Source: Halofilum ochraceum
Lineage (GTDB): Bacteria > Pseudomonadota > Gammaproteobacteria > XJ16 > Halofilaceae
DNA: 64,000 nt
Direction: 5' to 3'
Assembly (NCBI RefSeq): GCF_001614315.2
Contig: NZ_LVEG02000018.1
Span: 1 to 64,000 of the forward strand
Shown piece by piece: positions 1 to 64,000 of this stretch. The position numbers and the translations under genes were made by a program. Numbering within the stretch: position 1 is the first letter of the stretch; each line of letters starts with the position of its first letter. Under the pieces are notes generated by a model. The model did no database searches and was not told the origin of the DNA. It saw only the letters and a program-made list of their open reading frames with translations.

Positions 1-98
1 ATGGTGATGACACTACGGTTCGCGCCTGAATCGGCTGGTAAGAGGCCCCGGCGGCTTGGCGGAATTCCCTGAAAAGCCGATCCGCAATGCGGGCACAT

Positions 99-120
99 TC
101 GCGAGCAAGCTCGCTCCTAC
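99..120. repeat. Solo REP half-element (GAGCAAGCTCGC core)
   Basis: A 22-bp REP-type core, gcgagcaagctcgctcctac, of the kind common in Pseudomonas-like genomes. It is preceded by a ccgcaatgcgggcac stretch that also flanks the REP near 30,990 in the opposite orientation. Its partner arm is absent here, so this is a solo copy or one half of a broken pair. Confidence 0.75.
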
Positions 121-130
121 AAGTTCCCCG

Positions 131-240
131 TTTCCTTCGCTTTCCTTCGCTTTCCTTCGCTTTCCTTCGCTTTCCTTCGCTTTCCTTCGCTTTCCTTCGC
201 TTTCCTTCGCTTTCCTTCGCTTTCCTTCGCTTTCCTTCGC
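131..240. repeat. Perfect 10-bp tandem repeat, 11 copies
   Basis: Eleven uninterrupted copies of TTTCCTTCGC read directly from the sequence. A period of 10 is not a multiple of 3, so every reading frame through it gives the same 10-residue low-complexity repeat, and no genuine gene is indicated. The unit resembles the ttccttcgcg stretch inside the dispersed repeat at 54661-54707, so the array may be an expansion within that repeat family. Confidence 0.95.
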
Positions 241-266
241 GCCCTCCGCGCCTTGGCGAGAACCCC
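240..266. repeat. Dispersed 'gcgccttggcgagaacc' repeat copy
   Basis: This block, cgccctccgcgccttggcgagaacc, recurs almost exactly at 46450-46475 and in inverse orientation near 46168 and 54357. It abuts the 10-bp tandem array, which takes the place of the usual inner flank of the family. Confidence 0.7.
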
Positions 267-323
267 GACTCAACGCCAAACATCCCCGGGAATCCAGCCC
301 ACTGCACCGCATTCGCACACCGA

Positions 324-1577
324 TCAGGTGGAGAAAATCCGGAACCGATTCGGGCGCAATGGCCGCATATCGACACGGGGCTCCCGTCCGGCCAGGTCGT
401 CAGCTACCAATCGCCCGGTAATCCCGGCGAGCGTCAGGCCAAGATGCTGATGGCCGCAGGCGTAGGTCACGGCCGGCGCGGCCGCCGAGCGGCCGATAAC
501 CGGCAGCGAGTCCGGTGTCGTCGAACGGCAGCCCATCCACGTGGCGTGACTCTCGGTCCTCAACCCCGGGAAAAGGTTGCGGCCCCGATCCAGCAGGATC
601 CGGACCCGGCGTGGATCAGCAGCGCGGTCCGCACGGGCGAACTCGGCCGTGCCCGCCAGGCGCACACCGTTCGCCATAGGCGAGGTCACGAATTTGTGCT
701 CACCCGACATGATCGGCATGGGAGGACCGCCCTCGCCGGATTCCAGCATGGCATGGTAGCCGCGTTCGGCGGTCAGACCGAGACGGTCACCGAGACCGGA
801 CGCCAGGCCCTCGCTGTCGACACCCGCCGCCACGACCACGTGATCGGCATGGATGGCACCTCCCGCGGTCTGCACGTCGATGCCGCCCGTCTTCGGCCGC
901 AGGCCCGTCACTCGCGCCTGTTCAACCTGACCGCCCGCGGCGACGACGTCGGCTGCCAGCCGCTCGACAAACCGGGCCGGATCCACGCACATCCAGATAT
1001 CGGGCAGTTCCACCGCGGCGGCGACATCATGCCGCAACCCGGGAATGCGCTCATGCAGTTCGGCGCCGTCGAGCCAACGTACCCCCCACCCATGGCGCGC
1101 GCGTTCGTCCATCTCGTGGCGGGCGCCCGCGGCCGTCTCCGCCCGCTCGAAGACGTGGGCCCAGCCGGTATGCCGCATAAGCGATGCCGCCGCGCTGCCC
1201 TCCGTAATCTCGCGGTATCCGGCCATCGCTTCGGCACACAGGCCGGCGAGGGAGGCCGTCGACGCGCGAACGCGGGCCGGCCGTGCCTGCAGCGCGAACC
1301 GCGCGAACCAGGGCGACAGGCGCGGAAGGTCACGCCAGACCAGGCGCAGCGGGCTGGTTGACGAAAGCAGCATACGGGGTACGTCCCAAAGGGCGTGCGG
1401 GGTCGCTTCGGGGATGATGCTGTCCACCGCGAAGACGCCCGCATTACCGAAAGAACAGCCCTGGCCCGGCGCCTGCGGGTCCACGACCCGGACCCGATGT
1501 CCATCGCGCTGAAGCCATCGGGCGCAGCTGATGCCGACTACACCACCGCCGATGACGACTACATCCCGCGCACTCAC
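324..1577 (-). CDS. DAO-family FAD-dependent oxidoreductase (D-amino acid dehydrogenase/glycine oxidase-like)
   Basis: A 417-residue flavoprotein. The N-terminal Rossmann motif IGGGVVG at residues 9-15 binds the ADP part of FAD. The C-terminal segment (SLPVIGRS, then YACGHQHLGLTLAGITG) is the second FAD-contact region of DadA/ThiO-like proteins. Such enzymes oxidatively deaminate D-amino acids, glycine or N-substituted amines to an oxo-acid and pass electrons to quinone or oxygen. The start is GTG. Its neighbours, a PuuR-like regulator and a beta-alanine type aminotransferase, suggest a role in amine or beta-alanine catabolism, analogous to the FAD oxidoreductase BauB of Pseudomonas. The exact substrate cannot be read from sequence. 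Confidence 0.85.
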   Translation of the reverse strand: MSARDVVVIGGGVVGISCARWLQRDGHRVRVVDPQAPGQGCSFGNAGVFAVDSIIPEATPHALWDVPRMLLSSTSPLRLVWRDLPRLSPWFARFALQARPARVRASTASLAGLCAEAMAGYREITEGSAAASLMRHTGWAHVFERAETAAGARHEMDERARHGWGVRWLDGAELHERIPGLRHDVAAAVELPDIWMCVDPARFVERLAADVVAAGGQVEQARVTGLRPKTGGIDVQTAGGAIHADHVVVAAGVDSEGLASGLGDRLGLTAERGYHAMLESGEGGPPMPIMSGEHKFVTSPMANGVRLAGTAEFARADRAADPRRVRILLDRGRNLFPGLRTESHATWMGCRSTTPDSLPVIGRSAAAPAVTYACGHQHLGLTLAGITGRLVADDLAGREPRVDMRPLRPNRFRIFST

Positions 1578-1731
1578 GACACACCCCCGTGTGCTGACCG
1601 CACGGTGCGCCGTTCGTGGCGGCTATGAGCCTGGTGGTGCATGGACTCGGGCTCCTGCAGGCGAGCGTTCCGGTGGATTCGTACAGCGGGTCGGGGGCGG
1701 TTGCACACCGGCGACTGCTTCGGTGTACCGC

Positions 1732-2322
1732 TCACAGCGATGGCGGTGAATTGGCGCTGATGATCTCACACGGTGCATCGCCGGCATTGCGGAAACGATG
1801 CGGCAGACGGCTCTCGAAGTAATAGGCCTCGCCGGGGCCGAGCGTGCGCTGCTGGCCGGCCACGGTCAGCTCGATCTCGCCCCGGATCACCACCCCGCCC
1901 TCCTCGCCATCGTGGGAGAGCATCGCCTCGCCCGTGTCGGCCCCGGGCGCATAGCACTCGTGCAGCACCGTCATGGCGCGTTGCTGGCGGTCCGCCCCGA
2001 CGAGGCGGAAGACGATGTCACCGCTGCCCATATTCGGCAGCTCATCGGCGCTGTAGAAGATGCGCCGACTCTCCTGCGTGTCGAAGGTGAAGAATTCCGA
2101 CAGCGACAGCGGGATGCCGTCCAGTACCTTCTTCAGTGAGGCGACCGAGGGACTGACGCGCTCCGACTCGATCAGCGAGATGGTCCCGTGGGTTAATCCG
2201 GCGCGCCGGGCGAGTTCGCGCTGGGACAGTCCGTAGAGGTTTCGGACCACGCGCAGGCGCTTCCCCACCCCGGTCGGCGGCTCGGTCCCGGTGTCCTTGC
2301 CTGCAGCCAGTTCCTCGGCCAT
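1732..2322 (-). CDS. XRE-family regulator with C-terminal cupin (PuuR-like)
   Basis: A 196-residue two-domain regulator. The N-terminal helix-turn-helix reads LSQRELARRAGLTHGTISLI and is followed by the ESERVSPSVASLKKVL recognition and dimer region. The C-terminal cupin (GEAYYFESRLPHRF near the end) probably senses a small ligand. This is the layout of PuuR, the putrescine-utilisation repressor. A longer reading begins at TTG 2391, but that TTG is itself part of a -35-like hexamer, so ATG 2322 is preferred. The gene diverges from the aminotransferase operon, and autoregulation plus repression of that operon is likely. Ligand identity is inference. Confidence 0.88.
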   Translation of the reverse strand: MAEELAAGKDTGTEPPTGVGKRLRVVRNLYGLSQRELARRAGLTHGTISLIESERVSPSVASLKKVLDGIPLSLSEFFTFDTQESRRIFYSADELPNMGSGDIVFRLVGADRQQRAMTVLHECYAPGADTGEAMLSHDGEEGGVVIRGEIELTVAGQQRTLGPGEAYYFESRLPHRFRNAGDAPCEIISANSPPSL

Positions 2323-2384
2323 CGATACAATATCCTCAACGTTTTCCGGAAATGCAGCCGCTATTCGGCCCTTAGAGCAACCGT

Positions 2385-2412
2385 TTGTCAATTATTTTAA
2401 CCATGCTATGCT
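2385..2412 (+). promoter_or_regulatory. Sigma70-type promoter of the aminotransferase operon
   Basis: TTGTCA (-35) and TATGCT (-10) are separated by 16 bp, with a start site expected about 40 bp before the aminotransferase ATG. On the opposite strand the same bases form TTGACA, a perfect -35 facing the regulator gene, though its -10 is weak. The AT-rich stretch between is a reasonable operator for the neighbouring PuuR-like protein. Confidence 0.6.
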
Positions 2413-2457
2413 CTGCCGCACAGTCCGCCGCAGGCGGAGAAGCCCCCGGAGGTTACG

Positions 2458-3804
2458 ATGGCCGCAGGCACGCACCCGGCGAGCGAAACGCCTTCTCTCG
2501 ATCAGTTCTGGATGCCGTTTACCGCCAACCGGTATTTCCGCAAAGACCCGCGGATGCTGGTGGGCGCCGAAGGCATGTATTACACCGCGGACGACGGCCA
2601 CACGGTCCTCGATGGCACGGCCGGCCTGTGGTGCGTCAACGCCGGCCACGGTCGCCGCGAGATCGCCGACGCCGTCGGCGAGCAGCTGCGCACCATGGAC
2701 TTCGGCCCCACGTTCCAGATGGGGCATCCGCTGCCGTTCCGCTTCGCCGAACGCCTGAGCGAATTCCTGCCCGAGGGGCTGGACCGCGTATTCTTTACCA
2801 ACTCCGGCTCCGAATCGGTCGACACGGCGCTCAAGATCGCCCGCGCCTACCAGCACGCCCGCGGCGAATCCGGCCGCTGGCGCCTGATCGGGCGCGAGCG
2901 CGCCTATCACGGGGTCAACTTCGGCGGCATCTCGGTCGGCGGCATCGTCAACAACCGGCGCCGGTTCGGCCCGCTGGTCGGCGGGGTCGACCACCTGCCG
3001 CATACGCACGACCTCGAGCGTAATGCATTCAGCGTCGGCCTGCCGGATCATGGCGCGGAACGCGCCGACGAACTTGAACGCCTGGTGGCACTCCACGGCG
3101 CCGAGACCGTCGCGGCCGTGATCGTCGAACCGATCGCCGGCTCGACCGGCGTGCTGCTGCCACCCAAGGGCTATCTCGAGCGCCTGCGGGCGATCTGCGA
3201 CAAGCACGACATCCTGCTGATCTTCGATGAGGTGATCACGGGCTTCGGCCGCACCGGCGGCCATTTTGCCACCGACCGCTTCGGCGTCATGCCCGACATG
3301 ATCACCATGGCGAAGGGCATGACCAACGGGGCGATCCCGATGGGCGGGGTGGCCGTGCGCCGCGAGATCCACGACGCCTTCATGCAGGGCGACGCGCGCG
3401 GCCCCGGGATCGAGCTGTTCCACGGGTACACCTATTCCGGACACCCCGCTGCATGCGCCGCAGGGCTCGCCGCGATGGACATCTTCGAGCGCGAGGGGCT
3501 GTTCACGCGGGGTCGCGAGCTCGAGGAATACTGGGGGCAGCGGGCGCACGAACTGGCGAGCGCGCCCAACGTGATCGACGTCCGCAACCAGGGCCTGATC
3601 GCGGCCGTTGAACTGGCACCGCGCCCGGGCGGCCCCGGCGAGCGGGCATTCGAGGTATTCCGCCACTGTTTCGACCAGGGACTGCTGATCCGGGTCACCG
3701 CGGATATCATTGCCCTGTCACCACCGCTGATCATTTCCACCGAGGAAATCGATCGCCTGTTTTCCATCCTCGGCGAGGCGCTGCACGCCTGCGGCGGGGA
3801 ATAA
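2458..3804 (+). CDS. Omega-amino acid (beta-alanine):pyruvate aminotransferase
   Basis: A 448-residue class III PLP aminotransferase that resembles the Pseudomonas putida beta-alanine:pyruvate transaminase along its whole length (N-terminal FWMPFTANRYF, GRERAYHGVNFGG, VDHLPHT). The PLP-contact Asp is D257 in FDEVITGFGRTGG, and the Schiff-base lysine is K286 in MAKGMTNGAIPMGG. It should convert beta-alanine or another omega-amine plus pyruvate into malonate semialdehyde plus L-alanine. GGAGGT precedes the ATG. The semialdehyde dehydrogenase starts 12 bp downstream, so the pair forms a two-step route to acetyl-CoA. Putrescine or another diamine is a possible alternative substrate. Confidence 0.92.
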   Translation: MAAGTHPASETPSLDQFWMPFTANRYFRKDPRMLVGAEGMYYTADDGHTVLDGTAGLWCVNAGHGRREIADAVGEQLRTMDFGPTFQMGHPLPFRFAERLSEFLPEGLDRVFFTNSGSESVDTALKIARAYQHARGESGRWRLIGRERAYHGVNFGGISVGGIVNNRRRFGPLVGGVDHLPHTHDLERNAFSVGLPDHGAERADELERLVALHGAETVAAVIVEPIAGSTGVLLPPKGYLERLRAICDKHDILLIFDEVITGFGRTGGHFATDRFGVMPDMITMAKGMTNGAIPMGGVAVRREIHDAFMQGDARGPGIELFHGYTYSGHPAACAAGLAAMDIFEREGLFTRGRELEEYWGQRAHELASAPNVIDVRNQGLIAAVELAPRPGGPGERAFEVFRHCFDQGLLIRVTADIIALSPPLIISTEEIDRLFSILGEALHACGGE

Positions 3805-3816
3805 CCGGAGTTTCCC

Positions 3817-5316
3817 ATGAGCAAGAAGATCGGCCACTGGATCAACGGCGAACACCACAGCGGCGCGGGTACGCGCAGCGGCGAGGTCTACAACCCCGCC
3901 ACCGGCAAGGCGACGGCGACGCTGGCCTACGCGTCCGCCGACGATACCCGTGAGGCCATCATGGCCGCCCGCGCCGCCCTGCCCGGCTGGGCGGCCCGCA
4001 CACCGCTGGCGCGCGCACGCGTGCTGTTCCGCTTCAAGGCGTTGATGGAAGAGCACTTCGAGGAGCTTGCCGGCCTCGTCTCGTCCGAGCACGGCAAGGT
4101 CATGTCCGACGCGCGCGGCGAGGTCACGCGGGGCATGGAGGTCGTCGAGTTCGCCTGCGGCATCCCGCACCTGCTCAAGGGCGAGCATTCCGAGAACGTC
4201 GGCACGCGCGTCGACAGCTGGTCCGTGCAGCAGCCCGTGGGCGTCTGCGCGGGGATCACACCGTTCAACTTCCCGGCGATGGTGCCGATGTGGATGTGGC
4301 CTATCGCCATCGCCTGCGGCAACACCTTCGTTCTGAAGCCGTCCGAGAAGGACCCGTCGTGCCCCATGCGCGTCGCCGAGCTCCTGCACGAGGCGGGGCT
4401 TCCCGAGGGCGTGTTCAACGTCGTCAACGGGGACCGCGAGGCTGTCGAGACGCTGCTCACCGACGATCACGTCGATGCCATCAGCTTCGTCGGCTCCACG
4501 CCCATCGCCGAGACCATCTACCGCGTCGGCAGCGAGCACGGCAAGCGCGTCCAGGCCCTGGGCGGCGCCAAGAACCACATGCTGGTCATGCCGGACGCGG
4601 ATACCGAGCAGGCCGCAAACGCCCTCATGGGTGCGGGCTACGGTTCCGCCGGCGAGCGTTGCATGGCGATCTCCGTGGCCGTCGCCGTGGGCGACGAGAC
4701 CGCCGACCGTCTGGTCGAGTCGCTCGCACCGAAGGTACGCGCACTGGAAGTCGGCCCGGGCACGCGCGAGGGCGTCGAGATGGGCCCGCTGGTCACCGCG
4801 GAGCATCGCGAAAAGGTCCGCGGCTACGTCGACCTGGGCGTCGAGGAAGGCGCCGAGCTGGTCGTCGACGGCCGCGGCCTCACGGTCGAGGGCCACGAAG
4901 ACGGCTACTTCTTCGGCGGCTGCCTGTTCGACCGCGTGACGACGGACATGCGGATCTATCAGGAGGAGATCTTCGGCCCGGTATTGATCGTCGTGCGCGC
5001 GCCGGACTTCAAGTCCGCGGTGCAGATGGTCGACGACCACGAGTTCGGCAATGGCACGGCCATCTTCACCCGCGACGGCGGGCTCGCGCGCGAGTTCTCG
5101 CATCACGTCGAGTGCGGCATGGTCGGCATCAACGTACCGATCCCGGTCCCGATGGCGTTCCACAGCTTTGGCGGCTGGAAGCGCTCCCTGTTCGGCCCGC
5201 TGCACGTGCACGGCCCCGACGGCGTGCGCTTCTACACCCGCATGAAGACGGTCACGGCCCGCTGGCCGACGGACGAAGAAGCGCCCGCCCAGTTCGCCAT
5301 GCCGACCATGAAGTAA
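3817..5316 (+). CDS. mmsA: CoA-acylating (methyl)malonate-semialdehyde dehydrogenase
   Basis: A 499-residue aldehyde dehydrogenase of the MmsA subfamily, full length for the family. Catalytic Cys282 lies in GSAGERCMAIS. The PFNFPAMVPMWMWPIAIACGN segment and the C-terminal GVRFYTRMKTVTARWP tail are typical of MmsA/IolA. It oxidises malonate semialdehyde or methylmalonate semialdehyde with NAD and CoA, releasing acetyl-CoA or propionyl-CoA plus CO2. Co-transcription with the upstream aminotransferase points to malonate semialdehyde from beta-alanine as the main substrate. Valine degradation is the alternative, but no other valine-pathway genes lie in the window. Confidence 0.93.
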   Translation: MSKKIGHWINGEHHSGAGTRSGEVYNPATGKATATLAYASADDTREAIMAARAALPGWAARTPLARARVLFRFKALMEEHFEELAGLVSSEHGKVMSDARGEVTRGMEVVEFACGIPHLLKGEHSENVGTRVDSWSVQQPVGVCAGITPFNFPAMVPMWMWPIAIACGNTFVLKPSEKDPSCPMRVAELLHEAGLPEGVFNVVNGDREAVETLLTDDHVDAISFVGSTPIAETIYRVGSEHGKRVQALGGAKNHMLVMPDADTEQAANALMGAGYGSAGERCMAISVAVAVGDETADRLVESLAPKVRALEVGPGTREGVEMGPLVTAEHREKVRGYVDLGVEEGAELVVDGRGLTVEGHEDGYFFGGCLFDRVTTDMRIYQEEIFGPVLIVVRAPDFKSAVQMVDDHEFGNGTAIFTRDGGLAREFSHHVECGMVGINVPIPVPMAFHSFGGWKRSLFGPLHVHGPDGVRFYTRMKTVTARWPTDEEAPAQFAMPTMK

Positions 5317-5322
5317 GCCCGC

Positions 5323-6207
5323 GTGCCCGCCCGGCCTACACCGGAGACCGCGGCGGGCCTAGGCTTCGTCGCCCTCTGGGGCACCGGCTTCGTTGGCGCG
5401 AAGTACGGGCTCCCGTGGGCGGGTCCGTTCGACTTCCTGGCGATCCGCTTCGTGATCGTCGCCGGGCTGATCGGCGTCGTGGCATTGGCATGGCGGGCAC
5501 CGTGGCCGCGTGATCCATGGACTTGGCTGCATATCGCGGTCGCCGGCCTGCTGCTGCACGGTGTGTACCTTGGGGGCGTATTCGCCGGCATCGACGCCGG
5601 CGTGCCGGCGGGCATCACCGCCATGATCGTGGGTACGCAGCCGGTTCTGACCGCGTTCGCGGTCGGCCCATTGCTCGGGGAGCGGCTCTCTCGCAGGCAG
5701 TGGACCGGGTTTGTGCTCGGGTTCCTGGGGCTCCTGCTGGTGCTGGGCGAGCGCATCAACCTGCCGGACAGCGAGGGCATGGGCGCCCTCGCCTGCCCCC
5801 TGATCGCGCTGCTTGCGATCACAGGCGGCACCCTGTACCAGAAACGCTTCTGCCCGGACCTTGATCTGCGCAGCGGCACGACGATCCAGTACGTCGCGGC
5901 CGCCCTCGCCCTGGTGCCGGTCGCCCTGCTGTTCGATGACCAGCCCCTGCAGTGGACCGGCGAGTTCATTTTCGCGCTTACCTGGCTCAGCGTGGTCCTC
6001 TCGCTGGGCGCGATTTCGCTGCTGTTCTTCCTCCTCCGCCGCGGCCAGGCCTCCCGGGTGACCAGCCTCTTCTACCTCGTCCCGCCGACCGCGGCAGGCT
6101 ACGCCTGGCTCCTGTTCGGTGAAACCCTGGGCCCCATGGCGCTGGTCGGCATGGCCGTGATCATGGTCGGTCTGGCGCTCGTGAATCGCGCCGGGCCGGC
6201 AGCCTGA
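5323..6207 (+). CDS. DMT-superfamily (EamA) membrane transporter
   Basis: A 294-residue hydrophobic protein with about ten predicted membrane segments in two EamA repeats. The first repeat ends near GERLSRRQWTGFVLGFLGLL and the second near GETLGPMALVGMAVIMVGLALV. It starts at GTG 6 bp after the mmsA stop, so it is almost certainly the third gene of the operon. DMT carriers usually export small amino acids or related metabolites. Here export of beta-alanine or an operon by-product is plausible, but the substrate is not visible in sequence. Confidence 0.85.
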   Translation: MPARPTPETAAGLGFVALWGTGFVGAKYGLPWAGPFDFLAIRFVIVAGLIGVVALAWRAPWPRDPWTWLHIAVAGLLLHGVYLGGVFAGIDAGVPAGITAMIVGTQPVLTAFAVGPLLGERLSRRQWTGFVLGFLGLLLVLGERINLPDSEGMGALACPLIALLAITGGTLYQKRFCPDLDLRSGTTIQYVAAALALVPVALLFDDQPLQWTGEFIFALTWLSVVLSLGAISLLFFLLRRGQASRVTSLFYLVPPTAAGYAWLLFGETLGPMALVGMAVIMVGLALVNRAGPAA

Positions 6208-6258
6208 CCGGCGGTTCTCCTGGATCGGGCGGTGTCGATTCGCTTGACGCCGTTGTTC

Positions 6259-6604
6259 CTCTCGCCAAGACGCCAAGCGCGCCAAGGGAAGAGAAAAAGG
6301 GCGTAAAGGGAGGGTGGACTGACGTGACCGGATGGTGGGCACCAGACCGGGTTGTTGGATGAATCACGCAGAGCCGCAGAGCGCGCAAAGAAAAAACATG
6401 GTTGAGGTGTCTGGAGCGGTCAGTGCGACCCGCGAACAGCGCAAGCGAAGTAATTTTTCTTGTCTTTATTATCTTTGCGCGCTCTGCGGCTCTGCGTGAT
6501 CAACAGAAACAACCGCCGGATCCCCGAGTCCTATCACGTCAGTCCCCAGCCTATCCGGTCATCATTTTTATCTGCTCTTGGCGCGCCTGGCGTCTTGGCG
6601 AGAG
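6259..6604. repeat. Large imperfect inverted repeat (133-bp arms)
   Basis: The arms 6259-6391 and 6472-6604 are imperfect reverse complements around an 80-bp centre. Three blocks are nearly identical: ctctcgccaagacgcca at the outside, ggactgacgtga in the middle and cacgcagagccgcagagcg on the inside. No protein is indicated. It fills the gap between two convergent genes (the DMT transporter and an SDR) and could fold as a long RNA hairpin in either transcript. Confidence 0.85.
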
Positions 6605-6684
6605 AAAAACCCCCGTCCGAAAAGAACGCACACGCGAATCGACCCACCCATCCTGTCACGAGCCAAACCCCCGGACTCGTGGTA

Positions 6685-7479
6685 TCAGTCCTCGTCGGGA
6701 ACGGGGACGGTGTAGTTGAGAGCGAGGCGGCCGCCGTCGGCGTAGAGGGTCTGGCCGGTTACGTACGAGGCCTCGTCGGAGGCGAGGAATGCCGTGACCG
6801 CGGCGATTTCCTCGACGCGGCCGAGTCGCCCGGCCGGGGTACGCGACAGGACTTTTTTCCGGGCCGCCGGATCACTCGAGATGACCGACTCCAGCATCTC
6901 GGTACCGATGGACCCGGGTCCGACAGCGTTCGCGCGGATCCCGTGCTCGGCCAGTGACAGGGCCATGACTTTGGTGAGCTGCTGGATGCCGCCCTTGGCC
7001 ACGCAGTACGGGACCTGGTTGGGCAGCGCCACATCGGCGTTGATCGAGGACATGTTGACGATGCTGCCGCCATTCCCACACCGGAGCATGGCACGCGCCG
7101 CTGTCTGGCCGGTCAGGAAGACGCCCTTGAGATTGATATCCAGGACCCGGTCGAAATCCGCTTCATCCAGATCGAGGAAATCGGCCGCGTGGACGATGGC
7201 CGCGTTCGCGACGCATACATCGAGCCGGCCCCAGGTGGACACTGCCAGATCGACAGCCTCCTGCACGGAGGCGCGGTCGGAGACATCGCAATGGACGAAG
7301 CGTACCGAATCGGGGCTGCTCGCTACGGCCGCAAGCGCGTCTGCTGTCTCATGGCCGGCTTCGGCGTCGATGTCCGCCAGCACGACGCGGGCCCCCTCGC
7401 GGAGGAAATGCTCGGCGCATCCGCGCCCGATCCCGCGCGCCGCACCGGTCACCAATACCACCCGTTCGTGGAACCGCAT
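6685..7479 (-). CDS. SDR-family NAD(P)-dependent oxidoreductase
   Basis: A 264-residue classical short-chain dehydrogenase. It has the cofactor motif TGAARGIG at 11-18, the NAA motif near 92, a catalytic Ser at 144-145 and the Y158-x3-K162 pair in PYCVAKGG. A D at the end of beta-2 (VVLADID) favours NAD over NADP. It lies last in the leftward polyamine-type ABC transporter operon, about 95 bp after the universal stress protein gene, so its substrate may be an alcohol or aldehyde formed from the imported compound. It resembles glucose/ribitol dehydrogenase-like SDRs in general. Confidence 0.88.
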   Translation of the reverse strand: MRFHERVVLVTGAARGIGRGCAEHFLREGARVVLADIDAEAGHETADALAAVASSPDSVRFVHCDVSDRASVQEAVDLAVSTWGRLDVCVANAAIVHAADFLDLDEADFDRVLDINLKGVFLTGQTAARAMLRCGNGGSIVNMSSINADVALPNQVPYCVAKGGIQQLTKVMALSLAEHGIRANAVGPGSIGTEMLESVISSDPAARKKVLSRTPAGRLGRVEEIAAVTAFLASDEASYVTGQTLYADGGRLALNYTVPVPDED

Positions 7480-7573
7480 GGACTACCCCCGGATCACGGC
7501 TCAAATCACCTGGGCGCCAACCGGCCGTTCGCTGGCACCGCGCCGGATCGCGGTGCCGGCCATAGACGCGGGT

Positions 7574-8023
7574 TCAGCGGACGATCAGTACATCCTGGTC
7601 GGCAAGGTTGGATACCTTGCGCGATACGCTGCCGAGCAGCGCTCCCGCAACGCCGCCGAGACCGCGGGTCCCGACAACGATCAGATCGGCGTTGTCGGCA
7701 TCGGCCTGCTCGACGATCCGCGTAGCGGGATCACCCTCCGCCGTCCGCGCATGGATGGTCTTCGCTCCCTGCTTGCGGGCGTCTTTCTCCGCATCGCCGA
7801 GGATCTTGTCGGCTACATAATGCAGCAGATCCGACCGATTCCCGACCAGTCGCTCGACCTCGGCCATCCGCTTGAGCGCTTCCGGGAACTGCATATCCCG
7901 GATCACGTTCAGGATGTACAGCGGCGTCTCCTCGTGGGCCGCCAGCCGGGCGGCACGCTCGACGGCTCTTTTGGATGGATCCGAGCCATCGGCCGCGACG
8001 AGAATTCCATTGTATACCGACAT
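7574..8023 (-). CDS. Universal stress protein, UspA family
   Basis: A 149-residue cytoplasmic UspA domain beginning ILVAADGSDPSKRAVERA. It has the ATP-binding signature G-2x-G-9x-G-S in VGTRGLGGVAGALLGSVSRK, so it belongs to the nucleotide-binding class. The ATG at 8023 is chosen because GGAGGC lies just upstream. A TTG four codons earlier would sit inside that ribosome site. It lies between the ABC permease genes and the SDR. Usp genes at the tail of osmolyte or polyamine transporter operons may modulate uptake, as TeaD does for TeaABC in Halomonas. That parallel is inference. Confidence 0.88.
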   Translation of the reverse strand: MSVYNGILVAADGSDPSKRAVERAARLAAHEETPLYILNVIRDMQFPEALKRMAEVERLVGNRSDLLHYVADKILGDAEKDARKQGAKTIHARTAEGDPATRIVEQADADNADLIVVGTRGLGGVAGALLGSVSRKVSNLADQDVLIVR

Positions 8024-8080
8024 GACAGCCTCCAAGAGGCCGATCCGGCGCGCGTTCCGCGCGGATCGGCCGGCACTGGT

Positions 8081-8932
8081 TTATTGCGGCACGATACCGC
8101 GCAGGCGCTCGTTGCGGCGCCGGATCATCTCCAGCGTCGTCAGCAGCAGGACCGAAATCCCGACCAGGATGGACGCCACGGCGAGGATAGTCGGGCTGAT
8201 CTCTTCGCGGATACCCGAGAACATCTTCAGCGGCACGGTCTTCTGTTCCGGACCGGCGATGAAGTACACGATGACGATCTCATCGACCGAGGTGATGAAC
8301 GCAAACAGCGCGCCCGAGATCACGCCGGGCGCGATCAGCGGCATGATCACCTTGAAGAAGGTGGTCGTGGGATCCGCACCGAGATTCGCCGAGGCCCGTA
8401 CGAGCGTCTGATCGAAGCCCACCAGGGTCGCGGTGACGGTAATGATCACGAACGGAGTCCCGAGCGCCGTGTGGGCAAGGATAATCCCCGGGAAGGTCGA
8501 GGTCAGGCCGATCGAGGAATAGAAGAAGTACATGCCGGCCGCCGAGATGATCAGCGGTACCACCATCGGCGAGATCAGGAGCGCCATGATGGCGTTCTTG
8601 TACGGCATGTACGGCTTCGACAGACCCAGCGCCGCGATCGTCCCCAGTGAAGTCGCGAGGAACGTCGAGGCGATCGCGATGATGAACGTATTCTTGATAC
8701 CCGTCAGCCATTCATCGCTGTTCAGGAATTCCTGATACCAGCGCAGCGAATAACCGGCGGGATCGAGCGTCAGCATCTCGTGCGTGAACGTGAAATACGG
8801 CTCCGCGTTGAACGACAACGGGACGATCACGACGATCGGCGTGATCAGGAAGAAGAAGATCAGGCCGCAGATCACCCGGAACGTGTAGTACCAGGTGCGC
8901 TCCAGTCGGCCAGCGTAGGCTGGAATACCCAT
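8081..8932 (-). CDS. Polyamine-type ABC transporter permease (PotC-like)
   Basis: A 283-residue inner-membrane protein with six predicted helices. It has a binding-protein-dependent transport motif (ASANLGADPTTTFFKVIMPLIAPG) that docks the ATPase. The pattern FDQTLVRASANLGA is characteristic of PotC/YdcV-type subunits of spermidine/putrescine importers. It starts 14 bp after the PotB-like gene and pairs with it as the second half of the channel. Polyamine specificity is inferred from the family. Related systems carry opines, gamma-aminobutyrate or other amines. Confidence 0.9.
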   Translation of the reverse strand: MGIPAYAGRLERTWYYTFRVICGLIFFFLITPIVVIVPLSFNAEPYFTFTHEMLTLDPAGYSLRWYQEFLNSDEWLTGIKNTFIIAIASTFLATSLGTIAALGLSKPYMPYKNAIMALLISPMVVPLIISAAGMYFFYSSIGLTSTFPGIILAHTALGTPFVIITVTATLVGFDQTLVRASANLGADPTTTFFKVIMPLIAPGVISGALFAFITSVDEIVIVYFIAGPEQKTVPLKMFSGIREEISPTILAVASILVGISVLLLTTLEMIRRRNERLRGIVPQ

Positions 8933-8946
8933 GGTTATCGTCCCCG

Positions 8947-10221
8947 TTAGCCGAGCTTCAGCGCATCGGCGCCGACGAGCTTGTTGTAGATGTAGTAGAG
9001 ACCCAGCACGACGAACAGCAGGATCGACCCCAGCGCCGCGGCCAGATGCCAGTTCAGGGACTGCTGCATGTGGTAGGCGATGAAGTTGCTGATGAGCTGG
9101 CCGCTGGAACCGCCGATCAGTGCGGGCGTGATGTAGTACCCGATCGACAGGATGAAGACCAGGATACTGCCCGCGCCGATACCCGGGATCGTCTGCGGTA
9201 CATAGACCCGGATGAAGGCGACCACGGGATTCGCGCCAAGCGATCGCGCGGCGCGCAGGTAGCTTGGCGGTATGCCCTTCATCACGCTGTAGAGCGGCAG
9301 GATCATGAACGGTAGCAGGATGTGCGTCATGCCGACGATCGTGCCGATCTTGTTGTAAATCATCTGCGGTCGATTGTCCTGCGCGACGATTCCAAAGAAT
9401 ACAAGAAGGTCGTTCAGCACCCCTTCGGACTGCAGGATCACGATCCAGGACGAAGTCCGCACCAGCAGTGATGTCCAGAACGGCAACAGCACGAGGATCA
9501 TCAGCAGGTTGCTTGTACGTACCGGAAGATTGGCGAGCAGGTAGGACACCGGGAAGCCGAGCGCGATCGTCAGCACGGTGATCAGCACACTCATCCAGAG
9601 CGTGCGCCAGAACAGCTGCTGGTAGATCTGCATATAACTGGCGACAGCCTCGATCTCGCCCTCGGCGTTGTAGCGCATGTCCACCGCGGACAGGAAGTAC
9701 GACATCGTGATCGGATAGGCCTCGCGCTTGAGGATCGACCAGACCTGGGGATCTCCCCAGTCCTCATCGATTTCGATGAGCTTGGGCTTGTAGGGCCCGC
9801 TCTCGACGTCGCCGAGCTTTCGCGCCGTTCCGGAGAACAGGCTGCGTGCACCCGGCATGACGTAGTTGACGCGCTGGGATACCACGCCGACGTTGCGATC
9901 TTCATCGGCCTGGGCCAGCTCCTTTGCGAACGCGGCGTAAATCTCTTCGGGCGGAAGCCCCTCGCCGTCCCAGTCGCCGAGCAGTTCGGCGGTCTCGGGC
10001 AGCACGTTCGAAATTTCGGGGCTATAAAAGCTGCGCTTCACCATATCGGCGATCGGCAGCGCGAAAGAAAACAGGATAAAGAGGCCAAGCGGGGCCACGA
10101 GCAGGAGGGCCTTGGTCTTGGCCCGCCTCATTGAGCGCCGGAGACTGTCCTTGAGCGGCGTCCCGTCGGCCGCCCGCATCACTTCATCGGCGGCGGGCGT
10201 TGCGGATTCATTCTGCGCCAT
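8947..10221 (-). CDS. Polyamine-type ABC transporter permease (PotB-like) with enlarged periplasmic loop
   Basis: A 424-residue permease, much longer than the ~280 residues usual for PotB. After a first helix at about 38-62 comes a hydrophilic, acidic segment of some 140 residues before helix 2 (LFWRTLWMSVLITVLTIALG). The other helices and the EAA loop (LRAARSLGANPVVAFIRVYV) are normal. Extended PotB-like subunits of this kind are known in proteobacterial opine/polyamine transporters. The loop faces the periplasm and may contact the binding protein. The gene is separated from the upstream binding-protein gene by a strong hairpin. Confidence 0.9.
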   Translation of the reverse strand: MAQNESATPAADEVMRAADGTPLKDSLRRSMRRAKTKALLLVAPLGLFILFSFALPIADMVKRSFYSPEISNVLPETAELLGDWDGEGLPPEEIYAAFAKELAQADEDRNVGVVSQRVNYVMPGARSLFSGTARKLGDVESGPYKPKLIEIDEDWGDPQVWSILKREAYPITMSYFLSAVDMRYNAEGEIEAVASYMQIYQQLFWRTLWMSVLITVLTIALGFPVSYLLANLPVRTSNLLMILVLLPFWTSLLVRTSSWIVILQSEGVLNDLLVFFGIVAQDNRPQMIYNKIGTIVGMTHILLPFMILPLYSVMKGIPPSYLRAARSLGANPVVAFIRVYVPQTIPGIGAGSILVFILSIGYYITPALIGGSSGQLISNFIAYHMQQSLNWHLAAALGSILLFVVLGLYYIYNKLVGADALKLG

Positions 10222-10307
10222 TGTTGGGCCCTCTGCGCGCCAGGGTTGTTATCGTTGTCGGACCACCCCGAAGGGGCAGTCAACCGCACCTGAAAAGCGG
10301 CAGGAAA

Positions 10308-10331
10308 GCGGGGCGGCTTGCGCCGCCCCGC
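10308..10331 (-). promoter_or_regulatory. Intra-operon hairpin between binding-protein and permease genes
   Basis: GCGGGGCGGC / GCCGCCCCGC form a perfect 10-bp stem with a 4-nt loop, followed on the minus strand by a short TTT and a later TTTT. A second stem (ggcgccccc/gggggcgc) sits just upstream in the transcript. Such structures commonly terminate part of the transcription, or protect the upstream mRNA, so that the binding protein is made in excess over the membrane subunits. Confidence 0.6.
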
Positions 10332-10368
10332 CTACCGGCGCCCCCTCGGGGGCGCACCGTCCGCCTGC

Positions 10369-11466
10369 TTACATCGCAAGCCAGGCGTTGAAACGCTCGG
10401 AGAGCGAATCGCCGTTATCCGCCCAGAACACCGCATCCTTCGGGATCGCGGTCTTCAGGTTCTCCGGATTGGTCGGCATATGCGGCTTCATGTCGACGCC
10501 CGTTTCGGCATGCTTGCCGACGAGTGACGCCGAGGAGTGCCGGGCCGGGCCGTACGAGATGTACTTGGCCTGGTCCGCCAGCCGCTGCGTGTCGGTCGAG
10601 AAGCGCAGGAACTGCTTGACCTCGTCGGTCAGCTTGCCCTTCGGCACGACCCAGCCATCGACCTCGAACAGCTGGCCGTCCCACATGATCTCGATCGGCT
10701 GATCCTCGACCACCTGGGCGTTGAAGAAACGGCCGTTATAGCCGGTCGCGATCGACACTTCCTGGTCCGCAAGCAGCTGCGGGGGCTGAGCGCCTTCCGA
10801 CCACCAGACCACGTCGCCCTTGATCTTGCTGAGGCTGCTGAAGGCGCGACCAACGCCCTCGTTGGAATCGAGCACGTCGTAGACTTCTTCGTGATCGACG
10901 CCGTCGGCCATCAGGGCCCACTCGAGGTTACCGGCCGGGATCTTCTGCAGCGAACGCTTGCCCGGGTAGTCGGCCGTGTTCCACACGTCGTCGATGGTGG
11001 ACGGGTTGTCACCGTCGAACATCTCGGCGTTGTAAGCGAACAGGGTCGCGTAGAGGATTTCCGGCACGAAGCACTCGCCCAGTTCCGGAATGAAGTCCTC
11101 GGACGGGCTGTCACCGTTCGGTGCGGGCTTCAGGATCTCGTCATGATCGATCGGCTCGATGATGCCCTCATCACAGGCACGGATCGCCGGGCCTTCGAGC
11201 ATGTCGACGACATCCCAGGTTACGTTGCCGGCCTCGACCTGCGAACGGACACCGGCAAGGCCGTTGGCCGATTTCGAGACCTGCACGATCTCCGTGCCGG
11301 TCATCTCGCTGTACGGCTCGTAGTAGGCCTTGCGCTGGCTCTCTTCATAGGCGCCGCCCCACGAAACGATCGTGAGCGACTCGGCCGCGAACGTGGCGGC
11401 CGGCGCGGCCAGCAGGCCCATCGCCGTAACGCCGGCCACGGCCGTCGTCTTGAAAGCGTGGTTCAT
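10369..11466 (-). CDS. Polyamine-type ABC transporter substrate-binding protein (PotD-like), copy 1
   Basis: A 365-residue periplasmic protein with a Sec signal peptide (basic start MNHAFKTT, hydrophobic core, AxA cleavage near ATFAAES). The mature start LTIVSWGGAYEESQ matches the PotD/YdcS family. The C-terminal half has aromatic and acidic residues typical of amine sites (WALMADGVD, MWDGQLFEVDGWV). The ATG at 11466 is chosen over one ten codons earlier because GAGGGG lies 4 bp upstream. It lies between the ATPase and permease genes. A diverged paralogue precedes the ATPase. Confidence 0.92.
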   Translation of the reverse strand: MNHAFKTTAVAGVTAMGLLAAPAATFAAESLTIVSWGGAYEESQRKAYYEPYSEMTGTEIVQVSKSANGLAGVRSQVEAGNVTWDVVDMLEGPAIRACDEGIIEPIDHDEILKPAPNGDSPSEDFIPELGECFVPEILYATLFAYNAEMFDGDNPSTIDDVWNTADYPGKRSLQKIPAGNLEWALMADGVDHEEVYDVLDSNEGVGRAFSSLSKIKGDVVWWSEGAQPPQLLADQEVSIATGYNGRFFNAQVVEDQPIEIMWDGQLFEVDGWVVPKGKLTDEVKQFLRFSTDTQRLADQAKYISYGPARHSSASLVGKHAETGVDMKPHMPTNPENLKTAIPKDAVFWADNGDSLSERFNAWLAM

Positions 11467-11596
11467 TGTAATTCCCCTCGTTGTGACTGTCGGCAATCCG
11501 CCGACGGTTTACTGCCAGTCCGGAGCGCCCCACCCAAAGTGGCGACACGTCCCGGAAGTCAGTATAGGTAATGGACGGACTATCCGGGAGGACGAA

Positions 11597-12691
11597 CTAC
11601 GCGTCGAGCGCGCGGCAGTCCTCCGCCGCCCAGCCGAACTGCACCTGGTCACCCTTCTTCAGGCTGACATGACCCTGCGCATTCGGAATCTTGACGATGA
11701 ATTCGTCGTTATCGCCGACCGAGGCCCGCGTACGGATATGGTCGCCGAGATAAATCAGTTCGCGCACCGTGCCGTCGAGTACGTTGTCGCACTCGCCTTC
11801 GGCCGGATTGACCTTCACGCGCTCCGGGCGCAGCGAGAGTGTCGTGCGGTCGCCGACGCCGCTCACGTTGACCGGCTTGCAGACGATCTTCGCGCCGGTA
11901 CTGCCTTCGAGTTCGACGGTACAACGATCGTCGCTCATGTCGCTGACCTTGCCGTAGAAGCGGTTGTTCTCACCGATAAAGTACGCGACGAACGCATTGA
12001 CCGGCTCCTCATACAGCTTCGGCGGTTCCGCCAGCTGCTGAACGATGCCGTCATCGAACACGGCAATGCGGTTGGACATCGTGAGCGCCTCGGACTGGTC
12101 ATGGGTTACATAGACCATCGTGATGCCGAGGTCCTCGTGGAGGTGTTTGATCTCGTACTGCATCTCCTCGCGCAGATTCTTGTCGAGCGCACCGAGCGGC
12201 TCATCCATCAGCACGAGCTTCGGTTCGAACACAAGCGCGCGGGCGGATGCGACACGCTGCTGCTGCCCGCCCGAGAGCTGGGCCGGGCGGCGGTTCGCGA
12301 ACTGGCCGAGGCGCACCATGTCGAGCGCTTTCTTGACCCGATCGTCGATCTCGGACTTGGAGTACTTGCGAACCTGCAGCGGGAACGCGACGTTCTCGCC
12401 CACCGTCATGTGGGGGAACAGCGCATAGTTCTGGAACACCATGCCAATGCCGCGTTTGTGCGGGGCAAGATTGTTGATGGCGGTACCATCGAGATAGATC
12501 TCGCCGTGCGTGGCGGGCTCGAAACCCGCGAGCATCATGAGGCAGGTGGTCTTGCCGGAACCGGACGGCCCCAGCATGGTGACGAATTCACCCTGCGCGA
12601 TATCGAGATTCAGATTCTTTACGACGAGGGTTTCACCGTCGTAACTCTTCTGTACTTCACTGAAACTGACAAACGCATCATCGGTCGACAT
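11597..12691 (-). CDS. Polyamine-type ABC transporter ATP-binding protein (PotA-like)
   Basis: A 364-residue ATPase. Walker A is GPSGSGKT (41-48), the signature is [15 protein letters not shown], and Walker B is [12 protein letters not shown], followed by the H-loop in [13 protein letters not shown]-terminal TOBE domain (from about residue 245) is typical of PotA and may sense substrate or control assembly. It energises import through the two downstream permeases. The binding-protein gene follows after 130 bp. Confidence 0.93.
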
Positions 12692-12726
12692 TGGCCGGCG
12701 ACTCCCTTGTGTAATTGTTATGCAGC

Positions 12727-12732
12727 TTATAC
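12727..12732 (-). promoter_or_regulatory. Extended -10 promoter element upstream of the PotA-like gene
   Basis: TGGTATAAG on the minus strand is an extended -10 (TGn-TATAAG) about 36 bp before the PotA-like ATG, and no good -35 accompanies it. If real, the ATPase gene can be transcribed independently of the second binding-protein gene upstream. Confidence 0.4.
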
Positions 12733-12796
12733 CAGATTGATCTAAACACAGGCCCCGGGCGAATTCAACGCACCGGGGACTGGCCCGGGAAAACGT

Positions 12797-13906
12797 TCAT
12801 CCCCCCTCCCCGAGCCACGCGTCGAAACGTTCATCCATGCGTTCCTTGTTCTCGGACCACCAGATGAAATTATTCTGCAGCGCGTTACGGAAATTGCTGG
12901 GCGCGGTCGGCATGTGTGACTGATATTCCTGTCGCACCAGCGGCAGCGAGGATTTGCGTGCCGGTGCGTAAGCGACGTACTCCGTCTGCTCCGCCAGTGG
13001 TTTCGTACCGGTCGAGAACGCGATGAATTCAAGTGCGTGCGCCAGATTATCCGCGCCCCGGGGGATCACCCAGAGGTCGATATCCCACATCTGGCCATCC
13101 CAGATGTATTCGAAATTCTTGTCCTGTTTGACGATCGAATTGAACACGCGGCCGTTGTACGCCGTCGAGATCGCGACCTCGCCGCTTTCCAGCCACTCCT
13201 GCGGCTTCTCGCCATCCTCCCACCAGCGGATGTCGTCACGGATCGTCTCCAGCTTGTCGAACGCCCGATCCACACCTTCGTCCGTACGTAATTCAGCGTA
13301 GACGTTCTCCGGCGAAACGCCATCGGCCATCAGCGCCCACTCGAGATTGTTACGGGGCGTTTTACGCATACCGCGCTGACCGGGGAACGCATCGACATTG
13401 AAGACATCTTCGACACTGTCCGGACCTTCGCCCTCGAACGCATCCCTGTTATAGGCCCAAAGGGTCGACCAGAGGATTTCGCCAACAGCGCACTCGTGCA
13501 GCGTATTCGGGAGGAAGTCGTCCATGGCCGGCGTGCCGTCGGGTGCCGGTTTCAGGATGGTCGGCGGGATCGGTTCGAGATACCCGCCCTCGCAGCCACG
13601 AATCGCATCGGAGAGCGTGACATCGACGACGTCCCAGCTGACGTTGCCCGACTCCACCTGTTCGATCACCTGATCGAAATCACCCGGATAGGTGTCTTCT
13701 TCGACCACGACACCGGTTTCTTCGGTGAAAGGCTTGAAGTACGCCTCGCGCTGGCTCTTCTGGTACACACCGCCCCAGCTCACGATCGTCAACGCATCGT
13801 CGCCACCATCCGACTGCGCCCACGCCGCGGGGCCGGTCACGAAGACGGCGGCTGCCATGGCTCCGATCATGCAATGGATCGGAACAGCGCGGACGCTCTG
13901 GTTCAT
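12797..13906 (-). CDS. Polyamine-type ABC transporter substrate-binding protein (PotD-like), copy 2
   Basis: A 369-residue secreted binding protein, clearly paralogous to the copy at 10369-11466. Shared stretches include LTIVSWGGVYQKSQREAY, SGNVSWDVVDV, NLEWALMADGVS and IWDGQMWDIDLWVIPRG. The signal peptide is MNQSVRAVPIHCMIGAMAAA..., with cleavage near AAWA. An open frame continues far upstream, but the ATG at 13906 has GGAG at a good distance and begins the signal sequence. There is no permease of its own, so it probably feeds the same channel with a different specificity or affinity. Confidence 0.9.
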   Translation of the reverse strand: MNQSVRAVPIHCMIGAMAAAVFVTGPAAWAQSDGGDDALTIVSWGGVYQKSQREAYFKPFTEETGVVVEEDTYPGDFDQVIEQVESGNVSWDVVDVTLSDAIRGCEGGYLEPIPPTILKPAPDGTPAMDDFLPNTLHECAVGEILWSTLWAYNRDAFEGEGPDSVEDVFNVDAFPGQRGMRKTPRNNLEWALMADGVSPENVYAELRTDEGVDRAFDKLETIRDDIRWWEDGEKPQEWLESGEVAISTAYNGRVFNSIVKQDKNFEYIWDGQMWDIDLWVIPRGADNLAHALEFIAFSTGTKPLAEQTEYVAYAPARKSSLPLVRQEYQSHMPTAPSNFRNALQNNFIWWSENKERMDERFDAWLGEGG

Positions 13907-14357
13907 ACTCGGACTCCGGATGGTTGGACTGCACGGCAGCGGTCTGCGTACACACCGGGCAACGGGGGCACGCAGATGGCCATGGGCGCAGGGCGCGTGT
14001 AAGGGGGAAACGGGTAGAACGGAGACGCGAGACAGTGACGGGACGGGCGGATCGTACGATCGGCAAGACGACGGCGGGCGGCGCGAGCGGAACGTATCCA
14101 CGGGCGTCGCCAGACGACGCGGCCGGCACGATGGCGAGGTGGCCATCCGGCGCGCCCAACAGCCGATTCGTTGATCATGCTCGTCTGAATGATGGCTGAC
14201 TACCACTGTCTCGGAATGTCCGGAGTGTAGACCGCAATTTTGCGCTGATTCAAGCACGGCTTGCGCCGCGAGCGCCGCGAAGCGAGCATAATCGACCGGA
14301 CACGTCGCGCTGTCGCGCCCCGGAACATCGATAAAACAATGGATTACGGGAGTTCTC
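13907..14357. other. Divergent intergenic region without visible gene
   Basis: About 450 bp between the second binding-protein gene (leftward) and ghrA (rightward). It must contain both promoters, but I see no convincing -35/-10 pair. Long open frames on both strands have no recognisable protein features and coincide with GC-biased composition. None of the dispersed repeats of this genome occurs here. Confidence 0.6.
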
Positions 14358-15287
14358 ATGCCGACGCTGCTTTTCCGTAGCCCTTCGGATCCCGCGACCG
14401 CCTGGAGTGCCGCATTGCGCCGGCATGCCCCCGGCCTCGACGTCCGGGTCTGGCCGGAGACGGGCGCGGTCGAGGACATCGAGTACGCACTGATCTGGGC
14501 CTCCCCGGACGGTTTCCTGCACGATCTCCCCGCCTTGCGCGTCGTGTTCTCGCTCGGTGCCGGCGTCGATCACCTGATGGGCTCCGAGGTCCCCGAAGGC
14601 GTGGAACTCGTGCGCATGGTCGATCCGGCCTTGACCGAGGGCATGATCGAGTACGTGATCTATCAGGTATTGCGGCGGCACCGACACATGGCCGAATACG
14701 AACGCCAGCAGGCGGCGGCGGAGTGGCGGATCCATCCCCAGCTCCGCCCCGGGGAGCGCAGAATCGGGGTGCTGGGTCTGGGGGAACTCGGCGGCGCCTG
14801 CGCCCGGGCCCTGAGCGGGCTTGGCTTCGACGTCGCGGGCTGGGCGCGATCGCCCCGTGACATCCCCGGGGTGACGGCGGTCAGCGGCGACGACGGCCGT
14901 GATTGGCTGCTCGGGCGCAGCGACATCGTGGTCTGTCTGCTCCCCCTCACCGAGGCGACCCGGGGCATCCTGAACGGGGAACTGTTCCAGCGCATGCAGC
15001 CGGGGGCAACGCTGATCAACGCCGCGCGCGGGCAACACCTGGTCGAGGATGATCTGCTCATCGCGCTGGGTGAAGGTCGCCTGGGCCATGCGGTGCTCGA
15101 CGCGTTCCGGGACGAGCCATTACCGCCCGATCATGCGTTCTGGCAGCATCCGCACATTACGGTGACGCCGCATATCGCCAGCCTCACCAACCCCGAGACC
15201 GGCGCGGAGGCGGTGGCCCGTGGTATCCGCGCGGATCAGGCCGGCGAGCCGATTCCGCATCGAGTCGACCGGGGACGCGGTTATTGA
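14358..15287 (+). CDS. ghrA: Glyoxylate/hydroxypyruvate reductase A
   Basis: A 309-residue D-2-hydroxyacid dehydrogenase that tracks E. coli GhrA to its end (C-terminal HRVDRGRGY). The nucleotide-binding motif is VLGLGELGGACARAL. The catalytic region includes NAARGQHLVEDDLL and the His-containing TPHIASLTNPETG. It reduces glyoxylate to glycolate and hydroxypyruvate to D-glycerate with NADPH. Sequence GGGAG lies upstream of the ATG. An Lrp-type regulator follows after about 165 bp on the same strand. Confidence 0.88.
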   Translation: MPTLLFRSPSDPATAWSAALRRHAPGLDVRVWPETGAVEDIEYALIWASPDGFLHDLPALRVVFSLGAGVDHLMGSEVPEGVELVRMVDPALTEGMIEYVIYQVLRRHRHMAEYERQQAAAEWRIHPQLRPGERRIGVLGLGELGGACARALSGLGFDVAGWARSPRDIPGVTAVSGDDGRDWLLGRSDIVVCLLPLTEATRGILNGELFQRMQPGATLINAARGQHLVEDDLLIALGEGRLGHAVLDAFRDEPLPPDHAFWQHPHITVTPHIASLTNPETGAEAVARGIRADQAGEPIPHRVDRGRGY

Positions 15288-15453
15288 GACGGCGGGCATG
15301 CGGCATGCGCGTATGCCGCTGATGCGCTGCGTTGCTGCGAGCAGTTGCACGCCAGGGGCGCACCCACTAACCTCCGCGGCTGACCGGAACCGATCGCGGC
15401 GGGCACCATCGCCGTGCGACTCACCAACCACCGCTTGAGTGCGAGTACATTCG

Positions 15454-15975
15454 ATGTCCGCGAACGGCAATGCCCCCAAGCTCGACGCCTTCGATGTCCG
15501 CATTCTCGCCGCACTGCAACGCAACGGCCGCATCACGAAGATCAAACTGGCCGAGGAAATCGGTCTCTCGCCGAGCCCCTGCTGGGAGCGTATGCGGCGG
15601 CTTGAACAGGACGGGCTCATTCGCGGATATCACGCGGAGATCGAACTGGATCGGCTGCTGCACACGGCGACGATCCTCGTGGAGGTCACCCTGCGCAGCC
15701 ACAAGGCGAAAGACTTCGAGGCCTTCGAGAACGCGGTGGCGGATGTGCCCGAGATCGTAGAGTGTTATGCCACCGGCGGCGGCATCGATTACCTGCTCAA
15801 GGTGGTCGCGCTCGATATCGATCACTACCAGCGCGTGATCGACAACCTGCTGCTGTCCGATGTGGGGATCGACCGATACTTCACGTACATCGTCACGAAG
15901 CAGGTCAAGTCATCCAGCGGCGCGCCCCTGATTCCCCTGCTCCAGCACGCCGGCGATCCGCGTGCCCCGCGCTGA
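15454..15975 (+). CDS. Lrp/AsnC-family transcriptional regulator
   Basis: A 173-residue regulator. The N-terminal helix-turn-helix is KLDAFDVRILAALQRNGR followed by KIKLAEEIGLSPSPCWERMRRL. The C-terminal RAM (ligand-binding, oligomerisation) domain includes EIVECYATGGGIDYLLKVVA. ATG 15454 fits the family start better than the in-frame GTG five codons before. Such proteins respond to amino acids. The likely targets, ghrA and the adjacent amine-catabolism loci, are inferred from position only. Confidence 0.9.
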   Translation: MSANGNAPKLDAFDVRILAALQRNGRITKIKLAEEIGLSPSPCWERMRRLEQDGLIRGYHAEIELDRLLHTATILVEVTLRSHKAKDFEAFENAVADVPEIVECYATGGGIDYLLKVVALDIDHYQRVIDNLLLSDVGIDRYFTYIVTKQVKSSSGAPLIPLLQHAGDPRAPR

Positions 15976-15986
15976 GGCGATATCGA

Positions 15987-16062
15987 TCGCGAGCAAGCTC
16001 GCTCCTACATGAATCCTGCCATCGCGGTGCCGATTCACCTGTAGGAGCGAGCTTGCTCGCGA
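15987..16062. repeat. 76-bp REPIN (paired REPs), copy 1
   Basis: Two 23-bp REP arms with core GAGCAAGCTCGC in inverted orientation enclose about 30 bp. The element has exactly the same length and nearly the same centre as the one at 62435-62510. It lies between convergent genes. No RAYT transposase, the usual mobiliser, is in this window. Confidence 0.9.
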
Positions 16063-16120
16063 TGATCCGGCAGCAATCCCGTGGACCTGCCGCCCGTCTC
16101 TACTCGCCGCCGCGCCAGCA

Positions 16121-16220
16121 CGTAGGCCGGCTTGCGACCGAAGGGAGCCAGCCGGCGCACAGGGTCATGGCCTTGCGCAGGCGCATGCCGGCTGTTGCCT
16201 TCGGCAAAAGCCGGCCTACG
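16121..16220. repeat. 100-bp self-complementary repeat, copy 1
   Basis: The outer arms cgtaggccggctt... and ...aaaagccggcctacg are inverted. A second copy of identical length occurs at 29433-29532, matching over the first 37 bp and the last 25 bp with a variable centre. A scrambled version flanks 47932-48127. It is probably a non-coding mobile or REP-like element. Confidence 0.88.
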
Positions 16221-16244
16221 AGCTTCAGCCCTTGGCCCAGCCGC

Positions 16245-17852
16245 CTATAGAAATTCGCCACCGCGCCAGCGGGCGACCAGACCGCGCGTGGACGCATCCC
16301 ATCCGGCGGCGTCGCCCTCTCCGCGCAACACGGGCACGAGCGCATCCGCACGCTCCTTGCCGAGTTCCACGCCCCACTGGTCGAAGGGATTGATCCGCCA
16401 GATCATGGCCTGGCAGAAGACGCGGTGCTCATGCAGCGCGAGCAGGGACCCAAGCGTCTCCGGCGTCAATCCCTCGAGCAGCAGCGTGGTCGTCGGCCGA
16501 TCGCCTTGCATGGTGCGATGCGGGCGCAGGGATTCGGGCACGCCGGCCCGCCGCAGGGTTTCCTGGTCGCGCCCGCCGAGCAGCGCCGCGGCCTGGCCGA
16601 ACGCGTTCGCCGCGAGCGCGTCGCGATCGCCCCCGGGCTCGCGCACGGCGATGATGTCGCAGGGCGCGCACCAGCTGCCCTGGTGCAGCCACTGGAAGAA
16701 CGCGTGCTGCCCGTTGGTGCCCTCCTGGCCCCAGATGGCGGGTGCGGTCGCGTAGTCGAGCGGGTGACCGTATCGATCGACGGATTTGCCGTTCGATTCC
16801 ATCTCGAGCTGCTGGAGATAATGCGGCAGGCTCCGCAGGCGATGGGCGTACGGCACGACCACGCGGCAGCCGGCGGCCTTGAAATTCGTGTACCAGATAT
16901 CGACCAGCGCCAGGCGCAGTGGCAGATTGTCCTCGGCCGGTGCGTCCCGGAAGTGTCGATCCATCGCCGCCGCGCCCGCGCATAGTGCCTCAAATCGGTC
17001 CATGCCCACGGCCATCGCGACCGGCAACCCGATCGGCGACCACAGCGAGTAACGCCCGCCTACCCAGTCCCAGAGCGGCAGGATGCGCTCATCCGCCACC
17101 CCCCATGCGCGCGCACGGTCCGCGCGCCCGGTGATGGCGATGCAGCGTTCGCCGGCCGCGGTTTCGCCGAGGGCGGAGGCAAGCAGATCACGCGCGGCGC
17201 GGGCGTTGGCCAGCGTCTCCAGTGTACTGAAGGTCTTGGACGCGACGATGACCAGCGTGTGCGCCGGATCCAGGCGGGCGAACACGGCGTCCCGCTCGGC
17301 CGGGTCGATATTCGCGATGAAATGGACCCGCGGGCCGTCATCCGCCGGCGCAGTCAGGGCCTCGCACGCGAGCCGCGGCCCGAGATCGGAACCGCCGATA
17401 CCGATGTGGAGCACATCGGTAATCACGCCCCCGTATGCCCCCCATGGGCGGCCCAGACGGACCGTATCGACGAGTTCCCGCATGCGCGCACGGGCCGCGT
17501 CCACCGCCGCATCGACACGCTCACCCGAGATCTTCAGGCGGCCCGCTTCCGGCGTCCGCAGGGCCATATGCAGCGCCGGGCGATCCTCGGTGGAATTGAT
17601 CCTTTCGCCGGCGAGCATACGATCGCGCCAGCCGAGGACGTCCTCCTGATGCGCCAGGTCGAACATCGACGCCATCGCGGCGGGCGTCAGGTGGGTCTTG
17701 GACTGATCGATCGTGATCCCGGCCGCGGAGCGCGTAAAGCGCGCCGCGCGCTCCGGGTCGGCGGCGAACAGTTCTTCCAGGGTGATGCCCGCAGTGGCCT
17801 CGTGATGCCCCGCGGCATCGCGCCAGGCCGGCGTGCCGGTCAGCGAACTCAC
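16245..17852 (-). CDS. pgi: Glucose-6-phosphate isomerase
   Basis: A 535-residue cytoplasmic isomerase interconverting glucose-6-P and fructose-6-P. PGI signatures are visible: VGGRYSLWSPIGLPVAMAVG in the middle and the stretch beginning GKSVDRYGHPLDYATAPAIW. The catalytic Glu lies in WGQEGTNGQHAFFQ. The length is close to the usual ~549. The GTG start overlaps the panC stop by 4 bp (GTGA), so translation is coupled to the pantothenate genes. The C-terminus lies close to the 100-bp repeat. Confidence 0.96.
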   Translation of the reverse strand: MSSLTGTPAWRDAAGHHEATAGITLEELFAADPERAARFTRSAAGITIDQSKTHLTPAAMASMFDLAHQEDVLGWRDRMLAGERINSTEDRPALHMALRTPEAGRLKISGERVDAAVDAARARMRELVDTVRLGRPWGAYGGVITDVLHIGIGGSDLGPRLACEALTAPADDGPRVHFIANIDPAERDAVFARLDPAHTLVIVASKTFSTLETLANARAARDLLASALGETAAGERCIAITGRADRARAWGVADERILPLWDWVGGRYSLWSPIGLPVAMAVGMDRFEALCAGAAAMDRHFRDAPAEDNLPLRLALVDIWYTNFKAAGCRVVVPYAHRLRSLPHYLQQLEMESNGKSVDRYGHPLDYATAPAIWGQEGTNGQHAFFQWLHQGSWCAPCDIIAVREPGGDRDALAANAFGQAAALLGGRDQETLRRAGVPESLRPHRTMQGDRPTTTLLLEGLTPETLGSLLALHEHRVFCQAMIWRINPFDQWGVELGKERADALVPVLRGEGDAAGWDASTRGLVARWRGGEFL

Positions 17853-18718
17853 ACGGCCTCCGCGCTGGCAGCGATGTTGTCGATCAGCCGCGCCCGGCCC
17901 AGCCGTGCGGCGGCGAGGATCCGCAGATCGGTGAGCGCGGCATCGGCCGGCGGCCGCGCGAGATCCTCGGCCATGCGGATCGCGACATATTCGGGCTGCA
18001 TCCCCGCGCCTTCGAGTTCCACGCAGGCATCGCGCTCAAGCCGCCCAAAGTCGCGTTCACCGCGCCCCAGCCGCCCCGCCACGGCGCGCAGGGCGGCATA
18101 CAGGGCCGGCGCCGCGCGGCGCTGATCGGCATCCAGGTAGCCGTTGCGCGAGGACATGGCGACACCGTCGGATTCGCGCACCGTCGGCATACCGACCACA
18201 TCGATCGGGAAATCCAGATCGGAGACCAGACGCCGGATCAGCAGAAGCTGTTGGTAATCCTTTTGGCCGAACACGGCGATATCCGGTTCCGCGATATTGA
18301 ACAGCTTGGCGACCACGGTCGCGACCCCGGTGAAATGCCCCGGGCGAGCCGCCCCGCAGAGGATATCCTCGAACGCCGGCACATGGACGCGCACCGCCGC
18401 CTCGGTACCGTGCGGGTAGAGGCTCTCGACCGTGGGTGCAAACACGAGATCGGCACCGCGCTCGCCGAGCCGGGCGGCATCGTCTTCCAGTCGCCGCGGG
18501 TAATCCTGGTAATCCTCGCCCGGCCCGAACTGCAGCGGGTTGACGAACACGCTGGCCACGACGTGCTGGGCGCGCTCGCGCGCGGCGTCCACCAGTGTCA
18601 GGTGACCCTCGTGCAGATCCCCCATGGTCGGCACCAGCGCCACGGACTCGCCGGCCGCGCGCCACGCGCGCACCCGCGCGCGCAGATCGGCGGGCCGATC
18701 AAGCACGGGCGGGCTCAC
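17849..18718 (-). CDS. panC: Pantothenate synthetase
   Basis: A 289-residue ATP-dependent ligase joining pantoate and beta-alanine. The HIGH-type motif is MGDLHEGHLTLVDAAR, with VFGQKDYQQLLLIRRLV and the KMSKS-like MSSRNGYL further on. I start it at GTG 18718, four bases after the panB stop, giving the family length. An open frame extends further upstream but runs into panB. It is fed by panB. Its other substrate, beta-alanine, is also what the catabolic operon at 2458 may consume. Confidence 0.95.
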   Translation of the reverse strand: MSPPVLDRPADLRARVRAWRAAGESVALVPTMGDLHEGHLTLVDAARERAQHVVASVFVNPLQFGPGEDYQDYPRRLEDDAARLGERGADLVFAPTVESLYPHGTEAAVRVHVPAFEDILCGAARPGHFTGVATVVAKLFNIAEPDIAVFGQKDYQQLLLIRRLVSDLDFPIDVVGMPTVRESDGVAMSSRNGYLDADQRRAAPALYAALRAVAGRLGRGERDFGRLERDACVELEGAGMQPEYVAIRMAEDLARPPADAALTDLRILAAARLGRARLIDNIAASAEAV

Positions 18719-18722
18719 GGGG

Positions 18723-19538
18723 TCACTCGATGGTCTGCTCGACACCCGGGAAACGGCGTTCGCGGACAGCCTCGACATAGCTTTCCATGGCCTCGGCAAT
18801 GCCGCCGGTGGCGGCGAGGAAATCGCGCGCGAAGCGCGGCGGGCGCGGGGTCACCCCGATGGCGTCGTGCAGCACCAGGATCTGGCCGTCGCAGTCGGGG
18901 CCGGACCCGATCCCGATCACCGGGACCCCCAGGTTGCTGCCGATCTCACGGGCCAGCCCCTGCGGCACGCATTCGAGCAGCACGACGTCGGCGCCGGCGG
19001 CCTCCAGCGCGAGGGCGTCCTCAAGCATCGCCTGGGCGGAGGCCTCATCGCGCCCCTGGATGCGGTAGCCGCCGATCTTGTGCACCGACTGCGGTTTCAG
19101 TCCGAGGTGGGCGCAGACCGGGATGCCGCACTCGTTCAGGCGCCGGACCGTGGCCACCTGGGCGGCCCCGCCCTCGAGCTTGACCATCTGGGCACCCGCC
19201 TCTTTCATCAGGCGCCCGGCGTTGGCGAGTGCGTCCTCGGGCGTGGCGAAACTCATGAACGGCATATCCACCATCAGCAGCGCGCGGCGGACCCCCCGCC
19301 GCACCGCCCGGGCGTGGTAGATCATGTCGTCGATGGTGACCGGCAGGGTCGTATCCTGGCCCTGGATCACCATGCCGAGCGAATCGCCGACCAGCACGAT
19401 ATCCATGCCGGCGTCATCCAGCAGCCGCCCGAAGCTGGCGTCGTACGCGGTCATGGCCGCGATCGGACGCCCGTCACGTTTCATGCGGTGCAGACTGGCG
19501 ACGCTGATTTCGCCCGAAGGGGTCGTATACACACTCAT
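18723..19538 (-). CDS. panB: 3-methyl-2-oxobutanoate hydroxymethyltransferase
   Basis: A 271-residue first enzyme of pantothenate synthesis, which adds a hydroxymethyl group from methylenetetrahydrofolate to ketoisovalerate. Family motifs are GDSLGMVIQGQDTTLPVTID (metal-binding Asp), MVDMPFMSF and the region around VKLEGG and PVCAHLGLKPQS. ATG 19538 (MSVYTTPSG) is the normal family start. A 21-codon upstream extension has no support. The folate gene folK lies in the same gene run. Confidence 0.95.
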   Translation of the reverse strand: MSVYTTPSGEISVASLHRMKRDGRPIAAMTAYDASFGRLLDDAGMDIVLVGDSLGMVIQGQDTTLPVTIDDMIYHARAVRRGVRRALLMVDMPFMSFATPEDALANAGRLMKEAGAQMVKLEGGAAQVATVRRLNECGIPVCAHLGLKPQSVHKIGGYRIQGRDEASAQAMLEDALALEAAGADVVLLECVPQGLAREIGSNLGVPVIGIGSGPDCDGQILVLHDAIGVTPRPPRFARDFLAATGGIAEAMESYVEAVRERRFPGVEQTIE

Positions 19539-19644
19539 CGGCAGCGTTTCCGTGGGAACGGTCGGCTGCGATTGTACTGCCCAGCGGGCTGGCAAGGCCA
19601 CATCCGGCCGTGGATGCCGGGCGCCGCCAGTGGAAAATCACGAT

Positions 19645-20292
19645 TCAGGCGGTGGAGAGCGGTGCCGGGTTGAAGAAATGCCGCCCGCTGCCGATGCGCT
19701 GGATCTCCTCCAGCAACGCGCCGTAATCGGCGTCGTTGTCGGCGAAATTCACCTCCGCCGCGTTGACGATCAGCAGGGGCGCCCGGTGGTAGTCGTGGAA
19801 GAAACGCATGTAGGCATCGGCGAGACGCTGCAGATAGTCCGGGTCCATGCCCTGCTCGTAGCCGATGCCGCGGCGATCGACACGATCCAGCAGCGTCTTG
19901 ACCGGCGCCTGCAGATAGATCACCAGATCCGGCTGCGGCGCCTCGATCACCAGATGCCGATACAGGTCCTGGTACAGCGCGAATTCATCCGCATCCAGAT
20001 TGATCTCGGCGAACAGCTGATCCTTGTCGATCAGGAAATCGGCCACGCGCGGCCCTCGGAACAGATCCTTCTGACCCAGTTCCCGCATCTGGCCCGTGCG
20101 CTGAAGCAGGAAATGCAGCTGCGTCGACAGCGCCGCCTCGCGCGGATTGCGGTAGAAGCGCTCGAGAAAGGGATTGCCATCGGCCCCCTCGAGCACAAGT
20201 TCGGCCCCGAACGAGTCCGCCAGCCGGCGCGCGAGGGTGGTCTTGCCGACGCCGATCGGCCCCTCGACCACGATGAACGAATCGCCGCTCAA
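19645..20292 (-). CDS. Deoxynucleoside kinase family protein
   Basis: A 215-residue P-loop kinase with the Walker A motif VEGPIGVGKTTLARRLAD at the N-terminus and a lid-like segment DRRGIGYEQGMDPDYLQRLA. It resembles the deoxyadenosine/deoxycytidine kinase family that sits beside folK and panB in several gammaproteobacteria. It likely phosphorylates a deoxynucleoside for salvage. It starts at TTG overlapping the folK stop by 4 bp (TTGA). The exact nucleoside is not readable. Confidence 0.85.
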   Translation of the reverse strand: MSGDSFIVVEGPIGVGKTTLARRLADSFGAELVLEGADGNPFLERFYRNPREAALSTQLHFLLQRTGQMRELGQKDLFRGPRVADFLIDKDQLFAEINLDADEFALYQDLYRHLVIEAPQPDLVIYLQAPVKTLLDRVDRRGIGYEQGMDPDYLQRLADAYMRFFHDYHRAPLLIVNAAEVNFADNDADYGALLEEIQRIGSGRHFFNPAPLSTA

Positions 20293-20791
20293 GCCCCCGT
20301 CGCCTCCAGTCGCCAGAGCCCACCGCCGGGGACCCGATCAAGGAGTTCATCGACGCGCCCCAGGCCGGGGACTTCCAGATCCGGTGCCATATCCGCGAGC
20401 GGCCGCAGCACGAAAACCCGTTCGGCAATACCCGGGTGCGGCACACGCAGCCGGGCATCGTCGATCCGGCGGTCCCCGAACAGCAGCAGATCGAGGTCGA
20501 GCACCCGGGGCCCCCAGCGCTCGCCGCCACGATCGCGGCCCGCCTCCGCCTCCAGACGCTGCAGGGCATCCAGCAGCGCGTGTGGATCGAGGGCAGTATC
20601 GAGCTGGACCACCGCGTTCACGTAATCGGGCTGGTCGGCGGGTCCCATGGGCGCGCTGCCGTAGAGGGGGGAAGCGGCGACCAGGTCGGTTGCGGGGATC
20701 GTCGCGAGCGCATCGAAGGCGGCGCGCACGCGCGCCGCCGGGCCATCCAGGTTACTGCCGACGCCGATCCAGGCCGCCGTTGCCGCTGGAC

Positions 20792-20795
<4 letters not shown>
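20289..20795 (-). CDS. folK: 2-amino-4-hydroxy-6-hydroxymethyldihydropteridine diphosphokinase
   Basis: A 168-residue HPPK, which transfers pyrophosphate from ATP to 6-hydroxymethyl-dihydropterin in folate synthesis. It has AWIGVGSNLDGP at the start, the pterin-binding SPLYGSAPMG region, and the metal site in GPRVLDLDLLLFGDR followed by VPHPGIAERVFVLRPLADMAP. The ATG overlaps the pcnB stop as ATGA, and the stop overlaps the kinase start as TTGA. The gene is thus translationally coupled on both sides. Confidence 0.94.
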
Positions 20796-22535
<1,740 letters not shown>

Positions 22536-22600
22536 TCAGGGGCCGTGGAACGAGCGCGTAACATAGCATGCCGCTCGACAGCGCCCAATGCGCGGACGTA

Positions 22601-23053
22601 TCAATCGTCCACGTCATCGCCGCCCTGACGGCGCCGGAACCGGATCGAGGCCCGGCGTTCGCGGCGGTCCGGTCGCCCGCGATCGAACACCACCGCCGCG
22701 CGGCGTTCGCGACGCGCTTCGGCCTCACGCTCGCGGGCGATGCGGCTCTCCTCCGTCTCCGTATACAGCTGGCGTGCTTCCGCCGCCGGACGGCGCTGCC
22801 TGTTGAGGGCGTCGACGCTCACCTCGAAAGTCGCCGCGGGCGTACCGATCCGCAGATGGTCCCCCACGCCAATGTTGCGGGCCGGTTTCGCGCGGGCCTC
22901 GTTCACCTCCACCTTGCCCGCGTCGATCGCCTTGCGGGCCAGCGCCCGGGTCTTGAAAAACCGAGCGGCCCAGAGCCAGCGATCGACGCGCTGGCTGCCT
23001 TCGGTCGTCGCACCGACCGCGGTCAGGCTCTCTCGCGGGGACCTTTCCGTCAT
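22601..23053 (-). CDS. hslR: S4-domain RNA-binding heat-shock protein (Hsp15 family)
   Basis: A 150-residue basic protein. The S4 domain (QRVDRWLWAARFFKTRALAR to NIGVGDHLRIGT) is followed by a highly charged Arg/Glu-rich tail, as in Hsp15. In E. coli, Hsp15 binds stalled 50S subunits carrying nascent peptidyl-tRNA and helps recycle them. The ATG overlaps the PP2C stop by 4 bp (ATGA), so it is coupled to the phosphatase gene upstream. Confidence 0.88.
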   Translation of the reverse strand: MTERSPRESLTAVGATTEGSQRVDRWLWAARFFKTRALARKAIDAGKVEVNEARAKPARNIGVGDHLRIGTPAATFEVSVDALNRQRRPAAEARQLYTETEESRIAREREAEARRERRAAVVFDRGRPDRRERRASIRFRRRQGGDDVDD

Positions 23054-23763
23054 ACGGTCGCCACGATCACCGTTACGTTGTCATGGCCGCCAGCGGCCAA
23101 CGCCGCATCCACCAGCGCCTGCGCCGCACGCCGGTCATCCGGCTCCGCCGCGAGCAGTCCCTCGATCCGGCCATCGGCGAGCTCACCGGTCAGGCCATCA
23201 GTACACAGCAGCAGCCGATCACCCGGCTCGGCCGGGATCGTCTCCGCTTCGACCTCGATCCCGTCGGGCGTGGCACCGCCGAGACACTGCGCCAGCACGT
23301 GGCGCTGCGGATGCGTGGCCACCGCCTCCGCCGCGAGCTCACCGGCATCCACGAGGGCCTGGACATACGAGTGATCCCGCGACAGCTGCTCGAGCCGAGC
23401 GCCGCGCATCCGGTACAGCCGGCTGTCACCGACCCAGGCCATCTCCAGCAACCGGCCATGCAGCCGGCAGGCTACGCAGGTCGTCCCCATACCCGGGGCG
23501 CCGCGGCCATCGCGGCCGGCCTCGATCAATGCCTCATGCGCCAGACGCAAGGCCTGCGCCAGCGTCTGCCCATCGTCCACGGCCGCCGATTCCACCGCCT
23601 CCGCCGCCATCCGGCTGGCCACGTCGCCGGCCGCGTGCCCACCCATGCCGTCCGCCACCACGACCAGACCGGCCTCGCGATGGACCCGGAGGCTATCCTC
23701 GTTGCGCTGACGCGTACGGCCTACATCCGTGCGCTCCCCCACGCTCGCGAATGGCTGGCTCAT
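23050..23763 (-). CDS. PP2C-family serine/threonine phosphatase
   Basis: A 237-residue soluble PPM phosphatase. Metal-binding motifs are in order: RNEDSLRV, VADGMGGHAAGDVAS, LLLCTDGLTGEL and GGHDNVTVIV. The ATG at 23763 has GGGAG upstream. An upstream extension in frame has no support and would run through a low-complexity intergenic repeat. No partner kinase or FHA/type VI secretion gene is adjacent, so its targets are unknown. Confidence 0.93.
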   Translation of the reverse strand: MSQPFASVGERTDVGRTRQRNEDSLRVHREAGLVVVADGMGGHAAGDVASRMAAEAVESAAVDDGQTLAQALRLAHEALIEAGRDGRGAPGMGTTCVACRLHGRLLEMAWVGDSRLYRMRGARLEQLSRDHSYVQALVDAGELAAEAVATHPQRHVLAQCLGGATPDGIEVEAETIPAEPGDRLLLCTDGLTGELADGRIEGLLAAEPDDRRAAQALVDAALAAGGHDNVTVIVATV

Positions 23764-23967
23764 ACGGACTCCCGATGGATGGTTGCAGGAGAAAATTAGC
23801 AAATTACGGGCCGCGGTGTCGGGGCGACAGGCGGCAGGCATCACGTAGGTTGGGTTGAGCGCCAGCGATACCCAACGGGTCGAGGCTGGATTTCCGGGAT
23901 CAGATCGGCTCACCAGCAGGATGCTCGACATGTAGGGTTTCCTTCGTCAACCCAACCTTCGGTAGCG
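23764..23967. other. Intergenic segment with gttgggt-type inverted motif
   Basis: No gene seen. It contains gtaggttgggttgagcgcc...gatacccaac and, 75 bp on, caacccaacct, an inverted pair of the 'GGTTGGGTT' type often dispersed in proteobacterial genomes. A further ttgggttacgcg...cgcccaacccc pair occurs near 27450. It forms the left flank of the tRNA-Ser associated islet. Confidence 0.5.
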
Positions 23968-24047
23968 GGGTTCGTCCACGCACCCTGCCCATATAAACAA
24001 AAAGCCCTGCTGGTGGCGGGGCTTTTTGTCTAGATGGCGGAGAGGGT
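23968..24047. repeat. Left direct repeat of the tRNA-Ser islet (tRNA 3' end plus terminator)
   Basis: About 80 bp matching 27658-27740. The shared parts are gggttcgtccacgcaccctgc, then ataaacaaaaa, a GC hairpin and ctttttgt, then ggcggagagggt, which is the 3' acceptor end of tRNA-Ser including the encoded CCA (read on the minus strand). The match breaks inside the T-arm, so no functional tRNA exists here. This is the expected footprint of an element inserted at the 3' end of the tRNA gene. Confidence 0.75.
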
Positions 24048-24075
24048 CGAGTCCTCGTCGCGCGAGCCGAAACGT

Positions 24076-24393
24076 TGACGACGAAGCGCCGCATCACCTC
24101 GATGTCGTACAGCGCCTCCTCCACCGCCGGATCAGACAGGTTATACCAGTGCCCCAGACAGTCGACGCGCAGCATGCGCTCGAGGCCGACCGGACGGCGA
24201 CCACGTCACCAGCCGCCGCCACGGCACGATGCGGTCCACCCCCAGGAGGAACCGCTCGCGCCGCGTCATCCTGCGATGCCGTTCGAATCCGGTGCCGCCA
24301 AGGGTCTGCTGTCGCATCGATGCTCCGGTCGTGGCCGCTTCGTCGGAGGCCGCCATTGTGCCAGTCAGAGCGAATTAAACAGAGGTTCCTGAG
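24076..24393 (-). mobile_element. IS5-family insertion sequence remnant (N-terminal transposase fragment, frameshifted)
   Basis: On the minus strand from 24317 the reading MRQQTLGGTGFERHRRMTRR...WRRLVTW is the N-terminus of an IS5-group transposase. After a deletion and frame change it continues as VGLERMLRV...[22 protein letters not shown], another hallmark segment. The rest of the gene is missing, cut off near the tRNA-Ser direct repeat. The upstream sequence to about 24393 (AGGAACCTCTGTTTAATTCG) may be the IS left end. It cannot encode an active transposase. Confidence 0.85.
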
Positions 24394-24462
24394 CTGGTAC
24401 AGCGACACTCCCGCGACTCTGCCGTCGCCCAGATTCGTCATACGCTGTAGCCGTCACCTGAA

Positions 24463-24630
24463 CCAGGAGGCTGTCCGGGAAACCTGAGCCGTAGCGAGCG
24501 CGTGGTACAGCGAGCAGAGTTTTCCGATCGTGAGACGAGCATGGTGGTTTCCATGTGAGGAGAGCAATCGGGAAAAGATGCCGCTGTGGCACGTGCGCAG
24601 TGGGCCCCGGTTTCTCGGACAGGCCCCTGG
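24463..24630. mobile_element. 168-bp MITE-like element with 22-bp terminal inverted repeats
   Basis: The ends ccaggaggctgtccgggaaa(cc) and (gg)tttctcggacaggcccctgg are inverted and match at 19 of 22 positions. The interior is non-coding, with a further imperfect inverted pair around gagttttccgat and atcgggaaaag. Size, ends and lack of a gene fit a non-autonomous derivative of a DDE transposon. The parent family was not identified. Confidence 0.7.
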
Positions 24631-24730
24631 TCCGACCACAATCGGTCTGCGCAGTCACGTACATTAGTCGTCATTATTTACACGTTCATCCCCTAACGTA
24701 CTGTCTCCATGGCTCCTTCCCCAATGTGCA

Positions 24731-24759
24731 TTTTCAGGACAAGTTTTCACGTCTATAAG
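24731..24759 (+). promoter_or_regulatory. Candidate promoter of the islet lipoprotein gene
   Basis: TTTTCA (-35, 4 of 6 consensus) and TATAAG (-10) are separated by 17 bp in an AT-rich stretch about 135 bp upstream of the lipoprotein ATG. The intervening leader has no obvious structure except an AAGGAGGT ribosome site at its end. Confidence 0.45.
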
Positions 24760-24894
24760 ACACCCATGTTTTGTCGAAAATAGCGTTACGTGATTTAGAG
24801 AGTCAGGTTGCCGCCCTCGGCATGTCCTTTGCTACGCTTCGCTTGCGCCATATGGCGTACAGGAAGGGCACAAGGGTCCCTGAAGGAGGTAACA

Positions 24895-26871
24895 ATGACA
24901 TTCAAACGGACCAGCCTTACCGCGACCGCTGCGGCCGTCCTGACCGCTTTGGCGGGCTGTGGCGGTGACGATGGATCGTCGTCGAGTGGAAGCACTGAGA
25001 CGACAACCGTGTCGGGGACGGTGCAATCCCCAGGTGGTGAGTCGATCGGTTACAACAACTGGCTGGATTACGGGCAGGATCGCCTGGCGTCCCTGTTCCC
25101 GAGCGCGAGGGCTGACATCAGCGGCTTGGCCGATGTTCCCGAAAGAACCCCCGTTCAGCTCGTGCGTCTAAACACCGACGGATCAGTAGCCGAGACTCTG
25201 GCATCGGACGAAACCGACGCCAACGGCCAGTTCAGCCTTGAAGTCGATGCCTCGACGGATCTGTCCAGCGACGTGGTCGTCCAGGCGGGGACGAACGACA
25301 GTACCATGCGGGCGCCCGCTGCCGGTGACAATCTCGACGTCAACCCGGTCAGCGAGAAGGTGGTCCGGGACGTCGTCGACCGAGTAAGCAATGACAACTT
25401 TGGCTATGACGACGTCGAGCCCGAACAGGTCCAATCCACTGTTGAGGCGGTCGAGGAACAACTTGAAGCTAACGACGTCGACGTCAGCGGTAGCTCGGTC
25501 GACGAGGCTGTCACCACGGTTGACGATAACGACGGCACGACCAGTGAGGACCTCCTCGACGCGTCGGCGAGCGAAGCAGGAGCCGATTTTGTCGGCGCAA
25601 AGAACGTCGCCGCTTTGGACTTCCAGTTGGCTAACCCGAGCACCGACACTGCGCGGTATGAATTCGCCACGCGGCTGCTTGGTGCGTCAGTTACCGACGG
25701 AGGTGAGTTCGATCGTTCGACTGGCACAAGTGAGCGGCGGTTCGTCCGTCGAACCTGGACGCAGTCGGACTCAGGTATTGATGCAACCTTCAGTTCCGAC
25801 GTGACCAGAACGGACAACGACTCCGCCAAGGCCATCACCTTTGAGGGCGAAGGGCGTTTCCTTGGCTCTTTGAGAGAGACAAAGGACGCGCTGACAAAGG
25901 GTATTCACTCCGACGATGGCGATATATTTGCGGCAGTCCAGACCGACGCCACGGGTTCGTCCAGCATTCTTGTCGGATCTGATGACTGGTCCGCGCCGAG
26001 CGACTTTAGCCAAACTTATAATATGGTGCGGATGGATGCCTATATTGACGAATCCGGCAGTTCCGCTGACGGACAGATAGCGCTGGCCCCGATGCTCCGT
26101 GCGGAAGCAGATTTCACGTGCAGCAGCGGGACCTGCGACATCGGGGTAACCCGAGACTTTGGAGCGGATACCCGCAAGTTCTTCCTTCAGCAAGGAGTAG
26201 ATAACACTTCGCTTTTTGCTGGCGACTCCTCGAGTCTGAGTCCGTTCACTGTGAACGATGTCACACTTTCATCGGACGGCACCCTCGAGGGACCCAACGA
26301 GGTGGCCACGAGAGGGTTCATTGGGCCCGACGGAAACATCGCGTCATTCATGTTTAAGACGACATCCTCATCGGATTTCCCTTACCAAGATTATTATGTC
26401 GGAGTGCCTCAAGGTTCGTCCTGCGGCACCGGTACGCTTGACGGGACGTATAATGTTGTCGGTATGGAGGGCCTAATGCAGCCGGCAAGTGGGAGCACGA
26501 CCGGCGAGTTCGACATGGAGTTTGAGCGATATCAGGTTACGGCGGACGGCAGCGGCGGTCTAACGAGGGCCGACGGTATAGCCAAGAAGACCAAGCTTGC
26601 ACCGTTCAACGATCTGCCGTTATTGAGCCAGGAAGTCCGTACGAACTCTGAGCCCCAACTGACGTATGGTGTCGCCAGCAATTGCGTTGTAACCATTCAG
26701 GATCAAGAGGGTAATCGGCGTCAGGGCGCCGTGAGCCCGGATGGTGAGGTCCTTGTGCTTAACAGCTTCACCAAGAACGTGGTGACGCAAGGTTCGAGTT
26801 CTACGACGGAGATTGTAGACGGGTCCGCGAGCGGCGGCATGTCTATTGCCGTGCGGACGACCGCGAACTAA
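24895..26871 (+). CDS. Predicted acidic surface lipoprotein of unknown function
   Basis: A 658-residue protein not recognised as any characterised family. The signal peptide ends in the lipobox LAGC, giving lipidation at Cys22, and a Ser/Gly/Asp linker follows. Residues ~36-110 (VSGTVQSPGGESI to NGQFSLEVDAS) look like a carboxypeptidase-regulatory/starch-binding type beta-sandwich. The rest is rich in Asp, Ser and Thr, with two possible disulfides (CSSGTC near the middle; CGTG and NCVV near the end). AAGGAGGT lies 4 bp before the ATG. Codon choice is visibly less GC-rich than in neighbours. It is the only intact gene between the tRNA-Ser direct repeats. An envelope or adhesion-type role is a guess. 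Confidence 0.8.
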   Translation: MTFKRTSLTATAAAVLTALAGCGGDDGSSSSGSTETTTVSGTVQSPGGESIGYNNWLDYGQDRLASLFPSARADISGLADVPERTPVQLVRLNTDGSVAETLASDETDANGQFSLEVDASTDLSSDVVVQAGTNDSTMRAPAAGDNLDVNPVSEKVVRDVVDRVSNDNFGYDDVEPEQVQSTVEAVEEQLEANDVDVSGSSVDEAVTTVDDNDGTTSEDLLDASASEAGADFVGAKNVAALDFQLANPSTDTARYEFATRLLGASVTDGGEFDRSTGTSERRFVRRTWTQSDSGIDATFSSDVTRTDNDSAKAITFEGEGRFLGSLRETKDALTKGIHSDDGDIFAAVQTDATGSSSILVGSDDWSAPSDFSQTYNMVRMDAYIDESGSSADGQIALAPMLRAEADFTCSSGTCDIGVTRDFGADTRKFFLQQGVDNTSLFAGDSSSLSPFTVNDVTLSSDGTLEGPNEVATRGFIGPDGNIASFMFKTTSSSDFPYQDYYVGVPQGSSCGTGTLDGTYNVVGMEGLMQPASGSTTGEFDMEFERYQVTADGSGGLTRADGIAKKTKLAPFNDLPLLSQEVRTNSEPQLTYGVASNCVVTIQDQEGNRRQGAVSPDGEVLVLNSFTKNVVTQGSSSTTEIVDGSASGGMSIAVRTTAN

Positions 26872-26895
26872 CTTTCAGCGAAGCAAACCGTTTTT

Positions 26896-26932
26896 GGGGC
26901 CGTGCCGTACGCTGGTACGGCCCCTTTATTTT
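26896..26932 (+). terminator. Rho-independent terminator of the lipoprotein gene
   Basis: GGGGCCGTGCC and GGTACGGCCCC form an 11-bp stem with one mismatch and a 7-nt loop, followed by TTTATTTT. It starts 24 bp after the stop codon, which supports the gene as a single transcription unit. Confidence 0.9.
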
Positions 26933-27657
26933 AGAGGTCCATTGCGAGGTGCGGCGGACCGAACACCAGTCCCCCCGAGCTCGGGCCACTGACTTCTCGG
27001 TGGCACGCACAAAAGAAACCCCACACGGGGAGCACCAGACACGGGTTATGGATATGAGGGCGCGTCAGTCAGTCGACGCAGCCGCAGTTGATACAGTTCT
27101 TCCGGGAGGCGGGCAGTGGCTAGCGCGTAGTTGGGCGTCCGCCCGCTCCTCAAACGTCAGCGTTAAGGACTCCCAAGACGTTGAGGAGCCTGCCATCTCA
27201 GTATGTGTAGTCCACAGGAGGTTCTGATCGTCTGCCCTGCGGCCGGGGCGTGCCCACCCTCCGTCGGCTCACCGTGGACCCTGTTGCGACTACGGCTGAG
27301 CTCTGTGGCGCGCACGGGCAGTGTATGCGGGCCAGGGCCGCCCTGGATTGAGCTAGCCAGGCAATAGCTATGCGCGGCGCACGACCGCCCCTTCCAGTCG
27401 AGACGGAAAGGGCGGCGAGCCGGTCAATCGCGACGATTAGGGGCGGCCCGTTGGGTTACGCGCTCTCTCGCCCAACCCCGCCCGGGCAACGGGTGGACGA
27501 CCGCACATCGCCAGGATAGCTGGTTGGTGAATTGCCTTCCCTGGCTCCTCGAAGTTCTTGATTTTCGAGCATGGATGGCGGAGGGGGCGGAATGGATGGC
27601 GGCCATCCCGGCGCGGCGCCTCCTTCCGGTCGGCGTCGCCGATCGGTCTTACCGGGT
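26933..27657. other. Gene-free stretch inside the islet
   Basis: About 725 bp with no credible gene. The open frames are short and lack a ribosome site. The one structure seen is a hairpin at 27385-27415 (ccgccccttcc / ggaaagggcgg, one mismatch, 9-nt loop). A ttgggttacgcg...cgcccaac inverted pair lies near 27450. It may be decayed remains of acquired DNA. Confidence 0.6.
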
Positions 27658-27740
27658 GGGTTCGTCCACGCACCCTGCACCGCATAAACAAAAAAGCCCC
27701 GCCGATGGCGGGGCTTTTTTGTTTATATGGCGGAGAGGGT
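27658..27740. repeat. Right direct repeat of the tRNA-Ser islet
   Basis: An 83-bp counterpart of 23968-24047 that joins the intact tRNA-Ser. It runs from gggttcgtccacgcaccctgc through the terminator hairpin into the tRNA acceptor end (ggcggagagggt). Differences are a 3-bp insertion plus several substitutions, so the duplication is not recent. Confidence 0.75.
27684..27726 (-). terminator. Terminator of tRNA-Ser(CGA)
   Basis: A perfect 20-bp inverted repeat with a 3-nt loop. The GC core is gccccgcc/ggcggggc, and flanking A6 and T6 runs make it work in both directions. It begins immediately after the tRNA CCA end on the minus strand. Confidence 0.93.
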
Positions 27741-27819
27741 GGGATTCGAACCCACGTGGGGCACAATGCCCCCAACCGATTTCGAGTCGGTGCCGTTATG
27801 ACCGCTTCGGTACCTCTCC
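27728..27819 (-). tRNA. tRNA-Ser (anticodon CGA)
   Basis: A 92-nt class II tRNA. GGAGAGG pairs with CCTCTCC in the acceptor stem, and the CCA end is encoded. The D-arm contains AAGCGGTCATAACGG. The anticodon stem ACCGA/TCGGT closes the loop CTCGAAA, giving anticodon CGA at 27782-27784 (reads UCG). A long variable arm (GGGGGCATTGTGCCCC) and the T-arm GTGGG-TTCGAAT-CCCAC complete it. Confidence 0.97.
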
Positions 27820-27937
27820 GTAACTCGTTGTAGTCCGTTTTCTCACTCCCACCGCCCGAGGGTGGGATTGCGCGGCCCATCCATGGGCCGCATCCTTCGG
27901 ACTCGCTTCGCTCGCGCCGGTTCGCTCCCGGCGAACC

Positions 27938-28012
27938 GGTCGAACCCACGTGGGGCACAATGCCCCAACCGATTTCGGGTCGGCGCCGTTATGACCGCTT
28001 CGGCATCTCGCC
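27938..28012 (-). pseudogene. Degenerate second copy of tRNA-Ser(CGA)
   Basis: It repeats the 5' three-quarters of the neighbouring tRNA-Ser, including D-arm, anticodon arm, variable arm and the first half of the T-arm. The anticodon loop reads CCCGAAA (conserved T33 lost), the 5' acceptor has changed to GGCGAGA, and the 3' T-stem and acceptor are replaced by unrelated sequence. It cannot fold as a normal tRNA. Confidence 0.85.
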
Positions 28013-28185
28013 GGATTGTAAACGGCCCATCAGGGCCGTGAGGCGGATTGTAACGGATCAGGGGCCGGTTGAGCACTACCCCGTGGGGTTCTCTGCGCGG
28101 CCGTCACAGGCAGGGCCGGCGTGGCTTCCGGGTGGGTCCAGGGATTACAATCGCCGGCTTTCCCCGGGCCGGCGCCGCTGCTTCG

Positions 28186-29367
28186 ATGAATCCCGATCTC
28201 GATCGTCTTCAGCCTTATCCGTTCGAGCGTCTCGCGGCGCTCAATGCGGACGTGGAACCGCCGGCGGATCGGCCGACGCTGGCCCTGTCGATCGGGGAGC
28301 CGCAGCACGCGCCGCCGGCGCTGGCGGCGGAGGCCCTGACGGGCGCGCTGGACGGGCTGGCGCGGTACCCGGCCTCGCGCGGATCGGCGGCGCTCCGCCT
28401 GGCGATCGCCGGCTGGCTGGCGCGGCGTTACCCCGGGGCATCGGTCGACCCGAACCATCAGGTTCTCCCGGTCAACGGCACGCGTGAAGCGCTGTTCGCC
28501 ATTGCCCAGGTCGTGGTCGATCGCAGCGCACCCGAGCCGACCGTGGTGCTGCCGAATCCCTTTTATCAGATCTACGAGGGCGCGGCGCTGCTCGCCGGGG
28601 CGACACCGTGGTATTACCCGTCCGGGCGCGCCCCGGAATTCGATGCGATCCCGGACGCGGTCTGGGATCGCTGCCAGTTGCTGTACATCTGCAGTCCGGG
28701 CAATCCGACCGGTACCGTGCTTGATCACGAGACGCTGGCAGCGTTGATCGAGCGCGCGCGACGGCACGATTTCGTGATCGCCGCCGACGAGTGTTATGCG
28801 GAGATCTACCCGGATGAGGCGCGGCCGCCGACCGGGCTGCTGGAGGCCGCCGCCACGGCGGGCTATCCGGCCTTCGACCGCTGCCTGGCTTTCCACAGCC
28901 TGTCGAAACGCTCAAACCTGCCGGGCCTGCGTTCGGGCTTCGTCGCCGGGGACGCGGACGTGATCGCGGCGTTCGCCCGCTACCGGACCTATCATGGCTG
29001 CGCCATGGCCCCGCCGACCCAGGCCGCCAGCATCGCCGCCTGGGGCGATGAGGCGCACGTGGAGACCAACCGCGCCGCCTACCGCGAGAAATTCGATGCG
29101 GTGCTCGCGATCCTCGACGGCGTCCTGGAGGTCGAGCGCCCGGACGCGGGTTTCTATCTCTGGCCGCGCACGCCGACCGACGACGAGACCTTCGCGCGCG
29201 ACCTGCTGACCGCGGAAGGCGTGCGGGTACTGCCCGGGCGCTATCTCGGGCGCGATACGGAACACGGCAATCCGGGTCGAGATCATGTCCGCATGGCGCT
29301 CGTCCCGGAACTGGCCGACTGCATCGAGGCCGCGCGGCGGATTCGCCGATTCGTGAGCGGCGACTGA
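28186..29367 (+). CDS. dapC: Succinyldiaminopimelate transaminase
   Basis: A 393-residue class I PLP aminotransferase. The N-terminus MNPDLDRLQPYPFERLAAL and the region LSIGEPQHAPP are typical of proteobacterial DapC. The PLP lysine is in FHSLSKRSNLPGLRSGFV. It converts N-succinyl-2-amino-6-oxopimelate plus glutamate to N-succinyl-LL-diaminopimelate on the way to lysine and peptidoglycan. The ATG has little ribosome-site sequence, but upstream in-frame extension has no family support. dapD follows on the same strand beyond a repeat. Confidence 0.93.
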   Translation: MNPDLDRLQPYPFERLAALNADVEPPADRPTLALSIGEPQHAPPALAAEALTGALDGLARYPASRGSAALRLAIAGWLARRYPGASVDPNHQVLPVNGTREALFAIAQVVVDRSAPEPTVVLPNPFYQIYEGAALLAGATPWYYPSGRAPEFDAIPDAVWDRCQLLYICSPGNPTGTVLDHETLAALIERARRHDFVIAADECYAEIYPDEARPPTGLLEAAATAGYPAFDRCLAFHSLSKRSNLPGLRSGFVAGDADVIAAFARYRTYHGCAMAPPTQAASIAAWGDEAHVETNRAAYREKFDAVLAILDGVLEVERPDAGFYLWPRTPTDDETFARDLLTAEGVRVLPGRYLGRDTEHGNPGRDHVRMALVPELADCIEAARRIRRFVSGD

Positions 29368-29432
29368 CCACGGGCCCGAAGGCGACGCCACCGGCCAGCA
29401 GGCTCCGGGTTTCCGGGACCGCCTCCCGGGTC

Positions 29433-29532
29433 CGTAGGCCGGCTTGCGACCGAAGGGAGCCAGCCGGCGGACGAGGTGTCGGCACTGTACAAAAGGCGCC
29501 GGCTGTTGCCTCACGGCAAAAGCCGGCCTACG
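29433..29532. repeat. 100-bp self-complementary repeat, copy 2
   Basis: Same length as the element at 16121-16220, with near-identical ends (cgtaggccggcttgcgacc / gcaaaagccggcctacg) and a different centre. It lies between dapC and dapD, so it would be transcribed into the dapCD mRNA if they share a promoter. Confidence 0.88.
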
Positions 29533-29602
29533 GCCTCGCCGACGTTACCGGCGTGGTGCTGATGAACGCCATGCAACATTGAAAACCGATACGGAGACAC
29601 TT

Positions 29603-30430
29603 ATGAGCGACATCCAGACCGTGATCGAAGAGGCCTTCGAGCGCCGCGCCGATTTTACCCCGCACACGATGCCCGATGAGGTACGCGACGCCGTGAAAGC
29701 GGCACTCGCCCGGATCGACAGCGGCGAGGACCGCGTCGCCGAACCGCGCGGCACCGGCGACTGGCACGTCAATGAGTGGCTCAAAAAGGCCGTGCTGCTG
29801 TCGTTCCGGATGCAGCCCAACCAGCCGATCGATGGCGGTTATACCCAGTATTACGACAAGGTCGGTCTCAAGTTCGGCGACTGGGCCGAGGAGGACTTCC
29901 AGGAGGCCGGCATGCGGGTCGTACCGCCGGCGGTGGTCCGCCACGGCAGTTACATCGCGTCGAACGTCGTCCTGATGCCTTCGTACGTGAACATCGGCGC
30001 CTACGTGAGCGAGGGCACGATGGTGGATACCTGGGCCACGGTCGGTTCCTGCGCGCAGATCGGCCGCAATGTCCACCTGTCCGGCGGTGTCGGCATCGGC
30101 GGCGTGCTGGAACCGCTGCAGGCGAACCCGACCATCATCGAGGACAACTGCTTCATCGGCGCCCGTTCGGAGATCGTCGAGGGCGTGATCGTCGAGGAAG
30201 GCGCGGTCATCTCCATGGGCGTCTACATCGGCCAGAGCACCCGCATCTACGATCGCGAGAACGATCAGGTGCTGCGCGGCCGGGTCCCGGCCGGCGCCGT
30301 GGTCGTCCCCGGCACGCTGCCCTCCAGCGATGGCAAGTGCTCGCTCTATGCCGCGATCATCGTCAAGTACGCCGACGAGAAAACACGCGCGAAGGTCGGC
30401 ATCAACGAACTGCTGCGCAACGCGGAGTAA
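29603..30430 (+). CDS. dapD: 2,3,4,5-tetrahydropyridine-2,6-dicarboxylate N-succinyltransferase
   Basis: A 275-residue succinyl-CoA-dependent enzyme acting one step before DapC. The left-handed beta-helix is seen as hexapeptide repeats from about residue 105 ([50 protein letters not shown]). The substrate-binding [20 protein letters not shown] is present near the C-terminus. ATG 29603 begins [13 protein letters not shown], the usual start. The ArsC-like gene begins 3 bp after its stop. Confidence 0.96.
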
Positions 30431-30433
30431 GCC

Positions 30434-30805
30434 GTGACCGATTCACCCGACACCGTGACGCTCTACGGCATCCGCAACTGCGATACCTGCCGGCGTGCCT
30501 GGAAATGGATCGAGGAACAGGGCATTGATTACCGCTTCCACGATCTGCGTCGTGACGGCATCGATGCCGAGCGCATCGACGCGTGGTGCGACCATCTGGA
30601 CACCGACACGCTCATCAACCGCCGCGGCCAGACATGGCGGCGGTTGTCGTCGGAAGACCGCGAACGCGACGAAGCCGGCCTGCGAGCCCTGCTTGCCGAG
30701 GAACCGACGCTGATCAAACGCCCGGTGATCGAGACGCCGGATGGCGGGGTCTACGTGGGCTGGAACGAGACCGTGCAGAAGGTTTTGTCGCAATGGTACG
30801 GGTGA
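30434..30805 (+). CDS. ArsC/Spx-family reductase (YffB-like)
   Basis: A 123-residue thioredoxin-fold protein. It begins TLYGIRNCDTCRRAWKWIEE with the CxxC pair, followed by YRFHDLRRDGI and the conserved Arg in LIKRPVIE. The YffB subgroup is commonly encoded near dapC-dapD/dapE and is thought to act as a glutathione-dependent thiol reductase rather than an arsenate reductase. The GTG start lies 3 bp after dapD, so it is co-transcribed. Confidence 0.9.
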   Translation: MTDSPDTVTLYGIRNCDTCRRAWKWIEEQGIDYRFHDLRRDGIDAERIDAWCDHLDTDTLINRRGQTWRRLSSEDRERDEAGLRALLAEEPTLIKRPVIETPDGGVYVGWNETVQKVLSQWYG

Positions 30806-30888
30806 GTTTTATCCGGGGATGATTTGATTATCCCGCGTTGATCCGTTGTCGGCTGGATTCGCTATTCGGGGCTTTCGGGACGTTGTGT

Positions 30889-31192
30889 TTTTCTCTCGCA
30901 GAGTCGCGGAGGGCGCAAAGGTCGCAGAGAAAAGGCGATCGATAACAGTCGCACACGCAGGTGTAGATTAACTGTAGGAGCGAGCTTGCTCGCGATTGTG
31001 CCCGCATTGCGGGTCCGTGTTCATACGGTCCGGGGAAACCCGTTGGGCCACGCCTGCGATCGGCATGGCTCCTGGTCCTGATTGACCGCAATCGCGAGCA
31101 AGCTCGCTCCTACAGGGCGGTATCCAGCGTGCCGCAATTATTTGTCGCCTTTCTCCGCGCTCCCTGCGTGCTCTGCCCCTCTGCGTGAAAAA
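30889..31192. repeat. Nested inverted repeats: 'cgcagag' block outside, REP pair inside
   Basis: The outer arms 30889-30938 and 31145-31192 belong to the 'cgcagag..gcggagaaa' family and are imperfect inverses. The inner arms 30973-30996 and 31090-31114 are REPs (tgtaggagcgagcttgctcg and its inverse) facing opposite to the 76-bp REPINs. The gap separates convergent genes (ArsC-like and fadD) and holds no gene. Confidence 0.85.
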
Positions 31193-31212
31193 CGGACAAC
31201 GCCGAACAAACC

Positions 31213-32892
31213 TCAGGACTCCGCCGTTTCCTTATTGCGATCACGGAGCTCGCGGCGCAGGATCTTGCCGACGTTGCTCTTCGGCAGTTCGTCGATGATC
31301 TCGATTTCCTTCGGCACTTTGTAGCCCGTGAGGTTGTCGCGGCAATGTTTGCGCAGCCCCTCGATATCGACCGTGGCGTTCTCTTCGGCCACGACATACA
31401 GCTTCACGACCTCCCCGGATTCGTCATCCTCGATACCGACACAACCGGCCTCGAGCACGCCCTCGAATTCCGCGGCGACGGCCTCGACCTCGTTCGGGAA
31501 CACCTTGAAGCCCGAGACGTTGATCATGTCCTTCATGCGGTCGACGATCTTGACCCACCCCTTCGGATTCATACTGGCGACATCGCCGGTTCGGAACCAG
31601 CCACCCTCGTAGAAAGCGTTCTCCGTTTCCTCGGGCTTGTTCCAATACCCTGCCATCACCTGGGGGCCGCGCGCGCAGAGTTCACCCGGTTCATCAAAAT
31701 CGACCGGCTCTCCATCGTCGTTGCGGATGCTGATCTCGGTCGAGGGCACCGGCAGACCGATCGTGCCCGAGAACTCGCTGATGTGAATCGGGTTCGCGCA
31801 CAGCACCGGCGAGGTCTCGGTCAGGCCGTAGCCCTCCACCACCACGGTACCGGTCACCTCCTGCCAGCGCTCGGCCACGGGGCGCTGAACGGCCATGCCG
31901 CCACCGACGGTCAGGCGGAAGTGACTGAAATCGAGCTGACGGAAATCCTCGTTGTGCACGAGCGCGTTGAACAGCGTGTTCACCCCGGTCATCGCGGTGA
32001 ACGAGGTGTTCTTCAGTGTCTTGACGAACGTCGGTATGTCGCGCGGATTGGTGATCAGCACATTGGTGCCGCCGTGCTTGACGAAGTTCAGCAGGTTCGC
32101 CGTCAGACTGAAGATATGATAGAGCGGCAGCGGCGTGACGATGACCTCGGTCCCTTCGTCGCACTGCAGCCACGCGGAGATCTGCTCCAGATTCGCGACC
32201 ATATTGCGGTGCGTGAGCATCGCCCCTTTGGCGACGCCGGTGGTACCACCCGTGTACTGCAGAAACGCGTTATCGTCGCCGCCGATTTCCGTGGGCTGCA
32301 GCACCTGTTCCGCGCCCGTGGATAGCGCGGTCCCCCAGCGCACCGACCAGGGGATCGACCACGGCTTCACCATGCGCTTGATGTGGCGGACGGCGAAATT
32401 GATGAACGTGCCGCGCAGGGTCCCGAGCATGTCACCGAGCCCGGTCACGATCACGTGGTCGACCGGATACTTCTTCTGGGCTTCCTGCAGCGTATGGCAG
32501 AAGTTCTCGACCAGCACGATCGCCCGCGGCTCGGCATCCATCAACTGGTGTTCCAGCTCCCGGGCGGTGTAGAGCGGATTGACGTTCACGACCACCAGGC
32601 CCGCCCGCAAGGCACCGAACAACGCGATCGGGTACTGCATGACGTTCGGCATCATCAGGGCGATTCGATCGCCTTTCTCGAGACCGAGCCCCTGTTGCAG
32701 GTAGGCGGCGAAGTCGCGCGCCAGCCGGTCGAATTCGGCGAACGTGATCGCACCGCCCATATTGCGGAATGCCTCGCGGGCGGCGAAGCGGCTGCAGCTC
32801 TGCTCGAACACCGCGGCCACGGAGGCATAGGCCTCCGGATTGATATCCGCGGGCACGCCTTCCTCGTATTCGCTGAGCCAGACTCGTTCCAT
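31213..32892 (-). CDS. fadD: Long-chain fatty acid-CoA ligase
   Basis: A 559-residue adenylate-forming enzyme activating fatty acids to acyl-CoA at the inner membrane. It has the ATP-binding motif YTGGTTGVAKGAMLTHRN, VEGYGLTETSPV, GELCARGPQVMAGYWN, the FACS-type GWFRTGDVASMNPKGWV and the catalytic Lys in SNVGKILRRELR. ATG 32892 has GGAGG upstream and gives near E. coli FadD length. It is last in a leftward operon after fadE and the bifunctional hydratase/dehydrogenase. Confidence 0.95.
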   Translation of the reverse strand: MERVWLSEYEEGVPADINPEAYASVAAVFEQSCSRFAAREAFRNMGGAITFAEFDRLARDFAAYLQQGLGLEKGDRIALMMPNVMQYPIALFGALRAGLVVVNVNPLYTARELEHQLMDAEPRAIVLVENFCHTLQEAQKKYPVDHVIVTGLGDMLGTLRGTFINFAVRHIKRMVKPWSIPWSVRWGTALSTGAEQVLQPTEIGGDDNAFLQYTGGTTGVAKGAMLTHRNMVANLEQISAWLQCDEGTEVIVTPLPLYHIFSLTANLLNFVKHGGTNVLITNPRDIPTFVKTLKNTSFTAMTGVNTLFNALVHNEDFRQLDFSHFRLTVGGGMAVQRPVAERWQEVTGTVVVEGYGLTETSPVLCANPIHISEFSGTIGLPVPSTEISIRNDDGEPVDFDEPGELCARGPQVMAGYWNKPEETENAFYEGGWFRTGDVASMNPKGWVKIVDRMKDMINVSGFKVFPNEVEAVAAEFEGVLEAGCVGIEDDESGEVVKLYVVAEENATVDIEGLRKHCRDNLTGYKVPKEIEIIDELPKSNVGKILRRELRDRNKETAES

Positions 32893-32974
32893 GGGCCATC
32901 GCCTCCGCCCGTTCGGATTTTTCAGGTGCCGCTGCGCATCCGCACGCAACGACGCTTATCGACTCGATCGGCCC

Positions 32975-35344
32975 TCAGTTGCGCAGCCGCCGCCCGGTTT
33001 CCAGCATGTGCTCGATCCGTTCGGCGGTCGCATCCGTATGCGCCAGTTCCATAAAGCCCTTTCGCTCAAGCCGCAGGATCTCGGCGGGATCGATCTCCGA
33101 ACCCGCCGGCACCTCACCGCCGCAGAGCGCGGTCGCGATCTTCTCGCCGATCAGGCGATCGTGGGCCGACAATGGCGCCTCTTCCGACAGGCGATCAAGC
33201 CGTTCGAACAGCGCCGCCATACCGTTCTCACCGGCCACCGTGACCGGCGCATCGAGCCAGGGACTGCGATAGCCGGCGTCCGCCAGAGCCTCTGCCGCGG
33301 ATTTCGCCGCGAACAGGAGTTCCGCGGGGTGCATGACGACCCGATCTCCGGGCTGCCACCAGATCGACTCGATGCCGCTGCCGGTCACCCGGGCGAACAG
33401 CATTTCATCGAACCAGCGCCGGACCCAGGGCAACGGATCACCTCGGGGGGACAGTTCGACGGCGCGCCGGGCCATCGCGCAGCAGCCACCCCCCGCCGGC
33501 ATCAGGCCGACGCCGGATTCGACCAGCCCCGCATACGTCTCGAAGGCGACGACCCGCTGATCGCAATGCAGCAGGAATTCCAGCCCGCCGCCGAGCGCCA
33601 TACCCTCCGCGGCCCCGACGATGGGGAGCGGTGCCTCGCGGATCAGCTGCGTGACCTGCTGGAAGCGTTCGACCAGCGACTCGATCGCCGCGAAATCGCC
33701 GGCCTCAAGGGCCGCGTGCACCATCCCCAGATCGGCCCCGAGACAGAACGGCGGGGCCTCCTGCCACAGGACCAGCGCGCGGACTTCGCGCTCGGCCCGG
33801 TCGATGGCCTCCAGCATACCGTCGAGCAGTGGGCCGTCCACGGTGTGCCGTGCGCGACGGAACGAGAGCACGGCGATGTCGTCGCCGTTGTCCCAGAGGC
33901 GAACCGCCTCGTTCTGCCAGAGCGTCGGCGTCGTCGGCCGCGGTTCGCCGACGAGCCCACCGGGAAAGAGTTGTCGGCGGTAGACGGGGTGATTCGAGCG
34001 CGGCAACGGCGTGCCGAGTTCGGCCGACCAGGAGCCGCGCGCCCCATGCACCCCGCTCCGGCGCGATTCCCGCGCCCACGCCGGCAGCGGCGTATCCGCC
34101 AGCGCCTCGCCGGCATCCACGGCCGACTGGATGGTCGCGGCCACCCGCTGCCAGCCGAGCATCTGCCAGAACTCGAACGGCCCGTGACTCCAGCCGTACC
34201 CCCAGCGCAGCGCGAGATCGACCTCGCGCGCGCTGGGTGCCAGCGTCGCCAGGTGCACCGCGCAGTAGTGAAACAGATCGCGGTAACTCGCCCGTATGAG
34301 TTCCGCCTGCGGGTGGTCGATATCGGCCAGCAGCCGTTCCTTGCGGACCGGATCCGCCTCGATCAGCGCTTCGCGTACATCCGGATGCAGCTGCCGGGCC
34401 ACCGGGCGGTAGTCGCCCTGGCCGGGCTCGAACACCTCGATTCCGCCCGCGCCCTTGCGGTAACAACCGGCGCCGGTTTTCTGTCCGCACGCCCCCGCCG
34501 CGACCCGCTCCCGGAGCCAGTCGGGCGCACGGAACACCTCGCGCCACGGATCGTCCTCGAGGGTCTCGTAGAGATGATCGAGGATGTGCGCGAACGTATC
34601 GAGACCCACCACGTCGAGCGTGCGGAAAGTGGCCGATTTCTGCCGTCCAACGCCGACCCCGGTCAGGCGATCCACGAGATCGAACGGCAATCCGAGCCGC
34701 TCGGCGTGATGCATGACCGTGGCGAGCGCGAACACGCCGACCCGATTGCCGATGAAACCGGGCGTATCGCGGGCGAAGAGCACGCCCTTGCCGAGCCCCG
34801 TCGTCAGGAAGCCCTCGAGGCGATGGAGCACCGAGGCATCGGTGCCCGGATGCGCGACCAGCTCCACCAGATGCATGTAGCGCGGCGGATTGAAGAAATG
34901 CACGCCGCAGAAGCGGGCCCGAAGCCCCTGTGGCAATCCCCGCGCCAGCACGGAGATCGGCAGTCCGGAAGTACTGCTGGCCAGGATCGCGTGCGAGCCG
35001 ATCGCGGGCGCCGCGCGTTCGAACACGGCCTTTTTGACGTCCAGCCGTTCGGTCACCGCCTCGATGACGACATCGCAGGCACCGAGCCGGTCGAGATCCA
35101 GTTCCCAGGCGGCCGGCTCGATCACGCGGATGGTATCGCCGGCCGCGAGCGGGGAAGGATGCAGGCGCTTCAGGCCATCGATCGCCGCCCGCGCCCCGGC
35201 CCGCGGATCGTCCGCCCCTTCCGGGGTGAGCTCGAACAACAGCACCGGGATGCCCGCATTCGCGAACTGGGCCGCGATCTGCGACCCGATGACGCCGGCA
35301 CCGAGAACGGCGGCGCGGCGGATTCTGCGGCCGGACTCGATCAC
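32975..35344 (-). CDS. Bifunctional 3-hydroxyacyl-CoA dehydrogenase / enoyl-CoA hydratase (FadN-type order)
   Basis: A 789-residue enzyme with domain order opposite to FadB/FadJ. The N-terminal NAD domain (VLGAGVIGSQIAAQFANAG) and hydroxyacyl-CoA dehydrogenase come first, with catalytic His in GVHFFNPPRYMHLVE. The C-terminal crotonase domain (from about 480) has EGMALGGGLEFLLHCD and the catalytic Glu in LVESGVGLMPAGGG. This is the layout of Bacillus FadN and similar proteobacterial proteins. It performs hydration and oxidation steps of beta-oxidation. The GTG start overlaps the fadE stop by 4 bp. No thiolase is adjacent. Confidence 0.92.
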   Translation of the reverse strand: MIESGRRIRRAAVLGAGVIGSQIAAQFANAGIPVLLFELTPEGADDPRAGARAAIDGLKRLHPSPLAAGDTIRVIEPAAWELDLDRLGACDVVIEAVTERLDVKKAVFERAAPAIGSHAILASSTSGLPISVLARGLPQGLRARFCGVHFFNPPRYMHLVELVAHPGTDASVLHRLEGFLTTGLGKGVLFARDTPGFIGNRVGVFALATVMHHAERLGLPFDLVDRLTGVGVGRQKSATFRTLDVVGLDTFAHILDHLYETLEDDPWREVFRAPDWLRERVAAGACGQKTGAGCYRKGAGGIEVFEPGQGDYRPVARQLHPDVREALIEADPVRKERLLADIDHPQAELIRASYRDLFHYCAVHLATLAPSAREVDLALRWGYGWSHGPFEFWQMLGWQRVAATIQSAVDAGEALADTPLPAWARESRRSGVHGARGSWSAELGTPLPRSNHPVYRRQLFPGGLVGEPRPTTPTLWQNEAVRLWDNGDDIAVLSFRRARHTVDGPLLDGMLEAIDRAEREVRALVLWQEAPPFCLGADLGMVHAALEAGDFAAIESLVERFQQVTQLIREAPLPIVGAAEGMALGGGLEFLLHCDQRVVAFETYAGLVESGVGLMPAGGGCCAMARRAVELSPRGDPLPWVRRWFDEMLFARVTGSGIESIWWQPGDRVVMHPAELLFAAKSAAEALADAGYRSPWLDAPVTVAGENGMAALFERLDRLSEEAPLSAHDRLIGEKIATALCGGEVPAGSEIDPAEILRLERKGFMELAHTDATAERIEHMLETGRRLRN

Positions 35345-37899
35345 GTCCCGGACCGGGGGGACGCCGTTTTCTTCGATGCCGCCGCCGCGTCCTCAGCGCC
35401 AGCACTCGCGGCCTTTTTGGCGGCGGCCTTCTTGCGACCACCGGCCTTTTTCTTCGACGCCGCCTTCTTCTTCGCGGCGGCCTGGCCTGCAGGCGGGAAG
35501 TGATCGACATCGATGGCCGCGCGCCGCGCGGCTTCCCACTCGCGCAGCGTCTGCGCCTCGCCGCTCTCGATGACGCCGTCGTTGACCAGTTCCTCCAGCC
35601 ACGCCTCCTGCGTCTGCAGCGGCGGTTTCGACAGGCGGCGCTTGCGCAGGCGCTCCTCGATCGGCTCGGCCTGCAGGGCGAGATGCAGTGCATGCTCCAT
35701 CCGGCCGGTGACGTCGTCGGGCCGTTGATCCACGTAGATCCCGGCCGTCAGCCGGTCGCGGGCCGCCGAGGGTTCCAGCAGCAGCCGCGCCACCGCCCGG
35801 CCTGCTCGATCATTCGGATAACGGAACCGCCGCCCGAGCGGGAACACGATCCAGCGCAGGGCGAGCCCGACGGATTTCACCGGGAAATTGCGCAGGATCT
35901 CGTCGAGCGCCTGCTGTACCTGATACAGCGAATACCGCGCGGACCACTCCACCAGCGGCAGATCCTCGGCGGGGCGGCCGTTGTCCTCGAACCGCTTGAG
36001 CGCGGCGGAGCAGACGAACATGTAGATCATGGCGTCGGCGAAACGCCCGGAGAGCTTTTCCTTGCGCTTGAGTTCACCGCCCAGCATCAGCAGCGTCATA
36101 TCGGCGACGAACGCAAACGCGGCCGACATGCGCGCCAGCCGGCGATAATACTTGCCCGTCGGGCCGTCCACCGGCGTTTCCGCCAGACGCGAACGGGAGA
36201 GCCCATACACGAAAGCGCGCGCGGCATTGCAGGTGGTATACCCGAGGTGTTCAAACAGCGCGGCATCGAAATCGCGCTGGGCCTCGACCGGATCGTCGTT
36301 CTGGGCGGCGAGGATCTCGCCGATCAGATACGGGTGGCAGCGCATCGCCCCCTGGCCGAACACGATCATACTGCGCGTGAGGATGTTGGCGCCCTCGACG
36401 GTGATCGCGACCGGGGTGGCGCGGTACGGGACCGCGAGGTAATTGTTCGGGCCTTCGCAGATACCGCGCCCGCCGTGGATATCCATCGCGTCGTTGACGA
36501 TCTCGCGATAACCCTCGGTGTTGTGGTGTTTGAGCATGGCCGACACGACCCCCGGCTTCTCGCCGGAGTCCAGCGCCGACAGCGTCAGCAGGCGCGCCGA
36601 ATCCATCATGTAGGTGCGGGCACCGATCCGCGCCAGCGGTTCCTCGATCCCCTCGAAGCGGCCGATCGGCAGGCGGAACTGACGTCGGATCCGGGCATAG
36701 GCGCCGGTGATGCGGGCGAAGAACTTGCCGCCGCCGGCGCCGAGCGCGGGCAACGATATCCCGCGCCCGGTGGAGAGGCATTCCATCAGCATGGTCCAGC
36801 CGTGCCCGACACCGTCGCGGCCACCGATCACCCACTCCAGCGGAATGAAGACATCCTTGCCGCTGTTGGGGCCATTCTGAAAGGCCGTGCCGAGGGGATC
36901 GTGGCGGTCGCCGATATCGACGCCGGGCGTATCCGTCGGGATCAGCGCGCAGGTGATCCCGAGTTCCTCGTCGTCACCCAGCAGACCGTCCGGGTCATAG
37001 GCCTTGAACGCCAGACCGAGCACGGTGGCGACCGGCCCGAGCGTGATATAGCGTTTCTCCCAGGTGGTGCGCAGGCCGAGCACGCGCTCGCCGTTGTGTT
37101 CGCCCTCGCAGACGATGCCGTAATCGGGGATGGCGGTGGCATCCGAACCGGCGTCCGGACCCGTCAGACCGAAACAGGGGATCTCGCGACCATCGGCCAG
37201 ACGCGGCAGGTAGTACTTCTTCTGCTCATCGGTGCCGTACTGCAGCAGCAGTTCGGCCGGCCCGAGCGAGTTCGGCACCATGACCGTCACGCCCGCGGTC
37301 GGGCTGCGGCTGGAGACCTTCATCACCACCTGGGAATGGGCGTAGGCGGAGAACTCGAGTCCGCCGTACTTCTCCGGGATGATCATGCCGAAGAAGTGAT
37401 TGCGCTTGATGAAGTCCCAGACCTCGGGCGGCAGATCATTGCGCTCGCTGCAGATCTCCCAGTTGTCCAGCATCCGGCACAGTTCCTCGACCGGGCCGTC
37501 CAGATAGGCCTGCTCGGCCTCGGTGAGGCGCGGCTCCGGCACGCTCAGCAGGGACCGCCACTGGGGCGAGCCGCGGAACAGTTCGGCCTCCCACCAGACC
37601 GTGCCGGCCTCGATCGCCTCGCGCTCGGTCTCGGACATCGGCGGCAGGACCTTGCGGATGCGTGCGCGCAGCGGTTCCGACAGCCACCGCTGACGCAGCT
37701 GGGGCACGTTCAGGGGAACGGCGATCGCGAGATAGACGGCCCAGAGCAGCACACCCGGCCAGAAATTCAGAAGGCCGGTGGCGCCGAGCAGGACCAGCGC
37801 CGCGGCGACGCCGATGGTCCAGGCGCGAAACGACGCCTGCAGCCTGGCCAGCGCGATCAGGGCGCCGGCGATGATGAGCAGCCAGATGATCCATCCCAT
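35341..37899 (-). CDS. fadE: Membrane-anchored acyl-CoA dehydrogenase with basic C-terminal tail
   Basis: An 852-residue FadE-type acyl-CoA dehydrogenase, first step of beta-oxidation. Two N-terminal membrane helices (about 1-55) precede the dehydrogenase core, with CFGLTGPDAGSDATAIPDYG and DIHGGRGICEGPNN. The last ~45 residues are a Lys/Ala-rich, histone-H1-like tail (AAAKKKAASKKKAGGRKKAA) absent from E. coli FadE (814 residues). ATG 37899 has AGGAG upstream and starts the first helix. It heads the operon with the FadN-type enzyme and fadD. Confidence 0.94.
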   Translation of the reverse strand: MGWIIWLLIIAGALIALARLQASFRAWTIGVAAALVLLGATGLLNFWPGVLLWAVYLAIAVPLNVPQLRQRWLSEPLRARIRKVLPPMSETEREAIEAGTVWWEAELFRGSPQWRSLLSVPEPRLTEAEQAYLDGPVEELCRMLDNWEICSERNDLPPEVWDFIKRNHFFGMIIPEKYGGLEFSAYAHSQVVMKVSSRSPTAGVTVMVPNSLGPAELLLQYGTDEQKKYYLPRLADGREIPCFGLTGPDAGSDATAIPDYGIVCEGEHNGERVLGLRTTWEKRYITLGPVATVLGLAFKAYDPDGLLGDDEELGITCALIPTDTPGVDIGDRHDPLGTAFQNGPNSGKDVFIPLEWVIGGRDGVGHGWTMLMECLSTGRGISLPALGAGGGKFFARITGAYARIRRQFRLPIGRFEGIEEPLARIGARTYMMDSARLLTLSALDSGEKPGVVSAMLKHHNTEGYREIVNDAMDIHGGRGICEGPNNYLAVPYRATPVAITVEGANILTRSMIVFGQGAMRCHPYLIGEILAAQNDDPVEAQRDFDAALFEHLGYTTCNAARAFVYGLSRSRLAETPVDGPTGKYYRRLARMSAAFAFVADMTLLMLGGELKRKEKLSGRFADAMIYMFVCSAALKRFEDNGRPAEDLPLVEWSARYSLYQVQQALDEILRNFPVKSVGLALRWIVFPLGRRFRYPNDRAGRAVARLLLEPSAARDRLTAGIYVDQRPDDVTGRMEHALHLALQAEPIEERLRKRRLSKPPLQTQEAWLEELVNDGVIESGEAQTLREWEAARRAAIDVDHFPPAGQAAAKKKAASKKKAGGRKKAAAKKAASAGAEDAAAASKKTASPRSGT

Positions 37900-38138
37900 C
37901 GTATCCGTCTCCTTTCTGGGCACGCGCCACCCACTGGGTTTCCGCACTGCCCGGGCGCGTTTCAGGGCGTCCCGGCGACCCGGCCGGTGGACGCCACGGG
38001 CGTCTGTCGCGCATCAACGATAGGTCGCCACCGGCCTGTGCGCAAATCCTTCGGACAGGCATGCGTTGCTGTTGCACCGGCGCCGGCTTCGCGTAGGCTG
38101 TCGACCCGGTTCCGCCGAGCCAGTCATTGACCTTTGAT

Positions 38139-38606
38139 ATGAGCACAGATGAACGGATCGATGTCGGCTGGCGCGAGTGGATCGCGCTGCCGGATCTTGA
38201 TCTCCCCGCGATCAAGGCGAAGGTCGACACCGGCGCGCGCACGTCGGCGCTGCACGCCTGGCATGTGGAGGCGTACGAGTCCGGCGGCGCGCCATGGGTT
38301 GCCTTCCGGCTGCACCCACTGCAGCGCAATACGAGACTGTCACGACTGTGTCACGCCCCGGTGCATGATCGACGCATGGTCAGCGATTCCGGCGGTCATC
38401 GTGAACGCCGCTATGTCATCGAAACGATCCTGGAACTCGGCGAACACGGCTGGCCCATAGAAATTACATTGACCGACCGTGATACCATGCTCTTCCGGAT
38501 GTTGCTCGGCCGCCAGGCAATGCATGGCCTGCGCGTCGTGCCGGATGCCTCGTTCCTCGCGGCCGCATCACTGACTCCAAAACAGGCCGCTGCACGGTAT
38601 CGTTGA
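38139..38606 (+). CDS. rimB: Retropepsin-like Zn-protease family protein (RimB)
   Basis: A 155-residue protein of the 'ATP-dependent zinc protease' (PF05618) family with an aspartyl-protease type motif [12 protein letters not shown] (D30-T31-G32) and the LLGRQAM segment near the end. In Pseudomonas, RimB works with RimK to control glutamylation of ribosomal protein S6. Here rimK starts 31 bp downstream. A TTG four codons upstream is possible, but ATG 38139 is the natural start. No clear ribosome site is seen. Confidence 0.85.
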
Positions 38607-38637
38607 CCCCATTCAAGGCCGAGGAGCCGATCCAGCC

Positions 38638-39543
38638 ATGAAACTCTGCGTACTCTCGCGCAACCCGCGTCTGTACTCGACCCGACGGCTGGTCGAGGCC
38701 GCGAAGGCCCGTGGGCACGACATCCGCGTGGTGAACACGCTGCGCTGCTACAACAATGTCACCTCGCATCGCCCTTCAGTGCATTACCGGGGAGAGGTGC
38801 TGGAAGGCTTCGACGCGGTCATCCCGAGGATCGGCGCGTCGGTCACGTTCTACGGCACCGCCGTCGTCCGCCAGTTCGAGATGATGGGCGTGTTCCCGGT
38901 CAACGAATCGGTCGCCATCTCGCGCTCGCGCGACAAGCTGCGGGCGACCCAGTTGCTCGCGCGCCGCGGCATCGGCCTGCCGGTGACCGGTTTCGCGTAC
39001 TCGCCGGACGACGTCAACGACCTCATCAAGATGGTCGGTGGACCGCCGCTGGTGGTGAAACTGCTCGAGGGCACCCAGGGCGTCGGGGTCGTACTCGCCG
39101 AGACCTACAAGGCGGCCGAATCCGTCATCCAGGCCTTCATGGGCCTGGAGGCGGAGATCATGGTCCAGGAGTTTATCCGCGAGGCCAAAGGCGCCGACAT
39201 CCGCTGCTTCGTGGTCGGCGGCAAGGTGGTCGCGGCCATGAAACGCCAGGGCGCCGAGGGCGAGTTCCGCTCCAATCTGCATCGGGGCGGCTCGGCCCAG
39301 CTGATCCGGATCACGCCGGAAGAGCGCTCGACTGCCGTACGCGCCGCCAAGGTCATGGGACTGAACGTCGCCGGCGTCGACCTCCTGCGCTCGAACCATG
39401 GGCCGGTGGTCATGGAGGTCAACTCCTCGCCCGGGCTTCAGGGGATCGAGAAGGCCAGCGGCAAGGACATCGCCGGCCAGATCATCCAATTCGTCGAGAA
39501 GAACGCCAAAGAAGGCAAGACCAAGACCCGTGGCAAAGGCTGA
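38638..39543 (+). CDS. rimK: Ribosomal protein S6 glutamate ligase
   Basis: A 301-residue ATP-grasp ligase that adds glutamates to the S6 C-terminus. The ATP-grasp core includes [40 protein letters not shown], and the metal site in [25 protein letters not shown] precedes the ATG. The next gene begins inside its last 14 bases, so the two products are made in coupled amounts. Confidence 0.95.
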
Positions 39544-40573
39544 CCGTTCCGCGCCCCTGACGATCGGCGGCGAATCGGTGGCGCCGGGCGAGCGCCGTAC
39601 GATCGAGCTGCCGCTGTCGCGCGTGTTCAGCCACGTTGATCTCAACATGCCGGTCCAGGTCGTGCGCGGCCGCCGCCCGGGGCCGGTGCTCTGCGTCAGC
39701 GCCGGCGTCCACGGCGATGAACTCAACGGCGTCGAGATCGTCCGGCGCCTGATGAAGCAGTCGGCGCTGGGGCGCATCCGCGGGACACTGATCGCGGTAC
39801 CCGTGGTCAACGTCTTCGGCTTCCTGCAGCAGACCCGCTACCTGCCCGACCGGCGCGACCTGAACCGATCCTTTCCCGGCTCCGAGACCGGCTCGCTCGC
39901 CGCCCGCCTCGCCAATCTGTTCATGACCGAGATCGTCGGCCACTGCGATTACGGGATCGACCTGCACACCGGCGCGATCCACCGCACGAATCTTCCGCAG
40001 ATCCGCGCGACCCTGGATGACGAGCGCACGGTCGACCTGGCCCGTGCGTTCGGTGCGCCCGTGATCATCAATGCCAATGTGCGCGATGGCTCACTGCGCC
40101 AGGCGCTCCATGAGCGTGGCATCCCGATGCTGCTGTACGAGGCGGGTGAGGCCCTGCGATTCGATGAGGTGTCGATCCGCGCCGGGGTGCGTGGCGTGAT
40201 CTCGGTCATGCGGCAACTGGGCATGTTGCCGAAATCCCGCAGCCGCCGACGGACGGAACCCGCCACCGCCCTCGACAGCAGCTGGGTACGTGCACCGGAC
40301 AGCGGCATCTTCCGCGCCCGGGCCCGCCTGGGCGCCCGGGTCCGCAAGGGCGATACGCTGGGCACGGTGGTAAGCCCGTTCGGAGAGCCGGAGGTTACAA
40401 TCAAGGCGCACCTCAGCGGCATCGTGATCGGGATGTCGCAGATCCCGCTTCTGAATGAAGGGGATGCCGCTTTCCATATCGCCCAGGTCGAGCGGCCGAC
40501 GCACGTGGAGAAAGCGGTCGAAGCATTCCAGGACCGGTATACGACCCCGGCGACGACGGAAGACGAGGACTGA
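39530..40573 (+). CDS. Succinylglutamate desuccinylase/aspartoacylase-family zinc hydrolase
   Basis: A 347-residue M14-like metallohydrolase. Zinc ligands are in [16 protein letters not shown] (HxxE) and [13 protein letters not shown] (His). The C-terminal beta domain resembles a biotinyl/lipoyl-like fold ([27 protein letters not shown]). It starts at GTG within rimK (14-bp overlap). The family cleaves N-acyl amino acids. Coupling to rimK suggests processing of glutamylated products, but this has not been shown from the sequence. Confidence 0.88.
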
Positions 40574-40591
40574 CGGATCCCGGCGCCGCCT

Positions 40592-42082
40592 TCAGCCGGC
40601 CATGCGCCCCGCGTGGTTCGCCGATTCAGTTACGGGCATGGGGTCTAGCGGCGTATGAACCGGCTCCACCGGGGCGTCGGCGGCTTCGACCTTCTCCTCG
40701 GGGCGATACCACTGCAGCTGCCGGTGCAGGCGCACCACATCGCCGACGATGATCAGCGTCGGCGCCTGCACCTCGTGGGCCTCGATCAGGTCCGGCAGCG
40801 AACTCAGTGAACCGACGAACACGCGCTGCTCGGGCAGCGTCCCCTGCTGAACCAGTGCCGCCGGCGTATGCGCATCGCGGCCGTGCTCGATCAGGCGGGC
40901 GCAGAGTTCGCGCACGCCCGACAGGCCCATATACACGGCCAGCGTCGTGCCCTGGCGCACCAGCGCCGGCCAGTCCAGATCGACGCTGCCATCGCGCAGG
41001 TGCGCGGTAATGAACTGCACGGACTGCGCATGGTCACGATGCGTCAGCGGGATGCCGGCATAGGCGGCGCAGCCGGCCGCGGCCGTGATGCCCGGCACGA
41101 CCTGGAAATCGATCCCGGCCTCCATCAGCTCGCCGATCTCCTCGCCGCCGCGCCCGAAGATGAACGGGTCGCCCCCTTTCAGGCGGACTACCCTTTTACC
41201 TTCACGCGCGAGCCGGATCAGTTCGGCGTTGATCCGATCCTGGGTGACGTGATGGTTCGAGCGACGCTTGCCGACGTAGACCTTCTCGGCGTCGCGGCGC
41301 GTCAACTCCAGCACGGCATCGGATACGAGCCGATCGTAGAGCACGATATCGGCATGCTGCATCAGCCGCAGCGCGCGGAAGGTCAGCAGATCCGGATCGC
41401 CCGGCCCCGCCCCGACGAGCGCGACGGATCCGGCGGCATCCCCGGACGCATCTGGGGCATCGATTTCCCGCGCGAGCCTCTCCGCCGCCTCGGCATCGCG
41501 GCCGGCGTACACCAGATCGGCGACCGGCCCCTCGAGGATCCGCTCCCAGAATTTCCGCCGCTCATCGACGCTCGCGAAGCGCCCCTTGACCGCATCGCGG
41601 AAGCGCGCGGCCAGACCGGCGAGCCGCCCGTAACCCGGTGGCACCGCCGCCTCGATCCACGCCCGCAGCCGGCGGGCGAGCACCGGCGCGACCCCGGCGG
41701 AGGAGATCGCGATCTGGATGGGGGAGCGGTCGACCATGGCCGGGGTGATGACACTGCACAGGGGCGTGTCGTCGACCACATTCACGGGGATACCGAGTTG
41801 CTGGCAATACACCGAAATGCACTCATGGACGCCAGGGTCATCGGTCGCGGCCACCACGAGCGCGCTGTTGGCGACATCGCCGGACACCCAGCGCCGCGCC
41901 ACGTGCTCGATCTCGCCCCGCGCCAGACGCGCGCGCAGTTCCTCGCCCAGCCACGGAGCCACGACCACGACATGCGCACCGGCGGAATGCACGAGATCGA
42001 CCTTGCGCGCGGCCACCTCGCCGCCGCCCACGACGAGCACGCGCCGGCCGCGCAGATTCATGAATACGGGATAGTAGTCCAT
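40592..42082 (-). CDS. cysG: Siroheme synthase
   Basis: A 496-residue trifunctional protein. The N-terminal NAD-dependent precorrin-2 dehydrogenase/ferrochelatase ([17 protein letters not shown]) covers about 1-205. The C-terminal uroporphyrinogen-III methyltransferase ([37 protein letters not shown]) covers 215-460. It makes siroheme for sulfite and nitrite reductases. It is transcribed divergently from moaA. No cysteine-pathway genes lie next to it. Confidence 0.96.
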
Positions 42083-42181
42083 CGCGATCGGGCCTGACGG
42101 GGTGGTCTCAGCCGCGCGATTATCCCACGGATGCGGTGGCGCGACTGGATTCGCTTGTTATAAGGATATGTGCGACGGGGC

Positions 42182-42209
42182 GAGACAAAAGGCGCGAAAC
42201 TGGTATTCT
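42182..42209 (+). promoter_or_regulatory. Candidate moaA promoter
   Basis: GAGACA and an extended -10 TGG-TATTCT with 16-bp spacing, ending 33 bp before the moaA ATG. The match is moderate. I looked for the conserved elements of a molybdenum-cofactor riboswitch here and did not recognise them. Confidence 0.4.
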
Positions 42210-42242
42210 GGGCACACACAGGCCATACGACCGGGCTTGCAT

Positions 42243-43247
42243 ATGGTAACCGACACCCTGGATCGGCCGCTGCGCGACCTGCGCATCTCGGTCACCGATC
42301 GCTGCAACTTCCGCTGCACGTACTGCATGCCGAAGGAGCAGTTCGGCTCGGATCACGACTTCCTCCCGCGCAGCAGCCTGCTCGATTTCGACGAGATCGT
42401 GCGCCTCGTGCGCGTATTCGCAGACCAGGGCGTGCGCAAGATCCGCCTCACCGGCGGCGAACCGCTGGTGCGCGCGGAGCTCGAACGCCTGGTCGAGGGC
42501 ATCGCGGCCGTCGACGGGATCGAGGATATCGCGCTCACGACCAACGGCTCGCTGCTGTCGTCCAAGCGTGCCCGCACGCTCGCCGATGCCGGGCTCGACC
42601 GGATCACGGTCAGCCTCGACGCGTTCGACGACGCGGTATTCATGGCCATCAATGACGTCGGCTTCCCGGTCGGCAAGGTCCTCGACGGGATCGCCAACGC
42701 CGACGCCGCCGGTCTCAACGTGAAGATCAACACGGTCGTCCAGCGCGGCGTGAACGAGGACCAGATCCTCCCGCTGGCGGGCTGCTTCCGCGGCAGCGGC
42801 CACGTGCTGCGGTTCATCGAGTTCATGGACGTCGGCACCACCAACGGCTGGCGCCTCGACGACGTCGTTTCCGCGCGCGAGATCCGCGACCGGATCGATG
42901 CGGTGTGGCCGCTGGAGAGCCTGGAGCCGAACTACCCCGGGGAGGTCGCCCGGCGCTGGCGCTACCGCGACGGCACCGGTGAGATCGGCGTGATCGCCTC
43001 GGTCACCCAGCCCTTCTGCCGCAGCTGCACGCGCGCCCGGCTGTCGGCCGAAGGGGCCCTGTACACCTGTCTGTTCGCCGGTGTCGGCACTGATCTGCGC
43101 GGACTGCTGCGCTCCGACGTGGACGACGCGCGCCTGGCCGAAGAGGTGCGCTCGATCTGGACCCGGCGCGACGACCGCTATTCCGAACTCCGCTCGAGCG
43201 AGACGGTGATCCGCCCGAAAGTGGAGATGTCGTATATCGGCGGCTGA
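42243..43247 (+). CDS. moaA: GTP 3',8-cyclase (molybdenum cofactor biosynthesis A)
   Basis: A 334-residue radical SAM enzyme. The N-terminal cluster ligands are Cys21, Cys25 and Cys28 in [13 protein letters not shown]. The C-terminal second cluster lies in [20 protein letters not shown], and the protein ends in the essential GG (SYIGG). It converts GTP to 3',8-cyclo-H2GTP, the first step of molybdopterin synthesis. ATG 42243 begins just before the first cluster motif. Other moa/moe genes are not in the window. Confidence 0.96.
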
Positions 43248-43411
43248 ATGGCGCGGCGGGTGATGGCGGCGCCGATCGCGCGCCGATCGCATACCGCGCC
43301 AGAACGGACTACTGTCCGGTCGCATACCGTGGCCGAAGGGGCTAATGTAATGATTGCGAGCCGGGGCCCTGGAGGGCCATCGGTCGTGCGGCACCGCCAG
43401 GAGGTGAATCA

Positions 43412-43840
43412 ATGAAGATATCGCGGATTCTGCAGCGCAAATCGGGGGAAATCGCCAGCGTCGCCCCGGACCGCTCGATCCCCGACGTCGTCGCCATTCT
43501 CTGCGAGCGCGACATCGGCGCGGTCATCGTCCTTGATGAGGCGCAGCAAATGGCCGGCATCGTGTCCGAGCGCGACATCGTCCGCGCACTCGACGAACAC
43601 GGCCCGGATCTCTCCGGTCTGACGGCCGCCGACCTCATGACCCGCGAGGTCAAGCACTGCGCGCCCGAGGAGGACATCAATCACGTCATGCGTGTCATGA
43701 CCGACGGCCGGTTCCGTCACCTGCCGATCCTCGACGATGGCCGCCTTGTCGGCATCATCTCGATCGGCGACGCGGTCCGCGCCCGGATCGAGGAACTCGA
43801 GCGCGAGCGCGAAGCACTGCAGCACTACATCGCGGGCTGA
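43412..43840 (+). CDS. CBS-domain protein
   Basis: A 142-residue protein made of two CBS motifs: SVAPDRSIPDVVAILCERDI to GIVSERDIVRAL, and MTREVKHCAPEEDINHVMRV to LVGIISIGDAVRARI. A C-terminal helix (EELEREREALQHYI) may mediate dimerisation. Stand-alone CBS pairs bind adenine nucleotides and regulate partner proteins. No partner is evident here. CAGGAGGTG precedes the ATG. Confidence 0.9.
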   Translation: MKISRILQRKSGEIASVAPDRSIPDVVAILCERDIGAVIVLDEAQQMAGIVSERDIVRALDEHGPDLSGLTAADLMTREVKHCAPEEDINHVMRVMTDGRFRHLPILDDGRLVGIISIGDAVRARIEELEREREALQHYIAG

Positions 43841-43856
43841 CCGCCGATACGCGCGC

Positions 43857-43888
43857 AAAAAAAGAGGCGCCCCCGGCGGGAGCGCCTC
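43857..43888 (-). terminator. Terminator downstream of the 71-residue small gene (minus strand)
   Basis: GAGGCGC and GCGCCTC form a 7-bp perfect stem around an 11-nt GC-rich loop. On the minus strand the stem is followed by TTTTTTT. The T-run is on the minus side only, so it terminates leftward transcripts, which supports the small gene immediately to the right. Confidence 0.8.
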
Positions 43889-43924
43889 CTGCATCACACG
43901 GGCCAGCGGGCGTGCCCGCAACCA

Positions 43925-44140
43925 TCACCCGCGTGCGGGTTTCCCCGTCCGACGGTAGGAATTCCCGGTCCATCCGAGCGGCACGGCGATATCCCGGTGG
44001 CCGACCGGGCTCTTGCGGGCCACGGTCTTCCGGGGCGTAACCGCCGGAGCGGAAACGTCACGGCGCTTCCGGGAAGCCAGCCCGGAAAACACGGGTACAT
44101 CGTAGGCATGGTTGGTCCAGCCAAGCGGCAGCACTATCAT
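43925..44140 (-). CDS. Unrecognised 71-residue small protein with repeated PLGWT motif
   Basis: I do not recognise this family. The protein contains a motif twice, VLPLGWTNHAYDVP near the N-terminus and AVPLGWTGNSYRRT near the C-terminus, joined by a basic linker rich in Arg, Lys and Ala (SRKRRD, TPRKTVARKS). Support for a real gene: GAGGTG 9 bp before the ATG, a candidate TTGTTT/TACTGT promoter with 16-bp spacing upstream, a near-perfect palindrome (accggtccgatccgaccggt) in the leader, and a minus-strand terminator 37 bp after the stop. It has no membrane segment or signal peptide. A role in RNA or nucleic-acid binding is only a guess from charge. Confidence 0.6.
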   Translation of the reverse strand: MIVLPLGWTNHAYDVPVFSGLASRKRRDVSAPAVTPRKTVARKSPVGHRDIAVPLGWTGNSYRRTGKPARG

Positions 44141-44367
44141 CTCTCGTTACACCTCACGCGCGTCATCAACCGGCCCTGCGGGTGGGCCGACCGGTCCGAT
44201 CCGACCGGTGCCGTTACAGTATGGATTTTTGGCGACAAAACAATGACTTTTCCATGTTCTGTCGCAATCGGGACATGACCGTCGCAGAATGGAAGTCGAC
44301 CGCGCTGATCGCCCTGGTGGGCCACTAGCGAAGCCGGTGCACGACCATCGTCGCAACGGAGATCACC

Positions 44368-46101
44368 GTGTCGAAACGAATGCGGAACCGGGATATCGCG
44401 GGGCAGTGTGAACGCCTGGCGGACCTGCTGGAGATCGAGGGTGCGAACCCCTTCCGGGTGCGCGCCTGGCGCAACGCCGCGGAGACGATCGCCGGGCTTT
44501 CGCAAAGCGTGGCCTACCTGGTCGAGTCGGATACCGACCTCACCGAATACCCGCACATCGGCCGGGATATCGCCGAGGGCGTGCGCAGCCTCGTCACCAG
44601 CGGCCACCTGCCCCCCCTGGACGAGATCGCCGCGCGCGTGCCTCCGGAACTCGCCGACCTGATGCAGGTCCAGGGCCTCGGGCCCAAGGGGGTCAAGGCG
44701 CTGTACGATCGATTCCAGCTGCGTACGCTGGACGACCTGGAACGGGTCGCGCGCGCGGGCCAGGTGCGCGAACTGTCCGGATTCGGCCCGAAGAAGGAAG
44801 CGGCACTGCTCGACGGCATCCGGCAACTGCGGGCCGCCGGAGAGCAGCGTACCCGACTCGCCGACGCGGAGTCCGTCGCCGCCCCTTTGCGTGATCGGCT
44901 CGCGGCGATGCCCGGTGTCAGCGACGCGGTGATCGCCGGCAGTTACCGCCGGCGCCGCGAGACCGTCGGCGACATCGATCTGCTGGCGGCCACCGACGAC
45001 AGCGAGGCCGTCATGGACCGGCTCGTCGCCGATGAGGATGTGGAGCGCGTGGTCTCGCACGGCTCGACCCGTTCCACCGTCATTCTGGGCGACGGGCTGC
45101 AGGTCGATGTCCGCGCGGTGTCGCCCGCCAGCTTCGGCGCGGCACTGCTCTACTTCACGGGCTCGAAGCAGCACAACGTCGCCCTGCGCCAGCGCGCCGT
45201 CGACCGGGGCTGGAAGCTCAACGAGTACGGGCTCTACGACGGCGAGAAGACCCTGGAAGCGGCCTCGGAGGCGGCCATCTATCGCCGCCTCGGGCTCGAC
45301 TGGATCCCGCCGGAACTGCGCGAGGACCGCGGTGAGATCGCCGCGGCCGAGCGCGGTTCACTGCCGGAGCTCGTCACCGTGGACACGATCCGCGGCAACC
45401 TGCACGGCCACACGGACTGGAGCGACGGCAAAGAACCACTGGCGGCGATGATCGAGGCCGCCCGCGAACGGGGCCACGACTACATCGCCATCACCGATCA
45501 CGGCCCCCGGGTGCGGGTCGCGAACGGACTCTCGGCCGAGCGCCTGGCCGAACAGGCCGACGCGATCGATGCCGTCGCCGCCGACTACGGCGACATCACG
45601 ATCCTCAAGGGCTGCGAGGTCGATATCCTCGGTGACGGCTCGCTGGATCTGCCCGACGAGGTCCTCGCGCGGCTCGATGTCGTCGTCTGCTCGATCCATT
45701 ACGAGCTGCGCCGCTCGCGTGCGGAACAGACCGAGCGGGTGCTGCGGGCGATGGAGAATCCGCACTTCATGATCTGGGGCCACCCGACCGCGCGCGAGAT
45801 CAACCGCCGCGAGCCGATCGACATCGATCTGGAACGCTGCCTCGAGGCGGCCGCCGAACGCGGCATCGCGGTCGAGATCAACGCCCAGCCCAAGCGCCTG
45901 GACCTGTCCGACACCAACGCGCGGCTGGCGCTGGAAAAGGGGTGCCGGCTCGCCGTCAACACCGACGCCCACGCCACCCACCACTTCGACCTGCTCCGCC
46001 ACGGCATCGACCAGGCCCGCCGCGCCGGGGCGACGGCCGCAGATATCATCAACACCCGCAAGACGGACGACCTGCTTCAACTGCTTCGTTCGCGCCCGTA
46101 G
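44368..46101 (+). CDS. polX: DNA polymerase X with PHP exonuclease domain
   Basis: A 577-residue repair polymerase. The N-terminal Pol beta-like part has helix-hairpin-helix segments (VQGLGPKGVKALYDRF, SGFGPKKEAALLDGI) and the palm acids in TVGDIDLLAAT and LQVDVRAV. The C-terminal PHP domain has metal ligands in NLHGHTDWSDG, AITDHGP, CSIHYE and NTDAHA. It fills short gaps, and the PHP part supplies 3'-5' exonuclease or AP-endonuclease activity. The GTG start has GGAG 6 bp upstream. Confidence 0.95.
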   Translation: MSKRMRNRDIAGQCERLADLLEIEGANPFRVRAWRNAAETIAGLSQSVAYLVESDTDLTEYPHIGRDIAEGVRSLVTSGHLPPLDEIAARVPPELADLMQVQGLGPKGVKALYDRFQLRTLDDLERVARAGQVRELSGFGPKKEAALLDGIRQLRAAGEQRTRLADAESVAAPLRDRLAAMPGVSDAVIAGSYRRRRETVGDIDLLAATDDSEAVMDRLVADEDVERVVSHGSTRSTVILGDGLQVDVRAVSPASFGAALLYFTGSKQHNVALRQRAVDRGWKLNEYGLYDGEKTLEAASEAAIYRRLGLDWIPPELREDRGEIAAAERGSLPELVTVDTIRGNLHGHTDWSDGKEPLAAMIEAARERGHDYIAITDHGPRVRVANGLSAERLAEQADAIDAVAADYGDITILKGCEVDILGDGSLDLPDEVLARLDVVVCSIHYELRRSRAEQTERVLRAMENPHFMIWGHPTAREINRREPIDIDLERCLEAAAERGIAVEINAQPKRLDLSDTNARLALEKGCRLAVNTDAHATHHFDLLRHGIDQARRAGATAADIINTRKTDDLLQLLRSRP

Positions 46102-46167
46102 TCCCCTCATTCGGACATCCCGTGCAGGACCCGCCGCGCCAAGGATCCTGCTAGTCAGTGCAGGAAG

Positions 46168-46475
46168 GTTCTCGCCAAGGCGCGGAGGGCGCCAAGGGAC
46201 GCGAACGTATTCAGTGTCGAACGTGGCGCGGAAATGCAGGTGCCAGAAAACTCCCCCAAACGAGATCGGATACGAGCGTAGGTCGGACTTCCAGTCCGAC
46301 AGGCCGAAGCCTCCTGCCTGTCGGACTGGAAGTCCGACCTACACCCACACCAGTGGGCCCAAGGCGGTCTCCACCGCTGAGCCACTGTTCCAGCGAGTCC
46401 GGGGCAGCGACGGATGAATCATTACCGACTTACCCTCTCCGCGCCCTTGGCGCCCTCCGCGCCTTGGCGAGAACC
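46168..46475. repeat. Nested inverted repeats with a perfect 27-bp central hairpin
   Basis: The outer arms (46168-46206, 46441-46475) are the 'ctcgccaaggcgcggagg' family. The inner arms 46278-46304 and 46316-46342 are exact reverse complements over 27 bp (gtaggtcggacttccagtcc...) with an 11-nt loop. The gap lies between convergent polX and an MFS gene and contains no gene. The inner hairpin would be a very stable bidirectional RNA structure. Confidence 0.92.
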
Positions 46476-46510
46476 CGAATGCACTGACCATCTGCGCCAG
46501 AAGCGCCGAC

Positions 46511-47845
46511 TCACCGCCGTGCGTCGACTTCGGGCATGGCCGCGGCAGCAACCGCTCCGACCAGGGCGACCGCACCAAGCAGCGCCAGCAACAACGGGAC
46601 GCCGGCGAACTGGGCGACAATCCCGAGTGCCCCCCAGCAGAGGGTGATGACGCCCATCGCCGTGTTGGCGAAGGCGACATAGACCGGGCGTTCCGCCGCG
46701 TCCACGGCATCGATAAGCCAAGTCTTGCGACCGATTCGCGCACCGCTCTCGGCGATCCCAAGGCCGACGAAGACCAGCGCGAACACCCACGGCGAATGTA
46801 CCCCGGCACTCGGCTCGCCGAGCAGGAGCGCCATCAGTGCCAGCACCGCTGCCACCAGGCCCGCGAATACCATGGCCCAGCGCGCGGAATGATCCGCGAA
46901 GCGCCCCTGGAGCGGGCTCGCCAGCACATTGCCCAGGCCGACCGCCAGGATATACACGCCCAGCGCCGACAGCGCGCCACCGAACAGTTCACGCGCGTAG
47001 AGCGCGTAGAACGGCGCGGCGATCTCGACCGTGACCAGCAGACTCCGTGCGATCAGATAGCGACGATAGCCCGGATCCGACCGCCACAGTTCCAGCCCAC
47101 GCCGCGCCTCGCTCAATGCATTGCGACCGCCCTCGGTCGCACCGGGCACCTCCTCGATCTGGGCGAACAGCATCGCCCCCATGATCCACAGCAGCGCCGC
47201 GGCGCCGACCAGCGCGGCGTACATCGCGGTCGCCTCCGCATCGCCGAGCGATCCATACAGCCAGGCACCGGCGATCACCGTCAGACCGCCACCGAGCAGC
47301 GCCCGCTGGCCCAGCAGACGCCCACGCTGGCCCTTCGGAATGGTCTTACCCATCACATCCTGGAAAGCGACCGATCCCAGACCGCTGGCCACCGCGAACA
47401 TCGCCAGCAGCACGAGTACCGCGAGCCCGGCCGCGACGGGTGACAGACCCAGCGCGGCCGGGATCATGGCCAGCAGACAGACCGCCTGGACCGCCGCGGC
47501 ACCGCTCCACGCCCATTTGCGCTGCGGCAGGCGACGGATGACCGCGGCGAAGGCGAGCTGCGGCAGCAGCGCCCCGGCCTGCCGGACCGGCGCCAGGAAA
47601 CCGATGATCGCCGCCGGCGTGCCCACGCCCGCCAGCAGCCACGGCAGCACCAGATTCGGCCCGGCCAGTTGCTCGGCGAGTTTGGTCGCCGTGCCGTTGG
47701 CGAGATTACGGAGGTAGTTGCCGGGCACGGCCGTGCATTGATCGTCGGGAATGGCGTCGCAGGACCGCTCGGCCACGCCCTCCCCGGCGAGCAGACCATG
47801 GGTCACGGCGGCGGGCCCTTCGTTGCGCAGATCGACGGGGTCCAT
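46511..47845 (-). CDS. Major facilitator superfamily transporter
   Basis: A 444-residue protein with about twelve predicted helices. The loop KTIPKGQRGRLLGQRALLGG is an MFS motif A-like signature between helices. The C-terminal half (SPLQGRFADHSARWAMVFAGL, GIAESGARIGRKTWLIDA) resembles uncharacterised MFS proteins of proteobacteria. CAGGAG lies before the ATG. The N-terminus carries a hydrophilic segment of about 60 residues with two Cys (ERSCDAIPDDQC) before the first helix. The substrate is unknown. Confidence 0.85.
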   Translation of the reverse strand: MDPVDLRNEGPAAVTHGLLAGEGVAERSCDAIPDDQCTAVPGNYLRNLANGTATKLAEQLAGPNLVLPWLLAGVGTPAAIIGFLAPVRQAGALLPQLAFAAVIRRLPQRKWAWSGAAAVQAVCLLAMIPAALGLSPVAAGLAVLVLLAMFAVASGLGSVAFQDVMGKTIPKGQRGRLLGQRALLGGGLTVIAGAWLYGSLGDAEATAMYAALVGAAALLWIMGAMLFAQIEEVPGATEGGRNALSEARRGLELWRSDPGYRRYLIARSLLVTVEIAAPFYALYARELFGGALSALGVYILAVGLGNVLASPLQGRFADHSARWAMVFAGLVAAVLALMALLLGEPSAGVHSPWVFALVFVGLGIAESGARIGRKTWLIDAVDAAERPVYVAFANTAMGVITLCWGALGIVAQFAGVPLLLALLGAVALVGAVAAAAMPEVDARR

Positions 47846-47931
47846 CGCGTTCTCCTGAAAGCGAACAGGTGATGCGGCCGGTTTCGCCGATCACCGGGCG
47901 GACAGCCTCGACCCGGCTACGCCGAACCGCC

Positions 47932-48127
47932 CCGGCTGTTGGCTTCGGCAAAAGCCGGCCTGCGTTCTTTTCTCCGCGCTCTCCGCGGCTCCGCGTGAAA
48001 CCGGTTTTCCAGCCTTCCCCAGAAATTCGTTATCACGCAGAGGCGCAGAGCACGCAGAGACAGAAAACCACGAACGGCGGTAATGTCTTGCAGGCCGGCT
48101 TGCGACCGCAGGGGCCAGCCTGCCGCC
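47932..48127. repeat. Nested inverted repeats between MFS and ABC exporter genes
   Basis: The outer arms carry the two ends of the 100-bp element in inverted order: gcaaaagccggcctgcg at left and tgcaggccggcttgcgacc at right. The inner arms 47968-48000 and 48031-48067 are the 'cgcagag/ctccgcg' block facing each other. The whole looks like one repeat inserted inside another. No gene is present. Confidence 0.82.
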
Positions 48128-48186
48128 GGGACGCACATGGCCCGAGACCGCCCGTTTCGGTGCAAGTCACCAGGTGGTTGCGCGGT

Positions 48187-49992
48187 TCAAGCCGGATCGG
48201 CGTCGCGTTCGGCCTGCTGCAACTGCCACATATGAGCATAGAGGCCATCCTGTGCCAGCAGCTCCGGGTGGCGGCCGCGCTCGCGGATCCGCCCGTCCTC
48301 CAGGACGAGGATTTCGTCGGCGTCCGCCACCGTCGACAGGCGGTGCGCGATCGCCAGCGTCGTCGTTTCGCGCGCGACGTCGTTCAGCGCGCGCAGGATC
48401 GCCCCCTCCGAGCGCGAGTCGAGGCTTGAGGTCGCCTCGTCGAACACCAGGATCGGCGGATCCTTGAGGATGACCCGGGCAATCGCGACGCGCTGCTTTT
48501 CCCCACCCGAGAGTTTCAGCCCGCGCTCGCCGACGACGGTGTCATAACCATCCGGCAGCGACGCGATGAAGCGATCGATATCGGCCAGGCGCGCGGCGCG
48601 TTCTATATCCGCCCGGGTCGCCTCGGGCGCGCCGTACCCGATGTTGTACGCCAGCGTGTCATTGAACAGCACCGTATCCTGGGGAACGATGCCGATCGCG
48701 CCCCGGACGCTGTCCTGCGTGCAATCGCGCAGGTCCTGCCCGTCGATCGTGATCCGGCCCTCATCGGGATCCCAGAAGCGGAACAGCAGCCGCGCCAGCG
48801 TCGACTTGCCGGCGCCCGACGGGCCTACCACCGCGACCTTGCAGCCGGGCTCGATCGTGAAGTCGATTCCGGCCAGGACCTGGCGCCCGGACTGATAGCC
48901 GAACGATATGTCCTCGAACCGCACCCGCCCCGCCGTGACCTGCAGGGGCCGTGCATCGGGGCGATCGGTTACGCCGGCCGGCGTATCGAGCAGGCGAAAG
49001 ACCAGGTCCATGTCGGCGAGCGCGTATTTCAGCGCCCGGTAGATGCTGCCCAGCACGTTCAGCGGCATGAACAGCTGCAGCAGCAGGCCGTTGACCATGA
49101 CCAGATCACCGAGGCTCATGGTGCCGGCGGCGACGCCGAGCGCGGCCTGAACCATGATCGCCGTCACCGCCAGCGCGATGATCGCGCCCTGGCCGAAGTT
49201 GAGCGCCCCCATCGACACCTGGGTATGCACGGCCGCGTCGGTCCATCGATCGAGCGTGTCATCGTACTCCCGCAGCTCGTGATCCTCATTGTTGAAGTAC
49301 TTGACCGTCTCGTAGTTGAGCAGGCTGTCGACCGCACGGTCGTTCGCCTGGGACTCGAGCGCATTCATGCGGTGGCGGTATTCCATCCGCCACTCGGTCA
49401 TCGACAGCGTGAAGCCGATATAGATCGCGACCGCGACGACCGTCGTCGCCACGAAGGTCCAGCTGTAGCTGAAGAAGAGGATGCCGATCACCAGCAGTGT
49501 CTCGGCGGCGGTCGGGATCACGTTCAACACGAGATAGTTGAGGATATTGCTGACACTGCGGGTACCCCGCGCGAGGTCGCGCGAGACGGCCCCCGTGCGT
49601 CGCTCCAGGTGGTAGGCCAGCGACAGCGCATGCAGATGCGACAGCACCGTCGTCGACAGCCGGTGCATGGCGGCATACCGGACGCGGGCGAAGAGCGCGT
49701 CGCGCAGTTCGGAGAAGCCCGAGTTGGCCAGGCGCAGCGCGCCGTACGCGGCGAGCAGGCCGAGCGGTACGGTGAGGGCGGGATCGGCGTCGGTGTCGAG
49801 CGCGTCGACGACCTCCTTGAGCAGCAGGGGCACGCCGACCACCGACAGCTTGGCGATGATGAGCGCGCCCAGCGCGAGCACGACGCGACCGCGCCACGGC
49901 CTGAGCCAGGTCAGCATCCGCCACAGGTTGGCGGCATCCGAACCGCCGCCGACCGGCCGCTCGGTGCGCAGGGAGCGCATGTTCGCGGTCAT
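48187..49992 (-). CDS. Atm1-type ABC exporter (fused membrane and ATPase domains)
   Basis: A 601-residue half-transporter that should act as a homodimer in the inner membrane. Membrane domain about 35-320. ATPase domain has Walker A GPSGAGKSTLARLLFR, signature LSGGEKQRVAIAR and Walker B PPILVFDEATSSLD. Features match the Atm1/HMT family (RTGAVSRDLARGTRSVSNIL, NYETVKYFNNEDHE), which exports glutathione-bound sulfur species or heavy-metal conjugates. MsbA-like lipid flippase is a less likely alternative. Confidence 0.9.
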   Translation of the reverse strand: MTANMRSLRTERPVGGGSDAANLWRMLTWLRPWRGRVVLALGALIIAKLSVVGVPLLLKEVVDALDTDADPALTVPLGLLAAYGALRLANSGFSELRDALFARVRYAAMHRLSTTVLSHLHALSLAYHLERRTGAVSRDLARGTRSVSNILNYLVLNVIPTAAETLLVIGILFFSYSWTFVATTVVAVAIYIGFTLSMTEWRMEYRHRMNALESQANDRAVDSLLNYETVKYFNNEDHELREYDDTLDRWTDAAVHTQVSMGALNFGQGAIIALAVTAIMVQAALGVAAGTMSLGDLVMVNGLLLQLFMPLNVLGSIYRALKYALADMDLVFRLLDTPAGVTDRPDARPLQVTAGRVRFEDISFGYQSGRQVLAGIDFTIEPGCKVAVVGPSGAGKSTLARLLFRFWDPDEGRITIDGQDLRDCTQDSVRGAIGIVPQDTVLFNDTLAYNIGYGAPEATRADIERAARLADIDRFIASLPDGYDTVVGERGLKLSGGEKQRVAIARVILKDPPILVFDEATSSLDSRSEGAILRALNDVARETTTLAIAHRLSTVADADEILVLEDGRIRERGRHPELLAQDGLYAHMWQLQQAERDADPA

Positions 49993-50059
49993 GGGGAAGC
50001 GCTGCGGGTAGCGGCGTCGGCCCCGCGAACGGGCACCCGCGCATTCGCCGGGGCCAGGC

Positions 50060-51049
50060 TCAAACGGCCGCCCGCTCGGCTTCCGGCTCAGGCAATCGCG
50101 CCAGCGCCTGCTCGATGATCTCGGCGCCGCCCCCCGCGGCCGCGCCCTCGGCGAGCGTGCGTCGCCAGGCGCGGGCGCCCGGCTGGCCCTGGAAGAGGCC
50201 GCTCATGTGGCGCGTCATGTGGTGAATCGGCACGCCCTCCGCCAGGCGCGCGTGCACATAGGGCATATAGGCCGCGACCGCCTCATGCGGCGAATCCAGC
50301 GGATCCGGATCGCCCCAGAACCGGCTGTCCGCGCCGGCCAGCGACCACGGCGAACCGTAAGGGCCGCGTCCGAGCATGCACCCGTCGACCGCGGGGAGAT
50401 GCCCCGCCGCCTCGTCGAGCGTGCGGATGCCGCCGTTGATCACGATCGGCAGGGCCGACCAGTCGCGCTTGAGCCGGTATACGCGCTCATAGTCCAGCGG
50501 CGGGATCTCGCGGTTTTCCTTCGGCGACAGCCCCTGCAGCCAGGCCTTGCGGGCGTGCACGATCAACGCCTCGGTGCCCGCCTCGGCCACGGCGGCGGTG
50601 AAGCGGTTGAGGTGTTCGTAACTGTCCTGGTCATCGATGCCGATGCGCGACTTGACTGTCACCGGGATCGAGACGGTCGCGCGCATCGCCCGCACGCACT
50701 CGGCGACGGTGTCCGGCTCCGCCATCAGACAGGCGCCGAAGGCACCGTTCTTCACGCGATCACTGGGGCAGCCGACATTGATGTTGACTTCGTCGTACCC
50801 GAAATCCTCCGCCATGCGCGCGGCCGCGGCCATGCGCTCGGGCTCGCTGCCCCCGATCTGCAGGGCCACCGGATGCTCGAACGGATCGTACGCCAGCAGC
50901 CGCGCCGGATCGCCATGGATCAGCGCGTTCGCAGTGATCATCTCCGTATACAGCAGCACACGCCGCGAGATCAGCCGCAGCAGATACCGGTCATGCCGGT
51001 CCGTGCAGTCCATCATCGGCGCGATGCTGAGCGTACGATCAAGCGTCAT
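50060..51049 (-). CDS. dusA: tRNA-dihydrouridine(20/20a) synthase
   Basis: A 329-residue FMN enzyme that reduces uridine 20 in the tRNA D-loop. It starts RTLSIAPMMDCTDRHDRYLL. The catalytic Cys lies in NINVGCPSDRVKNGAFGACL, and the FMN phosphate site is in VINGGIRTLDEA and DGCMLGRGPYGSPW. ATG 51049 is preceded by GGAGGTGG, much better than the in-frame ATG ten codons upstream. Confidence 0.95.
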   Translation of the reverse strand: MTLDRTLSIAPMMDCTDRHDRYLLRLISRRVLLYTEMITANALIHGDPARLLAYDPFEHPVALQIGGSEPERMAAAARMAEDFGYDEVNINVGCPSDRVKNGAFGACLMAEPDTVAECVRAMRATVSIPVTVKSRIGIDDQDSYEHLNRFTAAVAEAGTEALIVHARKAWLQGLSPKENREIPPLDYERVYRLKRDWSALPIVINGGIRTLDEAAGHLPAVDGCMLGRGPYGSPWSLAGADSRFWGDPDPLDSPHEAVAAYMPYVHARLAEGVPIHHMTRHMSGLFQGQPGARAWRRTLAEGAAAGGGAEIIEQALARLPEPEAERAAV

Positions 51050-51123
51050 CGAACCACCTCCAGCCCCCGATTCTACCAACCCGCCCCGCTACGGCGAATG
51101 CCGCGGCTGAGCAATGCCGGTTA

Positions 51124-51456
51124 GAACCACGAATGAACACGAATGGACACGAATGCTGCCGCAGGGCCGATCAGCCGCGGAGGAGCGGTGCTGAGAGCGC
51201 CGTGGGGCGGACGCGGGGATAAGAACCACAGATAAACACAGATAAAGTCAAAAGAAGGGGCCGTAGCGCCGGGGCAATCGGTCGGGACCTGCAACTGATC
51301 GCCTTTGACTTTCATCTGTGTCCATCTGTGTTCATCTGTGGTTCAAAACGAGACTCCATTCGCCACAGACACCTCAGCGAAGCTCCCGAGAGCCAGCCAC
51401 GCCCTGCGGCAGCATTCGTGTCCATTCGTGTTCATTCGTGTTCATTCGTGGTTCTT
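51124..51456. repeat. Nested inverted repeats of the 'acacgaatg' and 'acacagat' families
   Basis: The outer arms are 51124-51166 (gaaccacgaatgaacacg...ccgcaggg) and 51402-51456 (ccctgcggcag...gtggttctt), and the right arm has an extra ttcattcgtg unit. The inner arms 51222-51251 and 51305-51344 carry the accacagataaacacagat motif and its inverse. No gene is present. Similar boilerplate repeats are known in unrelated bacteria. Confidence 0.9.
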
Positions 51457-51460
51457 AAAG

Positions 51461-52288
51461 TCACTTCTCAGCGACGAGATAAGCGATCCACGAAGCGTAG
51501 TCCGGTATTTCCTCGGCCTCGTCGAACTGGTCGATGGGTTCGTCGGTCTCGTCGTCGAAGGCCTGGACGTACATGCGGGTGCGGGAGAAGCCGGCCTCCA
51601 GGAGGAGTTCGCGCAGTTCCTTCGCGCCCCACAGGCGCCAGTTGTAGGAGAAGGCGCGGTCGAGGCGGGAGCCGTCCGGGAAGCGGAAGTGGATGAAGCA
51701 GACCATCTCGGCGGCGATGGGATTGTAGGCCGCCTGCTCCCAGATGTAGGTGAAGCCGTCGAGCTCGGTTTTTTCCTTCTGGCAGCGGTGCGCCTCGTAA
51801 CCGCCGAAGGCGTCGAAGAAGGCGATGCCGTCATCGACCAGCGACTCGCGGATGCGCTCGAAGTAGCGCTTCATCGTCGCCCGCTCCTGGAAGAACCAGT
51901 AGCTGAAGTTGAACGCCTGGACGATATCGAACGGCCCGGCGTCGACCGTCAGCACGTCCTCCGGCAGCAGATCGATGCGCTGCTTCTGATCCGGGCTCAG
52001 CGGCGCGACGTTGTTGTCGAAGCCCCAGCCGAGGACCTCCGGATCGACATCGACGCCGATGGCGCTGTTATCGGGGTGGCGGCGGACCCATTCGCAGGCC
52101 GACAGCGCCGTGCCGCAGAAGTCCTCGCGGATCGATTTCGGCCGGCGGCCGCGCAGGTCCTGGAAGGTCTGCTCGACGAAATCGAGTTCGAAATCCACCC
52201 CCTGCACGGCGAGCTGGTAGAGCTCATGCGGGTCGACCGAATCGGCCATGCGGGGCGTGTCCTTCTGCTTCGTTTTCGTCTTCGCCAT
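51461..52288 (-). CDS. Class I SAM-dependent methyltransferase, substrate unknown
   Basis: A 275-residue protein. The SAM fold is visible as SIREDFCGTALSACEWVR (motif I region), IGVDVDPEVLGWG (acidic loop) and DIVQAFNFSYWFF (post-motif). The C-terminal half has DAFGGYEAHR and FSYNWRLWGAKELRELLLEAG, which suggests a small-molecule methyltransferase. No pathway partner is adjacent. It sits between dusA and yadGH but is separated from both by repeat-bearing gaps. Confidence 0.82.
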   Translation of the reverse strand: MAKTKTKQKDTPRMADSVDPHELYQLAVQGVDFELDFVEQTFQDLRGRRPKSIREDFCGTALSACEWVRRHPDNSAIGVDVDPEVLGWGFDNNVAPLSPDQKQRIDLLPEDVLTVDAGPFDIVQAFNFSYWFFQERATMKRYFERIRESLVDDGIAFFDAFGGYEAHRCQKEKTELDGFTYIWEQAAYNPIAAEMVCFIHFRFPDGSRLDRAFSYNWRLWGAKELRELLLEAGFSRTRMYVQAFDDETDEPIDQFDEAEEIPDYASWIAYLVAEK

Positions 52289-52368
52289 GGCTTCGGTTAC
52301 TCCGTTCGATGTTGGCGATGGGCCAGGCCCTGCTGGGCCATGCGGGAACCTCTGATTGTCGGGAATCC

Positions 52369-52435
52369 TGTAGGTCGGGCTTACAGCCCGACACTCGTAA
52401 GCCCCTGATCTGTCGGGCTGGAAGCCCGACCTACA
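52369..52435. repeat. 'gtaggtcgggctt' inverted pair
   Basis: Arms 52369-52393 and 52411-52435 are inverse (tgtaggtcgggcttacagcc / ggctggaagcccgacctaca, two mismatches), with a 17-nt loop. They belong to the same family as the 27-bp hairpin at 46278-46342. It sits in the gap between the methyltransferase gene and yadH. Confidence 0.88.
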
Positions 52436-52484
52436 TCGCTCCCCAACGCGCTGCGTGGCTTCAATCAGCGCTTCCCTGGCCGGC

Positions 52485-53285
52485 TCAACTCTTGATGCCG
52501 GTGCCGCGGTTGAGCAGGTACAGGGCCCAGCCGCCCAGGCCCAGGATAAAGACCAGGATGAGCGCGAAGGCCACGGCGACCGGGATGTCCGAAACGCCGA
52601 GGAAACCGTAGCGGAACGCGTTGACCATGTAGAGGATCGGGTTCAGCAGCGACGCCCCCTGCCAGAACGGCGCCAGCAGCGAGATCGAATAGAACACGCC
52701 GCCGAGATAGGTCAGCGGGGTCAGCACGAAGGTCGGCACGATCGAGATGTCGTCGAAGCTCTTCGCGTAGATCGCGTTGATGAAGCCGCCGATCGCGAAC
52801 ACCGTCGCGGTCAGGATCGCGATCAGCACGACCAGCAGCGGATGCGCGAACGACAGATCCGTGAACACGGCCGCGACGATGGTCACCAGCACGCCCACCG
52901 TCAGGCCCCTGGCCACGCCGCCGCAGACGTAACCGGCCAGGATCAGCCAGTTCGGCACGGGCGCGATCAGCAGTTCCTCGATGTGGCGCTGGAACTTGGT
53001 GCCGTAGAACGAGGACACCACGTTGCCGTACGAGTTCGTGATGATCGACAGCATGATGATGCCGGGCACGATGTAGTCCATGTACGTGTACCCGTCCATC
53101 GGCCCGATCCGGCGCCCGATCAGGTTGCCGAAGATCAGCAGGTACAGGCCCGTAGTGATCGCCGACGGCAGGATGGTCTGCACCCAGATCCGGGCGAAGC
53201 GGTGGATCTCCTTCAGGACGATGGTCTGGAAGGCGACCCAGTTGCGCCACCAGGCCGTCGGTATTGCGCTGTCACCGTATGCCAT
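52485..53285 (-). CDS. yadH: ABC-2 type transporter permease (YadH-like)
   Basis: A 266-residue membrane subunit with six predicted helices. The N-terminal region includes KEIHRFARIWVQTILPS, and the central segment SSFYGTKFQRHIEELLIAPV is characteristic of the ABC-2 family. It is translationally coupled to the ATPase gene, since the ATP-binding gene's stop and this ATG overlap (TGATG). The exporter's substrate is unknown. Confidence 0.93.
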   Translation of the reverse strand: MAYGDSAIPTAWWRNWVAFQTIVLKEIHRFARIWVQTILPSAITTGLYLLIFGNLIGRRIGPMDGYTYMDYIVPGIIMLSIITNSYGNVVSSFYGTKFQRHIEELLIAPVPNWLILAGYVCGGVARGLTVGVLVTIVAAVFTDLSFAHPLLVVLIAILTATVFAIGGFINAIYAKSFDDISIVPTFVLTPLTYLGGVFYSISLLAPFWQGASLLNPILYMVNAFRYGFLGVSDIPVAVAFALILVFILGLGGWALYLLNRGTGIKS

Positions 53286-54211
53286 CAGGCCGCATCCCGC
53301 CGCTGGTCCTCGACCAGGCGCATGAAGAATTCCTCGAGCCGGTTGGTCTTGTTGCGCATCGACAGGACCTCGACGCCCTGCTCGGAGAGCGCCTCGAACA
53401 GGCGGTTGATGCCGGTGTCGCGCGGTACCTCGACTTCGAGCGCACCATCCAGGCGCGGGGTCATGCTGTAGCCCTCGATCGGATTCAGACCGGTCACGCC
53501 ACCGCGGACATTGAGCACGAAGGTCTCGTAATTGAGCTTGTGCAGCAGCTCGGACACCGTGCCGTACTCGACGATCCGGCCGTGGTTGATGACCGCTACC
53601 GTGCTGCAGAGGCTCTCGGCCTCCTCAAGGTAGTGGGTCGTGAGGATGATCGAGATGCCGCGCCGGTTGATGTCCTCCAGGAAGCGCCACATCGAGCGCC
53701 GGATCTCGATATCCACGCCAGCCGTCGGCTCGTCCAGGATCAGCAGGCGCGGTTCATGGATCAGCGCGCGCGCGATCATCAGACGCCGCTTCATGCCGCC
53801 GGAGAGTTCCCGCGACACCACGTCGCGCTTCTCCCAAAGGCCCAGCTGCTTGAGGTAGCGCTCGGCGCGCTCACGCGCGCGGCTGCGCGGGATGCCGTAG
53901 TAGCCCGCCTGGTTGAGCACGATCTGGATGACCGTCTCGAACTGGTTGAAGTTGAACTCCTGCGGGACCAGCCCGATCGAGGCCTTCGCCCCGGCGAGAT
54001 CGGTATCGAGGTCGTGACCGAACACCGAGACCTCGCCGGCGGTCTTGTTCACCAGCGAGGCGATGATGCCGATCGCGGTCGACTTGCCGGCGCCATTTGG
54101 CCCCAGCAGCGCAAAGAATTCGCCTTCGGCGACGTCGAGGTCGATCCCGCGCAGCGCATAGACGCCGTTCGGGTACCGCTTCTCGAGATTACGGATGGTA
54201 AGCGCGTTCAT
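53285..54211 (-). CDS. yadG: ABC exporter ATP-binding protein (YadG-like)
   Basis: A 308-residue ATPase closely matching E. coli YadG from end to end. Walker A is GPNGAGKSTAIGIIASLVNK, Q-loop LVPQEFNFNQFE, signature LSGGMKRRLMIARAL, Walker B LLILDEPTAGVD. A C-terminal extension ends VLSMRNKTNRLEEFFMRLVE. ATG 54211 is chosen because an upstream in-frame extension runs into the repeat region. It pairs with the YadH-type permease. Confidence 0.95.
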   Translation of the reverse strand: MNALTIRNLEKRYPNGVYALRGIDLDVAEGEFFALLGPNGAGKSTAIGIIASLVNKTAGEVSVFGHDLDTDLAGAKASIGLVPQEFNFNQFETVIQIVLNQAGYYGIPRSRARERAERYLKQLGLWEKRDVVSRELSGGMKRRLMIARALIHEPRLLILDEPTAGVDIEIRRSMWRFLEDINRRGISIILTTHYLEEAESLCSTVAVINHGRIVEYGTVSELLHKLNYETFVLNVRGGVTGLNPIEGYSMTPRLDGALEVEVPRDTGINRLFEALSEQGVEVLSMRNKTNRLEEFFMRLVEDQRRDAA

Positions 54212-54356
54212 GGGATTCGACTGGTTTACGGCCCCGACGGGCGCCTGTTCACGGGCCCGGGGCGCTGATGACGGTGCGGAACCGCGGGAGTTTACGCGAT
54301 CGGGGCGGTTGGTGTAAGGCCATGGGGGCGTGCGCCGGGAGCCGCAGTGCAATTTT

Positions 54357-54707
54357 GGTTCTCGCCAAGGCGCGGAGGGCGCCAAGGGACGCAAAGGAAA
54401 TCGAGAATAAGGCGATTGTCGGACAGGCAGCTTTACCGCCTCGGTTCGCTAAAACCGCGCGCGTGCGCTTCGCGCAAACGCGCCTACGAAACCAGGACGG
54501 CCATTCCCGTGCAGTAGGCGCGTTTTCGCCGCAAGGCGAACGCGCGCATCGACCGGCGAAAGCCTCAACTTCCTGGCAGGAGCGTGCCGGCATTGCCCGG
54601 CGCGCGAACCGGCGTTTCCATCCGACCCGCCCGTCCGTCGCGCCGGGCAAGGCCGGCCTACGATTTCCTTCGCGTCCCTTGGCGGGCTTTGCGTCTTGGC
54701 GAGAACC
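54357..54707. repeat. Nested inverted repeats, 'ctcgccaagg' outside, 'gcgcgtaggcg' inside
   Basis: The outer arms 54357-54403 and 54661-54707 are inverses with a few changes (ggttctcgccaaggcg / cttggcgagaacc). Inner arms 54457-54488 and 54513-54547 carry acgcgcctacg and gtaggcgcgttttcgcc inverted. A third inverted pair (gtgccggcattgcccggcg / cgccgggcaaggccggcc) lies at about 54584-54659. No gene lies in this 540-bp gap. Confidence 0.85.
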
Positions 54708-54753
54708 CTTACTGCACCTCCACGCCGAGGCGACATCCAGGCCGCCGCACGCA

Positions 54754-55308
54754 TCACACCGCGTTGCGATCGCGCTGCCAGATGACCTCGGAGCCGCCCT
54801 CGCGGCGGGCGAGCACACGGCCGAACACGAACAGCAGGTCGGACAGGCGGTTCAGGTACGCCAGGCCCTGCGGGTTCACGTCCTCCTCACGGGCCAGCGT
54901 ATGCACCCGGCGTTCCGCGCGGCGGCAGACGGTTCGCGCCAGGTGGCACACGGAGGCGGCGGGGCCGCCGCCCGGCAGGATGAAGTCCTTCAGCGGCGGC
55001 AGATCGGCGTTGTGCTCGTCGAGCTTCTGCTCGAGCCACTCGACCTGCGCCGGCACGACGGCCGAGTACCCCGGCACGCAGAGTTCTCCGCCCAGGTCGA
55101 ACAGATTGTGCTGAACCTCGATCAGGATCCCCGCGATCGACTCCGGCAGATCCTGCGCCAGCAGCATGCCGATCACGCTCGACAGCTCGTCGACCGTGCC
55201 ATAGGCCTCGACCCGGGCCGCGTCCTTCTCGGTGCGCGAACCGTCGCCGAGACCGGTGGTGCCGGCATCGCCGGTGCGGGTGTAGATCTTCGAAAGACGA
55301 TGGCCCAT
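54754..55308 (-). CDS. Cob(I)alamin adenosyltransferase, PduO type
   Basis: A 184-residue ATR. The N-terminal nucleotide motif is KIYTRTGDAGTTGLGDGSR. Further family segments are VEAYGTVDELSSVIG, FILPGGGPAAS and the C-terminal NRLSDLLFVFGRV. It adds the adenosyl group from ATP to reduced cobalamin, making coenzyme B12. ATG 55308 (MGHRLSKIYTR) is the natural start. No B12-dependent enzyme is adjacent, and I did not see a cobalamin riboswitch in the 176 bp upstream. Confidence 0.93.
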   Translation of the reverse strand: MGHRLSKIYTRTGDAGTTGLGDGSRTEKDAARVEAYGTVDELSSVIGMLLAQDLPESIAGILIEVQHNLFDLGGELCVPGYSAVVPAQVEWLEQKLDEHNADLPPLKDFILPGGGPAASVCHLARTVCRRAERRVHTLAREEDVNPQGLAYLNRLSDLLFVFGRVLARREGGSEVIWQRDRNAV

Positions 55309-55484
55309 GCGCGGGCTCCCGGGTGACTGCGGTGGAGGTGCGCCGTCGGCGACAGCCCCAGGATTTTCCATCACCAGTGCCGGTCGGCACAATATCCCGT
55401 ATCCCGCGACGTTCGTACGAGCGCCCGGCGCCGGCCTCTTGCCGGCCCCGGGCGTCGTCCATCGCCCTGCAAATGGAGTAGCGC

Positions 55485-56690
55485 GTGCTCGGCCTTCGGG
55501 TGTTCCTGTTCTTCGCCGGCGGGTTCTTCCTGTCGTACCTCTACCGGTCCGTCAATGCGGTGCTGGCGCCCGATCTGATCGCCGATCTCGGCCTCCGTGC
55601 CGACCAGCTGGGCCTGCTCACCAGCGTGTACCTCCTCGCCTTCGCCAGCTTCCAGCCCGTGCTGGGCGTGCTGCTGGACCGGTTCGGCCCGCGCCGCGTG
55701 GAGGCTGCCCTGCTCTTGCTGGCGGCCGGGGGCGCGCTGGTCTTCGCCGCGGCTGAGGGCATGACGGGCCTGCTGGTCGGCCGCGCGCTGATCGGCGTTG
55801 GTGTCTCGGCCTGCCTGATGGGCGGGCTCAAAGCCAATGTGCTCTGGTTCGACGGGCCGCGGCTGGCATTGGTCAACGGTCTGCTGTTGGCCGCGGGCGG
55901 GCTGGGCGCCGTCTGCGCCGGTCTGCCGATCGAGTTCGGCCTGCAGTGGACGGACTGGCGCGGCATCCTCGTGGGCCTCGCGGCGCTCACGCTGCTGCTG
56001 GCGGCCGGGATCGCCCTGGGCGTGCCGGAACGCACGGCGCCGGACGGTGTCCCCGGGCGCCGAGAGCTGTTGGCCGGCCTGCGCCGCGTGTATGCCAGCC
56101 GTCTGTTCTGGCGGGTGGCGCCGGCGACCATGCTGTCGCAGGGGGCGTTCCTCGCCACACAGGGGCTGTGGGCCGGCCCGTATCTTGCGGACGTATCCGG
56201 ACTCGACCGCCGCGCGGTCGCGACCCATCTGTCCGCGATCGCCGCCGCCATGGCGGTCGGCTTCCTGCTGAGCGGCGTCGTCACCGAGCGCCTCGAACGC
56301 CGCGGCATTACGCCCCTGCAGGTCGCGGGCGGCGGCATGATCCTGTTCGTCGCGGTCCAGATCCTGATCCTGGCGTTCCCCGACGGCCCCACGCTCCTGC
56401 TGTGGTGCGCATACGGGTTGTGCGGCACGGCCGGCATCATCACATTTACTACACTGGCTCGCGGATTCGGCGCGGCGCTGACCGGACGCGCCAATACGGC
56501 CGTCACCCTGGTGACCTTCGCCAGTGCGTTCGCGATCCAGGCCTTGACCGGCGCCCTGCTGGAATATTTCCCGGGCCGCGCCGCCGGCGCGTACGCGCCC
56601 GCCGGCCATCGCCTCGCGCTCGCCGCCGTGATCGGGGCGCAGGCGATCGCGCTGATCTGGTACTGCATACCCGAGCGCAGCCGACGCTGA
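55485..56690 (+). CDS. Major facilitator superfamily transporter
   Basis: A 401-residue MFS protein with about twelve helices. It starts at GTG with GGAG upstream (LGLRVFLFFAGGFFLSYLYRSVNAVLAPDL). Motif A-like VLLDRFGPRRVEAALLLLAA is present between helices 2 and 3. It is distantly like nitrate/nitrite or sugar-phosphate type carriers, but the substrate cannot be assigned. It diverges from the adenosyltransferase gene. Confidence 0.86.
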   Translation: MLGLRVFLFFAGGFFLSYLYRSVNAVLAPDLIADLGLRADQLGLLTSVYLLAFASFQPVLGVLLDRFGPRRVEAALLLLAAGGALVFAAAEGMTGLLVGRALIGVGVSACLMGGLKANVLWFDGPRLALVNGLLLAAGGLGAVCAGLPIEFGLQWTDWRGILVGLAALTLLLAAGIALGVPERTAPDGVPGRRELLAGLRRVYASRLFWRVAPATMLSQGAFLATQGLWAGPYLADVSGLDRRAVATHLSAIAAAMAVGFLLSGVVTERLERRGITPLQVAGGGMILFVAVQILILAFPDGPTLLLWCAYGLCGTAGIITFTTLARGFGAALTGRANTAVTLVTFASAFAIQALTGALLEYFPGRAAGAYAPAGHRLALAAVIGAQAIALIWYCIPERSRR

Positions 56691-56777
56691 GGCGTTTGGG
56701 CGGATTCGCGGGCCCGGGTATCATGGGCAGGGTAGCGGGTCCTCCCGCGGCCCTTACTGCAGGAGTGGACGAAAACC

Positions 56778-57197
56778 GTGTCGATTGATCGTGTCATTAC
56801 CGCCTTCGAGATGATGCCGAGCTGGCAGGACCGGTATCGCCTCATCATCGACATGGGGCGCAAGCTGCCGGAACTGTCGGAAGAGCACTATGCCGACGAG
56901 AATCTGCTCGACGGCTGCATGAGTAATGTCTGGATGACGGCCGCGCGCGACGACTCGTCGGACCCGCCGGTCATGCGTTTCGAAGCGGACAGCGATTCCC
57001 AGATCGTCAAGGGGCTGATCGCGATCGTGTTCGAGGTGTTCAACAACCGCCCGCCGGAAGAGGTGGTCACCACCGACATCGAATCGGTCTTCCAGCAACT
57101 GGAGCTCGAACAGCACATCTCCAGCGGCCGCCGCAACGGGCTGTCGTCGATGGTCCGGCGCGTGCGCGAACTGGCCCAGGCCGAGCTGGCGGCCTGA
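56778..57197 (+). CDS. sufE: SufE-family sulfur acceptor for Fe-S cluster assembly
   Basis: A 139-residue cysteine-desulfurase partner. Catalytic Cys47 sits in ENLLDGCMSNVWM, and YRLIIDMGRKLPEL is the typical N-terminal segment. It accepts persulfide from SufS or CsdA and passes it to the scaffold. No other suf/csd gene is adjacent. The GTG start has AGGAG 11 bp upstream. A glycine-betaine binding protein gene follows after 8 bp. Confidence 0.92.
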   Translation: MSIDRVITAFEMMPSWQDRYRLIIDMGRKLPELSEEHYADENLLDGCMSNVWMTAARDDSSDPPVMRFEADSDSQIVKGLIAIVFEVFNNRPPEEVVTTDIESVFQQLELEQHISSGRRNGLSSMVRRVRELAQAELAA

Positions 57198-57205
57198 TCC
57201 CCCCG

Positions 57206-58066
57206 ATGAAAAACGCGCTCCTCCAGGTGGCCGCGCTCGCACTGGCGCTCGCGGCGACCCCGTTGGCCGCGCGCGAACCGATCCGGATCGGCTGGACGGC
57301 ATGGTCGGACGGCGTCTTCGTCACCCGTCTCGCCGCCCGCGTCATCGAGGCCGAACTCGACCAACCCGTAGAACTGGTGCGGGCAGGGATCGCCGAACAG
57401 TACCAGGGGATCGCCTCCGGGCGCCTCGACGCCATGCTTATGTCGTGGCAGCCGCAAACCCACGGCCCGTATATCCGCCGCGTGGCCGGCCGCGCCGAGG
57501 ACCTCGGCGCCCTCTACACCGGCGGCCGTCTCGGCTGGGCCGTGCCCGCGTATGTGCCGCGCGATGCGATCGCCTCGATCGCCGATCTCGATGACGCCGA
57601 GGTGCGTGAACGCCTGGGCGGGCGGATCACCGGCATCGAACCCGCTTCCGGCCTGATGCGGCTGTCACGCCGGGCCGTCAGCGCCTACGGCCTCGAGGGC
57701 TACACGCTGGAGCCCGGCGGCGGCCCCGCCATGGGCCGGGCGCTCACCGGGGCGATCGAGGCCGGCGAGTGGATCGTCGTGACCGCCTGGAGCCCGCACT
57801 GGATGTTCGCCGCCTTTGATCTGCGCTACCTCGATGACGAGCGCGGCATCCTCGGGGGCAGCGAGCGCGTGCACGCGCTGGCAAGGCCCGGATTCCACGC
57901 CGATCACCCGGCCGTGGCCGAACTGCTGGGCCGGATGTGGCTGCCGCGGGCGGAGCTCGAGGGCGCCCTGCTCGATGCACATGAGGACTCCACGAACGCG
58001 GCCGTGACCCGCTACATCGAGGCCCACCCGGACCGGATCGCCTACTGGGTCAGTGGCGACCACTGA
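57206..58066 (+). CDS. Glycine betaine/choline-type (OpuAC) substrate-binding protein, orphan
   Basis: A 286-residue periplasmic protein with a signal peptide (MKNALLQVAALALALAATPL, AxA near 21). The OpuAC fold is recognisable from IRIGWTAWSDGVFVTRL, MLMSWQPQTHGPYI and WIVVTAWSPHWMFAAFDLRY. The Trp residues in these motifs match the aromatic box that holds trimethylammonium groups. No permease or ATPase gene accompanies it. It may serve a transporter encoded elsewhere. Confidence 0.88.
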   Translation: MKNALLQVAALALALAATPLAAREPIRIGWTAWSDGVFVTRLAARVIEAELDQPVELVRAGIAEQYQGIASGRLDAMLMSWQPQTHGPYIRRVAGRAEDLGALYTGGRLGWAVPAYVPRDAIASIADLDDAEVRERLGGRITGIEPASGLMRLSRRAVSAYGLEGYTLEPGGGPAMGRALTGAIEAGEWIVVTAWSPHWMFAAFDLRYLDDERGILGGSERVHALARPGFHADHPAVAELLGRMWLPRAELEGALLDAHEDSTNAAVTRYIEAHPDRIAYWVSGDH

Positions 58067-58303
58067 CTCCGTCCCCCCCGTGGTCGCCGCCGTCTGCCTT
58101 GAGGCGACCCCTTCTGCACCCTGCGCGTCACCAGCCGCCGGAGGCCGCCTGCAGCGCCTTGTGGCTATTTTTCGGCGCGTGACATAATCATTCGCCCTGT
58201 CCCGGCCGCGCCGGCCCGTTGCGGCGTGCACTCGCCCGCGACTCGCCCAGCGACCGGTACGGCCCGCCCGAACGCCGCACATGCGCGCCCCGAAGGAGTG
58301 ACC

Positions 58304-59266
58304 ATGAAGATCCTCTTCGCAGACAAGTTTCAGCAGGCATACCTGGGAGACCTCAAGGCCCAGGGCCACGACTGCGATCTCCAGCCCGATCTGTCCGCCG
58401 AGGACCTGCCGGCGCACGTCGCCGGCGCCGAAGTGCTCATCGTGCGCAGCACGAAGATCACGCGCGCGACCATCGAGGCCGCCGACGAACTCAAGCTGAT
58501 CATCCGCGCCGGCGCCGGCACCAATACCATCGACAAGGAGGCTGCGGCCGAAAAGAACATCCCGGTCTGCAACGTGCCCGGCAAGAACGCGGTCGCCGTC
58601 GCCGAATTGGCCTTCGGCCTGTTGCTGGCGATCGACCGCAATATCCCGGACAACGTGATCGAGCTGCGTCAGGGCCAATGGAACAAGAAGAAGTACTCGA
58701 AGGCCGAGGGCATCATGGGCCGCCACATCGGCATCGTGGGCCTGGGCGGTATCGGCCTCGCGCTCGCGGAACGGGCCGCGGCGTTCGGCATGCATGTCCA
58801 TGTCGTGCGCAAGACCGGCCGTGACGAGGAACCCACCCGGCGCCTGCAGGCCATCGGGGTGCAGGAGCGGGACGACCTGCAAGAGCTGGTGAGCCACTGC
58901 GACGTCGTTTCGTTCCACGTACCGGCAACCGCCGATACGAAGGGCATGATCAACGCGGATCTGCTCGGCCATTTCCAGGCCGGCGCGATCCTGCTCAACA
59001 CATCACGCGGTGAGATCGTCGACGAACCCGCGCTCATCAAGGCGATGGACGACAAGGGCATCCGCGCCGGCCTCGACGTCTACAATGATGAACCGGGCGC
59101 CGCCCAGGGCGAATTCGATTCGGCGCTCGCGCGGCATCCGAACGTCTACGGGACGCACCATATCGGCGCTTCGACCGAACAGGCACAGAACGCGATCGCC
59201 GCCGAGGTGGTCCGCATGCTTGAGGAATTCGGCCGCGGCAACGTGCTGCACTGCGTCAACCTGTAA
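58304..59266 (+). CDS. D-3-phosphoglycerate dehydrogenase (short form without ACT domain)
   Basis: A 320-residue D-2-hydroxyacid dehydrogenase. NAD motif IVGLGGIGLALAERAAAFG, substrate and catalytic segments IIRAGAGTNTID, NTSRGEIVDEPAL (Arg), and the His in THHIGASTEQAQNAI. It lacks the C-terminal ACT/ASB domain, so serine feedback as in E. coli SerA is not expected. GGAG precedes the ATG. Its position before serC makes oxidation of 3-phosphoglycerate the likely reaction. Confidence 0.9.
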   Translation: MKILFADKFQQAYLGDLKAQGHDCDLQPDLSAEDLPAHVAGAEVLIVRSTKITRATIEAADELKLIIRAGAGTNTIDKEAAAEKNIPVCNVPGKNAVAVAELAFGLLLAIDRNIPDNVIELRQGQWNKKKYSKAEGIMGRHIGIVGLGGIGLALAERAAAFGMHVHVVRKTGRDEEPTRRLQAIGVQERDDLQELVSHCDVVSFHVPATADTKGMINADLLGHFQAGAILLNTSRGEIVDEPALIKAMDDKGIRAGLDVYNDEPGAAQGEFDSALARHPNVYGTHHIGASTEQAQNAIAAEVVRMLEEFGRGNVLHCVNL

Positions 59267-59322
59267 AAGAAACCATCGCGCCGGCCCTACCAACGGCCGA
59301 CGCCAGGCAAGGGAAGAGAACC

Positions 59323-60408
59323 ATGACCAATCGCGTGTACAACTTCTGCGCCGGCCCCTGCACGCTGCCCCTCGAGGTCCTCGAGGAAGCGCAGCAGGAG
59401 TTCGTGGACTACCACGGCACCGGCATGTCGCTGATCGAGATGACCCACCGCGGCCCGGAATACGAGGCCGTGCACAACGAGGCGGTCGAGCTCGCGCGCG
59501 AAATCTATGGCGCCCCGGACGACTTCGATGTCCTGTTCCTGCAGGGCGGCGCCACGCTGCAGTTCGCCATGATCCCGATGAATATCCTCAAGCCCGGCGA
59601 GAAAGGCGCCTACATCGGCTCCGGCGCCTGGGCCTCCGGCGCGTTCAAGGACGCCCAGAAGTACGGCGACGTCTACTTCGCGTGGGACGGCAAGGCGGAG
59701 GGTTACACCCGCATGCCGGCCTCGAACGAGATCGAGCTGCAGCCGGGGACGCGCTATCTCCACATCACCTCGAACGAGACCATCGGCGGCATCCGCATGA
59801 CCGAGTGGCCGGAGGTCGATGTCCCCATGATCGCCGACATGTCCTCCGACTACATGTCGCGGCCGATCCCCTGGGAGAAGTTCGACCTCGTCTACGGCGG
59901 CGCCCAGAAGAACCTCGGCCCGGCCGGCGCGGCGCTCGTGTTCGTGCGCAAGTCCGTGCTCGCGGACTGCAACACCGACATCGGTGAGTACCTGCGCTAC
60001 TCCGTGCACGCCGAGAAGAACTCGCTGTTCAACACCCCACCCGTGTTCACGATCTACATGATCGGCAAGGTGCTGAAGTGGATGAAGGCGAAGGGCGGCC
60101 TGTCCGTCATTGAACAGGAGGCGGCGCAGAAGGCCGGTCGACTCTACGATGTCATCGACAACAGCGGCGGCTGGTACAGCTGCCCGGTCGCGACCGAGAA
60201 CCGCTCGCACATGAACGTCGTGTTCCGCCTGCCGAGCGAGGACCTGGAGAAGAAGTTCATCAAGGAGGCCGACGCCGCCGGGATGAAGAATCTCAAGGGC
60301 CACCGCAGCGTCGGCGGCTGCCGCGCCAGCATCTACAACGCCATGCCATATGAGGGCGTCGAAGCACTGGCGCAGTTCATGGAGCAGTTCCGGAAAGACA
60401 ACGGTTGA
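59323..60408 (+). CDS. serC: Phosphoserine aminotransferase
   Basis: A 361-residue PLP enzyme. The start NRVYNFCAGPCTLPLEVL, the PLP lysine K196 in GGAQKNLGPAGAAL, and the C-terminal SVGGCRASIYNAMPYEGVEAL are all typical. It makes phosphoserine from 3-phosphohydroxypyruvate, and also 4-phosphohydroxythreonine for PLP synthesis in bacteria that use that route. It lies between the dehydrogenase and the DUF1015 gene on one strand. Confidence 0.96.
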   Translation: MTNRVYNFCAGPCTLPLEVLEEAQQEFVDYHGTGMSLIEMTHRGPEYEAVHNEAVELAREIYGAPDDFDVLFLQGGATLQFAMIPMNILKPGEKGAYIGSGAWASGAFKDAQKYGDVYFAWDGKAEGYTRMPASNEIELQPGTRYLHITSNETIGGIRMTEWPEVDVPMIADMSSDYMSRPIPWEKFDLVYGGAQKNLGPAGAALVFVRKSVLADCNTDIGEYLRYSVHAEKNSLFNTPPVFTIYMIGKVLKWMKAKGGLSVIEQEAAQKAGRLYDVIDNSGGWYSCPVATENRSHMNVVFRLPSEDLEKKFIKEADAAGMKNLKGHRSVGGCRASIYNAMPYEGVEALAQFMEQFRKDNG

Positions 60409-60448
60409 CCACCAGGTACCGCCGGGAGGCGGCACGGGAGCGAACGGC

Positions 60449-61696
60449 ATGACGGCGATCCGACCCTTTCAGTGCTACTACGCCAGCCCGGATCTGGCGC
60501 ACGATGTCGCATGCCCGGCGTATGACGCCATGACGCCGGGCCAGCGCCATGAGTTCGCGCTGACCCATCCGCTGAACTACCTCAACGTCATGCGCTCCAC
60601 CGAGGAGTATCCCGAGGATCAGCGGCCGCCGTTTGACGAGAACCTGCAGCGCAACTCGGCGAAACTGCAGGAACTGATCCGCAACCGGGTGTTCGTGTTC
60701 AACAATCGCCCGGGCGTGTATGTCTATCGGCTCAGCGTCGACGATCATGAGCAGACCGGTCTGATCGCCGAGATCCCCGTGGACGAGTTCGATTCCGGCG
60801 GCATCAAGAAGCACGAGCATACCCGCCGCGACAAGGAAGACGTGCTCATCCGCTATCGCGACGAGGTCCGCGCCAGTTCGACCCCGATCAGTCTGACCTA
60901 CCCCTCCGACCCGGCCGTGGACGAGGTCGTCGCCCGGGCAAAGGAGGAGGCGCCGCTGATCGATTTCACCTCCGACGACGGCGTACACCAGACCATCTGG
61001 TTCGTCGGCGATCGCGCGGAAATCGGACACCTCCAGAAGGCGTTCCAGCAGCACGGCGCGCTCTACCTGACCGACGGCCATCACCGCACGGCGGTCTGCC
61101 AGAAATGGGCGGCCAAGCGGCGCGCCGAAAACCCGAACCACACGGGCGATGAACCGTACAACTACGTGCTGACGGCCATCTTCCCCGACGACCAGATGCG
61201 CATCCTCGAGTACAACCGCCTCGTGCACGATCTCGGCGGGCTGTCCCACGACGAACTGCTGGAGCGGATCGGCGAGCACTTCACGGTCGAGCCCCTGAAC
61301 GTGGTGGCGGCCGACGAGGCGCGGCCACAGGAGCGTCACACGTTCTCGATGCACCTGGGCAGCAAGTGGTATTCGCTGAAGGCGCCCGAGGGGCTGGTGC
61401 CGGAGGACGATCCGGTCCGCTGCCTCGATGTCTGTCTGCTGCAGGATTACATCCTCGGCCCGATCCTTGGCATCGAGGACCCGCGCAGCGACCCGCGCAT
61501 CGATTACGTGCCGGGGGCATTCGGTCTGGACGAGATCGAGCGGCGCGTGTTCGGCGGCTGGGCCGTCGGTTTCGCCTGCTACCCGACATCGGTGCGGGAA
61601 TTGATGGCGATCGCCGACGCCGGCGAAGTGATGCCGCCGAAATCCACGTGGTTCGACCCCAAGGTGCGTTCCGGCCTGCTGGTACGCCTGCGCTGA
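60449..61696 (+). CDS. DUF1015-family protein, possible serine kinase (SerK-like)
   Basis: A 415-residue cytoplasmic protein of DUF1015, begun at ATG 60449. Characteristic segments are LTHPLNYLNVMRS, GVYVYRLSVDDHEQTGLIAE, YLTDGHHRTAVCQKWAAKR and the end STWFDPKVRSGLLVRL. Archaeal members (SerK) are ADP-dependent free-serine kinases. The bacterial versions sit, as here, directly after serA and serC, so a role in making or sensing phosphoserine is likely. The exact reaction is inference. Confidence 0.88.
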   Translation: MTAIRPFQCYYASPDLAHDVACPAYDAMTPGQRHEFALTHPLNYLNVMRSTEEYPEDQRPPFDENLQRNSAKLQELIRNRVFVFNNRPGVYVYRLSVDDHEQTGLIAEIPVDEFDSGGIKKHEHTRRDKEDVLIRYRDEVRASSTPISLTYPSDPAVDEVVARAKEEAPLIDFTSDDGVHQTIWFVGDRAEIGHLQKAFQQHGALYLTDGHHRTAVCQKWAAKRRAENPNHTGDEPYNYVLTAIFPDDQMRILEYNRLVHDLGGLSHDELLERIGEHFTVEPLNVVAADEARPQERHTFSMHLGSKWYSLKAPEGLVPEDDPVRCLDVCLLQDYILGPILGIEDPRSDPRIDYVPGAFGLDEIERRVFGGWAVGFACYPTSVRELMAIADAGEVMPPKSTWFDPKVRSGLLVRLR

Positions 61697-61739
61697 CTGG
61701 ATCCTGGCGGGGCTCCGCTCGGACGCACCTCACGGCCGA

Positions 61740-62405
61740 TCAATCCCCGTTGTCACCGGCCTCCGTCTGCACACGCACGCACGCCGGATCGTCATTCTCG
61801 GGACGATTCACGCGCCGGCTGACCGGATCGATCGCCAGGGCGCCCGCATCAGCGCCCGCCACGGCGTCGATCGCATCCGCCGGCGTCGCCGCCTCCAGCC
61901 AGGCGGCGGCCACCTCATCCGACGGGACCACCACGGGCATGCGCTGATGGATCGGCGCGCAGCGCGTGTCCGCATCCCGGGTCAGGATCGCCAGCGTCGG
62001 CCGATCGTTCGCATCCCGTGCCGCGAGACCGGCAAAGAAGAACAGGGCGTCGTCCGGGCGGTGAAACAGCCAGGGCCGCTTTGGCCCGGTGTCCGCCGTC
62101 TGCCATTCGTACCAGCCGTCGGCGGGCACCAGGCACCGCCCCGCCGCGCAGGCCCGCCGGAACATCGGCCGCTCGGCCGCCCCCTCGATCCGCGCATTGA
62201 TCGGTGCACGCCGGCCCACCGGCAACCAGTGCGGATGGAACCCCCACAACGCCAGCCGCGTCACGCGTTCGCCTTCGCGGTCACGACCCAGCGTCAGTAC
62301 CTGTTGCCCGGGCGCGATGTTGTAGCGCGGCGGCACACCCCCTGCGATCTCCGGATCGATCCACGGATGCCCGGTAGGGTTACGAAGTGTGTAGCGACCG
62401 CACAT
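61740..62405 (-). CDS. SOS response-associated peptidase (YedK/HMCES family)
   Basis: A 221-residue protein of the SRAP family. Cys2 (MCGRYTL) is the residue that crosslinks to abasic sites in single-stranded DNA. The conserved Asn/Glu segment is INARIEGAAERPMFR, and the His segment is IHQRMPVVV. It protects abasic sites by forming a thiazolidine crosslink. It is encoded alone. I saw no clear LexA box upstream in the 145 bp before the next gene, which is occupied by a REPIN. Confidence 0.93.
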   Translation of the reverse strand: MCGRYTLRNPTGHPWIDPEIAGGVPPRYNIAPGQQVLTLGRDREGERVTRLALWGFHPHWLPVGRRAPINARIEGAAERPMFRRACAAGRCLVPADGWYEWQTADTGPKRPWLFHRPDDALFFFAGLAARDANDRPTLAILTRDADTRCAPIHQRMPVVVPSDEVAAAWLEAATPADAIDAVAGADAGALAIDPVSRRVNRPENDDPACVRVQTEAGDNGD

Positions 62406-62434
62406 GGTTCAAAGGTTAGCACCCGTATGAGGGA

Positions 62435-62510
62435 TCGCGAGCAAGCTCGCTCCTACATGAGTTCTGCCACCGGCGTGCAGATTGACCTGTAGGAGCGAGC
62501 TTGCTCGCGA
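62435..62510. repeat. 76-bp REPIN, copy 2
   Basis: Same length and REP arms as 15987-16062. The centres differ at roughly ten positions but keep the frame (tgagttctgccaccgg... versus tgaatcctgccatcgc...). It sits between the arginase-family gene stop and the SRAP gene start, both leftward. Confidence 0.9.
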
Positions 62511-62549
62511 TAGCTTATCACCCACCGGACCGTCACGGTCCCCGCCGGC

Positions 62550-63512
62550 TCACTTGCGCTTCGCGACCGCCTCCGAGAGCACGCACAGCAGCTCGAACAT
62601 CATCGTGGCCCCCGTCAACGCGGTAATCCCGGCACTGTCGAACGGCGGGGAGACCTCCATGACATCGGCACCCACGAGGTTCAGCCCCCGGAGGCCGCGG
62701 ATCATGCGCTGGGCCTCGACCGAGGTGAAGCCGCCCACTTCGGGCGTCCCCGTGCCGGGGGCGTAGACCGGATCGAGGGCGTCCACATCGAACGTCACAT
62801 AGGTCGGCACATCGCCGACGACGGAGCGGATTTCCTTGACGGCACCGTCCGGGCCAAGGTCGAAATACTCCTCGATCTCCATCACCCGGATGCCCTGCTC
62901 GTGCGCCCAGTCCAGATCGCTGGCCGAGTACATCGACCCGCGGATCCCCACCTGGATAATCCGCTTCGGGTCGAGGATGCCCTCCTCGATCGCGCGCCGG
63001 AACGGCGTCCCGTGCGTGTAGGGGTTGTCGCCGAAGTAGGTGTCGTTGGTATCCGAATGCGAGTCGAACTGCACCATTGCCATGGGCTGATCGCCCGCGA
63101 TGCCGCGCAGGATCGGGAGCGTGCCGAGGTGATCCCCGCCCGCGGTCAGCGGCACCGCACCCGCTTCGTGTATCCGCCGATAGAAATCCCGCCCACGGTC
63201 CAGCGTGTCCCGGATATCGATCGGATTGACGGGGACATCGCCCAGATCGGCGATCCGGCACAGATCATACGGCGCGATCCGGCTCGCCTGATGCACCAGA
63301 CGCATCATGGTCGAATTGCTGCGGATCTCGCGCGGTCCGTGGCGCTGACCGACCCGATTGGTCGAGCCGCTGTCCCACGGGAAACCGACCAGGGCGATAT
63401 CGACCTCGGCCGGATCCTCGATCTGCGGCAGCCGCATGAAGGTGGAACGGCCCGCGAACCGCGGCAATTCACTGCCACCGATGGGGCGGAAAAAAGAATC
63501 CTCGTACACCAT
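62550..63512 (-). CDS. Arginase/agmatinase-family ureohydrolase
   Basis: A 320-residue Mn-dependent hydrolase. Metal ligands are in AGGDHLGTLPIL, VQFDSHSDTNDTYFG and VTFDVDALDPVYAPGTGTPE. The Ser in FDSHSD replaces the Ala of agmatinase FDAHCD, and GGDHL replaces GGDHS. Members of this subgroup hydrolyse agmatine, guanidinobutyrate or guanidinopropionate. The last would yield beta-alanine, the substrate of the operon at 2458. GGAG precedes the ATG. It follows an SDR gene 55 bp upstream on the same strand. Confidence 0.9.
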   Translation of the reverse strand: MVYEDSFFRPIGGSELPRFAGRSTFMRLPQIEDPAEVDIALVGFPWDSGSTNRVGQRHGPREIRSNSTMMRLVHQASRIAPYDLCRIADLGDVPVNPIDIRDTLDRGRDFYRRIHEAGAVPLTAGGDHLGTLPILRGIAGDQPMAMVQFDSHSDTNDTYFGDNPYTHGTPFRRAIEEGILDPKRIIQVGIRGSMYSASDLDWAHEQGIRVMEIEEYFDLGPDGAVKEIRSVVGDVPTYVTFDVDALDPVYAPGTGTPEVGGFTSVEAQRMIRGLRGLNLVGADVMEVSPPFDSAGITALTGATMMFELLCVLSEAVAKRK

Positions 63513-63566
63513 TTCCAGTCTCCTTGCTGATCTTCGGGATACGTACGGCGGCAGTGATGCCGGCGG

Positions 63567-64000
63567 TCAGTACATGACGCTGCCGCCATTGACCCCGAAC
63601 GTCTGCCCCGTGATGAATGTCGCCTTCGGCCCGGCGAGGAACGTCGCCATGGCGGCGATCTCATCGGGGCGGCCGATCCGGCGGAGCGGGATATCGCTCT
63701 CCTGTGCGCGCTGTTCCTCGCTCATCACATCGGCGCCGAGCATGTCCGTGTCCACCGGCCCCGGTCCGATCGCGTTCACGAGGATGTCAGGGGCGAATTC
63801 CAGCGCCCAGGTACGGGTCATGGCGCCAATCCCGGCCTTCGACGCGCAGTAGGCCGTATTCCGCGCACGTCCGAGATAGCCGAGGTCGGACGCGATATTG
63901 ATGATGCGGCCACCGCCGCCCTGTTCCACCATCCAGCGGATCGACTCGCGGCCGACCAGAAAGGTGCCGCGCAGATTGACTCCGATCACCCGGTCAAAAT
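63567..64000 (-). CDS. SDR-family oxidoreductase, C-terminal part (start beyond window)
   Basis: The last 144 codons of a short-chain dehydrogenase. It shows the NIASD catalytic Ser region, the Y-x3-K pair in TAYCASKAGIGAMTR, the IGPGPVDTDM segment and the usual C-terminal FITGQTFGVNGGSVMY. The frame continues past the right edge (FDRVIGVNLRGTF is visible), so an internal ATG at 63989 is not the start. It probably forms an operon with the arginase-family gene. Confidence 0.88.
   Translation of the reverse strand, partial: FDRVIGVNLRGTFLVGRESIRWMVEQGGGGRIINIASDLGYLGRARNTAYCASKAGIGAMTRTWALEFAPDILVNAIGPGPVDTDMLGADVMSEEQRAQESDIPLRRIGRPDEIAAMATFLAGPKATFITGQTFGVNGGSVMY

Follow-up and report, generated by a model that had tools for sequence, protein, structure and literature searches.

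Intergenic microprotein families of Enterobacteriaceae are described, in the part of the source that we draw on, as mainly hydrophobic and as unstructured or minimally structured (Fesenko et al., PMC11188072). As far as that part goes, the 71-residue protein studied here resembles them in arising from an intergenic frame of ~70 codons that appears to be under purifying selection, in having no assigned function, and in being probably unstructured. It differs from them in its lineage, its strongly basic character, its repeated aromatic motif, and its predicted structured leader (PMC11188072). Orphan genes of Bacillus offer another comparison (Karlowski et al., PMC10003748). Judged against the portion of that paper used here, the small gene is similar in its apparent confinement to one genus, with no outside homologue found, and differs from the taxonomically restricted genes of Bacillus in that no non-coding source sequence was found for it (PMC10003748).

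The frame lies on the minus strand of the window, by which we mean the whole 64,000-nucleotide stretch of Halofilum ochraceum DNA that was analyzed. It stands between a CBS-domain gene and a plus-strand gene (44368 to 46101) that, from its polymerase-beta and PHP domains, we take to be PolX-like. The comparison set consisted of two other genomes of the genus, G001 and G002, and the small gene is present in two of the three genus genomes. The features of the locus are the following.

43412 to 43840, plus strand: CBS-domain gene with two CBS stretches, converging on the 71-residue frame
43855 to 43890, minus strand: predicted intrinsic terminator, a 13-pair stem (43862 to 43890) followed by a T run; kept in G001
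43925 to 44140, minus strand: 71-residue open reading frame, ATG to TGA; basic protein with PLGWTxxxY at residues 5 to 13 and 54 to 62
44137 to 44166, minus strand: possible nine-codon leader frame, MTRVRCNER, its TGA overlapping the main ATG (as ATGA)
44150 to 44155, minus strand: Shine-Dalgarno-like hexamer GAGGTG, ending 9 nt upstream of the ATG and identical in G001
44171 to 44209, minus strand: putative twin GC-rich leader hairpins of 7 and 6 pairs, from folding and comparison with G001
44213 to 44251, minus strand: promoter-like block, TTGTTT (44238 to 44243), 16 nt, TACTGT (44216 to 44221), strongly conserved in G001
44259 to 44286, minus strand: two TGCGAC repeats, 20 bp start to start, a candidate operator found at the same place in G001
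44368 to 46101, plus strand: polX-like gene with polymerase-beta and PHP domains, diverging from the 71-residue frame

The sequence-only reading had taken this frame for an unrecognised protein-coding gene with its own transcription signals. Comparison with G001 bears this out. The G001 orthologue is 82% identical in amino acid sequence across 71 of 71 residues and occupies the same site between the CBS and polX-like genes. Across the 213 nt of the frame there is no stop and no indel between the two genomes, while the flanks carry gaps. The 30 nucleotide differences fall 8, 6, and 16 on the three codon positions, giving a dN of 0.10, a dS of 0.32, and a dN/dS of 0.31. When the same substitutions were placed at random, a mean of 19.2 amino acid differences resulted, against the 13 observed (P = 0.0063), and 42% of the null sequences gained a stop. 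The real frame also shows the fewest amino acid differences of the six possible frames (13, versus 16, 18, 18, 23, and 23). These values point to purifying selection on the frame, as judged from one sequence pair; with two known sequences in all, the estimate of selection draws on 30 substitutions. Overall, we consider it very probable that the minus-strand frame is a genuine protein-coding gene.

The neighboring genes provide a reference for these rates. Their dS values (0.38 for the CBS gene and 0.44 for the polX-like gene) are near that of the small gene, and their dN/dS values are 0.11 and 0.14, respectively, so that the small gene's ratio is two to three times higher. Similar dS together with a higher dN/dS suggests that the small gene separated along with its neighbors and has evolved under looser selection. 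The expectation that the frame would be unbroken in close relatives held for G001 and did not extend to G002, where the small gene was found neither beside the CBS gene nor beside the polX-like gene. In that genome these two genes lie on separate contigs (L045 6811-7299 on C180 and L046 5302-7089 on C162); different genes come after the CBS gene, and no such frame lies beside the polX-like gene. Absence from G002 indicates that the small gene is dispensable in the genus.

The amino acid changes between the two orthologues are unevenly spread. Linker residues 39 to 48 carry 6 of the 13 changes, compared with 5 in residues 1 to 38 (11 nucleotide differences) and 2 in residues 49 to 71, which contain the second motif, despite 9 nucleotide differences there. 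The ends of the protein are thus kept while the linker drifts. Both PLGWTxxxY copies are preserved in G001, and the linker is the most variable part. The two copies with a basic linker between them, as the sequence-only reading had described, are plainly there: PLGWT occupies residues 5 to 9 and 54 to 58, and a tyrosine follows four residues past the threonine in both. Shuffling the protein 100,000 times produced a repeated word of at least five residues in 226 cases, and the two PLGWT copies are thus more than chance. At the DNA level, the double motif likewise occurs once in the window and in none of 100 shuffles. The wider motif units, IVLPLGWTNHAY and IAVPLGWTGNSY, are identical at 7 of 12 residues and 25 of 36 nucleotides. 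An origin by internal duplication, also suggested earlier, is plausible, although the similarity is short (the 7 shared positions of 12). Retention of both motifs across a drifting linker is consistent with a symmetric binding role.

The protein has a mass of 7.8 kDa, a pI of 11.7, a charge of +9.7, and a GRAVY value of -0.43; its G001 orthologue shares the pI of 11.7 and has a charge of +8.8. AlphaFold, run with the two sequences, returned a mean pLDDT of 54 and a pTM of 0.11, with no secondary structure and no confident fold. The protein is probably disordered, and the low pLDDT fits this, as weak evidence rather than proof, coming from an alignment of two sequences only.

The signals around the frame are largely shared with G001. 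The proposed ribosome site (GAGGTG) is the same in both genomes, and the terminator stem, whose T tail can be read from the minus strand only, is kept. Since the T run belongs to that strand, the terminator fits the 71-residue frame and not the CBS gene; it is the only such site between 43200 and 44600, versus 0.6 expected. The palindromic leader noticed earlier resolves into the two hairpins, which are predicted in G001 also (z scores of -2.3 in the window and -2.5 in G001). All 13 pairs form in both genomes, one pair having changed on both sides in a compensatory manner and one on a single side. A shuffle control is without power at two sequences, with 260 of 500 shuffles reaching the observed values; when the pairing partners were slid by 1 to 3 columns, pairing fell to 8 to 52%, in a control that favors a structure derived from one of the two sequences. 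The candidate promoter stood in part: the TTGTTT-16-TACTGT-like block is conserved, but a scan of the locus for the sigma-70 consensus returned no promoters. A search for the operator pattern found the window's own site and that of G001 at 0 mismatches and three more sites at 2 mismatches in the own genome, while the reversed control gave one match in the own genome and one in G001, so that no regulon is seen. G001 also keeps the nine-codon leader frame open, with a single V-to-A substitution; as the ribosome site falls within the same stretch, the conservation seen there is not assignable to the leader frame itself.

The search for relatives was broad. A protein search of the contigs of 84,980 species, which required an exact common word of eight residues and may leave out near records of the own genome, returned one locus, the G001 contig, and no other relative. 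A two-sequence profile was then applied to 369 genomes of the class, the own genome included, and to 398 genomes of the phylum; in these two runs, scoring was limited to the top 16 or 14 candidates from each genome. Among these best-scored candidates, the clear matches in the class were the own genome and G001 only, with 16 others at E values of 0.0001 to 0.02, and the phylum yielded the own genome and one weak match. Six of the weak matches were translated (L035-L038, L043, and L044); they are without the double motif, and several contain stops. The weak phylum match (L062) lies inside a long frame and is missing the second motif. Other weak tblastn and profile matches (E values of 0.0001 to 1) were rejected as judged from their table rows. 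When all the loci collected by that stage were scanned for even one PLGWT-like motif, only the window and G001 stretches were positive.

Other collections gave a similar picture. Phages and plasmids had no match at E values up to 1, and a protein search of viral contigs had none; one viral-contig match to the DNA pattern of the motif pair fell in AT-rich sequence that contains no open frame. For both sequences, Pfam, NCBIfam, PHROGs, and PADLOC returned no families at E values up to 10, and a PDB sequence search likewise returned no matches at E values up to 10. No paper naming a PLGWT protein was found by a word search on PLGWT in open-license literature. The own genome holds no paralogous DNA of the small gene, the other 9 of 10 matches being 19 to 39 nt long with E values above 0.1. 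Within the databases and genomes scanned, the gene thus appears to be genus restricted, with no homologue outside this narrow taxon.

We propose that the small gene would form a single-gene transcription unit driven by a regulated promoter of its own, with a structured leader at the 5' end, a dedicated terminator, and the TGCGAC repeats and hairpins as putative regulatory elements. Translation would yield a very basic, probably disordered protein in which a basic linker joins two copies of IxxPLGWTxxxY, one at either end. Such a protein may act as a two-ended (bivalent) binder: its two aromatic motifs would dock at partner sites of a single kind, and the stretch between them, rich in Arg and Lys, would contact an acidic surface (nucleic acid, the ribosome, or an acidic protein, for example). 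This binding mechanism is suggested by the symmetry, the charge, and the pattern of changes, and we offer it tentatively, as possible though doubtful. Because the parts differ much in support, we give only even chances to the joint statement that this is a genuine genus-restricted, regulated gene encoding a probably disordered two-ended binder.

Several alternatives deserve to be weighed against this proposal. It is possible that the frame is young or decaying, either newly arisen or left over from a larger protein that has been shrinking, with little present function. Presence in two of three genomes, constraint looser than in the neighbors, and a GC3 of 0.76 versus 0.86 and 0.88 in the neighbor genes all fit this, but the frame is intact at a dS of 0.32 and its expression signals are complete and conserved, and we consider this reading unlikely. 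Somewhat less probable still is that the locus functions through a structured small RNA of ~350 nt, the frame being incidental or secondary. The conserved stretch does resemble one transcript, with twin hairpins that include a compensatory pair and with a strong terminator. However, the substitutions prefer third codon positions, the real frame has the fewest amino acid differences of the six (13 versus 16 to 23), the frame is free of indels, and the ribosome site is conserved; in addition, three Rfam matches were far below gathering scores and were taken as chance.

The protein might instead be a processed or secreted precursor peptide, RiPP or bacteriocin-like, in which the two motifs are repeated cores. 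It is small, basic, and taxonomically restricted, its motif is repeated, and a radical-SAM gene lies beyond the CBS gene. That gene, however, carries a molybdenum-cofactor C domain (Mob_synth_C), and a similar MoaA-like radical-SAM gene adjoins the CBS gene in G002 as well, where the small gene is missing. Furthermore, the immediate flanks are the CBS and polX-like genes, with no co-traveling modifying enzyme or exporter, and there is no family match, so we regard a precursor peptide as very improbable.

Returning to the two-ended binder, its most specific form would be a bacterial bivalent linker protein of a new type, a disordered basic strap whose two near-identical aromatic docking motifs bridge two copies of a partner, made from a regulated transcript with a structured leader and confined to one genus; we think this improbable at present. 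To our knowledge, few short-linear-motif adaptors are known in bacteria, and should the motifs prove to be docking sites, the protein would add such an adaptor to bacterial biology. For now, the gene is one among very many small genes without an assigned role. It represents a clean, testable orphan microprotein, as it combines a putative single-gene transcription unit and a complete set of candidate signals with selection on the frame and internal symmetry.

A separate observation concerns the neighboring DNA at 46154 to 46488, which holds a composite inverted-repeat element with 45-nt outer arms that are 91% complementary and 245 nt apart. The arms enclose a 32-nt near-perfect hairpin, and the whole resembles an intergenic palindromic repeat element.
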